Of a DNA stretch of 64,000 nucleotides, positions 1-64,000 are shown piece after piece. The notes under the pieces were generated by a model. It saw only the letters and a program-made list of their open reading frames with translations. It was not told the DNA's origin and ran no database searches. Position 1 is the first letter of the stretch; each line of letters starts with the position of its first letter. Origin of the DNA: an uncultured Flavobacteriales bacterium (GTDB taxonomy: Bacteria; Bacteroidota; Bacteroidia; Flavobacteriales; BACL11); NCBI GenBank assembly GCA_949372805.1, contig CASIBH010000006.1, positions 1-64,000 of the forward strand, in the 5' to 3' direction. Position numbers and translations under genes: made by a program.

Positions 1-2
1 TA

Positions 3-122
3 CTAGAAATTAAGAACCCTGAAAAAACTATAAATCTAAAAAGTCTTTCTTCTGGGATGTATGTAGCGCAATATCAAATTGGGAAAACAATAAAAACACA
101 AAAAATTAATATTTTAAAATAG
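3..122 (+). CDS. C-terminal end of a secreted protein with T9SS type A-like sorting domain (5' truncated by window)
   Basis: Frame 3 reads LEIKNPEKTINLKSLSSGMYVAQYQIGKTIKTQKINILK*, typical of T9SS C-terminal sorting domains (SLSSGMY..). Confidence 0.7.
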   Translation, partial: LEIKNPEKTINLKSLSSGMYVAQYQIGKTIKTQKINILK

Positions 123-128
123 TTTCTT

Positions 129-2479
129 ATGAAAAAATATCTTCTTTTATTTATTATCATAATCGTTTCAGTTGTACTGTTAAGTAATTCAACTTTTGAT
201 TTTAAGTTTGACGTTGTTAAAAGTTCTCCTTCATTTTTATTAGATAAAAAAATTGAAAGAAAAATTGATGACTTATACTGGCAGACTTAACGCTTGAAGA
301 AAAAATTGGGCAAACTTGTCAAATAACTCTTGAGTCTGTACTACAAAAAAATTTAGATGGTAAAATGATAGTACCACATATAATTGATACAGCAAAACTA
401 AATGAGGCAATAAATAAATACAAAATTGGATCAATTTTAAATGTAGCAAATGGACCAGAGGGCCCAACTTTTAATAGAGAAAAATGGAAATCTGTTATAA
501 ATACCGTACAAGATTATGCCGCTAATTCAAGCTCTGGTATTCCTGTTATTTATGGTGTGGATGCAATACACGGAGCAACATACACGTCTAACAGCACTCT
601 TTTTCCTCAAGAAATTGGGCTAGCGGCTAGCTGGAACCTTAGTCTAGCTAAAAACATGGGGGAGGTAACAGCTTATGAAACAAGAGCTTCTGGAATCCCT
701 TGGAACTTTTCACCCGTTTTAGACCTTGGAAGAACTCCTATTTGGTCAAGATTTTTTGAAACTCTTGGAGAAGATGTTTATTTAACAAAAAAAATGGGCG
801 CAGCAATTGTTGAGGGCTATCAAGGAGGAAGCAAGATTGATGAAAAGCATGTTGCTGCATGTCTAAAACATTATGTTGGTTATGGCTCTCCAAGATCAGG
901 CAGAGACAGAACCCCTGCCTTAATACCTCAAAGAACTATGGAGGAACTACACCTTCCTCCATTTGAAGAGGCTATAAAAAAAGGAGCACTAACAGTAATG
1001 ATTAATAGTGGAGAGGTAAATGGTATTCCTGGACACAAAAACAAATACTTAATAACAGATGTTTTAAAGAATAAGTGGGGTTTTGCTGGCTTTACCGTTT
1101 CAGACTGGGAAGATTTTATCATGCTACATAAAGTTGCTCAAACTGACTCTAGTGTTAAGCAGGGAATTGCAAGTGCAATTAACGCAGGAGTAGACATGAG
1201 TATGGTTCCAAATAACCCTGAATATAAAAAGTATTGTAAACTTCTAATTGAGCTTGTTAATGAAGGTGCTGTGTCGAAAGACAGAATTAATGATGCTGTA
1301 AGAAGAATATTAAGGGTTAAACACCACCTGAATTTGTTTGAACAGCCTACAGTGAACTATAGTAGCTACACAGATTTTGGCTCTAAAAAGCACATAGCAA
1401 AAGCATACAGAGCGGCAGCAGAATCTGTTACCTTACTAAAAAATACAGACAACATTCTTCCTCTTAATAAAAACGCTAGAATTATGGTTATTGGCCCATC
1501 AGCAAATAGTCTTAGCTGTTTGAACGGGGCGTGGACACACACATGGCAAGGAGTAGAAGAAAAATATCATAATAATCACCCAACCATAAAGGAGGCTATA
1601 GAAAATGAAATTGGAGAAATAAGCTACTTTAAAGGCTCTATTATGAGTATGGAAAATGGAGACGAAGTAGACCTGCCCTCACAAGATCTTAAAGCTGCTG
1701 TTAATGCTTGTAAAAATCATGATGTAGCAATTGTGTGTCTTGGAGAACTTCCGTCTACAGAAAGACCTGGAGATATATACTCCTTAGACATGGCTTTGGA
1801 GCAAAGAAATATTATAAAACAATTATCAAAAACAGGCATTCCAATAGTGCTTGTTCTTGTTGAAGGAAGGCCTAAGATAATTAATGATATTGAACCTCTA
1901 AGTGCCGCGGTCTTACAAGCTTACCTTCCGGGGGATCAAGGAGGAAGAGCTGTTTCTGATATTCTTTTTGGGAAAGTTAACCCTAGTGGAAAACTACCTT
2001 ACACATACCCTAGGCACAATGGTGTGGTGATGCATTATGACCACAAACAGTCAGAATTAATAAATGGAAACACTTGGCAAAATGATTTTTTTAATCCGCA
2101 ATGGGAATTTGCTCATGGCCTAAGCTATACAACTTTTGAATACAGCGAACTAAGCCTAAATAAAAAAAATCTTTATAGCAATGACAAAGACTCTATTGTT
2201 GTGTCTGTAAGTATTACAAATACAGGTAAAAGAGAAGGAAAGGAAAGTGTTCAGCTTTATATTAATGATCATTATGCGACAATATCTCCTTCGCTAAAAA
2301 AACTTATTGCTTTTGATAAAATTTCACTATTACCTTCAGAAAAAAAGACCTTAACATTCAGTATAAGAAATGAAGACTTAATGTTTTATGGGGCAGACAA
2401 CACTTGGCAAAGTGAAGAGGGTAGTTTTTCTGTTATAATTAAAGACCTGAAGTCAACATTTAATCTTAAAAATGACTAG
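129..2479 (+). CDS. Glycoside hydrolase family 3 (beta-glucosidase-like), reading frame broken near 274-277
   Basis: ORF 365-2479 has GH3 N- and C-terminal domains, nucleophile motif GFTVSDWEDF and FnIII-like tail. Frame upstream (ATG 129) encodes signal peptide MKKYLLLFIIIIVSVVLLS..KIDDL; the mature frame resumes as LADLTLEEKIGQ after an apparent +2 nt. Confidence 0.9.
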
Positions 2480-4450
2480 ATGTTTCGGCTGTTAAATAAA
2501 AAAATACTGTTTTTAGTTATCTTTTCACTGTCTTTTTTAAGCTTAAAAAAACTAAGCGCCCAAGACACATTAGAAGTTGCATACAAAAGTGCAAGCTATT
2601 CAATTAAAGACCCTGTTTCTAGTATTAAACTTGGAGGGTATTTTCGGTTTTTAGGCTATGTTAGAAATCTCCCAAAGATTTACCCTTTAGATATACCAAG
2701 CTATTATTCTGGACCTTTTCCTCAGCAAACTGTTTTCTCAGTCGGAACAGGCTACCGCGAACCTATGCTATTACTTACAATATCCGGAAAAGCAAAAAAA
2801 AACATGTCCTTTGGAACAGAACTAATGCTTAATAGCCCCTTTGACGGTAATTTCTCTAATAACACTATTTCATTAAATCTAGGAACTAATTTTTATTCTA
2901 CATTAAACTCAGATTTTGGGAAATTTAAAGTTCATGCTGGAGGAATCTCTTGGTATAAACAAAGTAAACTAACCGTTTGGAGCGAAGAAGGATACTTACG
3001 ATATAGTCCGTTTGAAAGAGCTCCATATGACCCGCTTAACAAAGAGACTGTTGAAAGATATAGCAAATACTATGAACAAGGAGTTATTGATCAAGATATT
3101 AGGTTTGGTAATGTTGCTTTTCAAGGAATAACACTAAGCGGCTCTGCCTTTCCTTGGCAAATTACAGATGGCCTCTCTTTTCAGGCAATTTTAGGGAAAA
3201 CACAAAATAATGTAGCAAAATTGGTCTCTGACAAAGCAGACGACTACTCATTTGGCTTAAAAGTTTCTAAACAAATTGATTCGAAGAAAATGGTTGCTTT
3301 AAATTTCTTTTCTTCTAAAACAGCAACAGATTCAATGTCATTGATTAAAAGAGAATTTAGTATGTCTTCATTTGAGTTTGATTATAAAACAAATGGCGTC
3401 AGACTTTTTGGGGAGCTTGGATATGGAAACTACCAAAGCAGCAAAGTTGCCCTTTCAGGTGGCGAGGCAATTATCTTAAATTTAGCAACAACAAAAAAAC
3501 AAACAATAATTCCTCTACAAATTCAATACTCAAGAATCTCTCCTGAAGCGGTAAATGTTAATGCTTCCTTTAAAAACACTTCTGTTATAGACCTTGTTGA
3601 AACAACCGTTATTGAAGAAGGTGCTGCAGCTACAGTTATGACATCATTTGGCGGTCCAATTACTAATTTAGGGTATCTTGCAAACAACAGACAGGGATTT
3701 AGCTTAAATACTGAATTTGAAATTGGTGACTTTTCAATCTCTGGAGGTTTGGGGTTTTACTCTGAACTTGAAAGAGTAAACTCTAGCTTTTCCTACAACC
3801 ATACATCAACAGGCTTAATCCTATCAAGAATATCTTACTTCAGCACTGGATACGGACCATACGGCCACCTAAACTCTTATTACAGAGGGGTTTATGAGAA
3901 TGTAAGTGTAACGGACTCAAGTATGATTGATTCAACTGGAGCCCCACTGTTTGACAAGTTTTACTGCTCTTCTGATCTTCATTTAAAATACAAAACAAAA
4001 GTCTTTGAAAGAGATTTGTATGTTTTTTCACTAACAAACTACAACACGGCACAAAACTTTTATAGCGCTACTCCTGTTTTAAGTTCAAAGGCTTTGATAC
4101 GACAACTTAATCACTCTCTAGATATATGTTACTCAATTAATAAGCGAGTATCCTTAGTTTTAAAGTCAAGCTATGAAAGGGTTTTAGCAAACAAATCAAC
4201 TCAGCTTGATGATTATGACCCTTTTCCTATTGATGCAACTGGACAAGATTTAGGTGTTAAAAACTATGAGCCTAGCTATAAGCCGCGTAACCAAACAGGT
4301 GTGGTTAATGGTTTTGGCTTTGACATTAAACTAAATGATGGTGCTTTTTTATTTTTAAGACACAGTCAGTTTAGTTTTAAAGATAAAAACTTTGCTGAAA
4401 CAAACATAAAAGGAAGCGAAACAACTCTAGAAATTAAAATCAATTTATAA
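2480..4450 (+). CDS. Predicted outer-membrane beta-barrel protein, unknown function
   Basis: Signal peptide ending LSAQ, long amphipathic beta-strand pattern, ends in ..TTLEIKINL; directly abuts the GH3 gene. Confidence 0.65.
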   Translation: MFRLLNKKILFLVIFSLSFLSLKKLSAQDTLEVAYKSASYSIKDPVSSIKLGGYFRFLGYVRNLPKIYPLDIPSYYSGPFPQQTVFSVGTGYREPMLLLTISGKAKKNMSFGTELMLNSPFDGNFSNNTISLNLGTNFYSTLNSDFGKFKVHAGGISWYKQSKLTVWSEEGYLRYSPFERAPYDPLNKETVERYSKYYEQGVIDQDIRFGNVAFQGITLSGSAFPWQITDGLSFQAILGKTQNNVAKLVSDKADDYSFGLKVSKQIDSKKMVALNFFSSKTATDSMSLIKREFSMSSFEFDYKTNGVRLFGELGYGNYQSSKVALSGGEAIILNLATTKKQTIIPLQIQYSRISPEAVNVNASFKNTSVIDLVETTVIEEGAAATVMTSFGGPITNLGYLANNRQGFSLNTEFEIGDFSISGGLGFYSELERVNSSFSYNHTSTGLILSRISYFSTGYGPYGHLNSYYRGVYENVSVTDSSMIDSTGAPLFDKFYCSSDLHLKYKTKVFERDLYVFSLTNYNTAQNFYSATPVLSSKALIRQLNHSLDICYSINKRVSLVLKSSYERVLANKSTQLDDYDPFPIDATGQDLGVKNYEPSYKPRNQTGVVNGFGFDIKLNDGAFLFLRHSQFSFKDKNFAETNIKGSETTLEIKINL

Positions 4451-6162
4451 TGAAACATCTATATTTATACTTATTTATTCTTTTGTTTAGTCTGCCCACG
4501 TCCCTTATAGCTCAAGTTGATAATCGTGTGTGGTATGATGGAAATTCTAGAGCAATGTTTTATAGAGACGCCTTAGCGGGTGATAGCAAAAACATGGACA
4601 CTACCTCGGCAAGAAGTAATGGTGAGGGGTATACGGCTATTGATCTTGGAATACACTTTAATCCTTCAAAAGAAATAGAAATATTTTCAGAAATTAGAAT
4701 AAAAAATGATTTTGGCTATATGTGGGGTTCGGGAGCTTACGTTGAGCTAAGAAGACTTTCTGTAAGGGGTGTTTTAAATAATCGGGTAAGTTTCAATCTG
4801 GGGGATATTTACTTGAAGCAAAGTAAGTATACTTTATATAACAATCAGCAAGAACTATCAAAGCATGAGCCTTCTGTTTTTAACGCATATAGAGATTTAA
4901 TAAACTATGAGAATTTTTATCAAGAAAATTTTTGGAGAACACAGGGAATTCAGTCAAATTATTCATATACCTTTTATAATACAATAAAGTCGGTTGAACT
5001 TGATGGCTTTGCCTCAAGAGTAAGGGGAAATCAATGGCTTGGAAAACCAGAACTTTTAATGCTCGGAGGGACTAGCGTTCTTAAATTGGAGAATAATTTA
5101 AAGTTTGCCATCAATTTTATTAACTCTTTTGAGGTGCAATCCACAAGCTTAGACTCACTTACTTATAACAACCCGGTTTATAATATCCAGAGTTCCTATT
5201 TTAAAAAATTAGATAAAAATGTTTTTATTTTAAACGTGGATGCAGGCGCGTCCTCTAGATCTTGGAGTAGAACCAATGGTTCAGAAGAAAAGATGATTGA
5301 AGAGATTGGAAATTTTTTAAATATAAAAGGAGAGTTTAAAAACACAAAAAACTCTCTTAGTTTAAACTTTAAATATACAGACCCAAACTTTAGAAGCTCC
5401 GGAGCACAAACTAGAAGAATAATTTACAACTCTTCTCTCTCTACTTACCCCTACTACACAAATAATACGACGTTAAGACCTGTTAGCTTGCTCGACATAA
5501 CGACCGACCCAAGCATATATAATCAACGTCTTTCAACAACTTTGATGAGCTTTAATCCAAAATATGGAGCTGTTACTCCATATGGAGATGCCACCCCAAA
5601 TAGGGTTGGCGCAAACGGAAATTATGTGTTTAAAAACAATAAAATTGAAACAAATCTAACTGCAAATTTATTCTCTGAAGTTATTGGCCAGGGAACTGTA
5701 AACAAACGGTCACTATTTTCTTCTGCAGCAAGTATAAAAGCTAAACTTGAAGAGTTTATAAAATTCAAAAATAAAACGACACTTGAGCTTAGCGCTTATT
5801 TTGAAGAGGTAAGCAGAAATGGTAATGACGTGGAGTCAATTAGTTTTAGCTCAAGTTTATTAAGCGCAGGTCTTTCTTATGAGCTATTTCAAAACCTGAA
5901 AATTATTGGTGGGGCTAAAATTTTTATTGTTAAAGGCAATGAATTTACCGCAGAGAGAAATGAATATGACCAAATAATAGATTATAATATAGAAAACTAT
6001 GATTCAAAAGAAAATATTTATCTAGTTGGGCTTCAGTATAATTTTACAAATGATATTTACTTTAGCCTACAGTCAAATAAAATTAATATTGTCAACAATT
6101 TAATTGATCAAGAGAAATTAAATTTAGCAAGGATTTACTTTATGTTTAATATGAATTTATAA
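4450..6162 (+). CDS. Predicted outer-membrane beta-barrel protein, unknown function
   Basis: Signal peptide MKHLYLYLFILLFSLPTSLIAQ, beta-barrel-like alternation, C-terminal ..RIYFMFNMNL; start overlaps the preceding stop. Confidence 0.65.
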   Translation: MKHLYLYLFILLFSLPTSLIAQVDNRVWYDGNSRAMFYRDALAGDSKNMDTTSARSNGEGYTAIDLGIHFNPSKEIEIFSEIRIKNDFGYMWGSGAYVELRRLSVRGVLNNRVSFNLGDIYLKQSKYTLYNNQQELSKHEPSVFNAYRDLINYENFYQENFWRTQGIQSNYSYTFYNTIKSVELDGFASRVRGNQWLGKPELLMLGGTSVLKLENNLKFAINFINSFEVQSTSLDSLTYNNPVYNIQSSYFKKLDKNVFILNVDAGASSRSWSRTNGSEEKMIEEIGNFLNIKGEFKNTKNSLSLNFKYTDPNFRSSGAQTRRIIYNSSLSTYPYYTNNTTLRPVSLLDITTDPSIYNQRLSTTLMSFNPKYGAVTPYGDATPNRVGANGNYVFKNNKIETNLTANLFSEVIGQGTVNKRSLFSSAASIKAKLEEFIKFKNKTTLELSAYFEEVSRNGNDVESISFSSSLLSAGLSYELFQNLKIIGGAKIFIVKGNEFTAERNEYDQIIDYNIENYDSKENIYLVGLQYNFTNDIYFSLQSNKINIVNNLIDQEKLNLARIYFMFNMNL

Positions 6163-6166
6163 TAAA

Positions 6167-7177
6167 ATGAAAAAAAAATACAACCTAATACTATTATGCT
6201 TTTTAATACTGTTTTCATGTAAAAAAGATGGGCTAGAAGGTCCAAACCTCAACGATTTGTATGGGGAGCTTAACTTTGAAAATGCTCTTGCAATAGTGGG
6301 AGATAGTGCAAGTTTTTCACAAAATGAAGATGTTTATTTCACTGCAAAATTTTCTAAAATTGTAGACTGGAAAATAACAATAACAGGTCTTAATTCAATG
6401 TCTGAAAAAGTAATAACTGGTAAGTCAAGCTTAATAGACAAAAACAATAGCCTTTGGAGGGGAGAGGTTACAAGCCTGCCCTTTTTTCAAGAAGAAGATT
6501 GCTCAGTCTTATTAACATTTAGAAACCATGAGGATTCTGTGTCAACCTCTTTGAATATTACAGGAACTAAAAATTATGGAAACGGTAACGAACTGTTAGT
6601 GAGTGATTTTGAGAATGGTTTTAATCCAAATTTTACAAACTTTTTTCAAACGACATGCTTAAAAAAAATAGAAACAGGAGGGGCTGGTCAGGGAGGCAAA
6701 TACCTAAGGCAAGAAGGCACTTGTGATTGGGATTGGCTTATAGGGTATGTAGACTACCCTTCAGCAAACTGGTATCAACAAGGGGTGTTAAACGCTGACC
6801 CAGAAAATATTTATTTTAATATAATGATACATGGAGACAGTACTTTATCTCCAACTAATGAAGCAAACTCACTATTTAAAATAGAGTTTTATGAAGACGA
6901 AAATCAAGATCAATACTATGATCCAAACTCTGAAGACAGACTAGATTATGAGTTTGACATTAATTGGAACGGATGGAGAATGGTCAGTGTAAGGTATAGC
7001 GACTTAATAATGGCTACAGACCCAAGTGGTGGTGGTGTAAACGGTAATTCAATTAGAGAGCCTAATAAAATTATAAAAATAAGAACCCTTCTTCTGGCAA
7101 ATCCTGAATCAGGATTTGCAAAGGCAGATGTTGATTATATTATCTGGAGCGAAGAAAGCCCAATTCTAGAACAATAA
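6167..7177 (+). CDS. Surface lipoprotein, putative glycan binding
   Basis: Lipobox LILFSC/KK, N-terminal Ig-like stretch, then a jelly-roll-like segment; co-directional with GH genes. Confidence 0.55.
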   Translation: MKKKYNLILLCFLILFSCKKDGLEGPNLNDLYGELNFENALAIVGDSASFSQNEDVYFTAKFSKIVDWKITITGLNSMSEKVITGKSSLIDKNNSLWRGEVTSLPFFQEEDCSVLLTFRNHEDSVSTSLNITGTKNYGNGNELLVSDFENGFNPNFTNFFQTTCLKKIETGGAGQGGKYLRQEGTCDWDWLIGYVDYPSANWYQQGVLNADPENIYFNIMIHGDSTLSPTNEANSLFKIEFYEDENQDQYYDPNSEDRLDYEFDINWNGWRMVSVRYSDLIMATDPSGGGVNGNSIREPNKIIKIRTLLLANPESGFAKADVDYIIWSEESPILEQ

Positions 7178-7178
7178 A

Positions 7179-8435
7179 ATGATTAAACAATTATTCTTTT
7201 TCTTGCTAATTTTTTCTTCCTGCTCTAATATAACACTACTTACTCTTTATGATATTGAAGTAGAGGCGGCAGAGGGAATAGATGGTTTTACCTCAACTGA
7301 AATATTTAGCAAAGGAGGAAGTGATGAGGTTTGGGGAATGGACGACGAAAACTGTAATCCTTTTAGTTTTTCGGCATATGATGCAAGTTTTGATTATTCT
7401 ATGATTAATACTGATGACGAAAAAACACAAGAAAAAGAAGATCTAGAAGAAGTAAAAGGAAAGTATAACCTACCAGCTGTAAAAGTTAAAGACAGGAAAT
7501 ATGTGGTCAAAAATTCTATTCACTTAAAAACCTCAAAAAAACCATCTTGTGAATGGATTGGAATGGGAATTGGTTGGGACGATTGGCAAGGAAAAGATTT
7601 GAGCTCTGTTATGGAAAGCGCCGCAATTGAAATGCTTATAAGGGTAGAAAAAGGAGCTATATCAAATCTGCCTGTAGTTTTTATTTTAGAAGATTATTCG
7701 GAAAACCAATGCTACGCAACAGCAAGTTATCTTGGAATTGATGGCGGAAAAATAACTTCTAAATGGACAAGAGTAGTTGTACCTCTGCAAACGTTCTCAT
7801 ACAGAACAAATAAAATTAATCTTACTAATATTAAGCAGCTAATGCTTCAGTGTTACGATGCAACAGATGTTTTTATTGATAATATTAAAATTATTAAACA
7901 TGATCATCAGTATGAAAGGCTTGAAGACAATCTTACTGTTTACGATAGTCTTTCACCTATTACAATCTTTAAAGATAGCTTATTTGCAAGCTGGGGGGTG
8001 GGAATAAAAGGGTGTAAAAACTTTACTATTGCACAAAATTCTAAAAAAACATCTTCATTTATAGCTGTGGACCTAAGCTCTAACAGCTGCAACTGGAATT
8101 CATTTGGAATAAGCTGGAACAAATGGAAGTATACAGACATCAGCCATGATATAAAAAACTTTAAACTAAATCTAGATATTAAAAGAACCTTATGTAAATC
8201 TTTCACAATTACCTTTGAAGACTACAAAGGAAAAAAACTAAGCTATACAGTGGAAAAAGAGCTGCTTGTCTTTGACAAAAAAAATAGTAGCGAATGGGGT
8301 AAAGTGTCGGTTCCCTTAAACTTATTTCCAATTAGAAAGTCAAAAATAGACCTATCTAAAATAAAACAACTTATTTTTAAATTTGACAAAGACACAAGGC
8401 TTGAATTGGACAACATAACTTTAACAAAAAATTAA
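7179..8435 (+). CDS. Lipoprotein with two internally duplicated CBM-like domains
   Basis: Signal with Cys (IFSSC/S). Two similar segments: CEWIGMGIGWDDWQGKDLSS..WTRVVVPLQTFSYRTNKINLTNIKQLML and CNWNSFGISWNKWKYTDISH..WGKVSVPLNLFPIRKSKIDLSKIKQLIF. Confidence 0.6.
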   Translation: MIKQLFFFLLIFSSCSNITLLTLYDIEVEAAEGIDGFTSTEIFSKGGSDEVWGMDDENCNPFSFSAYDASFDYSMINTDDEKTQEKEDLEEVKGKYNLPAVKVKDRKYVVKNSIHLKTSKKPSCEWIGMGIGWDDWQGKDLSSVMESAAIEMLIRVEKGAISNLPVVFILEDYSENQCYATASYLGIDGGKITSKWTRVVVPLQTFSYRTNKINLTNIKQLMLQCYDATDVFIDNIKIIKHDHQYERLEDNLTVYDSLSPITIFKDSLFASWGVGIKGCKNFTIAQNSKKTSSFIAVDLSSNSCNWNSFGISWNKWKYTDISHDIKNFKLNLDIKRTLCKSFTITFEDYKGKKLSYTVEKELLVFDKKNSSEWGKVSVPLNLFPIRKSKIDLSKIKQLIFKFDKDTRLELDNITLTKN

Positions 8436-8438
8436 CTC

Positions 8439-9800
8439 ATGAAAAAATCTATTGCATTATTATTCATTCTTTTAACAGGCTCTAACTTTATTTACTCTCA
8501 AATTCTTTGGGATGACTTTGAACAAAACAGAATTGGATACTATGATTTTGTTCACGGAGGAATGACTGAAAGATATGAAAACCCAGACATTAACAGTTCT
8601 GTTAATAGCTCTCCTCTTTGCGCTCAATATGTTAGAAACCCTGGTGAAATGTGGGATGTTCTTGTTATTGTTGCTAATGGTGCTATTGATGATGTTGGTG
8701 ATTATGTTAGCGGTGATAAAATTATGAGTGTTGATGTTTTTAGTCCAATGCCAGGACTTCCTGTTCAAATTACTCTTGAGGACTCTTCTTTAGCAGGCCC
8801 AACAAATTATCCAACAGGAAGACATAGTGTTTATCTAGGTCAAACAACAAAGACAAATGAGTGGGAAACAATAAACTTTATTTTTGATAATCAGCCAGAC
8901 CCAGCAATGTCTTCTTCAAATTTAACCTCGGTGATTTTACTTTTTAACGGAGGCTCATTTACAAACGATACTTATTATTTTGATAATCTTTATGGTCCAG
9001 AATTTAACAACCAATGTGATGGGCTTACAAACGATCCTCTTCATGACTTTGCAGATTGGGATTGTAATTGGAACTTATCGATGTGCCCTTCACAAACTCA
9101 ATGTAATGATTTTGATTACATGAGCGGTTGGCTTAACCAAAGTTATAATCCAGAAAACTCTGGAATTAACACAAGTAAGTATAGCGGAGACTATACCAGA
9201 AACCCGGACCCTAATGGAGAGGATGTTTTAATTGCATATTTCCAAGAACAAGATTTAGATGTTGGTCTATATCCTTTTTTTAATATGAAAGTTTATGGTC
9301 CTCCAACCCCATTATATATTTCATTCCAAAACAATGGTACAGAAATTATTGGCTTTGAAAAAAATATTTGGCAAAATAACACGTGGCAACAATTAAATCT
9401 TGACCTATCTAGTATTTCTGCTAGCAGCATGAGTATAAACAGAGTGGTTTTGTTTTTTGATCAAGGAATGGTTAATTGGAACACTTATTTTCTTGATGAT
9501 ATAGGGCTTTCTTCTGCACCTGTTTCAATAAATGAAAAAACCTACGACTTTGAGTTAATTCTATATCCAAAACCTGCAAAAGATAAAATCTCATTATCTT
9601 TAAAAATCTTTAACTCCTCATCTGTAAAAGTAGAAATAATTAATCTTCAAGGTAAAAAAATACAGACGATTGTAAATGGTAAAAATCTAGAAGCTTCGAT
9701 CTATAGTTATGAAATAGACAACCTTCGCTCGGGGCTTTACTTCTTAAAAACAACAATTAATGGTGTTGAAAATGTTGAAAAATTTGAAGTTATTAGATAA
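8439..9800 (+). CDS. Secreted T9SS-sorted protein with two CBM-like beta-sandwich segments
   Basis: Signal peptide MKKSIALLFILLTGSNFIYSQ; repeated DNLYGPEF / DDIGLSSAP domain ends; C-terminal sorting domain ..LRSGLYFLKTTINGVENVEKFEVIR. Confidence 0.65.
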   Translation: MKKSIALLFILLTGSNFIYSQILWDDFEQNRIGYYDFVHGGMTERYENPDINSSVNSSPLCAQYVRNPGEMWDVLVIVANGAIDDVGDYVSGDKIMSVDVFSPMPGLPVQITLEDSSLAGPTNYPTGRHSVYLGQTTKTNEWETINFIFDNQPDPAMSSSNLTSVILLFNGGSFTNDTYYFDNLYGPEFNNQCDGLTNDPLHDFADWDCNWNLSMCPSQTQCNDFDYMSGWLNQSYNPENSGINTSKYSGDYTRNPDPNGEDVLIAYFQEQDLDVGLYPFFNMKVYGPPTPLYISFQNNGTEIIGFEKNIWQNNTWQQLNLDLSSISASSMSINRVVLFFDQGMVNWNTYFLDDIGLSSAPVSINEKTYDFELILYPKPAKDKISLSLKIFNSSSVKVEIINLQGKKIQTIVNGKNLEASIYSYEIDNLRSGLYFLKTTINGVENVEKFEVIR

Positions 9801-9801
9801 A

Positions 9802-11070
9802 ATGAAAAAAACACTTTTTCTTATTTTGTTTTCTTTTGCTTTTAACAATTGTTATTCTCAAAAAAATTATAATAAAACTCAAATTATAAAAACAACAAAA
9901 GGGTTTGAGCTTCTTCACAATGGAAAACCGTATTACGTAAAAGGGGCAGGTGGAGACAATCATTTAAAAGAACTTGCAAATATTGGAGGAAACTCAATAA
10001 GAACATGGTCTGTAGATAATGGTCAGGCTGTATTAGATAGTGCTCATAAATATGGACTAACAGTTTGTATGGGGCTTTGGGTAAATCACGAAAGACATGG
10101 TTTTGATTATAATGACGAATATTCTGTACTCGCACAACTTAAGGGTTTTGAAGAGGCTATTATAAAGTTTAAGGATCATCCAGCTTTACTGATGTGGGCT
10201 GTTGGAAATGAAGTAGATTTATTTTATTCAAATTTTAGGGTTTGGAATGCTGTTGAAGACATCGCTCGATTAATAAAAAAAACAGACCCAAACCATCCAA
10301 TTATGACGGTAACTGCAGGAATTGATGTTTCTGAAGTTTATATGATAAAGAACTACTGCCCGAGTATAGATATTTTAGGAATAAACACATACGGAGGTAT
10401 TGGGGGGTTATCTGATCAAGTGAAAAAATATGGATGGGAAAAACCCTATATGGTTACAGAGTGGGGGCCATATGGACATTGGGAGTCGCCTACAACATCT
10501 TGGGGGGTTTCAGTAGAGGCAAATAGCTCAGAAAAAGCAAAAATGAGATTAGACGGCTATAAACATATTCAAAAAGATAGTGAGATGTGTATGGGTAGCT
10601 ATGTATTTTTATGGGGTCAGAAACAAGAACAAACCCCTACATGGTACGGAATTTTTACCGAAGATGGAAAAGCGACAGAAAGTGTTGATGTTTTAAACTC
10701 ATATTGGGCAAAAAACAAATTAAAAAACAAAGCTCCGCTTATATCCAGTTTTTTTCTGAATAAGCAAAATAAATATAAGAGCGTCAAAGTAAAAAAGAGA
10801 GAAATTCTAAACTTTGAAGTTCAAACATCAGACTTTGAAGGAGATTCTTTATCATATTTATACGAGCTAATGGCTGAAAGCACCGATAAAAAAGCTGGGG
10901 GCGATTTTGAATCAAAAGGAAGCTCTCTTGCTTTTAGAATTCTAGAAAATAGTTCTAAGGGCATAAAAATCAAAGCACCCTCTAGATCTGGAGCTTATCG
11001 TTTTTATATCTATATCTCTGATGGAAATAATAATGTTGCAACAGCAAATATTCCTTTTTATGTTAAATAA
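9802..11070 (+). CDS. Clan GH-A-like glycoside hydrolase (GH2 TIM-barrel-like) with C-terminal Ig/cadherin-like domain
   Basis: ATG at 9802 gives signal peptide MKKTLFLILFSFAFNNCYSQ; acid/base motif LMWAVGNEVDL and nucleophile-like MVTEWGPYG. Confidence 0.75.
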   Translation: MKKTLFLILFSFAFNNCYSQKNYNKTQIIKTTKGFELLHNGKPYYVKGAGGDNHLKELANIGGNSIRTWSVDNGQAVLDSAHKYGLTVCMGLWVNHERHGFDYNDEYSVLAQLKGFEEAIIKFKDHPALLMWAVGNEVDLFYSNFRVWNAVEDIARLIKKTDPNHPIMTVTAGIDVSEVYMIKNYCPSIDILGINTYGGIGGLSDQVKKYGWEKPYMVTEWGPYGHWESPTTSWGVSVEANSSEKAKMRLDGYKHIQKDSEMCMGSYVFLWGQKQEQTPTWYGIFTEDGKATESVDVLNSYWAKNKLKNKAPLISSFFLNKQNKYKSVKVKKREILNFEVQTSDFEGDSLSYLYELMAESTDKKAGGDFESKGSSLAFRILENSSKGIKIKAPSRSGAYRFYIYISDGNNNVATANIPFYVK

Positions 11071-11082
11071 ATTATTTTAAAT

Positions 11083-11760
11083 ATGTCGTTACTAAATTTG
11101 TCCGTTGACTGTGTAATACTTGGTTTTGATGATGATCAAAAGCTAAAGATATTACTAATAAAAAAGTTAGTTAATAAAAATAAAGACCATCAGTATGCTA
11201 TTCCTGGTGATTTAATTGGTGATAAAGAAGATCTACTTTGTGGAGCGAAAAGAATACTTATGTCTCTTACCTCTTTAAAAGAAATTTATTTAAAACAGTT
11301 TAGTGTATTTGGGGACCCAAAAAGAACCAATCAAAAGAAGGATCAAGACTGGCTAAAAATGTATAGAAAAAACCCTAAGGAAAGAGTCGTTACAGTTGGA
11401 TATTTATCTCTTGTTAGAATGGAAGATTATAATCCTGTAGCCTCATCATTTGCCTCAGATGCTGAATGGGTAAGTTTAAATAGTGTGCCTTCTAATTTAG
11501 CTTTTGATCACAATGATATTATTAAAAGCGCTTTAAGATATTTAAAAACAGTTTTAGATCACAAAATTGTTTCTAATTTACTTCCTTCAAAATTTACTTT
11601 ATCTCAACTACAAAATATTTATGAAATTTTATTGGATGAAAAATTAGATAAAAGAAATTTTAGAAAAAACATTTCTAAGATTAGTAAAATAAAAAGAACA
11701 AAGGAAAAACAAGAAGGAGTTGCTCACAAACCAGCATATCTTTATACTTATGATAATTAA
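11083..11760 (+). CDS. Nudix-domain transcriptional regulator (NrtR/AraR-like), Nudix box degenerate
   Basis: N-terminal Nudix fold (LLIKKLVNKNKDHQYAIPGDLI), C-terminal winged-helix-like region (FTLSQLQNIYEILLDEKLDKRNFRKNISK). Confidence 0.75.
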   Translation: MSLLNLSVDCVILGFDDDQKLKILLIKKLVNKNKDHQYAIPGDLIGDKEDLLCGAKRILMSLTSLKEIYLKQFSVFGDPKRTNQKKDQDWLKMYRKNPKERVVTVGYLSLVRMEDYNPVASSFASDAEWVSLNSVPSNLAFDHNDIIKSALRYLKTVLDHKIVSNLLPSKFTLSQLQNIYEILLDEKLDKRNFRKNISKISKIKRTKEKQEGVAHKPAYLYTYDN

Positions 11761-12794
11761 ATTTTAGTTGATTTTATTAGTTTAATTCTTTCGTCTCTAT
11801 TGACAATTTCCCATGCTGTTAAAAAGATAAGCCTAGTTATTGTTTCAATTTTTTTGAAGTCTATTTTTTCTATAGTATCAGTTTCTTTATGGTAGTCTTC
11901 ATGCACACCATTAAAATAAAAAATAACTGGAATATTATTTTTTGCAAAATTATAATGATCTGATCTGTAGTAATACCTATTAGGATCATCTTCGTCATTA
12001 AATCTATAGTCTAAATCTAATCCAATATAATTTTTATTAACGTTTTCACTAATTTCGTGTAAATCTAAGCTTAGTCTATCTGAACCAATAAGGTATACAT
12101 AATTAGATGAATCATGCCAATCATCTAACCTCCCTATCATATCAATATTTAAATTTGCTACTGTATTTTTAAGAGAATATTCTGGATTATCAGTATAGTA
12201 TTTACTGCCTAATAAACCTTTTTCCTCACCAGATACGGCCATAACTAAAACGCTTCTTCTGGGTCCAAATCCATTTTCTTTAGCAATTTGAAAAGCTTCA
12301 GCTATCTCCATAGCTGCAACTGTACCAGACCCATCATCATCTGCACCATTAAAAACAATTGAATCGTGGATACCAAGGTGATCATAGTGTGCTGTAATTA
12401 TAATTAATTCCTCTTTTAAATCAGAACCTTCAATAAACCCTAACACATTCTCCCCTTTAATATTTTTTTTATTAGACATTAAGTTTTTAATAAAATTAAC
12501 GTCACAGTCCTCACATTTACATAAATGTCTTCCTGACTTTACTTTGAACTTTTGGTAGTATGTTTGTTTTTTATAAGGAGGTATCCCAATTGAAGAAAAG
12601 AAAGATGCTATATAATCAGCAGCCATTTTTTGTCCTCTTTTTCCTGTTTCTCTCCCTTCTAAAGAATCTGATGATAAAACAAGAAGGTGTTTGTATAAAT
12701 CTTCTGTCTTAATTGTTTTGGAAAATTTAATATTTTCTTGTGAATAAGTATTAAATGAGAATATTAAAAAAATTAATAATAATATTTCTTTCAT
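11757..12794 (-). CDS. M28 family metallopeptidase, secreted
   Basis: LIIITAHYDHLG, NGADDDGSGTVAAMEIAEA, SGEEKGLLGS motifs. Confidence 0.9.
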   Translation of the reverse strand: MKEILLLIFLIFSFNTYSQENIKFSKTIKTEDLYKHLLVLSSDSLEGRETGKRGQKMAADYIASFFSSIGIPPYKKQTYYQKFKVKSGRHLCKCEDCDVNFIKNLMSNKKNIKGENVLGFIEGSDLKEELIIITAHYDHLGIHDSIVFNGADDDGSGTVAAMEIAEAFQIAKENGFGPRRSVLVMAVSGEEKGLLGSKYYTDNPEYSLKNTVANLNIDMIGRLDDWHDSSNYVYLIGSDRLSLDLHEISENVNKNYIGLDLDYRFNDEDDPNRYYYRSDHYNFAKNNIPVIFYFNGVHEDYHKETDTIEKIDFKKIETITRLIFLTAWEIVNRDERIKLIKSTKI

Positions 12795-13225
12795 TAAATT
12801 TTATTAATTTTTTCTACTCTTCTTTGATGTCTTCCACCTTCAAATTTAGTTTCTAGAAAAACATCTGTTATTTCTTTTACTTGATCCCAGTTTAAATGTC
12901 TTGCGGGCATAGTAAGAATATTTGCATTATTATGAAGTCTAGCCTGCTGAGCAATTTCTTCTTTCCAACACAGTGCTGCTCTAATATTTAAATGTTTGTT
13001 AGCAGTCATATTTATTCCGTTTCCTGTTCCACAAAATTGAATCCCAAAAATATTTTTTTTATTTTCTAAAGATTTGCAAAGTTCGTGAGAAAAATCAGGA
13101 TAATCAACACTCTCAATAGAGTAACAGCCGAAATCTTCAACTATTAATTCTTTAGATAATAAATACTCTTTTAGTTTTTCTTTATGATCAAAACCAGCAT
13201 GATCGCACGCAATTCCAATTTTCAT
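12794..13225 (-). CDS. rpiB: Ribose-5-phosphate isomerase B
   Basis: MKIGIACDHAGFDHKEKLKEYL.., GTGNGINMTANK..IRAALCW motifs. Confidence 0.92.
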   Translation of the reverse strand: MKIGIACDHAGFDHKEKLKEYLLSKELIVEDFGCYSIESVDYPDFSHELCKSLENKKNIFGIQFCGTGNGINMTANKHLNIRAALCWKEEIAQQARLHNNANILTMPARHLNWDQVKEITDVFLETKFEGGRHQRRVEKINKI

Positions 13226-13732
13226 TTTTTATTAATATTATTTAATATTTATTGTTAATAAGCTTTGCTAAATTTTGTTATAAAAATTAATAAAAATTAA
13301 AGCTTATTAAATCAAAAATTATAAGCTTATTAATATTTTAAAAGTCAAGTATACTTATTGTTTTTTATATTTAAGTTTTAAGTTTGTTTATTAACTTTTT
13401 CTATAAAACAATTCAAATATAATTATTAAATTTTGCTTGTTTATATTACTATTAACAAAATAAAAAAAATGTTGATATATATTATAAAAGCTTAATATTC
13501 AGTATTTATCAAATAATAAATAAATAATAAGTTGTTATTTTCTTTTAATAAGTCATTAAAGCAATTTTTAATATAACATTTTATCAACTGACTTAACAGA
13601 CTATATATAATATTATATTTTTCTTTTTTTTTAAAAAAACAATAGTTATATATATATAATATCTATTGAAAAATAACTATTGAAAATTTTAAATAAAAAT
13701 TGTATTTTCACAATTCAATAAAAACAACAATT

Positions 13733-15754
13733 ATGAAAAATATTTTACTAGTTACTATACTACTTTTGTCTTCCGTTTCTTTATTTAGCCAAAGTGCTCC
13801 ACTTTATTGGTGTGATGATTTTGAAAGTTATAATGTAGGAGATCCTATTGCTCAAACTTCTTCTGATTGGAATAGTTGGGCAGAGCTAATGAATGGCTTA
13901 ACTGCACCTTTTTCTGATGATGCTTTTGTATCAAATACCTATTCTAATTCTGGAAGTAATTGTTTAGCTTTTAATGCAAATACATCAGTTGCTGGACCTG
14001 AAGATGTAGTATTACCTATAGGAGCTGGAACTCCATATGTATCAGGAGTATTTACTTTAACTCATATGATTTATGTTGTAAGTGGAGCTTATTGGAATAT
14101 TCAAGCAGAAAATGTTCCTGGAGTTACTTGGGCATTAGATGTTACTTTAGATGCTACTGGAAACGTTAATTATGCAACTTCAGGAAGTGCTCAAACATTA
14201 TTAGCAGCTACTTATCCGTTAAATACTTGGTTTGAACAAAGTATTGTTTGTGATTTAACAACAAATAATTGGGAAGTTTTTCATGATGGTGTGTCTCAAG
14301 GAACATTTAACAATCCTGTAAATCAAGTTGCTTCTATAGATTATTATCCAACTGCAGGTCAAGAATTTTATATTGACGATGTTTGCCTTCCTTATATTCC
14401 TGCTCAACTGGATACTCTTAATGCACAAGTCTTATCAGTTGGAGCTATTAACGGTTTAGCAACACAAGATCGTTTTCCATCTGTAGATATTAGAAATTTT
14501 GGTATTAATGATATTAATTCTTTTGATGTAACTTTTGATTATGATGGATCTCAAATAACCGAAAATATAACTGGATTAAATCTTACAACTAACTCTATAA
14601 CAAACGTTATTTTTACTAATCCAATTACTTTATCTTTAGTAACAACAGCTCAAGCATATATTTCTAATATTAATGGTGGACAAACTCAAAATACATCAGA
14701 TGATACTTTATTAACCAATGTAAGCGTTGTTGTTCCAGCACCTAATAAATTAGTTATTGGCGAAGAAGCAACAGGTACTTGGTGTGGATGGTGTCCAAGA
14801 GGAGCTGTTGCACTAAATTGGATGGATAAAGATTATGAAGGATTTTGGCAAGGAATTGCAGTACATAACGGAGATCCAATGACAGATGCAACCTACGATA
14901 ACGCTATTGGAAATTATATAGCAGGCTACCCTAGTGGATTAGTAGATAGAGGATCAGCTATTGATCCAGGAGGTTTTAGTCAAGATTTTATCCAAAGAGT
15001 TGTTATACCTCCTCACGCAAGAATAACCAATGGAGCTAAAATTGAAAATAACGTTTTAAAAGTATCTTTAAATCTAAATTTTACAACGCCTATAAATGGA
15101 AATTGGAGATTAGCTTGTGCAGTTGTTGAAGATAGTGTAACAGGAACAGGACCACAATATTTCCAAGCAAATTATTACAGTGGAGGAGGTTCAGGCTCTT
15201 TAATTGATGTAGATGGAACAGACTGGGCAAATTTAGGATCAAATGTAAATTCTAACATAATGATATACAGACACGTTGCAAGAGCAATTAATCCATCTTT
15301 CCTTGGTGATGTACTTCCTCAAAATTCATATTCTAGTGGAGATGTAGAAACAGTTTGTTTTGAATTTCCTTTAGACCCTTCTTGGGATTTAAATCAAGTA
15401 CATATTGTAGGTATGCTTTTTGATAGTCAAGGTAATACAGATAATGGTTCTTCCTCAACCATAGGAACAGCTGAAACAAATGGTTATTTAGCTTGTTCAG
15501 GATCAACAGAAGCAATATTTCTAAATGGTCCAGATAAATTAAATGTTTATCCAAATCCATCAAATAATATTTTATATGTTAATAATCTTCCTTTAGAAAC
15601 AAAAAGTATTAGTATAATTAATATTGAAGGTAAAGTTGTTATAGAAACTGAAGCTAAAGATATTTTAAATGTTTCTAAATTATCAAGTGGAATATATCAA
15701 ATCAATTTCAACGGAAAAGGATGGATAGAAACAAGGAAAATAATAATTGAATAA
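13733..15754 (+). CDS. Secreted T9SS-sorted protein with LamG-like N-terminus and Omp28/thioredoxin-like CxxC domain
   Basis: Signal peptide MKNILLVTILLLSSVSLFSQ; GEEATGTWCGWCPRG; C-terminal sorting domain ..VYPNPSNNILYVNN..SGIYQINFNGKGWIETRKIIIE. Confidence 0.75.
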   Translation: MKNILLVTILLLSSVSLFSQSAPLYWCDDFESYNVGDPIAQTSSDWNSWAELMNGLTAPFSDDAFVSNTYSNSGSNCLAFNANTSVAGPEDVVLPIGAGTPYVSGVFTLTHMIYVVSGAYWNIQAENVPGVTWALDVTLDATGNVNYATSGSAQTLLAATYPLNTWFEQSIVCDLTTNNWEVFHDGVSQGTFNNPVNQVASIDYYPTAGQEFYIDDVCLPYIPAQLDTLNAQVLSVGAINGLATQDRFPSVDIRNFGINDINSFDVTFDYDGSQITENITGLNLTTNSITNVIFTNPITLSLVTTAQAYISNINGGQTQNTSDDTLLTNVSVVVPAPNKLVIGEEATGTWCGWCPRGAVALNWMDKDYEGFWQGIAVHNGDPMTDATYDNAIGNYIAGYPSGLVDRGSAIDPGGFSQDFIQRVVIPPHARITNGAKIENNVLKVSLNLNFTTPINGNWRLACAVVEDSVTGTGPQYFQANYYSGGGSGSLIDVDGTDWANLGSNVNSNIMIYRHVARAINPSFLGDVLPQNSYSSGDVETVCFEFPLDPSWDLNQVHIVGMLFDSQGNTDNGSSSTIGTAETNGYLACSGSTEAIFLNGPDKLNVYPNPSNNILYVNNLPLETKSISIINIEGKVVIETEAKDILNVSKLSSGIYQINFNGKGWIETRKIIIE

Positions 15755-15802
15755 TAATTTTATAAATTAAATACAAATCAATTTTGATTTCTATTGTATA
15801 AT

Positions 15803-15835
15803 AAAAAAAGGAGAACTAACAGTTCTCCTTTTTTT
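15803..15835. terminator. Bidirectional intrinsic terminator
   Basis: Perfect 15-bp inverted repeat AAAAAAAGGAGAACT-AAC-AGTTCTCCTTTTTTT between convergent genes. Confidence 0.9.
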
Positions 15836-15852
15836 ATTGTAAATATTAAAAA

Positions 15853-17961
15853 CTAGCTTAAAATAAAATCAAGCTGTTTTTTCTCTAGATCTGCATTTGA
15901 TATTTTAATAGTAACTTTTTGTCCTAATTGATATCTTTTTTTAGATGATTTTCCAATAAGAGATTGTGTTTTCTCATCATAGATAAAATAATCATTCTTA
16001 ATTGTACTTATTTTAACAAGACCTTCACATTTATTTTTATCTAATTCTACATAAAAACCCCAATCCGTTACTCCAGATATTACACCTGAAAAAGATTCTC
16101 CAATTTTATTTTTTAAATACTTTGTTTGCATAAACTTAATAGATTCTCTCTCAGCGCTAGAAGCCATTTTTTCCATATCAGAAGAGTGTTTGCATAATTT
16201 CTCTAGAGAAGAAATATCTATTGATTTCTCTTGTTTTATATAATTTTTTAGAATCCTATGAACTAGTAAATCAGGATATCTTCTAATAGGTGAAGTGAAA
16301 TGAGAATAATGATCAAAAGCTAAACCATAATGACCTATATTCTTTGTGGTATAGACTGCTTTAGCCATTGACCGTATTGTTAAAGTTTCAATCATTTGCT
16401 CCTCAGCTTTACCTTGAGATTGAGACAAAAGTTGATTTAAAGATTTCGATAATGAATAACTATTTGAAGATTCAATTGAATAGCCAAAAGTTTTAACAAT
16501 ATTTTTTAGATCATTAATCTTATTTTCATTTGGCTTATCATGTACTCTATAAACAAAAGGAATTTTTTTTCCTTCAAGATGTTTTGCTACAGTTTTGTTA
16601 GCAAGAAGCATAAACTCTTCTATTAACTTATTTGTTTCAAGAGACTCTTTAAAATAGACGTTTATAGGATTTTTATGTTCATCCAGTATAAACTTAACTT
16701 CACTTTTTTCAAAATTAATTGAACCATTTTTTCTTCTTTTTTCCCTTAAGATTTTTGACAAATTATTTAGAAGAATTAACTCTTCGAAAAAAATACCTTT
16801 TTTAGAGTTTATAGTTTCTTGAGCATCTGAATAAGTAAACCTTTTATCTGAATGAATAACTGACTCTGTTATATTGTAATTAATAATTTTAGCATCTTTA
16901 TTAATTTCAAATAAAACTGAAAAACTTAACCTGTCTACATTAGGTTTTAGAGAACATAGATCATTACTTAGTTTTTCTGGAAGCATAGGGATTACCCTAT
17001 CCACTAAATATATAGAGGTTGCTCTTCTTACAGATTCCTTATCTAATGATGTTTCTTCTTTGACATAGTGGCTTACATCTGCTATATGAACACCAATACT
17101 ATAGTTTCCATTTTTGAGATTTTCAAAAGAAAGCGCATCATCAAAATCTTTTGCATCTTCAGGATCAATAGTAAAAGTAGGCTTGCCTCTAAGATCAAGT
17201 CTATTTTTTAAGTCTTTTTCTGTATGCTTGTCCTGTAATAATTTTACATCATTTAAAATTTTCTGCGGGTAACTAGTGTCTAAACCATTATTTATTAGAA
17301 TTGAACTCATTTCTACATCATGGTTATTTGCATCACCTAGAACAGATATAATTTTTCCAACAGGGTTTTTCTTACTAGAATCCCACTGAAGTATTTCCAC
17401 GTGTACTTTTTTATTTTTAAAATCGCCTAAAATTTCTTTTTTAGGTAAAAAAACATCAAAATAAATTCTATAATCATCAGCAATAAAAAAACCAAAAGTT
17501 TCTTCTTTTACTATTCTCCCAATAAAAGAATTTTTCGATCTTTTAAGAACCTCTTCAATCGAACCGCTTAATTTTTTTTTGTTTTTAGGAGTAATAAGCA
17601 CAGAAACTTCATCACCTCTTAGAGCAAATTTGGATTCAGACTTGTCTACAAAAACCTCTTTATCTGTATCGTAAATAACAAAGACTCCTTTTGAATTTGT
17701 ATTTTTTACTATTCCAATTATTGTTGTTTTCTTATGTATATATCTATAAGAACCTCTTGAAACGACTTTAATAAAATTTTCATTTGCAAGATCTTCCAGG
17801 GCTTCTACTAAAATAATTTTAGTGCCCATATCTTTTATTGAAAGGAGTTTTGAAATTTGTTTATAGTTAAGTTTTCTAGCCGAATTTTGTTTAAAAACTA
17901 AAAGAATGTCTTTGATTATCTGGCTTTTAGAAAAAGATTTGTTGTTAGATTTTTTGCGCAT
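15853..17961 (-). CDS. rnr: Ribonuclease R
   Basis: RNB motifs DLRGKPTFTIDPEDAKDFDDALS, HIADVSHYV, HFTSPIRRYPDLLVHR; C-terminal S1 domain. Confidence 0.93.
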   Translation of the reverse strand: MRKKSNNKSFSKSQIIKDILLVFKQNSARKLNYKQISKLLSIKDMGTKIILVEALEDLANENFIKVVSRGSYRYIHKKTTIIGIVKNTNSKGVFVIYDTDKEVFVDKSESKFALRGDEVSVLITPKNKKKLSGSIEEVLKRSKNSFIGRIVKEETFGFFIADDYRIYFDVFLPKKEILGDFKNKKVHVEILQWDSSKKNPVGKIISVLGDANNHDVEMSSILINNGLDTSYPQKILNDVKLLQDKHTEKDLKNRLDLRGKPTFTIDPEDAKDFDDALSFENLKNGNYSIGVHIADVSHYVKEETSLDKESVRRATSIYLVDRVIPMLPEKLSNDLCSLKPNVDRLSFSVLFEINKDAKIINYNITESVIHSDKRFTYSDAQETINSKKGIFFEELILLNNLSKILREKRRKNGSINFEKSEVKFILDEHKNPINVYFKESLETNKLIEEFMLLANKTVAKHLEGKKIPFVYRVHDKPNENKINDLKNIVKTFGYSIESSNSYSLSKSLNQLLSQSQGKAEEQMIETLTIRSMAKAVYTTKNIGHYGLAFDHYSHFTSPIRRYPDLLVHRILKNYIKQEKSIDISSLEKLCKHSSDMEKMASSAERESIKFMQTKYLKNKIGESFSGVISGVTDWGFYVELDKNKCEGLVKISTIKNDYFIYDEKTQSLIGKSSKKRYQLGQKVTIKISNADLEKKQLDFILS

Positions 17962-18001
17962 ATTCTTATTATGGCTAAAATAGTTTTAATTTTGCTGTCA
18001 T

Positions 18002-18256
18002 ATGCAAATACAATTAAAACATATTATTTTTAGTCTTATGGTTCTTGTCTTTATAAGTTCTTGTAGAACTAAAAAAACCTTCAATGGAGTTTCAAAATTA
18101 AAATGCTCTACTTTTGAAGAGCCTAGTTTTGAAGAAAAAGCAAAGAGCAATACTAAATATAAAATTGTTATCTTAAAAGATGGTCAGCAAGTTTCAGGAG
18201 GTGGTAAAACAAAAAAAGGTAAAAAAGGAAAAAGTAGACTTTTCAAGAAAAAATAA
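18002..18256 (+). CDS. Small lipoprotein with Lys/Gly-rich tail, unknown
   Basis: Lipobox VLVFISSC; basic C-terminus GGGKTKKGKKGKSRLFKKK. Confidence 0.5.
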   Translation: MQIQLKHIIFSLMVLVFISSCRTKKTFNGVSKLKCSTFEEPSFEEKAKSNTKYKIVILKDGQQVSGGGKTKKGKKGKSRLFKKK

Positions 18257-18290
18257 TTATTTAATTTATAAATTATTAAAATTTAAATAA

Positions 18291-19040
18291 ATGGGCTTTT
18301 TAAAAAAAAACTCTTTTGGCCATAACTTGTTTTTAAAAAAATGGGTAATTAGAATTTTTGGAATTTTGTCCTACAGAAGATTCAACGGTATTAATAACTT
18401 AAATATTATAGGAAGTGAAGTTTTAAGAAGTCTACCCGAAAAAAATGTTTTATTTGTTTCAAATCATCAAACATATTATGCTGATGTGGCGGCAATGTTA
18501 CATGTTATGAGCGCTAGTTTAAGCGGAAAAAAAGACAATATAGATGACTTGTTTTCATACATATGGCACCCAAAAGAAAACATATTTTTTGTCGCAGCTA
18601 AAGAAACAATGAAAGCAGGATTTTTCCCAAAGATATTATCGTATGCAGGAGCTGTTTTGGTTGAGAGAAGCTGGAGAGACAAGGGTAAAGAGATAACTCG
18701 AGATGTAAAAAGCTCAGACATTGACGTTGTTGAAAAAGCGCTAAGCGCTGGATGGTTAATTACTTTCCCTCAAGGAACAACAACTCCATGGGCGCCTATT
18801 AGAAAAGGAACGGCTCATATTATAAAGAAAAATAAACCTATAGTTGTTCCAATAGTAATTGACGGCTTTAGAAGATCTTTTGATAAAAAAGGAATTCTTG
18901 TTAAGAAAAAAGGTGTAAATCAAAAAATGCTAATAAAGGAGCCAATAAAGATTGATTATGAAAAAGAAACAGTGGAAGAAATTGTTTTTAAAATTGGAGT
19001 GGCTATAGAGCAAGATTCCTCTTTTTTAAAAACTAGTTAA
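18291..19040 (+). CDS. 1-acyl-sn-glycerol-3-phosphate acyltransferase family (PlsC-like)
   Basis: NHQTYYAD (NHX4D-type) and FPQGTTTPWAPIRKGTA motifs. Confidence 0.8.
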   Translation: MGFLKKNSFGHNLFLKKWVIRIFGILSYRRFNGINNLNIIGSEVLRSLPEKNVLFVSNHQTYYADVAAMLHVMSASLSGKKDNIDDLFSYIWHPKENIFFVAAKETMKAGFFPKILSYAGAVLVERSWRDKGKEITRDVKSSDIDVVEKALSAGWLITFPQGTTTPWAPIRKGTAHIIKKNKPIVVPIVIDGFRRSFDKKGILVKKKGVNQKMLIKEPIKIDYEKETVEEIVFKIGVAIEQDSSFLKTS

Positions 19041-19996
19041 AAATAATTGTGGCAATGTGGAGGGAAATAAATTAGATCTTCATCGTCAAAACTTATAAAT
19101 ATTTTTTCTTCTTTTTTAAGAGGATTTGTGCTAAATAAGCTCCATGTTTCTCCATTGTAGTCAGCTGTAATTATATATTCTTTTCCCTGAAAAAGGGATT
19201 TTTTTACAATTAGGCTTATTTCTGAAACAGGCTCAATTTTTATTTTTTCAGCTCTAATATAAAAGTCTTCACCATTTTTTTGATACTTATTAACACCTCC
19301 AAGTATTTTTGCGCAATAACAATTTGCAGGCCTGCAATACATCTCAACCGGATTGTCATATTGTTGTAGTTTACCGGCCTTAAAGACAAGTATTTTGTCT
19401 GCAATATTTAAAGAGTCATTAACATCATGAGTGACTAAAATGGTTGTTGTTTCAGTTGCTTTAATTATTTGATATATTTCGTCTATTATACTATGTTTTA
19501 TTGCAATATCCAGATTACTAAAAGGCTCATCTAGCAGCAGCAAGTCAGGCTCACGAATAAGCGCTCTAGCGATACAAGCCCTTTGTTGTTCTCCTCCTGA
19601 GAGTTCATGGGGATATCTTTTTGTTAAGCTCTTAAGGTTTGTAAGAGACAGCATATATTCTAGCTTTTTAATATACTTTTTCTCTAAATTAAAAACAATA
19701 TTTTCTTCAAGAGTTAAGTGTGGAAAAAGAGGGTAATCTTGAAAAACAAAGCCAATATTTCTTTTTTGAGGACTAACAAATGTCTCAGGGCTATTAAGTA
19801 CTTTATTGTTTAAGGTTATAGATCCAGAGCTTATTTTTTCAAGACCAGAAATACATTTTAAAAAGGTGGTTTTTCCAACGCCACTTTCTCCTAAAAAAGA
19901 TACAATTTCTCCTTTTTTAACTTCGAAGTTTAGGCTTGAAATTAAAGGTTCTTTTTTATTGTAAAACTTAACAAGTTTCTCGACTTTAAGATGCAT
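19037..19996 (-). CDS. Fe3+ ABC transporter ATP-binding protein (FbpC-like)
   Basis: Walker A GESGVGKTTF, signature LSGGEQQR, Walker B LLLLDEPFSN; operon with FbpA/FbpB-like genes. Confidence 0.85.
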   Translation of the reverse strand: MHLKVEKLVKFYNKKEPLISSLNFEVKKGEIVSFLGESGVGKTTFLKCISGLEKISSGSITLNNKVLNSPETFVSPQKRNIGFVFQDYPLFPHLTLEENIVFNLEKKYIKKLEYMLSLTNLKSLTKRYPHELSGGEQQRACIARALIREPDLLLLDEPFSNLDIAIKHSIIDEIYQIIKATETTTILVTHDVNDSLNIADKILVFKAGKLQQYDNPVEMYCRPANCYCAKILGGVNKYQKNGEDFYIRAEKIKIEPVSEISLIVKKSLFQGKEYIITADYNGETWSLFSTNPLKKEEKIFISFDDEDLIYFPPHCHNYF

Positions 19997-21599
19997 TAAT
20001 TTGTTTGTTTACCATAGATTTTAAAATTACTAGCATAACAGCTCCAATAACAATAATAGCCAGAGAATATACCGCAGACTCTACCATCATTTCTTCAATT
20101 GCAAACTGATATGTTTGAGTTGCTAAAGTATCAAAATTAAATGGTCGCAATATTAGTGTTATAGGAAGCTCTTTTAGTAGATCAACAAATGTTACAATAA
20201 ATGCGATTAAAAGGGCAAGTTTATTAATGGGAAAGTGAATTTTTCTAAGTGTTTTTAAAGGTCCTAAACCTAAGGTTTTTGCCGTCTCGTCAAAAGACTC
20301 AGGATGTTTTTCAAGACTCGATTTAATAGGGGACTTTCCCACAGCTAAAAAACGAAAAACATAAGCATAGATTAAAACAGCAAAAGACCCTACTAAAGAA
20401 AATGACTGTAAGGCTGGGGTTTTTGTAAACAGTAATATAACCGCTAGCCCAATAACAGCTCCAGGAATAACATACCCTAAAGAGGTTATTTGATTAATAG
20501 TCTTGTTTATACTAAGTTTTGAAATTTTTTCTACATATAAAAAAAGTATTGCCACACAGATTATTATAACAGATGAAATAGCAGAAACAGAAATAGAATT
20601 TATACTAAGAGTGAATAATTTTGAGAAATTAACATCTTTATAGTTAATTAAAAAATTAGTAACTATATACGATAAAGGAACAGCAAAGCCAATAAAAAAA
20701 GGAATAAAGCAAGAAAAGTATGCGTAAAAACGTTTGTTTTTATTTATAAATCTAAGTTTTTCAGTCGCTGAATTTTTTGAATAGTAAAATTTAGTTTTTT
20801 TAGAAAAAGTTTTTTGTAGAAATAAAATAACAAAAACAATAAGCAGTAGCAGGCAGGCTAGCTGAATTGCTGCCGTCTCATTTCCCATAGAAAACCATGC
20901 CCTAAAAATTCCTGTTGTATATGTATTGACGCCAAAATACTTAACGGCCCCATACTCATTTAACACCTCCATTATAACCAAAAAAAGCCCTGAAAAAATA
21001 GCTGGTCTAGAGAGAGGTAAAATAACCTTATAAAAAAGTTTTATTCCTGAAAGACCAAGGTTCTTAGACATGTTTATGTATGTTGACCCTATTAAACTAA
21101 AGGAAAGTCTACATGCTGTATAAATGTAGGGGTAAAGAGAAAGACCAAGAATGACTCCAAGAACTTCTATCTGTAAATAGTCAGCATTAAAAATCTCCGA
21201 TATAGAAGGGATATTCTTTCTGAGAAAAGACTGTAGTGGACCCGTAAAACTAAGTATATCACTATACGTAAAGGCCATTATATATGTTGGAATTGCAAGA
21301 GGGAGATAAAGTGCAATATCAAAAAATCGACGAAATCTAAAATCATAATTACTTACGAACCAAGCAGGAATTATTCCAAAAATTAAGGAAATAATACTTG
21401 TTATAAAAATAAGATAAAGAGTGTTTAGGCTGTAGTCAAGAAGAAGATTGTCCCATAAATATAAAAAGGCACTACCATCAATATTTAAAATATTTATAAA
21501 CAATAAAACAAGCGGAGCTAGTAAAATCGCTGAAACTATAAAGCTGATCAGCAGCCATCTTTTGTTTTCTGTTTTAAACAGTTTTTGGATTATTTCCAA
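19986..21599 (-). CDS. Fe3+ ABC transporter permease (FbpB-like, fused double permease)
   Basis: About 12 hydrophobic segments; two EAA-like motifs (ETAKTLGLGPLKTLRKIHFP; NMSKNLGLSGIKLFYKVILPLSRPA). Confidence 0.85.
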   Translation of the reverse strand: MEIIQKLFKTENKRWLLISFIVSAILLAPLVLLFINILNIDGSAFLYLWDNLLLDYSLNTLYLIFITSIISLIFGIIPAWFVSNYDFRFRRFFDIALYLPLAIPTYIMAFTYSDILSFTGPLQSFLRKNIPSISEIFNADYLQIEVLGVILGLSLYPYIYTACRLSFSLIGSTYINMSKNLGLSGIKLFYKVILPLSRPAIFSGLFLVIMEVLNEYGAVKYFGVNTYTTGIFRAWFSMGNETAAIQLACLLLLIVFVILFLQKTFSKKTKFYYSKNSATEKLRFINKNKRFYAYFSCFIPFFIGFAVPLSYIVTNFLINYKDVNFSKLFTLSINSISVSAISSVIIICVAILFLYVEKISKLSINKTINQITSLGYVIPGAVIGLAVILLFTKTPALQSFSLVGSFAVLIYAYVFRFLAVGKSPIKSSLEKHPESFDETAKTLGLGPLKTLRKIHFPINKLALLIAFIVTFVDLLKELPITLILRPFNFDTLATQTYQFAIEEMMVESAVYSLAIIVIGAVMLVILKSMVNKQINAS

Positions 21600-22618
21600 G
21601 CTGACTTATCAAAAATTTCGATAGCACTATTTCTGTGCACACCTAGTTGATTTAAGTCTAGGCTATCTCTTTTAAAATCTCCCCAGGACCCAACTATTTC
21701 AGCAGGCTTTACTAACGGATTTACAGAATACTCATAGCTAGTATTAACGTATCTATTTTGCGCCGAAACGCCTGTTAAGAACTCAACAAGCTTAATTGCA
21801 TTTTCTTTGTTTGGCGCATTTTTAGCAAGCCCTATTCCAGAGATATTTATATGACTTCCTCCTTCGTTTTCTCCTTGGTTTGGAAAGAATACCCCTACTG
21901 ATTTCCCGGCTTTAAGCTCCTCTTCTTTTTCAGAAGAAAGAAGAAGTCCAATATAGTAAGAGTTTACAATAGCAACATCTCCTTGACCAGCGGCAATAGC
22001 CTTTACCTGATCCCTATCATTGCCTTTAGGGTCTCTGGCAAAATTCTTAACTAAAGAAGTTGCCCAATCTAAGGCATAATCAGCCCCTTTGTTGGCAACA
22101 ATTGAAGAAAGAAGCGCCTGATTATAAGCGTTAGAAGAAGACCTAACCAAAACTCTTTCTCTCCACTTACTGTCTGCCAAGTCTGAGTAGGTGCTTAGTT
22201 CTTCCGCTTTTACTCGCTCTTTGCTGTAGACCATAATTCTCGCTCTGTATGTTATAGGAACCCAAAGCTTATTCAAGTCTTTAAGGTCTTCGCTTATGTT
22301 AGAGTTTATTATAGAAGACTCTAGGGGTTGTAATAAATTAAAGCTTCCTGCTTTTTGAAGTTTGCCAGCATCAACCGAAACAAATAGATCCGCCGGACTA
22401 TTTTCTCCTTCATTTTTTAGTCTTTCAATTAATTCGTCAGCATTTGCTTTTATTACATTTACTTTAATACCTGTTTCTAATTCAAAAGCTTCATATTGTT
22501 TTTCATCAACAGTATAGTGTCTCTGGCTATAAAGATTAACCTCATTAGATTTTTTAGTCTGATCTGAACAGCTTGAGAGGATAAGTATTGTTAAACAAAA
22601 TATGATTATATTTTTCAT
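21590..22618 (-). CDS. Fe3+ ABC transporter substrate-binding lipoprotein (FbpA-like)
   Basis: Lipobox LILSSC; VNLYSQRHYTVDEKQYEAFELETGIKVNVI; VNSYYIGLL; HINISGIGLAKNAPNKENAIKLVEFLT. Confidence 0.87.
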   Translation of the reverse strand: MKNIIIFCLTILILSSCSDQTKKSNEVNLYSQRHYTVDEKQYEAFELETGIKVNVIKANADELIERLKNEGENSPADLFVSVDAGKLQKAGSFNLLQPLESSIINSNISEDLKDLNKLWVPITYRARIMVYSKERVKAEELSTYSDLADSKWRERVLVRSSSNAYNQALLSSIVANKGADYALDWATSLVKNFARDPKGNDRDQVKAIAAGQGDVAIVNSYYIGLLLSSEKEEELKAGKSVGVFFPNQGENEGGSHINISGIGLAKNAPNKENAIKLVEFLTGVSAQNRYVNTSYEYSVNPLVKPAEIVGSWGDFKRDSLDLNQLGVHRNSAIEIFDKSAWK

Positions 22619-22637
22619 TCTTGATGTGGGTTTTTGT

Positions 22638-22663
22638 GTTTAATAAAGTTGAAAGTGCAAAAA
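22638..22663. repeat. Left arm of exact 26-nt inverted repeat
   Basis: GTTTAATAAAGTTGAAAGTGCAAAAA is the exact reverse complement of 22782-22807. Confidence 0.95.
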
Positions 22664-22688
22664 TATGGTTATTTAGAATAAATACAAA
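22658..22688 (-). promoter_or_regulatory. Predicted Bacteroidota-type promoter of the FbpABC-like operon
   Basis: On minus strand TTTG (22685-22688), N19, TATTTTTG (22658-22665), an exact match to TTTG-N19-TAnnTTTG. Confidence 0.7.
22670..22684. promoter_or_regulatory. Palindromic operator candidate
   Basis: TATTTA-GAA-TAAATA (6-bp arms, 3-nt spacer) lies between the -33 and -7 elements of the minus-strand promoter. Confidence 0.5.
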
Positions 22689-22708
22689 TAAAAGACTTGA
22701 TTAACTAA

Positions 22709-22739
22709 TTTAAAAACACAAAATTCTTTAGTATAATTG
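22709..22739 (+). promoter_or_regulatory. Weak Bacteroidota-type promoter candidate for the P19/Tp34-like gene
   Basis: TTTA-N19-TATAATTG upstream of ATG 22757 (one mismatch in each element). Confidence 0.35.
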
Positions 22740-22756
22740 CATTTAAAATAATCCTT

Positions 22757-23308
22757 ATGAAACTATTAGCCTTTATCCCAGTTTTTGCACTTTCAACTTT
22801 ATTAAACGCCCAAGTCTCAAAACCTGAGCTTGTAATAGGAGAAGAAAGGCTAGAGCCTGGAATTGTTTTTGTTTTTGAAGGAGCAATTAAGGACCATATA
22901 ATACCAGAGTCAATCCATTTGTCAGAAAGCGAAACAAATATTCATATTGAAGCTAGAGTAAATTGGGACACAAAAAATACCCCTAAAGGAACACCGCAAG
23001 GGGGCTTTATTCCTTATCTTCATATTTCAGCACAAGTAATAAATGAGAAAACAGGTTTAAGCACCTTTATAGACCTTCTGCCACATATTAATTTAATAGA
23101 TAATTTTCATTATGCAAGAAATATTTCATTGCCTGGAAAAATTTCTGATAATTATACAGTCAAGTTCAATATAGTAAAGCCAACAAATATTGATTTAGCC
23201 CTTCATAATGACTGGGTAAAAACTTATGGAAAGTCTCTAATTGAAAACAAATCATTTATTTATAAAGGAGTTGATTTTGAAGAGGTGGCAAAAGCTGATA
23301 GGAACTAA
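22757..23308 (+). CDS. Periplasmic P19/Tp34-family iron transport protein
   Basis: SESETNIHIEARVNWDTKNTPKGTPQGGFIPYLHISAQVINEKTG..LLPHIN..HYARNISLPGKISDNYTVKFNI resembles remembered P19/Tp34 sequences; signal peptide present. Confidence 0.75.
   Translation: MKLLAFIPVFALSTLLNAQVSKPELVIGEERLEPGIVFVFEGAIKDHIIPESIHLSESETNIHIEARVNWDTKNTPKGTPQGGFIPYLHISAQVINEKTGLSTFIDLLPHINLIDNFHYARNISLPGKISDNYTVKFNIVKPTNIDLALHNDWVKTYGKSLIENKSFIYKGVDFEEVAKADRN
22782..22807. repeat. Right arm of exact 26-nt inverted repeat
   Basis: TTTTTGCACTTTCAACTTTATTAAAC inside the signal-peptide coding region of the P19-like gene. Confidence 0.95.
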
Positions 23309-23429
23309 TTCTTTTGTATTTGTTTAATCAAACTATATTCTTAAGCTTTACCTAAATTCGTAGTTTAGAATTAGCTTAATTAAAAGAAGAATATATGTCT
23401 ATGCTGTTGGCTAAAAAACTATTCTTCAT

Positions 23430-24887
23430 TTACTTCGCATTTACATGCGTTCTTAATAATCGTTTCTTTTCTTCTTGAACTGCAGGATGCTTTTTATGGC
23501 CCCATATTTTATCTCTGGCAGCTTTAGAGCTTTCTTGTAGGCCTACAATTGGCAGCGGATAGGTCTTTCCCATCAAAACACCACAAAAAGTCTGTTCCAT
23601 AGCCGTCATAGTCCAGGGCTCATGAATATATGCCGCTGGCACATTTGCTAATTCTGGAATCCACTTTTTTATAAACATACCCTTGGGGTCATGCTCTTTA
23701 GAGTTTTTGACAGGATTGTACAAACGAACGGTGTTTATTCCAGTCGTACCTGCCTGCATTTGAAACTGAGGATAATGTATTCCAGGCTCATAATCTAAAA
23801 ACTGACGTGCAAGATGATAGGTCCCCTCACGCCAATCTTGGTCCAAATTGAGTGTTAAAAAAGATACAACCATAGCGCGCATTCTAAAGTTAATCCAACC
23901 AGTAGATTCAACAGCTCGCATGCAAGCATCAATCAAAGGATATCCTGTAGTGCCTGTTTTCCAAGCTTTTATAAATGCTTCGTTTTTTTCATGTGGCAAA
24001 ATCTCATAACCTCTATTAATACACTCTGTTTCATAGCGACATTCCATTTCAAATTTTTGAATAAAATGACAATGCCAATGTAGGCGGGTAAGCATGGCTG
24101 AGAAGGCTTTGCTGTTTTTAGTGCCGTTGGGATGCGTTCCAATAAACTGAAAAGCTTGCTTAATACTCATGTTTCCCCATGCCAAATAAGGAGATAAACG
24201 ACTACAAGACACTCTGCTTTCCATGGGCTTTGATATATGTCTCTGGTAGTTAAATCCTCGTTGGTTAGTGAAAGAATTTAAGTACCTCCAGGCATTTTTT
24301 TCTCCAGGCGGTTGATAGTGACCTGGGTAATCTTTTAGTTGAGACTCTAACATTGAAGGCATTAAAAAGGGGTGCTCTAAATACGTTTCTTTGGAGATTG
24401 TATATTTGTTTTGAATGAGTGGTCTATGCATTTTAAGATGCCATTTTTTATTCCAACCTTGCCTATTTTCAATACCTCTTAAAATACCATCTCGTTGTGA
24501 CTCCTGCCACTTGATTTTATTAGAATTACAAAACTGTTTTATTTTTTTATCGCGCTCCCAAGAGCCTTTTATTCCGCTTTCTTGGTAGCTAAACACAGAA
24601 ATGATATTAAAGTCCTTAATTAAATAATTAAAAACATCAATAGCCTCTGCATAAAACAACTCAACTCGTCTGTTAAATTCACTTAAGACTTTATCTAAAC
24701 TACTTATTGAATGGTATACAAACTGCAAATGTCTTTGACTAGTATCCGGATACTCAATTCTAGAGGGTTCAAGCAGATAAATAATTAAATAAGGGATCCC
24801 AGCACATTCAGCCTTTAATAAAGGCGCATGATCTTGAGAGCGAAGGTCACGTTTTAACCAAACAATATTTATAGCCTTTGAGTTCAA
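23430..24887 (-). CDS. Cryptochrome/deoxyribodipyrimidine photolyase family protein
   Basis: [70 protein letters not shown]. Confidence 0.92.
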
Positions 24888-24944
24888 TACGTGAGTTTTT
24901 TTTATACTCTAAAATTACAAAATTTAGGTCAATGTATAAGGCAC

Positions 24945-24975
24945 AAAAAAAGAGGCCCACTCATGTAGACCTCTT
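24945..24975 (-). terminator. Intrinsic terminator of tRNA-Asn
   Basis: Minus strand AAGAGGTC-TACATGAGTG-GGCCTCTTTTTTT directly downstream of the tRNA. Confidence 0.8.
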
Positions 24976-24983
24976 ATCTTTTG

Positions 24984-25057
24984 CTCCCCCTCTAGGACTC
25001 GAACCTAGGACCCTCTGATTAACAGTCAGATGCTCTAACCAGCTGAGCTAAGGAGGA
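24984..25057 (-). tRNA. tRNA-Asn (anticodon GTT)
   Basis: Minus strand TCCTCCTTAGCTCAGCTGGTTAGAGCATCTGACTGTTAATCAGAGGGTCCTAGGTTCGAGTCCTAGAGGGGGAG; 7-bp acceptor stem, GGTTCGAGTCC T arm, no encoded CCA. Confidence 0.95.
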
Positions 25058-25124
25058 TCTTAAAACGCGAGCAAAAATAGCACAAAGCAATAAAATATCC
25101 AATATATTTGTACAAAAAAGAAAT

Positions 25125-26039
25125 ATGAGCATTTTAATAGTAGGAACCGTAGCTTTTGATGCAATTGAAACACCATTTGGAAAGACAGATAAAATTGTAG
25201 GGGGAGCAGCAACGTATATTTCGTTGGCGGCTTCTTTTTTTAGCAACAAACTAAGACTAGTATCTGTGGTAGGTGACGATTTCCCAAAGGATTCAATACA
25301 AATGCTTAAAGATCATAAGGTTGACACCAGTGGTCTGCAAATTAAAGAGGGAGAGAAAACTTTTTTTTGGTCAGGAAAATATCATAATGATATGAATTCT
25401 AGAGACACGGTTGATACACAGCTAAATGTTTTAGAAAATTTTGATCCAATTTTGCCAGAAGATTTTAAAGACAGTGAATTTTTAATGCTTGGCAATCTAG
25501 TTCCTAGCGTACAGCAAAAAGTTCTAGATCAAATGACAAAAAGACCTAAATTAATAGTTTTAGACACTATGAATTTTTGGATGGATAATTGCATGTCAGA
25601 CTTAAAGACTGCGCTTAAAAATATAGATGTTCTTACAATTAATGATGAAGAAGCTAGACAGTTATCAGAAGAATATTCTTTAGTAAAAGCAGCAAAAATT
25701 ATTCAGAAAATGGGACCAAAATACTTAGTTATAAAAAAAGGTGAACACGGAGCTTTACTTTTCGGTGAGGAAAAAATGTTTTTTGCTCCAGCTCTTCCCC
25801 TTGAAAACGTGTTTGACCCTACTGGGGCAGGAGATTCATTTGCAGGAGGTTTTATTGGACATCTTCAAAAAACAGGAGATATCACCTTTGAGAATTTAAA
25901 AAGCGCTGTTATTTATGGATCAGTGATGGCTTCTTTTTGTGTAGAAAAATTTGGAACAGAAAGGCTTTCAGAACTTACAAATAACGAGGTCTCTAGTCGA
26001 CTTGAAGAATTTGTTAAATTATCTTCATTTAAGATTTAA
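25125..26039 (+). CDS. PfkB-family carbohydrate kinase
   Basis: VGGAATYISLAASFF and FDPTGAGDSFAGGFIGHL signatures. Confidence 0.9.
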   Translation: MSILIVGTVAFDAIETPFGKTDKIVGGAATYISLAASFFSNKLRLVSVVGDDFPKDSIQMLKDHKVDTSGLQIKEGEKTFFWSGKYHNDMNSRDTVDTQLNVLENFDPILPEDFKDSEFLMLGNLVPSVQQKVLDQMTKRPKLIVLDTMNFWMDNCMSDLKTALKNIDVLTINDEEARQLSEEYSLVKAAKIIQKMGPKYLVIKKGEHGALLFGEEKMFFAPALPLENVFDPTGAGDSFAGGFIGHLQKTGDITFENLKSAVIYGSVMASFCVEKFGTERLSELTNNEVSSRLEEFVKLSSFKI

Positions 26040-26509
26040 AAAAGGGTATTATTTTTTTTAGAGTTTTCGTACCAGGCATCAATTTTAAGTTGTTCGTTTT
26101 CTGCAGCAGAAACAGCTAAATAGTCACATTTTTCGTTTTCAACATTTTCAGCATGCCCTTTTATCCAAATAAAAGTTACGATATGTTTTTTGAAAATTTT
26201 TAAAAAACGAATCCACAGATCAGGGTTCTTTTTTTTGTTAAAATTTTTCTTTTCCCAGCCAAAAACCCATTTTTTGTTTACTGCATCAACAACATATTTT
26301 GAGTCAGAGTAAACTGTTACATTTTCTTTTTTAGTTTTCAAGCTTTCTAATCCAATAATTACAGCTAAAAGCTCCATTCTATTATTGGTGGTTAGCCGAT
26401 ATCCTTCAGATATTTCTTTACGGTGTATACCTGAAATTAAAACAACACCATACCCCCCATTTCCTGGATTTCCTTTTGCGGAACCATCAGTGTAGATTAT
26501 GACGCTCAT
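26036..26509 (-). CDS. rnhA: Ribonuclease HI
   Basis: IYTDGSAKGNPGNGGYG, NRMELLAVI, YSDSKYVVDAV, WIKGHAENVENEKCD. Confidence 0.93.
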   Translation of the reverse strand: MSVIIYTDGSAKGNPGNGGYGVVLISGIHRKEISEGYRLTTNNRMELLAVIIGLESLKTKKENVTVYSDSKYVVDAVNKKWVFGWEKKNFNKKKNPDLWIRFLKIFKKHIVTFIWIKGHAENVENEKCDYLAVSAAENEQLKIDAWYENSKKNNTLF

Positions 26510-27078
26510 TTTTTTAAAAGGATTGTTTTTTCTATAGTACTAGCATAATGTTGGTGTTCTAATTCCTGAATTTTTTGTGAAAGTGAAATAGCAGAGTCAT
26601 TTAATTCCACAGCTAATGAAGCTTGAAATAAAACTTTTCCTTTGTCATAGTCATCGTTTACATAATGAATAGTTATTCCGCTTGTTTTATCTTTGGCGTT
26701 TAAAACTGCACTGTGAACATTTAATCCATACATTCCTTTTCCTCCATGTTTTGGAAGAAGTGAAGGGTGGATATTAATTATTTTATTTTTATAAACAGAG
26801 ACAATATCTACTGGTATTTTTTTTAAATATCCAGCCAATACAATAAAGTTAATCTTATTTTCATTCAATTTTTTTAAAAGAAAATCTGAATTATTTTGCT
26901 GGTCTTTTTCTATAAATAAATAGTTAATATTATAAGATTTTGAGATTTTTTTAAGATTAGACTCTTGTCTGTTACTTATACAAAGAGAAACAGATATTTC
27001 TTTTGAAGTAGAAAAATATTCACATATTTTATCTGCATTGGACCCGCCTCCTGAAGCAAAAACTGCAATGTTTTTCAT
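26506..27078 (-). CDS. purN: Phosphoribosylglycinamide formyltransferase
   Basis: ASGGGSNADKI, VLAGYLKKIP, NIHPSLLPKHGGKGMYG. Confidence 0.92.
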   Translation of the reverse strand: MKNIAVFASGGGSNADKICEYFSTSKEISVSLCISNRQESNLKKISKSYNINYLFIEKDQQNNSDFLLKKLNENKINFIVLAGYLKKIPVDIVSVYKNKIINIHPSLLPKHGGKGMYGLNVHSAVLNAKDKTSGITIHYVNDDYDKGKVLFQASLAVELNDSAISLSQKIQELEHQHYASTIEKTILLKK

Positions 27079-27141
27079 TATAGTTAACTTTTTATCAAAA
27101 ATATAATAAACAATGATATGTTAAAATAGAAAATGATAAAG

Positions 27142-27173
27142 TTTGCACAATATTTAATTAATAGTTTAATTTG
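27142..27173 (+). promoter_or_regulatory. Bacteroidota-type promoter of acpP operon
   Basis: TTTG (27142-27145), N20, TTAATTTG (27166-27173), one mismatch to TAnnTTTG, 27 nt before ATG. Confidence 0.55.
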
Positions 27174-27199
27174 CAGCATATTAATTAAAAACATAAGAT

Positions 27200-27430
27200 A
27201 TGTCTGATGTAGCAACAAAAGTAAAAGCAATAATTATTGATAAGCTTGGAGTTGATGAAGCTGAAGTAACTAATGAAGCAAGTTTCACTAATGACTTAGG
27301 GGCAGATTCTCTAGATACAGTGGAGTTAATAATGGAGTTTGAAAAAGAATTTGATATTCAGATTCCAGATGATAAGGCAGAAGCAATTGGTACGGTTGGA
27401 GACGCAATAACTTTTATAGAAGCGGCATAA
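27200..27430 (+). CDS. acpP: Acyl carrier protein
   Basis: [25 protein letters not shown]. Confidence 0.95.
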
Positions 27431-27440
27431 TTTTATTTAT

Positions 27441-28694
27441 ATGAAAACCAGAAGAGTAGTTATTACTGGTATAGGAGCGCTAACTCCTATAGGAAACAAC
27501 CTTAAAGAATATTGGGGAGGCCTTTTATCTGGCACTAGCGGTGCCGGACCAATAACTCTTTTTGATTCCTCACAATTTAAAACTCAATTTGCTTGTGAGG
27601 TAAAAGGTTTTAACCCTACCGATTTTTTAGATAGAAAAGAAGCAAGAAAAATGGATCGTTTTTGTCAGTTTGCTATGAAAGTTGCGGACGAAGCTTTAAC
27701 AGATTCTGGAATAGATGTTGAAAAAATAAACAGTGATAGAGCTGGTGTTATTTGGGGAAGCGGAATAGGCGGAATGAATACTTTTTATTCAGAATCAGCA
27801 AACTTTGCAACCGGAGGAGGAAGACCTAGGTTTAATCCCTTCTTTATCCCAAAATTAATTTCTGATATTCCGGCAGGTCACATATCTATTAAATACGGGT
27901 TTAGAGGACCAAATTTCACTACTGTTTCTGCGTGCGCATCATCCACCCATGCTCTTATAGATGCATTTAATTACATAAAGTGGGATAAAGCAGATATTTT
28001 TGTTGGTGGCGGTTCAGAAGCTTGCGTTGCAGAGCCAGGAATAGGTGGCTTTAATGCTATGATGGCTCTATCTACAAGAAATGATGATCCAAAGACAGCT
28101 TCCCGCCCATTTGATAAAGACAGAGATGGATTTGTTCTTGGTGAAGGAGCTGGCGCTCTTGTTTTAGAGGAATATGAACATGCAAAAAAAAGGGGAGCAA
28201 AAATATATGCAGAGCTTATTGGCGGGGGCATGACCGCAGATGCTCATCACATAACAGCCCCTCATCCTGAAGGATTGGGAGCAAAAAATGTGATGAATAT
28301 TATTTTAAATGAAGGAAAAATAAATACACGTGATGTTGATTATATTAACGTTCATGGAACATCCACTCCTCTAGGAGATATAGCGGAAACAAAAGCAATC
28401 TTAAGCTTATTTAAGCAAGAGGCTTATAATTTAAATATTAGCTCAACTAAGTCTATGACGGGCCATTTACTTGGAGCGGCCGGAGTTATTGAGGCTATTG
28501 CCTGTATTATGGCTGTTAATAAAAATGTTATTCCCCCTACAATTAATCATTTTACAAACGATGAATCAATTGATAGTAAACTTGACCTTACATTTAATGA
28601 GGCTCAAGAAAAAGAGGTTAACTATTCAATTAGTAATACTTTTGGTTTTGGCGGGCATAATGGATCGGTTTTATTTAAAAAGTTTGTAGAATAG
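27441..28694 (+). CDS. fabF: Beta-ketoacyl-ACP synthase II
   Basis: VSACASSTHALIDA active site, NVHGTSTPLGD, STKSMTGHLLGAAG. Confidence 0.94.
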   Translation: MKTRRVVITGIGALTPIGNNLKEYWGGLLSGTSGAGPITLFDSSQFKTQFACEVKGFNPTDFLDRKEARKMDRFCQFAMKVADEALTDSGIDVEKINSDRAGVIWGSGIGGMNTFYSESANFATGGGRPRFNPFFIPKLISDIPAGHISIKYGFRGPNFTTVSACASSTHALIDAFNYIKWDKADIFVGGGSEACVAEPGIGGFNAMMALSTRNDDPKTASRPFDKDRDGFVLGEGAGALVLEEYEHAKKRGAKIYAELIGGGMTADAHHITAPHPEGLGAKNVMNIILNEGKINTRDVDYINVHGTSTPLGDIAETKAILSLFKQEAYNLNISSTKSMTGHLLGAAGVIEAIACIMAVNKNVIPPTINHFTNDESIDSKLDLTFNEAQEKEVNYSISNTFGFGGHNGSVLFKKFVE

Positions 28695-29374
28695 TCTTCT
28701 TAAATAAAATAAAACATTTCTTTAATTTAGGCTACTCTCCTAACACTTTATTTAATGATATTGTTGGTTTTAAAGTAAAAAGCACTGAAATTTATGAAAA
28801 AGCTTTTATTCATAAATCATTACAAAATAAAGCAGACAATGAAAGGTTAGAATTCCTTGGAGATTCTGTTTTAAATATTATTGTTTCAGACTTTTTATTC
28901 AAGTCTTTTATTTCAGATAGTGAAGGAGAATTGTCCAAAAAAAGAGCACATATAATAAGTAGAAATAATTTAAATATGATTGGCAAGCAGATACTTGATA
29001 AAGCTTTGATAAGGCATAATGTTAACGAAGTATCTGACAATATGTTTGGGAATTGTTTAGAAGCTTTAATTGGAGCTATTTTTATTGAAGAAGGCCTTTC
29101 AAAAACAAATGAATTTGTTAAGGATAAAATAATTACAAACTCATTAAACACGAATTTTAGTGATGTTGATTTTAAGTCAAAATTAATTTTGAGATGTCAA
29201 AGAGAGGGAAAAAAAGTTACATTTAAAAAAATCCAAGAATCAGGTCCAGGACACAAAAAAAAATATAAAATGGGTGTTTATATTAACGGTGATAAAAAGT
29301 CTGAAAATTGGGGTTTTTCAATAAAATCAGCGGAGCAACTATGCGCTAAATCATTAGATAATAATGAACTATAA
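28691..29374 (+). CDS. rnc: Ribonuclease III; no ATG/GTG/TTG start (candidate ATA at 28691)
   Basis: In-frame coding upstream of the listed ORF: NKIKHFFNLGYSPNTLFNDIVGF..YEKAFIHKSLQNKADNERLEFLGDSVLNIIVSDFLF contains the RNase III signature ERLEFLGDSVL; upstream in-frame stop at 28676-28678. Confidence 0.85.
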   Translation: MVFLNKIKHFFNLGYSPNTLFNDIVGFKVKSTEIYEKAFIHKSLQNKADNERLEFLGDSVLNIIVSDFLFKSFISDSEGELSKKRAHIISRNNLNMIGKQILDKALIRHNVNEVSDNMFGNCLEALIGAIFIEEGLSKTNEFVKDKIITNSLNTNFSDVDFKSKLILRCQREGKKVTFKKIQESGPGHKKKYKMGVYINGDKKSENWGFSIKSAEQLCAKSLDNNEL

Positions 29375-29789
29375 AAAGAAAAAAATATTTAAACTTGACG
29401 ACATTGAAGAAGAAAATTTTAGTGTTTTTGCATTAGTAAGTCAGGCAAAGGACTATAAATTATCATGGCATTTAAATAAGTTGCTTTGCATTGATTTGCA
29501 AAAAGATAAGAACTATATTTGTAAAGGAAAAACATTTTTTTCAAGGTATAAGATTTCAGAGAGCGAAAAATATGGCAGCTTGACTTTAACTTCAAATAAT
29601 TCTGGAAAAGGTTATTTAGAAGCGTCTCAAAAAAACATAAATTATTTTTTGACAACAGGAAATATTTTGGAAAGTAATGAAAAAGAGGAACTAGTAAAAA
29701 AAATTAATACTATCTCTGAAGTTTTATTTGCCTTTGAGCTAGATTTAAAAAACACAAGAGTTTTAAATAATATTAACCATAATGATTAG
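29364..29789 (+). CDS. IPExxxVDY-family-like protein
   Basis: Size, sequence style and conserved position between rnc and pyk in Flavobacteriia. Confidence 0.7.
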   Translation: MNYKKKKIFKLDDIEEENFSVFALVSQAKDYKLSWHLNKLLCIDLQKDKNYICKGKTFFSRYKISESEKYGSLTLTSNNSGKGYLEASQKNINYFLTTGNILESNEKEELVKKINTISEVLFAFELDLKNTRVLNNINHND

Positions 29790-31233
29790 AAAAACAAAAA
29801 TTATTGCAACTATTGGGCCTGCAACAAGCTCTCTAATTATGCTTAAAAAGATAATTAAAGCTGGTGTAAATGTTTGCAGATTAAATTTTTCACACTTGCA
29901 GCACACTGAAGCTAAAGAAATAATATCAAGAATAAAACAAATAAACCAGCAATTAAATGTTCACACAGCAATATTGGCTGATTTACAAGGCCCTAAAATA
30001 AGAGTAGGAGTTTTACCAAAACCAATTAATCTTGTCAAAGATGAGAAAGTCTTTTTTTCGACAAATAGAACAAGTAAAAAATTAACAAATATTGGCAGTA
30101 AAAACAATGCACTCCACATTGGTTATGGTGATTTTGCTAAAGATGTAACAGTGGGTGATAGAGTATTAATTGATGACGGAAAAATAGAGCTTAAAGTTGT
30201 TTCTTCTAATAAAATATCAATTGTTGAAACACAAGTTGTTTTTGGTGGGGTGTTATCTTCTAATAAAGGTGTTAATCTCCCAAACACCAAGATCTCTCTG
30301 CCTTCATTAACTAAAAAAGACAAAAATGATCTTAAGTTTATTTTGTCTCAGAAAATAGAATGGTTAGCCCTTTCTTTTGTGAGATCTGCAGAAGATGTGT
30401 TAAGTTTAAAAAGAATTTTAAAACGAAATAATAGTAATTTAAGTGTTATTTCAAAAATCGAAAAACCTGAAGCCTTAGGGGATATTGATCGTATTATTTT
30501 AAATAGTGACGCTGTTATGGTTGCAAGAGGAGATTTAGGTGTTGAAATTCCTGCTTTTAGTGTACCAGCTTATCAAAAAATGATAGTGCAAAAATCTATT
30601 GAAAAATCAAAACCAGTTATTATAGCAACACAAATGCTTGAAAGCATGACTTTAAGCTCTACTGCAACAAGAGCAGAAGTTAGTGATGTCGCAAACTCTG
30701 TTATTGACGGAGCAGACGCTGTTATGTTAAGCGGAGAAACTTCTGTTGGGAAATTTCCTGTAAAAACCGTTACAACCATGAGGGATATTATTAGAGATAT
30801 TGAGAAAAGTCAATATACAGATAGAAAAAACACTAACTATGTAGACAGCTTAAAAGGATTAAATGAAAGAAAAATTTCAGATGCAATTTGTGCTCACGCT
30901 GCACAGCTTTCAGAGCAGGCTAATGCAAAGGCAATAGTTACAATGACTTACTCTGGCTATAATGCAATAAAGACGTCAAGTTTTAGGCCAAGAGCTTTTG
31001 TTTATGCTTTCACTAATAATTACTCCATTTTAAACAAACTGAGTCTTGTGTGGGGGGTTAAGGCTTATTATTATGATCGAGGAACCACAACAGATCAGAC
31101 TATAATGGAAACAAAAGAAATTTTGAAAGAAAATAAAGAAATTAAGAAAGGTGATGCAATAATAAGTTTAGCAAGCTTACCTGCGTATCAAAAAGGCATG
31201 ACAAATATGATTAAATTAAGTACATTAGAATAA
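29782..31233 (+). CDS. pyk: Pyruvate kinase
   Basis: TKIIATIGPATSS, ISKIEKPEALGDID, MVARGDLGVEIP, IATQMLESM. Confidence 0.95.
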   Translation: MIRKTKIIATIGPATSSLIMLKKIIKAGVNVCRLNFSHLQHTEAKEIISRIKQINQQLNVHTAILADLQGPKIRVGVLPKPINLVKDEKVFFSTNRTSKKLTNIGSKNNALHIGYGDFAKDVTVGDRVLIDDGKIELKVVSSNKISIVETQVVFGGVLSSNKGVNLPNTKISLPSLTKKDKNDLKFILSQKIEWLALSFVRSAEDVLSLKRILKRNNSNLSVISKIEKPEALGDIDRIILNSDAVMVARGDLGVEIPAFSVPAYQKMIVQKSIEKSKPVIIATQMLESMTLSSTATRAEVSDVANSVIDGADAVMLSGETSVGKFPVKTVTTMRDIIRDIEKSQYTDRKNTNYVDSLKGLNERKISDAICAHAAQLSEQANAKAIVTMTYSGYNAIKTSSFRPRAFVYAFTNNYSILNKLSLVWGVKAYYYDRGTTTDQTIMETKEILKENKEIKKGDAIISLASLPAYQKGMTNMIKLSTLE

Positions 31234-31236
31234 ATT

Positions 31237-32283
31237 ATGATAAATACAAAATTATTAGCAGAACTGTGTGAGGTTGCCGGAGCGCCCGGTCATGAAAATA
31301 GAGTTAGAGAAATTGTTTTAAGAGAAGTTAAAGAGATTGTTGATGAAATTAACATAGATAATATGGGTAACGTTATTGCTCTAAAAAAAGGCGTTAAGGA
31401 CAAAAAAGTAATGATTGCTGCCCATATGGATGAAATAGGATTTATCGTTACTCATATTGACGATAAGGGATTTGTTTATTTTCATACACTAGGTGGTTTT
31501 GACCCAAAGACACTAACAGCTCAAAGAGTTATAATACACGGAAAAGAAGATGTTATAGGAGTGATGGGCAGCAAGCCTATTCATTTAATGAATGCTGCAG
31601 ATAGGTTAAAAGTACCAACAGTTAAAGACTTTTTTATTGACACGGGTCTTAGTAAAAATCAGCTTGCAAAACTTATTGAAGTTGGAAGCACGATCACTAG
31701 AGAAAGAAAATTAATAGAAATGGGTGATTGTATTAATTGTAAGTCACTTGATAATCGAGTCTCTGTTTTTATTTTAATTGAAATGTTAAAAGAAATGACA
31801 GAAAAACCACCCTATGATACATATGCTGTTTTTACAGTTCAAGAAGAAATTGGAATAAGAGGAGCGAATGTATCTTCAATGTTAATAAACCCTGACTATG
31901 GTTTTGGGCTAGACACAACTATAGCTTGGGACACCCCAGGGTCAACCAAGCAAGAACAGGTTTCTGCTTTAGGAGAAGGAGCGTGTATTAAGGTTATGGA
32001 CTCTTCAACAGTTTGTGATTATAGAATGGTCTCTTACATGAAAGAGATTTCTAAAAAACATAAAATAAAGACACAACTAGAAATTTTACCTGCCGGAGGA
32101 ACTGACACTGCTGGTGTTCAAAGAATGAACCCTGGAGGAGCTATTTCTGGAGCTGTTTCAATTCCTACAAGACATATTCATCAGGTAATAGAAATGGTTC
32201 ACAAAGAAGATGTAAGAGGGTCTATTGATTTATTAAAGGCTTGTGTGGAAAATTTAGATTCCTACAACTGGAAATTTGTTTAA
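31237..32283 (+). CDS. M42 family aminopeptidase/peptidase
   Basis: AAHMDEIGFIVTHID, SLDNRVSVFILIEML, FTVQEEIGIRGA, GGTDTAGVQ, PTRHIHQVIE. Confidence 0.9.
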   Translation: MINTKLLAELCEVAGAPGHENRVREIVLREVKEIVDEINIDNMGNVIALKKGVKDKKVMIAAHMDEIGFIVTHIDDKGFVYFHTLGGFDPKTLTAQRVIIHGKEDVIGVMGSKPIHLMNAADRLKVPTVKDFFIDTGLSKNQLAKLIEVGSTITRERKLIEMGDCINCKSLDNRVSVFILIEMLKEMTEKPPYDTYAVFTVQEEIGIRGANVSSMLINPDYGFGLDTTIAWDTPGSTKQEQVSALGEGACIKVMDSSTVCDYRMVSYMKEISKKHKIKTQLEILPAGGTDTAGVQRMNPGGAISGAVSIPTRHIHQVIEMVHKEDVRGSIDLLKACVENLDSYNWKFV

Positions 32284-32292
32284 AAAAGTTAT

Positions 32293-33306
32293 TTAGATAG
32301 AGCTTGAAAATTGTTTAAGAAACCTAACATCGTTTTCATAAAAGAGTCTTAAGTCGTCAACTTGATACTTTAGCATAGCTATTCTTTCAATACCCATTCC
32401 AAACGCAAAACCTGTGTATTTGCTGGAGTCTATACCGCAATTATCTAAGACATTTGGATCAACCATTCCACATCCTAAAATTTCTAAATACCCAGTATAT
32501 TTACACACATTACAGCCTTTTGAAGAACAAATATTACAACTTACATCAACTTCGGCAGATGGTTCTGTAAAAGGAAAGTAAGAAGGTCTAAGTCTTATTT
32601 TTGTTTTTTCTCCAAACATTTCTTTTGCAAAATATAATAAAGTTTGTTTTAAATCTGCAAAGCTTACTTTCTTATCTATATAGAGACCTTCCACTTGATG
32701 AAAAATACAATGAGCTCTAGAAGAAATAGCTTCATTTCTGTACACCCTTCCAGGAGAAATAGTTCTTATTGGAGGCTGGTTGTTTTCCATATACCTTACT
32801 TGAACTGATGAAGTATGAGTTCTAAGTAGTATGTCAGGATTTGTTTGTATAAAGAATGTGTCTTGCATATCTCTTGCGGGGTGTTCCTCCGGTAAGTTTA
32901 ATGCAGAGAAGTTGTGCCAGTCATCTTCTATTTCTGGACCCTTCGAAATACTAAAGCCTATTTTATTAAAAATCTCAACAATTTCATTTTTAACAATTGA
33001 TAACGGATGTCTACTTCCTAAGTTATTTAAAGAAATAGGCTTTGTAAAATCGTCAGTGACATATGTTTTTTTTGCCCCAAAACTATATTCTTTATTTACC
33101 TTTATATTTAGCTGCTCTTTTAAATTATTTAGAGCTTTTCCTGCAAGCTTTTTTTCTTCGTTGGGTGTTTTTTTAAATTCTTCAAAAAGTTTATTTAACT
33201 CGCCTGATTTTGAAAGATATTTTATTCTAAAAGCCTCCAATTCCTTTTTAGATTTGGGAGCAAAAGTCTCAAGTTCATTTAGTATGGAAGATATTTTTAT
33301 TAACAC
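32293..33306 (-). CDS. pheS: Phenylalanyl-tRNA synthetase alpha subunit
   Basis: [64 protein letters not shown]. Confidence 0.95.
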
Positions 33307-33360
33307 GTTGAAATTTTCTATGTATATTTGCTATTATAAGAACACAAATTAACAATAATT

Positions 33361-33744
33361 ATGCGAAATATAAATTTTAAATCAACCTTAATAAGCTTCT
33401 TAATAGCTTTTTCTGTCGCTTTTTTTATTACATCTCTTTCTTCATGTGAAAAAGATAATCCTACAATTTGTACAATTACAGTTAACGATTCAAGTGGACA
33501 GCCAGTAGAAGGAGCAAAGGTAATATTGTCAAAAGAAGGTGAAATAAGTCCCCAAGGATCTTTCTCAAGTGTTTTTCAGAAAAAGAATACTGGAGCTAAT
33601 GGTCAAGCAGATTTTGAATTTCAGTATGAAGCAATATTAGATGTTATTGTTGAAAAAGCAGATGGAAATGATTTACAAACAGGTCAGAGTGTTGTTAGGC
33701 TTCTTAAAAATAAAATAGTTTTTAAAACGGTAGTTATTAACTAA
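33361..33744 (+). CDS. Lipoprotein with carboxypeptidase-regulatory-like domain
   Basis: Lipobox-like SLSSC; TVNDSSGQPVEGAKVILS..GANGQADFEF. Confidence 0.6.
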   Translation: MRNINFKSTLISFLIAFSVAFFITSLSSCEKDNPTICTITVNDSSGQPVEGAKVILSKEGEISPQGSFSSVFQKKNTGANGQADFEFQYEAILDVIVEKADGNDLQTGQSVVRLLKNKIVFKTVVIN

Positions 33745-33755
33745 CTTATTTAATA

Positions 33756-34400
33756 ATGAATTACCTTGATATAGTGCTAGTTATTCCTATGGTTTATGGA
33801 ATAGTCAGAGGTTTCTCTAAGGGGATTGTTAATGAAATAACATCTCTTGCCGCTATTGCTATTGGAGTCTATTTAGCTTTAAATTTTTCAGTTTATTTTG
33901 AAGAATTTTTTACAAACATAATATCTAAGTTTTCTTCAGACTTTGCAAAAAATGAAAAGAAGGCTTTTATTCCTATAATTTCATTTGCTCTAATATTTTT
34001 ATGTTCAATTATTACTGTAAAAGCTATTGGAGCTGTAATTGATAAAATCACAAATGTGCTAGCTCTTGGAATAATAAGTAAAATTATTGGAGCTTTATTT
34101 GGTTTTGTTAAGCTGTGTATTATACTTAGTTGCGTAATCTATTTTGAAAAAACTATTAATATTATTCCTAAAAAAACGATTAAAAGCTCAGTTGTATATT
34201 CTCCTATAGAGTCAGTTGTTGATAAACTATCCCCTAGTTTAAAAAAACACGAAGGAGTAATAAAAGAGCTTGAAAAGAAAGCAAATAAAGCAAAAAAAGA
34301 AATTGAGAAAAAAGCTAACTCTGTAAAAAATAAAGTAGAAAAAGTATCTCCCAAAAAAGAAGCAAAAGAAATAAAAAAGAAAATTGAAAAAGAGTTATAG
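33756..34400 (+). CDS. CvpA family protein with Lys-rich coiled-coil-like tail
   Basis: MNYLDIVLVIPMVYGIVRGFSKGIVNEI typical of CvpA; tail KEIEKKANKAKKEIEKKANSVKNK. Confidence 0.82.
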   Translation: MNYLDIVLVIPMVYGIVRGFSKGIVNEITSLAAIAIGVYLALNFSVYFEEFFTNIISKFSSDFAKNEKKAFIPIISFALIFLCSIITVKAIGAVIDKITNVLALGIISKIIGALFGFVKLCIILSCVIYFEKTINIIPKKTIKSSVVYSPIESVVDKLSPSLKKHEGVIKELEKKANKAKKEIEKKANSVKNKVEKVSPKKEAKEIKKKIEKEL

Positions 34401-35579
34401 CATTGCCTCTATAGCTGGAAGTTTTTTCCCCTCTAAATATTCAATCATAGCTCCTCCTCCTGTAGAAATATAGCTTACGCTACTCTCTAAATTAAATTTT
34501 TTAATAGCAGCAACAGAGTCCCCACCGCCTACTAAAGAATAAGCCCCCTCAGATGTTGCTTTTGCAACTGATAAAGCAATTTGTCTTGTTCCTTCAGAAA
34601 ACAATTCTATTTCAAAAACTCCCATAGGACCATTCCAAATGATTGTTTTAGAATTTTGAATGACATTGCTAAATATCTTTATTGATTCAGGCCCAATGTC
34701 TAGCCCCATATAATTTGATTCTATTTTTTCTATATGAGAGATTTGTATATCACCATCATCTCCAAATTTCGAAGAGTTTATAGAGTCTGATGGCAAAATT
34801 ATATTTACCCCTTTATTTTCTGCTTTCTGAATGATTTTATTTGCGAGGTCTATTTTATCTTCTTCATAAATAGAGTTCCCAATAGCGCCGCCCCTTGCCT
34901 TTATAAAAGTAAAGGCCATTCCTCCCCCAATAATTAAATTATCTACTTTATCAATTAAAGCCAGAACTACTTCAATTTTACTGCTGATTTTAGCACCGCC
35001 AATTATAGCAGTAAATGGTTTTGTAGGTGTTTTTAAGGTTTTCTCAAGATTTAAAACCTCATCTTGCATCAACAGTCCAAAAAATTTGTGTTTAAAAAAT
35101 TGTGGAATCACTGAGTTTGATGCATGTAACCTATGAGCTGTTCCAAAAGCATCGTTTATATATACATCTGCAAGCCTTGAAAGTTTTTTTGCAAATTCAA
35201 GATCTCCCGACTCTTCTTGATTGTAAAACCTTAAATTTTCTAGGAGGATAACACTTCCCGCTGTTTGCTTATATATAAACCTTTCAACTTTCGATCCTAT
35301 ACAGTCATCAATAAAAGCCACGGATTTATGTAATAGTTTTTCTAAATCTTTTTGAATATTAGATAAGGAATACCTTAAATTTTTTTTTCCTTTTGGCCTT
35401 CCAAGATGAGAGATTAGTATTGCAATCCCTCCAGAAGAGATAACTCTTTTTATTGTAGGAATTGCAGCAATAATTCTTGAAGTATCAGTTACTTTATTGT
35501 TTTCCCCAAGAGGAACATTAAAGTCAACTCTGATAAGAGTTTTTTTATTTTTAAAATCAAAATTAGCTATATTATTCAT
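34395..35579 (-). CDS. pgk: Phosphoglycerate kinase
   Basis: TLIRVDFNVPLG, SHLGRPKG, LLENLRFY, NDAFGTAHRLHAS, GGGDSVAAI. Confidence 0.96.
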   Translation of the reverse strand: MNNIANFDFKNKKTLIRVDFNVPLGENNKVTDTSRIIAAIPTIKRVISSGGIAILISHLGRPKGKKNLRYSLSNIQKDLEKLLHKSVAFIDDCIGSKVERFIYKQTAGSVILLENLRFYNQEESGDLEFAKKLSRLADVYINDAFGTAHRLHASNSVIPQFFKHKFFGLLMQDEVLNLEKTLKTPTKPFTAIIGGAKISSKIEVVLALIDKVDNLIIGGGMAFTFIKARGGAIGNSIYEEDKIDLANKIIQKAENKGVNIILPSDSINSSKFGDDGDIQISHIEKIESNYMGLDIGPESIKIFSNVIQNSKTIIWNGPMGVFEIELFSEGTRQIALSVAKATSEGAYSLVGGGDSVAAIKKFNLESSVSYISTGGGAMIEYLEGKKLPAIEAML

Positions 35580-35647
35580 TGTACAAAAATAAAATAAAAG
35601 CTTAAGATCAGCTCATTTTAATTAAATTTGACATAATATATTATCAA

Positions 35648-36796
35648 ATGCGTTTTAATGAAATTTTTGCTTTAGAAGATATTAAGAAAGAGCTTTTAAA
35701 TGGCATCTCTAAAAATAGAATTGCTCATTCTCAAATCTTTACGGGCCCAAAAGGAGGCCCAAAACTTGCATTAGCATTGGCATATGCGCAATATATTAAT
35801 TGTCTTAATAAAACAGAAAAAGACTCATGCAACACTTGTGATTCATGTGTTAAATATTCAAAGCTTAGTCATCCTGATCTTCATGTAATATTTCCTGTTG
35901 TTAAAATATCAAAATGTACACGTGCCGTTGATTATATGCCAGAGTGGCGTAATTTTTTTACTACAAACATATATTCTTCATTAGACGAATGGAGTAATTT
36001 TATGGGTGACAAAACTTCATTTATTTATACGCATGAGTTCACATCCACGAAAGAGTGTGTAGATAACTCAAGGCTAACCCTATACAATAAGCTAGCTCTT
36101 AAAAATTTTGAATCTAAACACAGGGTTGTTATAATTTGGGGTCCTGAAAAGATGCTAAAGGTTGCAAGCAATAAATTGTTAAAGTTTTTAGAAGAGCCAC
36201 CTGATGGTACAGTTTTTTTGTTAGTCTCTGATGAAACAAACAGCCTTCTTCCAACATTAACCTCAAGACTTCAAAAATCATTTATTCCTAAATACACTGA
36301 TGAGGAATTACTATTATTTTATAATGATAAATTCGGATCAGATATTAATGGTTTCTCAAAAAAAGCTAATGGAGACATTAGTTATTTACTTAGCTTAAAT
36401 AAATCTACCGAAGAAGCAGATTTGCTTAAAGATTTTACAAGCTGGATGAGGTTATGTTTTAAGCAAGATTTTCAAGGTCTTACTAATTGGGCTAGCTTAA
36501 TATCTAGTCAGAATACTATATATAAGAAAAAGCTGTTAGGTTTTTCGATTAATACTATCAGATATTCATTGATTAATAATTTTGGCAATAATAAAATGCT
36601 ACAAACAAGTAATGATGAAAAAGAATTTGTGTTAAAATTCTCTAAATTTGTAAACGAAGAAAACAGTATCCCTTTAATTTTAGAATTTGAAAAATCAATT
36701 CAGTATTTAAATAGAAATATAAATTCTAAAATCTTGTTTTTTGAGTTATCATTACAGGTTTCAAAAATGTTAAAAATTAAATCTAGTGTAGATTAA
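35648..36796 (+). CDS. holB: DNA polymerase III subunit delta'
   Basis: AHSQIFTGPKGGPKLALALAYAQYI, Zn-binding CLNKTEKDSCNTCDSC, LLKFLEEPPDGTVFLLVSDE. Confidence 0.88.
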   Translation: MRFNEIFALEDIKKELLNGISKNRIAHSQIFTGPKGGPKLALALAYAQYINCLNKTEKDSCNTCDSCVKYSKLSHPDLHVIFPVVKISKCTRAVDYMPEWRNFFTTNIYSSLDEWSNFMGDKTSFIYTHEFTSTKECVDNSRLTLYNKLALKNFESKHRVVIIWGPEKMLKVASNKLLKFLEEPPDGTVFLLVSDETNSLLPTLTSRLQKSFIPKYTDEELLLFYNDKFGSDINGFSKKANGDISYLLSLNKSTEEADLLKDFTSWMRLCFKQDFQGLTNWASLISSQNTIYKKKLLGFSINTIRYSLINNFGNNKMLQTSNDEKEFVLKFSKFVNEENSIPLILEFEKSIQYLNRNINSKILFFELSLQVSKMLKIKSSVD

Positions 36797-36797
36797 A

Positions 36798-37266
36798 ATG
36801 GTTAATATGAGAGTTATTCTTTTTTTTATTTTTCTGCTAGCCTGCTCTTGTAATAATGGGGAGAAAAAAAATGCATCATCATACTTTTCTTAACAATACA
36901 TGGCATACTGACTCAGTTTTAGCTTTTGACTTTTTACTTAAAGATTCAACAGTCTTTCATAGCTTTGAAATAGAGATTAGACATGATGTTGATTATGCCT
37001 TTCAGAATTTATTTTTTTTTATTATTAACGATAGTAAAATAGACACTGTAGATTTACAAATTTGTGAAAAAGACGGAAAGTGGAAAGGAAAAGGAATAGG
37101 AAGTGTTAGAACAATATTATATAAATTTGAAGAGGATGTTTTATTTCAAACGTCAAACCCAAAAATTAAGGTTGAGCAAGCAATGAGGTATGGACATTTA
37201 AATAAAATTGAAAAATTAAAATCTATGCTTTCTTTTGGACTGTCAATTAAGCCAAGTCATGAATAA
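36798..37266 (+). CDS. gldH: Gliding motility lipoprotein GldH, reading frame broken between lipobox and mature domain
   Basis: ATG 36798 frame: MVNMRVILFFIFLLACSCNNGEKKNASSYFS*; the other frame continues NNTWHTDSVLAFDFLL..MRYGHLNKIEKLKSMLSFGLSIK, GldH-like. Confidence 0.75.
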
Positions 37267-39634
37267 ATATAAGTGTTTAAATACTGAATGTGCTAATGAG
37301 TTTTCGGCAATTGAATTAAATAATTGCCCAAAATGTAATGGAGTAGAAATTATTTCAAATGGTTATTCTGATGAATTAATACTAAAAAAATTAAAAAGAA
37401 AAGCTCTATTAATATGGCTTGCTGTTTTGAGCCCTTTAATAATTATGGTTTTTGTTTTGTCTTCTACAGCTTTTGGTGTTTTCGGCGAGCTTCCTACATT
37501 TGATCAGCTTGAAAACCCACAAAATAATTGGGCTACAGAAATAATTTCCGAAGATAGCGTTGTCTTGGGTAAATATTTTTACGAAAACAGAAGTCTTATT
37601 AAAAGAAGTCAGATCCCCGACCACTTTGTTAACGCCCTGCTTGCAACGGAAGACATAAGATTTAGAGAACATTCGGGTATAGATTTTAAAGCTCTGGCAA
37701 GAGCTGTTTTTGGAGCACTAACTTTTAGTAAGCAAAGTGGGGGGGCAAGTACTATTACTCAACAGCTTTCAAAAATGCTTTTTACAAAGAAACCAGCTTC
37801 GGGATTAGATAGAATTAAGCAAAAACTTAAGGAGTGGATTATTGCTGTAAGACTTGAAAGAAGATATACTAAAGATGAAATCCTTATCATGTATTTAAAC
37901 AGATTTGATTGGGTAAATAATGCTGTGGGAATAAAATCAGCATCTAAGGTTTATTTTAATAAAGATGTAGAAAACCTTTCTGTATCAGAGAGCGCAATGT
38001 TTGTTGGAATGTTAAAAAACCCCTCTTTATTTAATCCAAATAGAAGGCTTGAAATAACACAAGAAAGAAGAAATATAGTTTTATCTCAGATGAAAAAATA
38101 TAATTTTATAAATGACTCTACTTTTAATTCATGTGTAGACCAGCCAATTTTTTTAGATTTTAAAAAAGAGAGTCACACACAAGGTCTTGCACCATATTTT
38201 AGAGAGTTTCTAAGAGAAAAAATGAAGGGATGGTGTAAGGCTAATTCTAAGCCTGATGGAAGTAATTATAATTTATATACAGATGGATTAAAAATATACA
38301 CTACAATTAATTCTAGATTACAGGGATTCGCCGAAGAAGCAACTACAATTCATATGTCTAACCTTCAAGAAGACTTCTATAGGCATTGGGACGGTTATAC
38401 AAACGCTCCATTTCCTGAAGATTTTGAGCAAGAGCAAATAGACCCTATTATGCAACAGGCCATGAAAAGATCTGAGCGATATAAAAAGCTTAAGTCGTCA
38501 GGATTTAAAATTGAAAAAATAGAAGAAATTTTTGATAAAAAAGTTCAAATGTCTTTATTTTCATGGAAAGGAAGGATTGACACTATTCTTTCTCCAAGAG
38601 ACTCTTTATTATACAGTAAATATTTTATTCATTCTGGCATGATGAGTATGAATCCAAATACTGGATATGTAAAAGCATATGTAGGAGGGATCAATTATGA
38701 AAACTTTCAGTATGACCACGTTACTCAAGGTAAGAGACAGGTTGGTTCAACATTTAAGCCATTTCTATATTCTTTGGCTATTCAAGAGGGGTACTCCCCA
38801 TGCTATGAAGTTCCAAATGTGCCTGTTGTTTTTGATAAACATAAATATAGGTTAGAAAAAGATTGGGCTCCTAAAAATTCAGGAGGAGAAGATTTAGAGG
38901 GGTTAACTTTAACACTAAAATATGGTTTAGCAAATTCAATTAATACAATAACAGCTTTTATTATGAAGCAGTTTGGGCCCCACGCAGTGGTTGATTTAGC
39001 TAAAAAAATTGGTATTCAGAGTAAAATTTTAGCAGTTCCGTCTTTGTGTTTAGGAACTTTTGATTTATCTGTTTATGAAATGGTTGGAGCTTACTCAACA
39101 TTTGCTAATAAAGGAGTTTGGGTTGAGCCAATATTTATTACCAGAATTGAAGATAAAAATGGTGTTATTATTGATGAGTTTTCACCAAAAACCGTTGAAG
39201 CTATGAGTGAAAAAACAGCAGATGTTATGGTAAGACTTTTACAGGGTGTTGTTGATGGTGTATATAGTCCCACAGCAAAAAAGAAAACAGGAACAGGTGT
39301 TAGGTTAAGATACAAGTATGGTTTTAAGAACGAGATTGGAGGGAAAACTGGAACAACACAAAACCAATCAGATGGATGGTTTATGGGAATAACTCCAAAT
39401 TTAGTTACTGGAGTTTGGGCCGGTTGTGAAGACAGAAGTATTCATTTTAGAGACATTCAGTTTGGTCAAGGCGCAAATATGGCTTTACCTATTTTTGCTG
39501 AATACATGCAAAGAGTTTATGCTGACACTGCAAATTCAAAAGTATTTCCTGAGAAGTTTAATATTTCCAGAGCGATTGATTTACAATTAGAGTGTGACGA
39601 AACAAATTCATTAATTCAAGAGGAAGAGTTTTAA
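37259..39634 (+). CDS. Class A penicillin-binding protein (PBP1A-like) with N-terminal zinc-ribbon-like motif
   Basis: GT51 motifs [36 protein letters not shown] motifs [21 protein letters not shown]-terminus [23 protein letters not shown]. Confidence 0.9.
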
Positions 39635-39635
39635 T

Positions 39636-40331
39636 ATGATAAATAAAGAAGTAAAAACAATTAAAGAAGCAGTTTTTGGTGTTGAGAGTGGAATGACATT
39701 TATGTTTGGAGGCTTTGGTTTGTGTGGAATTGCAGAAAAATCAATACTAGAACTTTCTAGCCTAAACATAAATAATTTAACCTGTGTCTCAAATAACGCA
39801 GGAATAGATGACTTTGGCCTCGGATTACTTTTAAAAAGAAGACAAATAAAAAAAATGATTTCATCTTATGTTGGAGAAAATGAAGAGTTTGAAAGACAGA
39901 TGTTAAGCGGAGAGCTTGATGTTGAATTAATACCTCAGGGAACTTTAGCTGAAAGATGTAGGGCAGGAGGAGCCGGAATACCTGCTTTTTATACCCCTGC
40001 AGGCCACGGAACAGAAGTTGCAATAGGTAAGGAAGAAAGAACTTTTAATGGTAAGCCGCATATTTTAGAGAAAGCATTAGTTGCAGATTTTTCATTTGTT
40101 AAGGCCTGGAAAGGAGATAATGCTGGAAATTTAATTTTTAAAGGAACAGCTAGAAATTTCAACCCACTAATGGCTATGGCTGGTAAAATTACTGTGGCTG
40201 AAGTTGAAGAACTTGTTCCAATTGGTGAGCTTGATCCAAACCAAATTCACACACCAGGAATTTTTGTTCAGAGAATTATAAAATGCGATAATTTTGAAAA
40301 GAGAATTGAAAATCTCACAACAATAAACTAA
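39636..40331 (+). CDS. 3-oxoacid CoA-transferase subunit A
   Basis: [46 protein letters not shown]. Confidence 0.92.
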
Positions 40332-40987
40332 TGGCTTTAGACAAAAACGGAATCGCAAAAAGAATTGCTCAAGAGCTACAGAATAATACTTATGTTAATT
40401 TAGGAATAGGTATCCCTACTCTTATTGCAAACTATATTCCAAAAGATATAAACGTTGTTTTTCAATCCGAAAATGGTATTTTAGGAATGGGTCCTTTTCC
40501 TAAAAAAGGTCAAGAAGACCCTGACTTAATAAATGCTGGAAAACAAACAATTACTTCTGAGCCAGGAGCAGTTATTTTTGACTCTGCAATGTCTTTTGCA
40601 ATGATAAGGGGAGGTCATGTTCAGTTAACTGTTTTAGGTGCGATGGAAGTGTCTGAAAATGGAGATATTGCTAATTGGAAAATACCAGGAAAGATGGTTA
40701 AAGGAATGGGGGGGGCAATGGACTTAGTTGCTTCTTCAGAAAATATTATTGTTGCAATGACTCATACTAATAGAAAAGGAATGAGTAAGCTTTTAAAAAA
40801 GTGTTCTCTACCAATTACAGGAATTAATTGTGTGAAGAAAATCATTACTGATTTGGCTGTTATTGATGTTACCAGCAGAGGGTTTAAGCTTATTGAAAGA
40901 GCCCCAGGGGTATCGGTGGAGGATATAATTAATTCTACTGATGCAAAATTAATTATTAATGGAGAAATATTAGAGATGAGTCTTTAA
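40331..40987 (+). CDS. 3-oxoacid CoA-transferase subunit B
   Basis: VNLGIGIPTLIANYI, SENGILGMGPFP, catalytic-type VFQSENG. Confidence 0.92.
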   Translation: MALDKNGIAKRIAQELQNNTYVNLGIGIPTLIANYIPKDINVVFQSENGILGMGPFPKKGQEDPDLINAGKQTITSEPGAVIFDSAMSFAMIRGGHVQLTVLGAMEVSENGDIANWKIPGKMVKGMGGAMDLVASSENIIVAMTHTNRKGMSKLLKKCSLPITGINCVKKIITDLAVIDVTSRGFKLIERAPGVSVEDIINSTDAKLIINGEILEMSL

Positions 40988-42780
40988 ACTTTTATTCCTT
41001 TTTTTTCTAAATGTTTTTTTATATCCTCTGTTTTTCCCTCAGGGACAGCATCAATTAATTTTTGAGTGTATGTTGTTTTAGGCTTATTATATATTTGGTC
41101 AGCATCTCCCATTTCTTCAATTTTACCATCTTGCATTACAACCATACGATCACTCATATATTTTACAACTGATAAATCATGTGAAATAAAAATATATGTT
41201 AATTCAAACTCATCTTTTAATTCATTTAAAAGATTTAAAACTTGAGCCTGTACTGAAACATCAAGTGCAGAAACAGATTCATCGCAGATAATAAACTTTG
41301 GATTTACTGCGAGAGCTCTAGCAATTCCAATTCTCTGTCTTTGGCCTCCAGAAAATTCATGAGGGTATCTATAGAAATGTGCTGGGTCTAAACTAACTCT
41401 TTCTAAAAGTTGTTCAACCCTCTTTTTCCTTTCCTCGTCAGAATCTAATATGTTATGAACTTGCATTGGCTCCATTATTGCGTTTCCAATGGTCATTCTA
41501 GGGTTTAAAGAAGAGTATGGGTCTTGAAAAATAATTTGAACTTCTTTTCTAAAGAGTCTTAGCTCTTCAGCATTCATTAAAGAAATGTCTTTGCCTTTAT
41601 AAATCATCTCTCCTGAAGTAGGCTCCTCTAATCTTAAGATAGTTCTTCCTGTAGTAGTTTTACCACAGCCAGATTCGCCAACTAACCCAAGAGTTTCACC
41701 AGGGTAAACATCAAATGAAATATCATCAACAGCTTTTACATGACTACTAATTCCCCCAAAAAAACCATTTCTTATTGGAAAGTATGTTTTTAAGTTTTTG
41801 ATTTTTAAGATAGGTTGTTTTATAAAAAGTTTGTCTTGCTTTTCTTTTCTTATTTTATCAGGAATAATAAGTTTTTTGGTAAAATCCTCAACAGAAACAT
41901 TATTATCAATTATTCTTCCAGAAGAATCAATATTCATAAAATCGGAAACTGTTGGCAGAAAGGTATACCTTTTGTTTAACGGCGGTCTACAAGCCAAAAG
42001 CCCTTTTGTATAAGGGTGTTTAGGATTGGTGAAAATTTCCCAAACATTTCCCTGCTCTACAATTTTCCCTTTATACATTACTACAACTTTATCGGCAAGT
42101 TCTGCAATTACTCCCAAATCATGAGTAATAAACATAATCCCCATATTATGTTCTTTTTGAAGATTGCTCATTAGTTGAAGAATAGTTTTTTGGACAGTTA
42201 CATCAAGAGCTGTTGTTGGTTCGTCCGCTATCATAACAGAAGGTTTGCAGCTCATAGCCATCGCTATCATTACTCTTTGTTTTTGACCTCCAGATATTTG
42301 ATGAGGGTATGTGCTGTAAATTCTTTCTGGATCTGGAAGTTGAACTTGTCGAAATAAATCTATAGTTAATTTTTTAGCATCTTTTTTGTTTATATTTTGG
42401 TGTAGCATTATCGCTTCGAGTACTTGATCCCCACATGTAAAAACAGGATTCAATGATGTCATTGGTTCTTGAAATATCATAGCAATATCTTTACCTCGAT
42501 ATTCTCTAATACCCTCTTCTGAAAGAGAAAGAAGATCAACAGGATCTTTATCTTTTTGATGAAAAACTATTTCTCCACCACTAATTATGCCTGGAGGAGA
42601 TGGAATTAATCTCATAGCAGAAAGAGATGTCACTGACTTTCCTGAGCCGGATTCACCTACAATTCCTATTGTTTCACCTTTGTTTAAAGTAAAGCTTATA
42701 TCATTTACAGCCTTTACAGTTTTTCCTTCAGTGTGAAACTCAGTAACGAGGTTTTTAAATTCTAATAATTTTTCTTTCAT
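40984..42780 (-). CDS. Oligopeptide/dipeptide-type ABC transporter ATPase with two fused NBDs
   Basis: Two Walker A ([16 protein letters not shown]), two signatures ([16 protein letters not shown]). Confidence 0.9.
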
Positions 42781-42817
42781 ATTGATTTCAACTTATTGTT
42801 AAAAATAATTCTTTTAA

Positions 42818-43516
42818 TTAAAAATTTATAATGTTCATCTTAAAAAGATCTGACAAATGTTTTTTTAAATGGGTCTTAACAGTATTAATATCTATTTTTA
42901 CACCTAGCTCCTTTTCTAGAGAAGTAACATTTTTGTCAGCAATCCCACATGGTATGATATTTCCAAAATATGATAAATCAGAGTTAATATTAAAGGCAAA
43001 TCCATGCATGCTTACCCACCTGCTAGTTCTTACACCAAGAGCACAGATTTTTCTAGGGTTACTTGATAAAACATCAATCCAAACGCCTGTTTCCCCATCA
43101 GATCTTTCTGCTACGATATTATATTCTTTAAGTGTAAGAATAACAGCCTCTTCCAGCAAGCGAAGATATTTATGTATATCAGTAAAAAAATTCTCTAAGT
43201 CAAGAATAGGATATCCAACAATTTGACCAGGGCCATGATAAGTTATATCTCCCCCTCTATTTGTATTCACAAATGTTGCTCCTCTTGATTTAAGGAAAAT
43301 TTCATCTACTAAGAGATTACTACTGTTCCCACTTTTACCCAAAGTATAAACGTGTGGGTGCTCACAAAACAATAAAAAATTTTCTGTTCTTACTTCTGTT
43401 TTTTGTTTTCTATTATTAGATTTTACACTAATTATTTTATTGAAAATTTCTTCTTGGAAATTCCAAGCTTCTTTGTAATCAATTAAACCAAGGTCTCTAA
43501 ATTTTACATCTTGCAC
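42818..43516 (-). CDS. lipB: Octanoyltransferase (lipoyl synthesis)
   Basis: NRGGDITYHGPGQIVGYPILDL, IDVLSSNPRKICALGVR, HGFAFNIN. Confidence 0.93.
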   Translation of the reverse strand: MQDVKFRDLGLIDYKEAWNFQEEIFNKIISVKSNNRKQKTEVRTENFLLFCEHPHVYTLGKSGNSSNLLVDEIFLKSRGATFVNTNRGGDITYHGPGQIVGYPILDLENFFTDIHKYLRLLEEAVILTLKEYNIVAERSDGETGVWIDVLSSNPRKICALGVRTSRWVSMHGFAFNINSDLSYFGNIIPCGIADKNVTSLEKELGVKIDINTVKTHLKKHLSDLFKMNIINF

Positions 43517-44538
43517 TATTTAATATTTGCTAGTTTATCTTTTAGAAAATTAATCACATCTATCTCAATTGCATCTACCTCATTTAACTCGGATAAAAAC
43601 CATGAAACCCAATCTCCAAAATTAATTAAGTACAAAGAGTTTTCTAAATTAGAGTTCCCTTGGCTATAAATGTCAAATATATCGTTTGTAAACTCTGAAA
43701 TAACAGTTTTATTTATATCCATTCTCACTTGATTTCTTTTAAGATCTGATTTGTTTCTAAGGAAAATTACCGCAAGGTTTTCAGTATTTGTTCTCCACCC
43801 TAAAAGCTCATTATGGTTCATTTCCGGGACAACATGATGCCAACAAAGACATTTGCTATTTTCATTTAGTTGTTGTCTAAACCTAATTGCAACACCTTCA
43901 TATCCCGAAGCAACATAAATTACGGGTGTTTTTTTATATAAACTTTTTGCCAAATTTTTTGCTTCAGTTTTAATCTTTTCAGCTTGAGAATCTAAGAGAG
44001 AAATACTGTTTTTAAGGGAGTTTTTAAAATCAGAATTAATAAGATTATAATGTTGAAAAATGTAAAATAGTTGAGTAAATGAATAAGCAAACATCGCTCT
44101 TGGAGGTTGCCCCCCAGGTATGATAATATGATTTATATTGTTTTCTTCAGCGATAGATTTTAATTTTCCTGCAGAAGTTACAATCGCAATCTCTGCCCCT
44201 TTACTTATGCATAATTCTAAAGCGCTTAAAGTTTCTTCCGTATTTCCAGAATATGAAGAAGCTATTACTAAAGTATTTTTGTTAACAAAGTTTGGAATAG
44301 AATAATCCTTTGAGCAAGAAATAGGAATAGTTATTTCAGAAGACAAAACATCTGATAGAATTGATCCTCCGATTCCACTGCCACCTAAACCGCAGATTAG
44401 AATATTTTTAATCTTATTTTCTGCAGCTTTAAAAGAGGATGTTTCCCCAATCCTAACCGCCTCTCTTAATTGGTCTGTAAAAGAGCTGATATAATCATTC
44501 ATTTTCATTGTTAAATGGGTTTTTTTAATTGAGATCAA
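43516..44538 (-). CDS. Bifunctional phosphoglucose/phosphomannose isomerase-like SIS protein
   Basis: ILICGLGGSGIGGSILSDVL, SSYSGNTEETLSALE, PEMNHNELLGW. Confidence 0.85.
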   Translation of the reverse strand: MISIKKTHLTMKMNDYISSFTDQLREAVRIGETSSFKAAENKIKNILICGLGGSGIGGSILSDVLSSEITIPISCSKDYSIPNFVNKNTLVIASSYSGNTEETLSALELCISKGAEIAIVTSAGKLKSIAEENNINHIIIPGGQPPRAMFAYSFTQLFYIFQHYNLINSDFKNSLKNSISLLDSQAEKIKTEAKNLAKSLYKKTPVIYVASGYEGVAIRFRQQLNENSKCLCWHHVVPEMNHNELLGWRTNTENLAVIFLRNKSDLKRNQVRMDINKTVISEFTNDIFDIYSQGNSNLENSLYLINFGDWVSWFLSELNEVDAIEIDVINFLKDKLANIK

Positions 44539-44588
44539 TAATACAAAATTATAGGAAGAAGAATTTATATATTTACAAAAAAAATAAT

Positions 44589-46094
44589 ATGTCTACAGAT
44601 TTTTCAGAACAAGAAATCGTTAGAAGAGAGTCTCTTCAAAAGCTTATAGATTTAGGTATAGATTGCTATCCTGCTGAACTCTTTAATATAAATAATAGTT
44701 CAAAAAATATCTTAGAAAATTATAAAGAAGGACAGACTTTAGAGGTTACTATCGCGGGACGAATAATGACAAGAAGAATCATGGGAAAAGCTTCTTTTGT
44801 TGAGCTTCAAGATTCAGAAGGTAAAATCCAGCTATATTTAAATAGAGATGAAATATGTCCTGAAGAAGATAAAACAATGTATAACCAGGTTTTTAAAAAG
44901 CTTCTTGATATTGGAGATATAATTGGGGTTAGTGGAAATATTTTTATAACTCAAGTTGGTGAAATATCAGTTATGGTAAAATCATTAACTGTTTTGTCAA
45001 AATCACTCAGACCACTACCATTGCCAAAAACTGATCCAGACGGAAATGTTTTTGATGCATTTACTGATCCTGAGAAAAGATATAGGCAAAGGTATGTTGA
45101 TCTAGTAGTAAACCCTCATATTAAAGAAGCTTTTATTCAAAGAACAATTCTAACAAACTCTATGAGGGAGTATTTAAACTCAAAAGAATACTTAGAAGTG
45201 GAAACACCAATACTTCAACCTTTATATGGTGGAGCTGCAGCTAGACCATTTAAAACACATCACAACACTTTAGATATGGATCTTTATCTAAGGATTGCAA
45301 ATGAGCTATATTTAAAAAGGTTAATAGTTGGAGGTTTTGATGGTGTGTATGAGTTTTCAAAAGATTTTAGAAATGAAGGAATGAGTCGTTTTCACAACCC
45401 TGAGTTTACTCAGATGGAACTATATGTTGCTTATAAAGACTATAATTGGATGATGGATTTAGTTGAAGAAATGGTTGAGAAAATAGCTATAGATATTCAT
45501 GGGGAAACCAAAGTTACTGTTGGGGAGAATATTATAAACTTTAAGCGACCTTGGAAAAGATATACGATGTATGAAGCAATTGAACACTTTGCAAAAGTTG
45601 ATATTTCTCAAATGCAAGAGGAAGAGCTAGCAAAGACTGCTAAAAAACTTGGAGTTAATATTGATTCGTCAATGGGAAGAGGGAAACTAATTGATGAGAT
45701 TTTTGGCCATTACTGTGAACCAAAACTTATACAACCTACATTTATTACAGATTATCCACTTGAAATGTCCCCACTTGCTAAAAAGCATAGATCTAAAAAT
45801 GGTTTAGTTGAGAGATTTGAGGCTGTTTGTAATGGAAAAGAGATTTGCAATGCTTTTTCAGAACTCAACGACCCAATTGATCAAAGAAAAAGATTTTCAG
45901 ATCAATTTGAATTAGCAAAGAGAGGTGATGAAGAAGCTATGCAACTTGATGAAGATTTTTTACGAGCACTTGAATATGGTATGCCACCTACCGCAGGGCT
46001 TGGTATTGGAATAGATCGACTTGCTATGATAATGACAAATAGTAACTCTATACAAGATGTTTTGTTTTTCCCGCAAATGAAAAAAGAAAAATAA
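44589..46094 (+). CDS. lysS: Lysyl-tRNA synthetase (class II)
   Basis: RQRYVDLVVNP, EVETPILQPLYGGAAARPF, FRNEGMSRFHNPEFTQMELY, GIGIDRLAMIMTN. Confidence 0.95.
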   Translation: MSTDFSEQEIVRRESLQKLIDLGIDCYPAELFNINNSSKNILENYKEGQTLEVTIAGRIMTRRIMGKASFVELQDSEGKIQLYLNRDEICPEEDKTMYNQVFKKLLDIGDIIGVSGNIFITQVGEISVMVKSLTVLSKSLRPLPLPKTDPDGNVFDAFTDPEKRYRQRYVDLVVNPHIKEAFIQRTILTNSMREYLNSKEYLEVETPILQPLYGGAAARPFKTHHNTLDMDLYLRIANELYLKRLIVGGFDGVYEFSKDFRNEGMSRFHNPEFTQMELYVAYKDYNWMMDLVEEMVEKIAIDIHGETKVTVGENIINFKRPWKRYTMYEAIEHFAKVDISQMQEEELAKTAKKLGVNIDSSMGRGKLIDEIFGHYCEPKLIQPTFITDYPLEMSPLAKKHRSKNGLVERFEAVCNGKEICNAFSELNDPIDQRKRFSDQFELAKRGDEEAMQLDEDFLRALEYGMPPTAGLGIGIDRLAMIMTNSNSIQDVLFFPQMKKEK

Positions 46095-46096
46095 GA

Positions 46097-47827
46097 TTAC
46101 TCTTTAGAGAACAATTTATTTGTTTTTTCTTTACCGATTAATTTTACAATTTCAGACCTTTTACTTTTCATTAAATTTTCAAATGATCCATAATTTTGTA
46201 TTATTTTATCTACTGTTTTAGGTCCTATTCCATTAATTTTTTCTAGCTCAGAAGAGATGCTGTTGAGGGATCTTTTCTTTCTATGATGATTGATAGCAAA
46301 CCTATGAGCTTCATTTCTTAACTGCTGAATTAATTTTAAACTAGAAGACCTTTTATCTAGGTATATTGGAGTGTTATCATTTGGAAAGTAAATTTCTTCA
46401 AGTCTTTTCGCAATACCAATAATTGCAATTTTACCATAAACTTTTAATTCTTTTAAACTTTTAATAGCCGAGCTGAGCTGTCCTTTCCCTCCATCAATAA
46501 CAATTAGCTGAGGAAGGCTTTTTTTTTCTTTTAATAATCTTCTATACCTTCTTAATACAATCTCTTCCATTGAAGCGTAGTCGTCAGGCCCTACAACTGT
46601 TTTAATATTATAGTGTCTATAATCTTTTTTACTTGGAACACCTTTTTTAAAAACAACGCAAGAAGCTGTTGGATTTGATCCTTGAAAATTAGAGTTATCA
46701 AAACACTCAATATGGATAGGTGTTTCTTTTAAATGAAGATCTTGTTTTATTTTTTGAAGAACAATTGATTTATTTGACTTAGTTAGATTTAAAGCCTGTC
46801 TTTTTTTCTTCTCTAGCTGCATATATTTTGCATTACGAAGAGAAAGATCAATTAATTTTTTCTTCTCTCCTTGCGCTGGTATTATAATTTTTACTTTCCC
46901 CCAAATATTAATTATTTTATTTGAAGAGTAAATAAAAGTAGAAACACTATTAAATCTAATTCTTAAATCCGTGATAACAAACTGTAAAATTTCTTCATCG
47001 CTTTCTGATAATTTTTTTTTAATTTCAACTGTATGAGACTGTATAATAGCACCAGTGGTTATTTTTAAATAATTTACAAATGCATTTTTTTCATCTGAAA
47101 TAATTGTAAAAACATCTACATTATTAATTTTTGAGCTTACTATTGAAGATTTTGATTGATAGTTTGTTAAAAGATTTAGTTGTTCTTTTATTTTTTGAGC
47201 ATTTTCGAATTCCATTTTATCTGCATGCATCATCATTTTATCTTTAAGGTAAGAAATAACACTTTTGATATCTCCTTTTAAGATTTTACGAATTTGACTT
47301 ATTGTTTCTAAATACTTTTCTTTTGATTCAGGTTTTTTTTCTTTTCCCAGATATGTAAATGGAGTCCAGCCATTGTCATAAAATATCTCAGAGAAAAAAT
47401 TTAAAAGAACATTCACTACATATGTTGACATATAGGGGCCAAAGTATTCTGAACCATCTTTAATGACTTTTCTTGTTTGAAACACCCTTGGAAACTCTTC
47501 TTTTTTAATACATATCCAGGGGTATGATTTGTCATCTTTAAGCAGTATGTTGTATTTAGGCTGATGTTTTTTTATTAAATTATTCTCCAATAAAAGGGCG
47601 TCTATTTCAGTTTCAACTAAAATATATTTAAAGTCATAAATTTTGCTTACAAGAATTTTTGTTTTTAAATTATCGTGATTTTTTGTAAAATATGATGAAA
47701 CCCGTCGCTTTAAATTTTTTGCTTTTCCTATATATATAATTTTACCGATATCATCATAGTAGTTATACACTCCAGGAGTTGAAGGCAATCTTTTTATAGC
47801 GCTTTTTAAATGTTCTTTGTAATCCAT
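46097..47827 (-). CDS. uvrC: Excinuclease ABC subunit C
   Basis: GIY-YIG LPSTPGVYNYYDDIGKIIYIGKAKNLKRRVSSYF; VIDGGKGQLSSA; C-terminal HhH. Confidence 0.95.
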   Translation of the reverse strand: MDYKEHLKSAIKRLPSTPGVYNYYDDIGKIIYIGKAKNLKRRVSSYFTKNHDNLKTKILVSKIYDFKYILVETEIDALLLENNLIKKHQPKYNILLKDDKSYPWICIKKEEFPRVFQTRKVIKDGSEYFGPYMSTYVVNVLLNFFSEIFYDNGWTPFTYLGKEKKPESKEKYLETISQIRKILKGDIKSVISYLKDKMMMHADKMEFENAQKIKEQLNLLTNYQSKSSIVSSKINNVDVFTIISDEKNAFVNYLKITTGAIIQSHTVEIKKKLSESDEEILQFVITDLRIRFNSVSTFIYSSNKIINIWGKVKIIIPAQGEKKKLIDLSLRNAKYMQLEKKKRQALNLTKSNKSIVLQKIKQDLHLKETPIHIECFDNSNFQGSNPTASCVVFKKGVPSKKDYRHYNIKTVVGPDDYASMEEIVLRRYRRLLKEKKSLPQLIVIDGGKGQLSSAIKSLKELKVYGKIAIIGIAKRLEEIYFPNDNTPIYLDKRSSSLKLIQQLRNEAHRFAINHHRKKRSLNSISSELEKINGIGPKTVDKIIQNYGSFENLMKSKRSEIVKLIGKEKTNKLFSKE

Positions 47828-47916
47828 TATTAGTTGAATATTCTTAAATTTAAAAAAGTAAAAAAGTTTTTTAAGTGCATGTAAATATAGTACTTTTGAA
47901 TATTAATTTTAAATTT

Positions 47917-48912
47917 ATGAGACTTGCAATTGTCGGCGCCACTGGATTAGTAGGTCGTCAAATTATAGATGTTATTATTGAAAGAGATTTTTTTTTCTCA
48001 GAGCTTATTTTAGTTGCTTCTGATAAATCAGTTGGAAAAAAAATCGAATTAAAAAATAAAACATTTTTTATTTACTCAGCAGCAGAAATGCTTGAAATGA
48101 AGCCAGATTTGGCTCTTTTTTCTGCAGGCTCTGAGGTTTCAAAAGAACTTGCTCCAATGCTTAATGCTATTGGATGTAAGGTTATTGATAACTCTTCTTT
48201 TTGGAGAATGAATAAGAAATATAAGTTAATAATACCCGAAATAAATGGTGAAAAATTATCTTCTAAAGATATGATAATTTCAAATCCAAATTGTTCCACT
48301 ATTCAGCTTTTAGTTGTTTTAGCTCCAATTCATAAGAAATACAATATAGAACGAGTAGTTGTTTCTACTTATCAATCTGTTTCTGGTTCCGGAAAAAAAG
48401 CTATTAACCAATTAGATGATGAAGAAAAAGGGAAAACTGGAGACATGGCCTATCCTTACCCAATCTATAGAAATGCCATACCACATATTGATTTTTTTGA
48501 AGAAAACGGATACACCAGAGAGGAGATGAAGATTATAAATGAAACTCATAAAATATTAGACTCAAATATTCAAATAACAACAACAGCGGTTAGAATTCCC
48601 GTAGACGGAGGGCATAGCGAGAGTGTTAATATATTACTGTCCAATGAATTTGAAATTGAAAAAATTAAAAATGAAATTTCAAATATTGTTGGCGTAACTC
48701 TTAAAGATGATATTGAAAAAAGTATATACCCAATGCCTCTTTTTTCTAAAGGTTTAGACGATGTTTTTGTTGGAAGAATTAGAAGAGATTTTTCTCAATC
48801 TAAATCTTTAAACATGTGGATTGTTTCTGACAACTTAAGAAAGGGGGCGGCAACTAATACTGTTCAAATTGCTGAGTATTTAGTCGAACATAACCTTATT
48901 AAAACGTATTAA
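47917..48912 (+). CDS. asd: Aspartate-semialdehyde dehydrogenase
   Basis: RLAIVGATGLVGRQI, SNPNCSTIQLLVVLAP, YQSVSGSGKKA. Confidence 0.94.
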   Translation: MRLAIVGATGLVGRQIIDVIIERDFFFSELILVASDKSVGKKIELKNKTFFIYSAAEMLEMKPDLALFSAGSEVSKELAPMLNAIGCKVIDNSSFWRMNKKYKLIIPEINGEKLSSKDMIISNPNCSTIQLLVVLAPIHKKYNIERVVVSTYQSVSGSGKKAINQLDDEEKGKTGDMAYPYPIYRNAIPHIDFFEENGYTREEMKIINETHKILDSNIQITTTAVRIPVDGGHSESVNILLSNEFEIEKIKNEISNIVGVTLKDDIEKSIYPMPLFSKGLDDVFVGRIRRDFSQSKSLNMWIVSDNLRKGAATNTVQIAEYLVEHNLIKTY

Positions 48913-48915
48913 TTC

Positions 48916-50376
48916 TTGAAAAAAGCAGCTATAATAGGTTCTGGGATTGGAGGTCTTTCTTCTGCAATAAGATTAGCGGCGAAAGGTTATATGATTGATG
49001 TTTATGAAGCAAATAACAGTTATGGCGGCAAAATGCGCGAAACTAAAAAAAAAGGCTTTAGGTTTGATATGGGGCCTTCTTTGTTAACGATGCCCGAAAA
49101 AATTGATGAGTTATTTTTTTTGTCAAATAAAAACCCAAGAGATTATTTTAAATATGTAAAATTAGATGAAGGCTGTAGATATTTTTATGATGATAAAACA
49201 ATTATTAGAGGCTTTACTGATATAGATAAATTTACAAAGGAGTTAAATGAAAAAGTTGGTGTTTCAGAAAAAAAATCTAGAGATCATATTAATAAAAACA
49301 CTTTTATATTTGACTCAACTAGTTTTTTGTTTTTAGAAAAATCTCTGCATAAGATTAAAACATATTTATCTTTCAAAGTTTTTATTGCATTTTTAAAACT
49401 ACCCTTTTTGCAGATTTTTCAATCTATGCATTCTGCAAATAGTAAAAGGTTTGAAAACAAAAAGGTAGTTCAAATATTTAATCGTTTTGCCACATACAAT
49501 GGCTCAAACCCTTATAAAGCTCCAGCGGTTTTAAACAGTATATCAGCCCTTGAATTTAATAAAGGAGCTTTTTATCCCGAGCTAGGAATGTTTTCAATTG
49601 CAACAGCTCTCTACAATCTTGCAGTTGACTTAGGTGTTAGGTTTCATTTCAGTACATTAATAGAAAAAATTTCAGTTAAAAATGATGTTGTAGACGGTCT
49701 TTTTGTTTCAGAAAAGCTTTATAAAAAAGATATTATTATTTGTAATCAAGACATTCACTTTGTTTATAAAAACTTACTTCCAAAAAGATTTACATTAAAA
49801 AGAATTTTGGAGCAAGAAAGATCCTCTTCGGCACTAATTTTTTATTGGGGTATAAAAAAGAAATTTTCTAATCTTCAGCTTCATAATATTTTATTTTCCA
49901 ATAACTATGAAGAAGAATTTAAGAAATTATCTGCTAATCAAACAATTTATGATGACCCAACAGTATATATTAATATAACATCTAAGATGTCTAAAAATGA
50001 CGCCCCTAATAATTGTGAGAATTGGTTTGTGATGATTAACACCCCTAACGATATAGGGCAAAACTGGGAAGAGATAATTGTCTCAGCTCGAAAAAATATA
50101 ATCAAGAAGATAAATAATGTGTTGGATGTAAGTATTGAGGATTATATTGTTTGTGAAGAGATGCTAACTCCTAAATTAATTGAAACCACTACGCAATCAT
50201 TTAGAGGGTCTTTATATGGAAGCTCTTCTAACTCTAGAGGTTCAGCTTTCTTTAGGCATCCAAATTTTTCAAATCAGATTTCGAATCTATATTTTTGTGG
50301 AGGAAGCGTTCACCCTGGCGGAGGTATTCCTTTGGCACTATCTTCCTCTAAAATAATAAGTGAACTAATAAATTAA
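48916..50376 (+). CDS. Phytoene desaturase family protein (CrtI/CrtD-like), TTG start
   Basis: AAIIGSGIGGLSSAIRLAAKGYMIDVYEANNSYGGKM, GPSLLTMPE, FCGGSVHPGGGIPLALSSSK; adjacent carotenoid genes favour CrtD. Confidence 0.88.
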   Translation: MKKAAIIGSGIGGLSSAIRLAAKGYMIDVYEANNSYGGKMRETKKKGFRFDMGPSLLTMPEKIDELFFLSNKNPRDYFKYVKLDEGCRYFYDDKTIIRGFTDIDKFTKELNEKVGVSEKKSRDHINKNTFIFDSTSFLFLEKSLHKIKTYLSFKVFIAFLKLPFLQIFQSMHSANSKRFENKKVVQIFNRFATYNGSNPYKAPAVLNSISALEFNKGAFYPELGMFSIATALYNLAVDLGVRFHFSTLIEKISVKNDVVDGLFVSEKLYKKDIIICNQDIHFVYKNLLPKRFTLKRILEQERSSSALIFYWGIKKKFSNLQLHNILFSNNYEEEFKKLSANQTIYDDPTVYINITSKMSKNDAPNNCENWFVMINTPNDIGQNWEEIIVSARKNIIKKINNVLDVSIEDYIVCEEMLTPKLIETTTQSFRGSLYGSSSNSRGSAFFRHPNFSNQISNLYFCGGSVHPGGGIPLALSSSKIISELIN

Positions 50377-51027
50377 ATGATGAGCTCAAAAAAAATAAAT
50401 TTTGTTGTTTTTCTAATGTTTTTTTTTAACATCGTTGGGGCAATATCTTTATTTAATGCTGATTTATATAAAATAGTTCTTCCTCTTACTCAGTTTAATC
50501 TTTTACTTATTTTTTCTTTGTTTTTCTATGTTAATAATAATTACTCTAGAAGCTTTATTTTCCTTTGTTTGCAAGTATTTCTTTTTGGTTTTATTGTTGA
50601 GGTTGTAGGAGTAAATACAGGAATTATTTTTGGAGAATACACATATGGAAAAACACTTGGGCTTACTTTCTTTGGTACTCCTTTAGTTATGGGTATAAAT
50701 TGGATAAATTTGTCACTCGCATCTTTTGGAATTATTTCTTTCTTTACTGACAAAAAAACTTTGCTAATAATACTTAGCTCTCTTTTAATGGTGTTTTTTG
50801 ATTTCATTATTGAGCCCATTGCAATTAACCTCGACTTTTGGTCATGGGAGTATATTACCGTTCCTGTTCATAATTATTTTGGGTGGTTCTTTTGTGCTAT
50901 TATTGCTCAGCTTTTAATTGTTTTTTCAAAAGTAAAAATTAATCAAAAAATTGCTTTTGCTGTTATTGGCTCTCAATTATCATTTTTTTTAATTCAATAC
51001 TTAAATTATGGAAATATTAACGGGTAA
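50377..51027 (+). CDS. Carotenoid biosynthesis protein (CruF-like hydratase)
   Basis: Polytopic; EVVGVNTGIIFGEYTYGKTLGLTFFGTPLVMGINW and FDFIIEPIAINLDFWSW characteristic of CruF-like proteins. Confidence 0.8.
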   Translation: MMSSKKINFVVFLMFFFNIVGAISLFNADLYKIVLPLTQFNLLLIFSLFFYVNNNYSRSFIFLCLQVFLFGFIVEVVGVNTGIIFGEYTYGKTLGLTFFGTPLVMGINWINLSLASFGIISFFTDKKTLLIILSSLLMVFFDFIIEPIAINLDFWSWEYITVPVHNYFGWFFCAIIAQLLIVFSKVKINQKIAFAVIGSQLSFFLIQYLNYGNING

Positions 51028-51727
51028 ATTTTTTTATTGTTATGTCTTAATTTTTACGATACTCTACCCCTTGCTTCAAAGTTTTGAAAGTAAACTAAAG
51101 CTTTATACAAAGTGGAAAAGTTTGTTGTTTGCACTACTGATTTGTGTTCTTGTGCATGTTCCAATAGATATCGTTTTAACTAATCTTTCGGTTTGGAGTT
51201 TTAATTCAGATTATATTTTAGGCTTTAAGTTTCTTAATCTTCCTATTGAAGAATGGCTTTTTTTTATAATCATTCCATATGCCTGTATCTTTATTTATGA
51301 GGTGTTAAATTATTTTTTTAATAATGTAAGGTCTTCACAGCTTATTTTTAATTTAACATTATTGTCTGCAGTTGTTCTTCTAATTATTGCTTGTACTTAT
51401 TATAATAATATATATACTGTTCTTTATTTTTCTTTAGCCTCAGTAACTTGTTTTATAGTATTTTATTTTAAGCCTATTTGGTGGGGTAATTTTTTAAGAT
51501 CATATCTTGTTTCATTATTGCCTTTTTTATTTATAAACGGCCTTTTAACGGGAAGTTTTACTGAATACCCAATTGTGTCATATAACCCTGAACATATTAT
51601 TGGCCACCGTATTTTAAATATTCCTGTTGAAGACGCTGTATATAACTTTGTAATATTAGCTGAGGTTATAGCTTGTTATGAGATGTTTAAAAAACTATTT
51701 AAAAAAATTCCTGTAAAAAACAATTAA
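51008..51727 (+). CDS. Lycopene cyclase, CrtYcd type
   Basis: Paired PIEEWLFFIIIPYACIFIYEVL and PVEDAVYNFVILAEVIACYEMF motifs in one polytopic protein. Confidence 0.8.
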   Translation: MEILTGKFFYCYVLIFTILYPLLQSFESKLKLYTKWKSLLFALLICVLVHVPIDIVLTNLSVWSFNSDYILGFKFLNLPIEEWLFFIIIPYACIFIYEVLNYFFNNVRSSQLIFNLTLLSAVVLLIIACTYYNNIYTVLYFSLASVTCFIVFYFKPIWWGNFLRSYLVSLLPFLFINGLLTGSFTEYPIVSYNPEHIIGHRILNIPVEDAVYNFVILAEVIACYEMFKKLFKKIPVKNN

Positions 51728-52282
51728 TATAAAGATCCCAACTGAGATTCCTGCATCTGCAATATTAAATACTGGTCTAAAAAATATAAAGTGCTGATCT
51801 GCTAAAAATGGCATCCAACTTGGAAAATGTGTGTTTATAATTGGAAAATAAAACATATCAACAACTTTCCCTTCTAAGAACCGGCTATAGCCGCCACCTT
51901 CTGGCATCAAGCTTGCAAGTTTTAGATAGCTATCATTAAATATTACACCATAGAAAATACTATCAATAATATTACCTATTGCACCTCCAATAATAAAACC
52001 TAACGACAGAAGCGCTCCATTTGGAAGTTTTTCTTTGGTAAGCTTGTAAATATATCTAATCCCAAAGCTTACAACAATTACCCTGAAAATTGTTAAAATA
52101 TTTTTTCCAAGCTGGCCTCCAAACTCTATTCCAAAGGCCATTCCATTATTTTCAGTAAAATGTATTATAAACCAGTCAAATATTTTGAATTCCTGACCAA
52201 GAAACATATGAGTTTTTATCCAGAACTTTAAAGCTTGATCTAAAACAATTAAAATTAATGCTGTGCTAATTACTTTTTTCAA
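51695..52282 (-). CDS. lspA: Lipoprotein signal peptidase
   Basis: FTENNGMAFGIEFGG, GGAIGNIIDSIFYGVI, VFNIADAGISVGI. Confidence 0.93.
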   Translation of the reverse strand: MKKVISTALILIVLDQALKFWIKTHMFLGQEFKIFDWFIIHFTENNGMAFGIEFGGQLGKNILTIFRVIVVSFGIRYIYKLTKEKLPNGALLSLGFIIGGAIGNIIDSIFYGVIFNDSYLKLASLMPEGGGYSRFLEGKVVDMFYFPIINTHFPSWMPFLADQHFIFFRPVFNIADAGISVGIFILIVFYRNFFK

Positions 52283-52285
52283 AGA

Positions 52286-52663
52286 CTATGGTTGAAGTTT
52301 TTTAGCTTCAATGCTAAGTGTTGCGTGAGGAACAAGCATTAATCTTTCTTTAGAAATAAGTTTTCCAGTTATTCGGCAAACCCCATATGAATTATTTTCA
52401 ATTCTAATTAGAGCGTTTTTAAGGCTTAAAATAAATTTAGCCTGTCTTTCTGCCAGCTTATTGTTCTCTTCTTTTGAAAGTGTTGATGACCCTTCCTCAA
52501 AAGCTTTAAAAGTAGGAGAGGTGTCTTCTGTCCCGTTATCAGAATCATTTGCACATGAAGCTCTAAGTATTGTTAAATCATCTTCAGCACTTTTTATTTT
52601 AGATAAAATAATTTTCTGAAACTCTTTGAGCTCACTTTTTGTATATGTTGTTTTTTCTGCCAT
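52286..52663 (-). CDS. TraR/DksA-family protein with degenerate zinc finger
   Basis: YGVCRITGKLISKERLMLVPHATLSIEAK; position between ileS and lspA. Confidence 0.82.
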   Translation of the reverse strand: MAEKTTYTKSELKEFQKIILSKIKSAEDDLTILRASCANDSDNGTEDTSPTFKAFEEGSSTLSKEENNKLAERQAKFILSLKNALIRIENNSYGVCRITGKLISKERLMLVPHATLSIEAKKLQP

Positions 52664-52666
52664 AGC

Positions 52667-55600
52667 CTAATTTTTTTTAATCATTACTTTACAGGAGATG
52701 TTTTCCACTAGATCAATTTCAACATAATTTATGTTTTCAATTGAAGAGAAGATTAAGTCTTCAGCAAGCGTTTCATTACAAATATAAGTCAAATTATTTT
52801 TAATAGCCTCTTCTATAATATTGTTTTTTATGACGTTAATTAAGATTTTATCGGTTACATCAAAATCATAATCTTTTCTTATTCTTTGAATTCTATTAAC
52901 AAACTCTCTAGCCAGACCTTCTTGTTTCAGTTGTTCTGAAAGATTAATATCTAGAGCTACAGTATAGTTTTCTCCTGAACTTACTGAGTATCCGCTTATA
53001 TCTTCAGAAGAAATTTCTACGTCTTCCATTAAGAGGGTTAGGTTTTTATCTAAAGTTATATTAGCATTTTTCTCTAAATAACTTATTTCTTCTACTGACA
53101 TTAAGCTAATTTTTGCAATTACAGACTTTATCTCTTTTCCAAATTTTGGACCTAATTTTTTAAAATTAGGTTTAACTTTTTTTGTTACAATTCCTGAGTC
53201 TGAGTTGATAAATTCAATCTCTTTAACATTTGTTTCAGAAAGAATGATGTTTTTCACAGCCTCTATTTGACTTTTGACCTCGCTTGTATTAGTAGAAATT
53301 AAAAATCTTGCCAATGGCTGTCTAACTCTAATTTTTTCTTTTTTTCTTATAGAAAGGATACTAGATGTTATTTTTTGAGCTAAGGCCATTCTTTTTTCCA
53401 AATCAATATTTATATGTCTTGGATTAGCTTTTGGAAAATCCGCAAGATGAACTGATAATTTTGAGCTGTTCAGGTCTTTATACATCTTGTCCATAAAAAA
53501 TGGGGCTATAGGGCTAGAAATCACAACTATTGTGTTAAGGCAGTCATACACTGTTTTATAAGCATTTATTTTTGCTTCATTAAACTCTCCTTTCCAGAAT
53601 CTTCTTCTACTTAGTCTAATATGCCAATTACTTAGTTTATTAATTACAAAATCTTGAATTAATCTTGCTGCTTTTGTGGGCTCATAATCCTCATAGCTTT
53701 TTTCTACTTCAATAATTAAGGTATTAAGCTCCGAAATTATCCATTGGTCAATTTCTTCTCTTGAGATTATATTATTAGATGAGTTAGATGTATATTTAAA
53801 GCTATCAATATTTGCATAAAGAGCAAAGAATGAATAGATATTATATAGGGTTCCAAAAAATTTTCTTTGAACCTCAATTATTCCTAACTCATCAAATTTT
53901 AGATTATCCCATGGCTGTGCATTTGAAATCATATACCATCGTGTTGCATCAGCTCCATGTTTATCAATTGTAATAAAAGGATCGGTAGCATTGCCCAGTC
54001 TTTTCGACATTTTATTACCATTCTTATCTAGCACTAAGCCATTAGAAACTACATTTTTATATGCTACAGAATCAAAAACAAGCGTTGAAATTGCATGTAA
54101 AGTAAAAAACCAACCTCTAGTTTGATCAACACCTTCTGCAATAAAATCAGCTGGAAAATTATTTTTTAGTAAATCCTTGTTTTCAAAAGGATAGTGGATT
54201 TGAGCATAAGGCATTGAGCCTGAGTCAAACCAAACATCAATCAGATCAATCTCTCGAGTCATTTTCTTGCCCGATTTTGAAACTAATTTAATATCGTCTA
54301 CATATGGTCTGTGTAGATCAAATTTACTATAGTTCTCTTTTGAAAAATCATTGACAACAAAATCGTGTAATGGATTTTTTTGCATATAGCCAGCTTTGAT
54401 AGATTTTTCAATTTCAATTTTAAGCTCTTCTAATGAACCAATACAGATTTCTTCTGTACCATCTTCAGTTCTCCAAATAGGAATTGGAATCCCCCAGAAT
54501 CTAGACCTTGAAAGATTCCAGTCAACAAGATTTTCAAGCCAGTTTCCAAATCTACCCTCACCTGTAGATTTAGGTTTCCAGTTTATTGTTTTGTTCAACT
54601 CTATCATCCTGTCCTTATATTCAGTTGTTTTAACAAACCAACTATCTAAAGGATAGTATAATATTGGCTTATCTGTTCTCCAGCAGTGCGGGTAAGAATG
54701 TTCATACTTTTCGGACTTAAATAATTTATTCTCATTTTTAAGTTTAACACAGATTTGAACATCTACTGATAGCTTTGGCTTTTCCTCGCCTTCTAAATAA
54801 AACTCTTCTTTTACATATTGGCCGGCAAAGTCAGTTACACAGTCTAAAAATTTACCTTGCTCATTTACAAGAGTTAATGAGCCTATTTTATTTTGTTTGG
54901 CAACCAAGTTGTCATCAGAACCAAAGCTTGGGGCTAGATGTACAATTCCTGTCCCGTCCTCTGTCGTAACAAAATCTGCGAGTATAACCTTAAACGCATC
55001 CCCATCATCTGGTTTAGCGTAACTTAAAAGCTGATGGTATCTTAAATCTTTTAGTTTTTCACCATCAAATTCACCTACTAATTTAAATGGTAGTTCTTTT
55101 GATCCAACTTCATAATCTTTAAAATTTATTTCAGAATTAGTTTTTTTAAAATATTTATGAGCAAGATCTTTAGCTATTACTACCGAAATATATTCTCCTG
55201 TATATTGGTTAACAGTTTCAATAAGTTGATAGATTATTTTTTTTCCAACTCCTAAAGCTGTGTTTGATGGAAGTGTCCAAGGGGTTGTTGTCCATGCAAT
55301 AAAATAAACATCATTAGATGTTTTCTCAACTAGAAAATCACTTACATCATTTTTGACTACTTTAAATTGAGCAACTGCAGAGGTGTCTTTAACATTTTTA
55401 TAGCAACCAGGTTGATTCAGTTCATGAGTACTTAGACCGGTTCCCGCTTTTGGTGAAAAAGGCTGAACAGTAAATCCTTTATAAAGAAGTTTTTTTGAAT
55501 GCAATTCTTTTATCAGCCACCAGACACTCTCTATATATTTATTGTCATATGTTATATATGGCGACTTCATGTCTACCCAATATCCCATTTTGCTGGTTAT

Positions 55601-56002
55601 ATCTTCCCACATGCCTTGGTACTTCATAACATTTTTGCGGCAAGCATTATTATAATCCTCAATAGATATTGTAGTTCCAATATCTTCTTTAGTTATGTTT
55701 AATTCTTTTTCTACCCCCAGCTCAACTGGAAGACCGTGAGTATCCCAACCTGCTTTTCTATTAACATGAAACCCTTGAAGAGTTTTATACCTGCAAAACA
55801 AATCTTTAATTGTTCTAGCTATAACATGATGAATACCGGGCATACCATTAGCAGAAGGCGGCCCTTCGTAGAAAGTAAATTTCGAGCTGTCTTTTCTTAA
55901 TTCAAGGCTTTGGTTAAAAACATCATCCTTGCTCCATTCTTCTAATACTTCTTTGTGAATTTGAGCAAGGTTTAGACTTTTATATTCTTTGAAATAACTC
56001 AT
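52667..56002 (-). CDS. ileS: Isoleucyl-tRNA synthetase
   Basis: YEGPPSANGMPGIHHVIARTIKD (HIGH region), DKNGNKMSKRLGN (KMSKS). Confidence 0.96.
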   Translation of the reverse strand: MSYFKEYKSLNLAQIHKEVLEEWSKDDVFNQSLELRKDSSKFTFYEGPPSANGMPGIHHVIARTIKDLFCRYKTLQGFHVNRKAGWDTHGLPVELGVEKELNITKEDIGTTISIEDYNNACRKNVMKYQGMWEDITSKMGYWVDMKSPYITYDNKYIESVWWLIKELHSKKLLYKGFTVQPFSPKAGTGLSTHELNQPGCYKNVKDTSAVAQFKVVKNDVSDFLVEKTSNDVYFIAWTTTPWTLPSNTALGVGKKIIYQLIETVNQYTGEYISVVIAKDLAHKYFKKTNSEINFKDYEVGSKELPFKLVGEFDGEKLKDLRYHQLLSYAKPDDGDAFKVILADFVTTEDGTGIVHLAPSFGSDDNLVAKQNKIGSLTLVNEQGKFLDCVTDFAGQYVKEEFYLEGEEKPKLSVDVQICVKLKNENKLFKSEKYEHSYPHCWRTDKPILYYPLDSWFVKTTEYKDRMIELNKTINWKPKSTGEGRFGNWLENLVDWNLSRSRFWGIPIPIWRTEDGTEEICIGSLEELKIEIEKSIKAGYMQKNPLHDFVVNDFSKENYSKFDLHRPYVDDIKLVSKSGKKMTREIDLIDVWFDSGSMPYAQIHYPFENKDLLKNNFPADFIAEGVDQTRGWFFTLHAISTLVFDSVAYKNVVSNGLVLDKNGNKMSKRLGNATDPFITIDKHGADATRWYMISNAQPWDNLKFDELGIIEVQRKFFGTLYNIYSFFALYANIDSFKYTSNSSNNIISREEIDQWIISELNTLIIEVEKSYEDYEPTKAARLIQDFVINKLSNWHIRLSRRRFWKGEFNEAKINAYKTVYDCLNTIVVISSPIAPFFMDKMYKDLNSSKLSVHLADFPKANPRHINIDLEKRMALAQKITSSILSIRKKEKIRVRQPLARFLISTNTSEVKSQIEAVKNIILSETNVKEIEFINSDSGIVTKKVKPNFKKLGPKFGKEIKSVIAKISLMSVEEISYLEKNANITLDKNLTLLMEDVEISSEDISGYSVSSGENYTVALDINLSEQLKQEGLAREFVNRIQRIRKDYDFDVTDKILINVIKNNIIEEAIKNNLTYICNETLAEDLIFSSIENINYVEIDLVENISCKVMIKKN

Positions 56003-56023
56003 GTTTTTTTAGGCTATATCGTG

Positions 56024-56031
56024 CAAATATA
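56024..56031 (-). promoter_or_regulatory. -7 element upstream of ileS
   Basis: Minus strand TATATTTG matches TAnnTTTG exactly, about 22 nt before ATG. Confidence 0.5.
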
Positions 56032-56068
56032 AGTTTTGCTTTTCAGATAAGCAATCATTAAAATTGAA

Positions 56069-57835
56069 TTATTTTGTAATAAAATTTATTCTACTACTAC
56101 CGTCGCTATAGATGTAAATCAGCGGCTGATTATAGAGCTCTTTAGCTGACCTTCCTAGTATATCAGTTATACTAATTAATTTTTTAGCTGTAGCCTCAGA
56201 AGACTCTAAAGTATTAGAGAGGATAGAGTAGCTATAAAACTCATATTCTGCTCTTTCAGGGTTTAGTTTAACAGCCTGACCATTATCTGCTTTAATATAA
56301 AATTTAACTTGATTCCCAGAACTAAAAGGTAGTAGACAAGAGTAAATCCCATCATTTGCTAGCGCATCACCATTAACTCCATTATCATTCATATCAAAAG
56401 ATTGAAATTTAGAATTAAAACTACTAGTTGTTGCCATTAAGCTAACCGAACTAGTGTTTAGAGCAGAAATACTTACAACATTATTTGAAATATTGACAGA
56501 GAAAAGTTCTGGTGGTGCTAAAGATATTTCAGGATGTGTTGATAAATAGGGCAATCGATATCTTAAAGATGACATTATGCCTCCAAAGCCATAGCCACCC
56601 CAAGGAGCAAAGGAAATGTCTTCTTCCGCATTCGCATAAAAGTCGTTTAAAGAAAAAAGTTTGTTAGCGTCAGATGAGACCCCAGAAGCTGCAATACTCT
56701 GAATATCAGTAAGCTGACTTCTTATGTTATTTGTGTCTAATTCATTTATAATAGTTCTTAAGTGAGCAGTATATTGTTTTCTATAATCTTCATTATTAAA
56801 TAAGACATATGTTAAAGGTCTGTTTAGTGACTGGTCTTCCCCGTAATAAGGGTCAAATTGTTGTGGGTGGCTAGGCCCTTGAGGAGTAAAATAGTCCCAG
56901 CCCAATAGCGCATTTATAAAGCTTTGACTTAAGTCCCATGGTAACATTTGAAATAATCCGTCTTCTGCTTTGTATAAATAATAGTTATGGACATAGTATC
57001 CATTATATGAATCATAATTAGCAATTACTGTATTAACAGCAAAAGCCCACAAAACTCTATCAATATTTAGTACAGAATCTAGCTGGCCTGGATTGAATTT
57101 TAAGGTCTGTATAAGTTCTATTAAGTCTCCCCATCCATAATCTGATTTTAAATTATAACTACTATAATAACTAGTACTATCTAAAGTGCTGTACCAATTT
57201 AAACTTGGCTCGCCTCCAATAGGAGTTCCTGCTGTATCACAAAACATCCCACTACCATCACACTTGAATAGAGCACCATTATTTTCATTAAAATGTTTCT
57301 TTAAGAACTGTTGATTAATAGATTCGGTATTAACATACATGCCTAAATAATTTCCCTGTACATGAAGGCGTGTTAAATTTACCTCAACAGTTGGTAGATA
57401 TTTTTTATAAATTTTTGAGGCAATATATTCTTTTGCAAAAGTTGCATCCATCCAAGCATTAGCAAGTTTTAGTTTCTTATAATTAAGAAACTTTTGACCA
57501 GAAACCCAATAGTTCATATCAATATTATATGGTACTTTTGGGACACCATTATCATTGGGGATGCAAAATGTTGAATTACCTTTATACCTAACTCCGGCAC
57601 TATCAAATGAAACACCATTACAAGAAATAGTAGCTGGAATTCTAAATGAAGGATTTGTAAAAAAAGAATTCTGTAGAATATTGTGATAATTTGGGTCTTC
57701 AAATTCAATAAAAATATCTCTAATTGAATCCTTGTCATAAAGCCCGCCTGCTTGATCGTAAAGTTGCTGAGGGTCAAAAATACTTTGTGAAAAACAGAAA
57801 GAGGGGAGACAAAAAATGAAAAATAGAAATCTCAT
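56069..57835 (-). CDS. Secreted CotH-kinase-family protein with T9SS-like C-terminus
   Basis: Signal peptide; VRYKGNSTF, KLKLANAWMDATFAKEYIASKIYK, YLGMYVNTESINQQFLKKHF, LPWDLSQSF; C-terminal ISITDILGRSAKEL.. Confidence 0.78.
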   Translation of the reverse strand: MRFLFFIFCLPSFCFSQSIFDPQQLYDQAGGLYDKDSIRDIFIEFEDPNYHNILQNSFFTNPSFRIPATISCNGVSFDSAGVRYKGNSTFCIPNDNGVPKVPYNIDMNYWVSGQKFLNYKKLKLANAWMDATFAKEYIASKIYKKYLPTVEVNLTRLHVQGNYLGMYVNTESINQQFLKKHFNENNGALFKCDGSGMFCDTAGTPIGGEPSLNWYSTLDSTSYYSSYNLKSDYGWGDLIELIQTLKFNPGQLDSVLNIDRVLWAFAVNTVIANYDSYNGYYVHNYYLYKAEDGLFQMLPWDLSQSFINALLGWDYFTPQGPSHPQQFDPYYGEDQSLNRPLTYVLFNNEDYRKQYTAHLRTIINELDTNNIRSQLTDIQSIAASGVSSDANKLFSLNDFYANAEEDISFAPWGGYGFGGIMSSLRYRLPYLSTHPEISLAPPELFSVNISNNVVSISALNTSSVSLMATTSSFNSKFQSFDMNDNGVNGDALANDGIYSCLLPFSSGNQVKFYIKADNGQAVKLNPERAEYEFYSYSILSNTLESSEATAKKLISITDILGRSAKELYNQPLIYIYSDGSSRINFITK

Positions 57836-57843
57836 AAAGGTTT

Positions 57844-60800
57844 TTACCTTATTAAATTAATAAAGCCATTTTCATGATGTTTCCAACCGTCGAAATCCTG
57901 GAAATAAAGTTCATAAACATATGTTCCTGCTAACAAAGGAAAACCTTTAGTATGATGTCTTCCGTCCCAACCGTTTTCGCTGCTAAGTTCATTTATATTT
58001 TCTGAGGAGAAAACGACTTCATTATATCGGTTATAGATATTTATTATAAATGTTTCCTCTCTTATACCATGGTATCTTATTTGAAACCTGTCATTTATGT
58101 CATCTGAATCTGGGGTGAAAGAGTTGGGTATATAGAACCAAAAATCATCACGAACTATTACAATTTTATATGTTGAGTCAGAGCATCCAAAAGCATCTCT
58201 TACTAAAAGATTTATTTGATAGCTAGCAATTGAATCAGAATAAGTGTGAAAAGGGCTTGAGGCATTACTAAAAGGAGAGTTATCACCAAAACTCCAAAGC
58301 CAGCTATTTATATTACCAGTAGAAAGGTCAATCATTTTTGTTGAAGTATAAAGAATCGTCATTGTATCAGGCTCGGGAATAAACTCTGCTTTGGGAGCCT
58401 CAACAACTGTAATAAATGCTTGCCCACTTAGGTTTCCCGATTCAAAAGCATCTGAAAAACTAATCAAGTCATATGTACCTGCAACATTTGAGCTGATATT
58501 ATACGGAGTAGAGTTTGTTGAAATCTCTTCTTGTACGACACCATCAATTGAGTATTTAAATATAAATGGAGGAATCCCTCCAAGATCAACTTGAATATTT
58601 GAAATATCATTTGTATTTGAGCAGATAGTGTCATTACCGCTTATAAATGCTGTAATAGTAGGGAGTAGGTATGTCTGTAAAACTATAGTATCATGGTGAT
58701 TTGCATCAAAAACACTATTTTCAGTTGTATTGTTAGGAAGAAGGATAACACTATCGCTAGTCCAAGAACTAAATCCATATAAAGGGTCAAGACTTGGAAC
58801 TAAGTTAACTGTCTCCCCTAAAATATAATTAACTGATTGAGGAAATATATTAATTAACTGACCATTTGCAGATATGGTGGTATTTGTTCCAGTTGGCTGA
58901 ATATCAAATACAATATTTCTTGTAGGAGTTGGAGGGATAAAATTAGCTCTAATTGTAATATTTCCTTGAATATTTACAATTAAAGTGTCTACATAAGGGT
59001 CATAAACATAAGATCCGGCTGGTAAAATTTCCCAGTTTTGAAATGTTCCACTTTTTACTTCAAAAGGAAGGTTGACCCCACCAAATCGTTGATCAATAAA
59101 TGGTGTATTTAGATTATTGATAATATTACCATCACTCATTTCAACTTCTCCAATACCAATTATTTCTACAGAAACACTAAAAGGCCCAGAGAGTTGTGTG
59201 TAGCAAGGTACAAATCCTGTGTTCATAGAATCACAACGTGCTAAAATAAAATTTCTTAAGTCTTGAACATTGCCAAGCCAATCATTATAAGTTCCGCCAC
59301 CCCATCTACTTATTTGTCTTGGCATTTCTGGGTTAATTATAGCAATCATACTATCTAAAAGACCTACCATATTTGCGCATGACAACGGGCCATTTGCAAG
59401 GTCTTGCCATCTATTAATATAATCATCAAAGAAATCAGGATTTGTTAATAGAGCATTCCAAATAGGGACATGACCTTGTCCGCCCGGATCATTTAAACTA
59501 CTTGGGTCACACGGGTCTGCATTTGGAGATGTGCTTGGAACGCCTGTGTAATTGATATAATGATCAAAAGTAGCGTCCATATCCCAAAGTACATAACGCC
59601 ACTTCTTTTTATCACCATTAATATCTAGACCGCGCCACCATGCAGTATTCCAATTTAGCCAATCCGAAGCGACAACATATGAATTAAGAAGAAAGTAATC
59701 AATTATACTTCCAGTATTGTATATTCCTTTGACATAATCGTAGTTGGCCTGAACCGTCATCGGATTTGTAGTAATATAATTTTTTATAGCATCCCAATCT
59801 GTTTGTGCTTGTGGTCCCCCATATTCTGACCATGTTGCTCCCCAGGTTTTTAAGAACTGTAAGTCATTTTTTGATTGATCATAATAATAATCAGTGAAAT
59901 CATGATCATCAGCTTTTTCTCTGATATCATAAACCCCCCAGTATTCCCCGTTTAGATATACAATACAAGGAGCATACGATCTTTCATCCATTCTTAAATC
60001 CGCTAGCTGCGAAAGATGATGAACATATTGATCTCTAATATGAGCGCCATCTTCGAAAGAGAAGTTATCATTTGCAGCTGCTTTTACTATTAACCTTTGA
60101 AACGAATCTCGATCTTTTGTTTCAAATATTTTATCATTTACAGCGTAATTGTATCCAAATTGGTCACGCATTATAAAATCAAAACCTCTTTGATCATAAG
60201 CCCAGGAATCATTCCCATGTTTATTATATTCACCAGTTCCTTTATCAAGTAAACTTCCATTACTATCAAAATATTCAACCGTGCCTTGTGGCTCTAAATT
60301 CCAGCTTCCAGCAAGAAGATCCCCTAAATCTGTTCCGGCAATTGACAGAATAGATACTGTATGAGTATCATTTATAAAGTAAGTGTTATATTCTAAAAAA
60401 CTTCTAGGAATACTTGAATTAGAACTATAAGCAACAGCTTTTAAAACAGTTGTAGAAGTAATATTAACTGGACTGTTGTAAACTAAAGATGTATTGTCTG
60501 GTAAACTACCATCTACAGTATAATAAATTGTAACGTTAGGGTCTGGAGAATTTATTGCAACATCAATTCCAGCACTATAGTACCCAGAAGGCAGAGAAAA
60601 GCTTGGTGTTGTTGCATAATCTAATAGTGCTCCATTGTTATTAGCTCCTGGACTAACTGTTGTTGTGAAGACACTCCAGTTTAAACCTCCATTCACATCT
60701 CTTCCCCTAGAGTGAGTTTTTTGATGAGGAATTACTGTTATTGAATCTACAACATTTGCACTAACATCGGAAAGAACAAATATTTCATTACCTTTTGTTT

Positions 60801-61128
60801 GAGTAATTTTAAAATTTGTATGAGCAATTCCTCCAACTAGCTCATCTCTTCCTGAACAATAGATTAATGCAGTAGTATTTGCATTTAAAATAAACGGCCC
60901 AGGAAACTGCCATTTTGTTAAGTTTGTGGCTTTGTCAGATAAATACCAACCGTTTAAATCAATAGAATTTGAAGAGGTGTTGTATATTTCAACCCAATCA
61001 TGGTACTCACCATAGTTGTCTACAAAGCTATCAAAGTTTGCAGCAGAAAACTCATTTATTACAACTTGACCTTTAAGAGAAGATGAAAAAATAATTGTAA
61101 TAAATAAAAGATATATTTTTTTTAGCAT
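57844..61128 (-). CDS. Secreted lamin-tail-like + CotH-like protein with T9SS type B-like (gliding-motility-associated) C-terminal domain
   Basis: ATG at 61128 gives MLKKIYLLFITIIFSSSLKGQVVINEFSAAN; LTD-like start; YLNGEYWGVYDIREKADDHDFTDYY; LWDMDATFDHY; C-terminal FYIPNSFTPDSDDINDRFQIRYHGIREETFIINIYNRYNEVVFSS. Confidence 0.85.
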   Translation of the reverse strand: MLKKIYLLFITIIFSSSLKGQVVINEFSAANFDSFVDNYGEYHDWVEIYNTSSNSIDLNGWYLSDKATNLTKWQFPGPFILNANTTALIYCSGRDELVGGIAHTNFKITQTKGNEIFVLSDVSANVVDSITVIPHQKTHSRGRDVNGGLNWSVFTTTVSPGANNNGALLDYATTPSFSLPSGYYSAGIDVAINSPDPNVTIYYTVDGSLPDNTSLVYNSPVNITSTTVLKAVAYSSNSSIPRSFLEYNTYFINDTHTVSILSIAGTDLGDLLAGSWNLEPQGTVEYFDSNGSLLDKGTGEYNKHGNDSWAYDQRGFDFIMRDQFGYNYAVNDKIFETKDRDSFQRLIVKAAANDNFSFEDGAHIRDQYVHHLSQLADLRMDERSYAPCIVYLNGEYWGVYDIREKADDHDFTDYYYDQSKNDLQFLKTWGATWSEYGGPQAQTDWDAIKNYITTNPMTVQANYDYVKGIYNTGSIIDYFLLNSYVVASDWLNWNTAWWRGLDINGDKKKWRYVLWDMDATFDHYINYTGVPSTSPNADPCDPSSLNDPGGQGHVPIWNALLTNPDFFDDYINRWQDLANGPLSCANMVGLLDSMIAIINPEMPRQISRWGGGTYNDWLGNVQDLRNFILARCDSMNTGFVPCYTQLSGPFSVSVEIIGIGEVEMSDGNIINNLNTPFIDQRFGGVNLPFEVKSGTFQNWEILPAGSYVYDPYVDTLIVNIQGNITIRANFIPPTPTRNIVFDIQPTGTNTTISANGQLINIFPQSVNYILGETVNLVPSLDPLYGFSSWTSDSVILLPNNTTENSVFDANHHDTIVLQTYLLPTITAFISGNDTICSNTNDISNIQVDLGGIPPFIFKYSIDGVVQEEISTNSTPYNISSNVAGTYDLISFSDAFESGNLSGQAFITVVEAPKAEFIPEPDTMTILYTSTKMIDLSTGNINSWLWSFGDNSPFSNASSPFHTYSDSIASYQINLLVRDAFGCSDSTYKIVIVRDDFWFYIPNSFTPDSDDINDRFQIRYHGIREETFIINIYNRYNEVVFSSENINELSSENGWDGRHHTKGFPLLAGTYVYELYFQDFDGWKHHENGFINLIR

Positions 61129-61266
61129 GCCAGAGCTGTAAGGATTTAAATTAATTACCACAAAGATAAACAATATTTAACATTTAAAAATTTGACCTAA
61201 AAGTTTCTTAGTATTATTCCCAGGCATTTTCTACTTTTGTAAAAAATTTAATGAATAAAAGATTCT

Positions 61267-62661
61267 ATGCAGAATAATATTAAAGATGATTTAATCCTTT
61301 TCAATGAAATTGTTAACGAATTTCTGAATGATGAAAAGTTAAATCCAATCTCTAAAAAAATTAATATTGAAGATTTACATAAAACATTAGACTTATCATT
61401 AAGTGAAAACCCTATAACCAAAAAAGAATTTAGTGAGAGCTTAAGAAAACTTATACTTTCTAGCCCAAAATCATCTTCAAAGTTATTTTTTAATCAGCTC
61501 TTTGGGGGAAGACATAGTAAAGCTGTTATTGGAGATTTACTTGCTGTGCTATTAAATAATTCGATGGCAACCTATAAAATATCTGGACCCCAAGTTGGTG
61601 TTGAAAAAGAAATATTATTTCAAGTAAAAAATCTTATTGGATATAAAGAGAATTATGGCGGAACATTTCCTACTGGTGGCTCAATGAGTAATTTTATGTC
61701 TCTTATAATTGCTAGAGATAAGAAAAACCTAGAGACAAGAAATACTGGTGTAAAACAAGATTTTATAATTTACGCCTCCGATAATGCACACTATTCAATT
61801 GCTAAAAATGCTTCTTTTTCTGGTATTGGAAAAGGTAATGTGCGCTATATTAAGTCAGATAGTTTTGGGTGTTTAGATTTGATAATTTTAGAGAAAACTA
61901 TTAAATCTGACCTTAAAAAGGGCTACATACCGTTTTATATAAATGCTACAGCCGGAACAACAGTGTTAGGTGCGTTTGATAACATTAAAGAGATTAGCAA
62001 AATCAGTAAAAAATATAATTTATGGCTTCATGTTGATGGAGCCTGGGGTGGGGCTGTATTATTTTCTAAATTATATAAAAGGTTAATTAATGGTGTAGAA
62101 AATTCGGATTCATTTTGTTTTAATGCACATAAATCATTAGGAGCTCCTTTAAGTACTTCAATTTTTTTGGTTGCTGATAAAAAAGATTTACATAATTCTT
62201 TTAGTAATGATGCCTCTTATTTATATCAAACTCATAATGAAGACTATAACCTTGGACAAACTTCTTTTGAGTGTGGTAGAAGAAATAACTCTCTAAAGCT
62301 TTGGACAATGTGGAAAGCAATTGGAACTTCTGGAATTTCTAAGATTATAGATCACCAGTTTGCTCTTGCCGACTATGCGCGTAATTATGTTAGAGCATCA
62401 AAAGATTATAAGCTTTATAGCTTTGATGACTCTCTATCAATATGTTTTAATTATAAAAACTTTGACCCTCAAGATCTTTGTACAAAACTGTATGATTTAA
62501 ATAAGTTAATGATAGGTTTTGGTTTTTTTGGAAAACAGTCATTTATTAGATTAGTAATTATTAATTCATCAAATTCTGAAAAAGAAATTTCCAATTTCTT
62601 TAAAATTATTGAAGCATTTACATTAGAAAATCATAACTCTATTAAATCTATTGATATTTAA
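61267..62661 (+). CDS. PLP-dependent group II decarboxylase-like protein
   Basis: GGTFPTGGSMSNFMSLIIARD, HVDGAWGGAVLFS, FNAHKSLGAPLSTS. Confidence 0.87.
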   Translation: MQNNIKDDLILFNEIVNEFLNDEKLNPISKKINIEDLHKTLDLSLSENPITKKEFSESLRKLILSSPKSSSKLFFNQLFGGRHSKAVIGDLLAVLLNNSMATYKISGPQVGVEKEILFQVKNLIGYKENYGGTFPTGGSMSNFMSLIIARDKKNLETRNTGVKQDFIIYASDNAHYSIAKNASFSGIGKGNVRYIKSDSFGCLDLIILEKTIKSDLKKGYIPFYINATAGTTVLGAFDNIKEISKISKKYNLWLHVDGAWGGAVLFSKLYKRLINGVENSDSFCFNAHKSLGAPLSTSIFLVADKKDLHNSFSNDASYLYQTHNEDYNLGQTSFECGRRNNSLKLWTMWKAIGTSGISKIIDHQFALADYARNYVRASKDYKLYSFDDSLSICFNYKNFDPQDLCTKLYDLNKLMIGFGFFGKQSFIRLVIINSSNSEKEISNFFKIIEAFTLENHNSIKSIDI

Positions 62662-62701
62662 ATAGTTTTTATCTTTTAAAAAAAGAGGTTATTTTAGCTA
62701 C

Positions 62702-63367
62702 ATGCAAAATGATTCAATTATTATATTAGCTTGGCCAGAGGCAATGGTTGCTGGTGCAAACTCATGGTATGATAAATACTTCTCAACTAAGGGAAAGTAT
62801 CGAGTTGGACACTCTGCTTTAATTCTTGTTGATCATACTTCAGAAAAATTATTTTATTTTGACAACGGAAGATATCATACGCCTAGTGGATTTGGCAGGA
62901 TTAGAAGTCAAGAGACTGACCCAGATATTAAAATTAAATCTCAATTAGTTCTAAATCGCAACAAAATTGTTAATATAAGTGAAATTTTATTAGAAGTAAA
63001 AAATAAAAAAGCATGCCACGGCAAAGGAACTCTTTACGCCTCAATTTTAAATAATGTATCATTTGAAAAGGCTTTTCTGTTCTCAAATAAAATGGTATCT
63101 AAAGGACTGGTTCCGTACGGTCCATTTGTTAGAAGAGGGACAAATTGTTCAAGATTTGTTTCAAAAGTAATGCAAGAATCTATGAGTTACTTTATTTCCA
63201 ATATTCGTCTCAAATTTCCAATAACTCTTTCGCCTTCACCCAAAAGAAATGTTAGTATTGCTAATAAAGATTTCTTTATAGTAAAAGAAGGTGAATGTAA
63301 ATTAATTAAAAGAAGTTTTTTCTCTTCATATTTTAAAAGTATAGAAAATGAATTATATAGCAGATAA
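62702..63367 (+). CDS. DUF6695-like protein, N-terminal part
   Basis: IILAWPEAMVAGANSWYDKYF..VGHSALILVDHTSEKLFYFDNGRYHTPSGFGRIRS..GTNCSRFVSKV; resembles remembered flavobacterial DUF6695 proteins. Confidence 0.6.
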   Translation: MQNDSIIILAWPEAMVAGANSWYDKYFSTKGKYRVGHSALILVDHTSEKLFYFDNGRYHTPSGFGRIRSQETDPDIKIKSQLVLNRNKIVNISEILLEVKNKKACHGKGTLYASILNNVSFEKAFLFSNKMVSKGLVPYGPFVRRGTNCSRFVSKVMQESMSYFISNIRLKFPITLSPSPKRNVSIANKDFFIVKEGECKLIKRSFFSSYFKSIENELYSR

Positions 63368-63632
63368 AAAGCCAGATTCAGTTCCTAATAAATCACAGTG
63401 GCTTGGCGGAATGGGGGCGGGGTCTTGGTTTTATATTTTAAAAGATAATAATTTTTTTCACATTCAAAGATTTTCTAAAGAGGGTGACTTAGAGTGTTCT
63501 GGCCAATTTACATGTAGTCCAGAGGGATTTGATATAAATAAGCAATTTAAATTTATGTACTTATCTCACTGTAAGCTTTGTACAATTACCCAGAGGGATA
63601 TAACCTATAAATTAGTAGCTTCAACATCTTAA
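63348..63632 (+). CDS. DUF6695-like protein, C-terminal part in another frame (possible split gene)
   Basis: KPDSVPNKSQWLGGMGAGSWFYILKDNNFFHIQRFSKEGDLECSGQF resembles the C-terminal region of the same family. Confidence 0.5.
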   Translation: MNYIADKKPDSVPNKSQWLGGMGAGSWFYILKDNNFFHIQRFSKEGDLECSGQFTCSPEGFDINKQFKFMYLSHCKLCTITQRDITYKLVASTS

Positions 63633-63664
63633 AATTTAGAGTGTTTAATGAAGCAATATTTAAT

Positions 63665-63672
63665 TAAATTTG
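63665..63672 (+). promoter_or_regulatory. -7 element upstream of purF
   Basis: TAAATTTG matches TAnnTTTG, 18 nt before ATG 63691. Confidence 0.45.
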
Positions 63673-63690
63673 CGCTATTAAAATCAGACA

Positions 63691-64000
63691 ATGAGTGATG
63701 CACTAAAGCATGAATGTGGAGTAGCAATGCTACGACTTTTAAAACCCCTAGATTTCTATAAAGAAAAGTATGGAACAGCGTTCTACGGTCTTAAGAAAAT
63801 GTATCTCTTAATGGAAAAACAAAGAAATAGAGGGCAAGATGGCGCTGGTCTTGCAAATGTAAAGCTTCAAACGGCTGCAGGAAAGAGATATATAAGTAGA
63901 AAGCGTTCAGTAACCTCTAACCCAATCCAAGATTTATTTGGAGAGATCAATAAGAGGTTTATTGAATTAGAAGAAAAAAATCCTGAAAAATTAAGTGATA
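63691..64000 (+). CDS. purF: Amidophosphoribosyltransferase-like protein (PurF, flavobacterial long form), 3' truncated by window
   Basis: MSDALKHECGVAMLRLLKPLDFYKEKYGTAFYGLKKMYLLMEKQRNRGQDGAGLANVK. Confidence 0.85.
   Translation, partial: MSDALKHECGVAMLRLLKPLDFYKEKYGTAFYGLKKMYLLMEKQRNRGQDGAGLANVKLQTAAGKRYISRKRSVTSNPIQDLFGEINKRFIELEEKNPEKLSD

Follow-up and report, generated by a model that had tools for sequence, protein, structure and literature searches.

An exact 26-nt inverted repeat in a divergent fbpA/P19 iron-uptake control region, best explained as a template-switch scar

The divergent control region between an FbpABC-like iron transport operon and a P19-like iron gene of an uncultured marine Flavobacteriales bacterium contains an inverted repeat that is real and non-random, and that is best explained as the scar of a template switch of an already known kind. 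The sequence from 22638 to 22663 is the exact 26-nt reverse complement of the sequence from 22782 to 22807, with 118 nt between them, as had been reported in a preliminary description of this DNA, and the identity breaks off sharply on either side of the arm. A search of the window (the whole 64,000-nt stretch analysed) and of the whole draft source genome (G000, 64% complete) for copies of the 26-mer with up to 3 mismatches returned the two arms only. In the 958 kb of the source genome on which the repeat background was measured, exact inverted repeats with arms 16-1000 nt apart otherwise reached 17 nt at most, and the other inverted repeats of 16-18 nt were mostly terminator-like, with loops of 3-4 nt. 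A third-order Markov sequence of 4 Mb, used as the null for chance occurrence, contained no repeat longer than 18 nt; its counts dropped about 3-fold per added base, which extrapolates to about 1e-5 chance repeats of 26 nt per 0.4 Mb. Chance origin is excluded, in agreement with the earlier judgement that a match of this length was very unlikely to be accidental.

To the left of the control region, on the minus strand, lies the FbpABC-like iron ABC transporter, made up of an FbpA-like binding protein, an FbpB-like permease and an FbpC-like ATPase. The FbpA-like ferric-iron binding protein (21590..22618, minus strand; SBP_bac_8, 1.5e-21) is 91% identical in a sister species (G001). On the plus strand the P19-like periplasmic iron protein (22757..23308; PF10634, E 2e-31) is 78% identical in that species, and the original gene calls for both units were borne out. 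A photolyase/cryptochrome-like gene, named by eye, occupies 23430-24887 between P19 and a downstream sugar-kinase-like gene and is missing at the same place in the sister species (L002), reflecting either an insertion or a loss.

Using the Bacteroidota promoter consensus (PMC6847099), the fbpA promoter was read on the minus strand as TTTG-N19-TATTTTTG, with the -33 TTTG at 22685-22688 lying 19 nt from a -7 element, TATTTTTG (22658..22665; consensus TAHHTTTG), that is conserved in the sister species. Its position agrees with the one proposed earlier, and the last 6 nt of the -7 box fall inside the first arm. The fbpA leader would be about 34 nt long if transcription started 4-5 nt past this box. 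On the plus strand TATAATTG (22732..22739), also conserved in the sister species, is the probable P19 -7 element. Arm 1 (22638..22663, minus strand), the probable donor, therefore covers those 6 nt, the start region and the first ~15 nt of the leader, and arm 2 (22782..22807, plus strand), the probable recipient, is its reverse complement and forms codons 9-17 of the P19-like signal peptide. The 118-nt spacer (22664..22781) holds the two promoters as well as the P19 start codon and has the identical orientation in the sister species. Both predicted mRNAs carry the identical 26-nt sequence in sense. The arms fold together strongly (z -6.3), a fold that the sister species lacks; since neither predicted transcript contains both arms, it would be relevant to single-stranded DNA only, and an mRNA hairpin was rejected on the same ground.

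Within the same family, P19 was detected in 4 genomes out of 54, each time with fbpA as its divergent neighbor. The control region of the sister species is collinear with that of the source genome, in the same orientation and without rearrangement, and the alignment needs one 1-nt gap in the interior and none in the arms or outer flanks. Within this alignment the arm-to-arm match, 26/26 in the source genome, is 17/26 at the orthologous places. Arm 1 is identical to the orthologous fbpA leader at 22 of 26 positions and arm 2 to the orthologous P19 DNA at only 16 of 26 (62%), while arm 2 compared with the reverse complement of the sister's arm 1 again gives 22/26. Because the sister species conserves arm 1 but not arm 2, the fbpA leader is the probable older sequence, from which arm 2 would have been rewritten. 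The converse, with arm 2 as the older copy, was rejected on the conservation of arm 1: had arm 1 been the recipient, only 17/26 identity to the sister's arm 1 would be expected, rather than the 22/26 seen. The perfect identity of the arms, set beside fourfold sites of the flanking genes that are just 46-48% identical between the two species, places the event after their split. This polarity comes from one good outgroup and one genome of the source species. One point tells against it: P19 codons 1-8, beside arm 2, are identical to the sister species at 17 of 25 positions, so that arm 2 is hardly below its surroundings and does not stand out alone. The noncoding interior (22664-22756), which adjoins arm 1 and is about as well conserved, is identical at 80 of 92 positions (87%) against those 46-48% at fourfold sites, and the whole divergent control region thus appears strongly constrained.

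Conservation in relatives had been named earlier as a check on the repeat, and the perfect form proved absent from the sister species, from two further genomes with the same divergent gene pair (G019 and G052) and from the other P19 orthologs compared. None of the other P19 signal peptides compared carries a copy of the arm, the best match being 17/26. We also considered whether a strong quasipalindrome already existed in the sister species, where the arms pair at 17 of 26 positions in register. This pairing looked strong against the local sequence and weaker against other signal peptides, as 8 of the 36 other P19 records, including two from the sister species, reach at least 17 when the offset is left free; it is suggestive at most and carries little weight here.

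The inverted repeat is thus probably what a single, recent template switch left behind in this lineage, an event of the type described as inverted-repeat homogenization or a four-point switch. The repeat is perfect here and imperfect in the outgroup, the donor is conserved and the recipient changed, and the flanks are collinear. In the proposed sequence of steps, a strand end in the P19 signal-peptide DNA would pair, during DNA synthesis, with the fbpA leader some 120-145 nt away, up to 26 nt would be copied from that leader, and the strand would then go back to its own template. The outcome would be an in-frame replacement of P19 signal-peptide codons 9-17 with length unchanged; the peptide as it now stands, MKLLAFIPVFALSTLLNAQ, is still normal-looking. 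The outer TTTTT and TTAAA may already have been there and could have served as microhomology. The sister species already has the TTTTT flank, and relatives often show a TTTAA(A/C) stretch here, so that the templated core may be just ~15 nt. What we infer from this pattern is the mechanism of replication, the use of microhomology and a lack of any function. An inverted duplication or template switch had been among the hypotheses of the preliminary description, with P19 signal-peptide DNA copied into the fbpA leader; the type of event stands and its direction is reversed, the conserved fbpA leader being the donor and the P19 DNA the recipient.

Homogenization of inverted-repeat arms by template switching has been described in E. 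coli (PMC7202029), yeast (PMC8604942) and apes (PMC7954356). As in the E. coli QP reporters and the yeast cases, one arm has been converted into the reverse complement of its partner, with length kept and a lineage-specific, multi-nucleotide change in coding sequence. Here, however, the donor is a promoter and leader and the recipient a signal peptide, and the dimensions exceed those of the yeast study, in which the scan was limited to spacers of 70 nt and the example arms were 8-16 nt, compared with a spacer of 118 nt and arms of 26 nt at this locus. The great-ape four-point switches involve fragments of a similar order (median 12, maximum 128 nt) and likewise leave a single inverted repeat, although length was unchanged in only 5.5% of those events and is unchanged here.

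Three other readings of the repeat were weighed against a template switch in the cell. We think it unlikely that the second copy is an artifact, made in vitro by template switching in the course of whole-genome amplification or PCR, or by mis-assembly. The source genome is a 64%-complete draft, and the main error of MDA is the inverted chimera, in which a 3' end switches to the nearby opposite strand at a short complementary stretch; one study put the frequency at about one junction every 22 kb (PMC1855051). Such chimeras, however, are junctions that join segments with an intervening deletion and do not go back, after 26 nt, to the flank they left, while the replacement here is in frame and of the same length, with flanks collinear on both sides. 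Moreover, no second such repeat was found in 958 kb, and the resulting P19 signal peptide is a sensible one. A shared sense-strand element, on which one sRNA or protein acts in both mRNAs and whose copy is kept by selection, seems quite unlikely. This idea had been raised in the preliminary description from the 26 nt that the fbpA and P19 mRNAs have in common, and it draws some strength from the leader copy, whose 85% identity to the sister species, compared with 46-48% at fourfold sites, indicates constraint. That part was upheld, but the conservation of arm 1 is partly due to the -7 box and start site, the P19 copy is confined to this genome and missing from every relative examined (the sister species, G019, G052 and the other orthologs compared), an Rfam search matched no family, and the genome has no further copy at up to 3 mismatches. 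That a single template switch carried a regulatory RNA element to a second gene, where it was then kept for joint post-transcriptional control of both transcripts, is in our estimate very unlikely.

Geometry alone would also suit an inverton, in which a recombinase inverts 22664-22781 and so exchanges the promoters; invertons have repeats of 10-40 nt on either side of a short segment that carries a promoter (PMC11892184), and the 26-nt arms and 118-nt promoter-bearing spacer fit that description. We regard this hypothesis, put forward in the preliminary description, as extremely unlikely, and the evidence from relatives and from the genome goes against it. The arms are not conserved in relatives, which lack arm 2, and the spacer lies in the identical orientation in the sister species. 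Flipping it would, as was already pointed out from the sequence, strip P19 of its start codon, cutting the gene off from the ATG and codons 1-8 with no workable alternative means of expression. The recombinase search suggested at the time did not supply a dedicated enzyme: the genome, at 64% completeness, yielded a single tyrosine-type recombinase, an XerC/D-like one encoded on a different contig, and no serine recombinase; at this level of completeness the absence is weak evidence. A second, weak tyrosine-recombinase match overlaps a DEAD-box helicase gene and was set aside as spurious. The locus therefore shares with the invertible promoters of Bacteroidota the short inverted repeats around promoters, but differs from them in having neither a nearby recombinase candidate nor conservation, and in that inversion would destroy the start of one gene.

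The region contains a second symmetrical element, which is more promising than the inverted repeat as a lead for co-regulation. This candidate iron box is a 23-bp dyad, TTATTTAGAATAAATACAAATAA (22669..22691), that lies between the fbpA -33 and -7 elements, is identical in the sister species and has similar counterparts between the divergent genes of G019 and of G052. In the sampled genome the three highest intergenic dyad scores belonged to this site and to two others (L108:2749 and L086:8343), each immediately preceding a DUF4856-imelysin-HTTM operon; a TonB receptor gene follows one of these operons. Imelysins have been tied to iron uptake (PMC3143127). The source genome contains a Fur homologue, and a search of it for the DtxR C-terminal domain found none. 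The dyad is probably an iron box controlling both fbpA and P19. The gene arrangement differs in other marine Bacteroidota (L010:304-1680, L016:2315-3537), in which P19 lies downstream of a gene identified by eye as SCO-like rather than diverging from fbpA; the first of these still has TATTTAGAATAAAT upstream of P19.

This locus offers a clear natural case, from an uncultured marine bacterium, in which a template switch would have rewritten about nine codons at once and in which the donor can be identified. Most of the question was decided by comparison with a single sister species. As this example suggests, promoters enclosed by an exact inverted repeat do not by themselves justify an inverton call.
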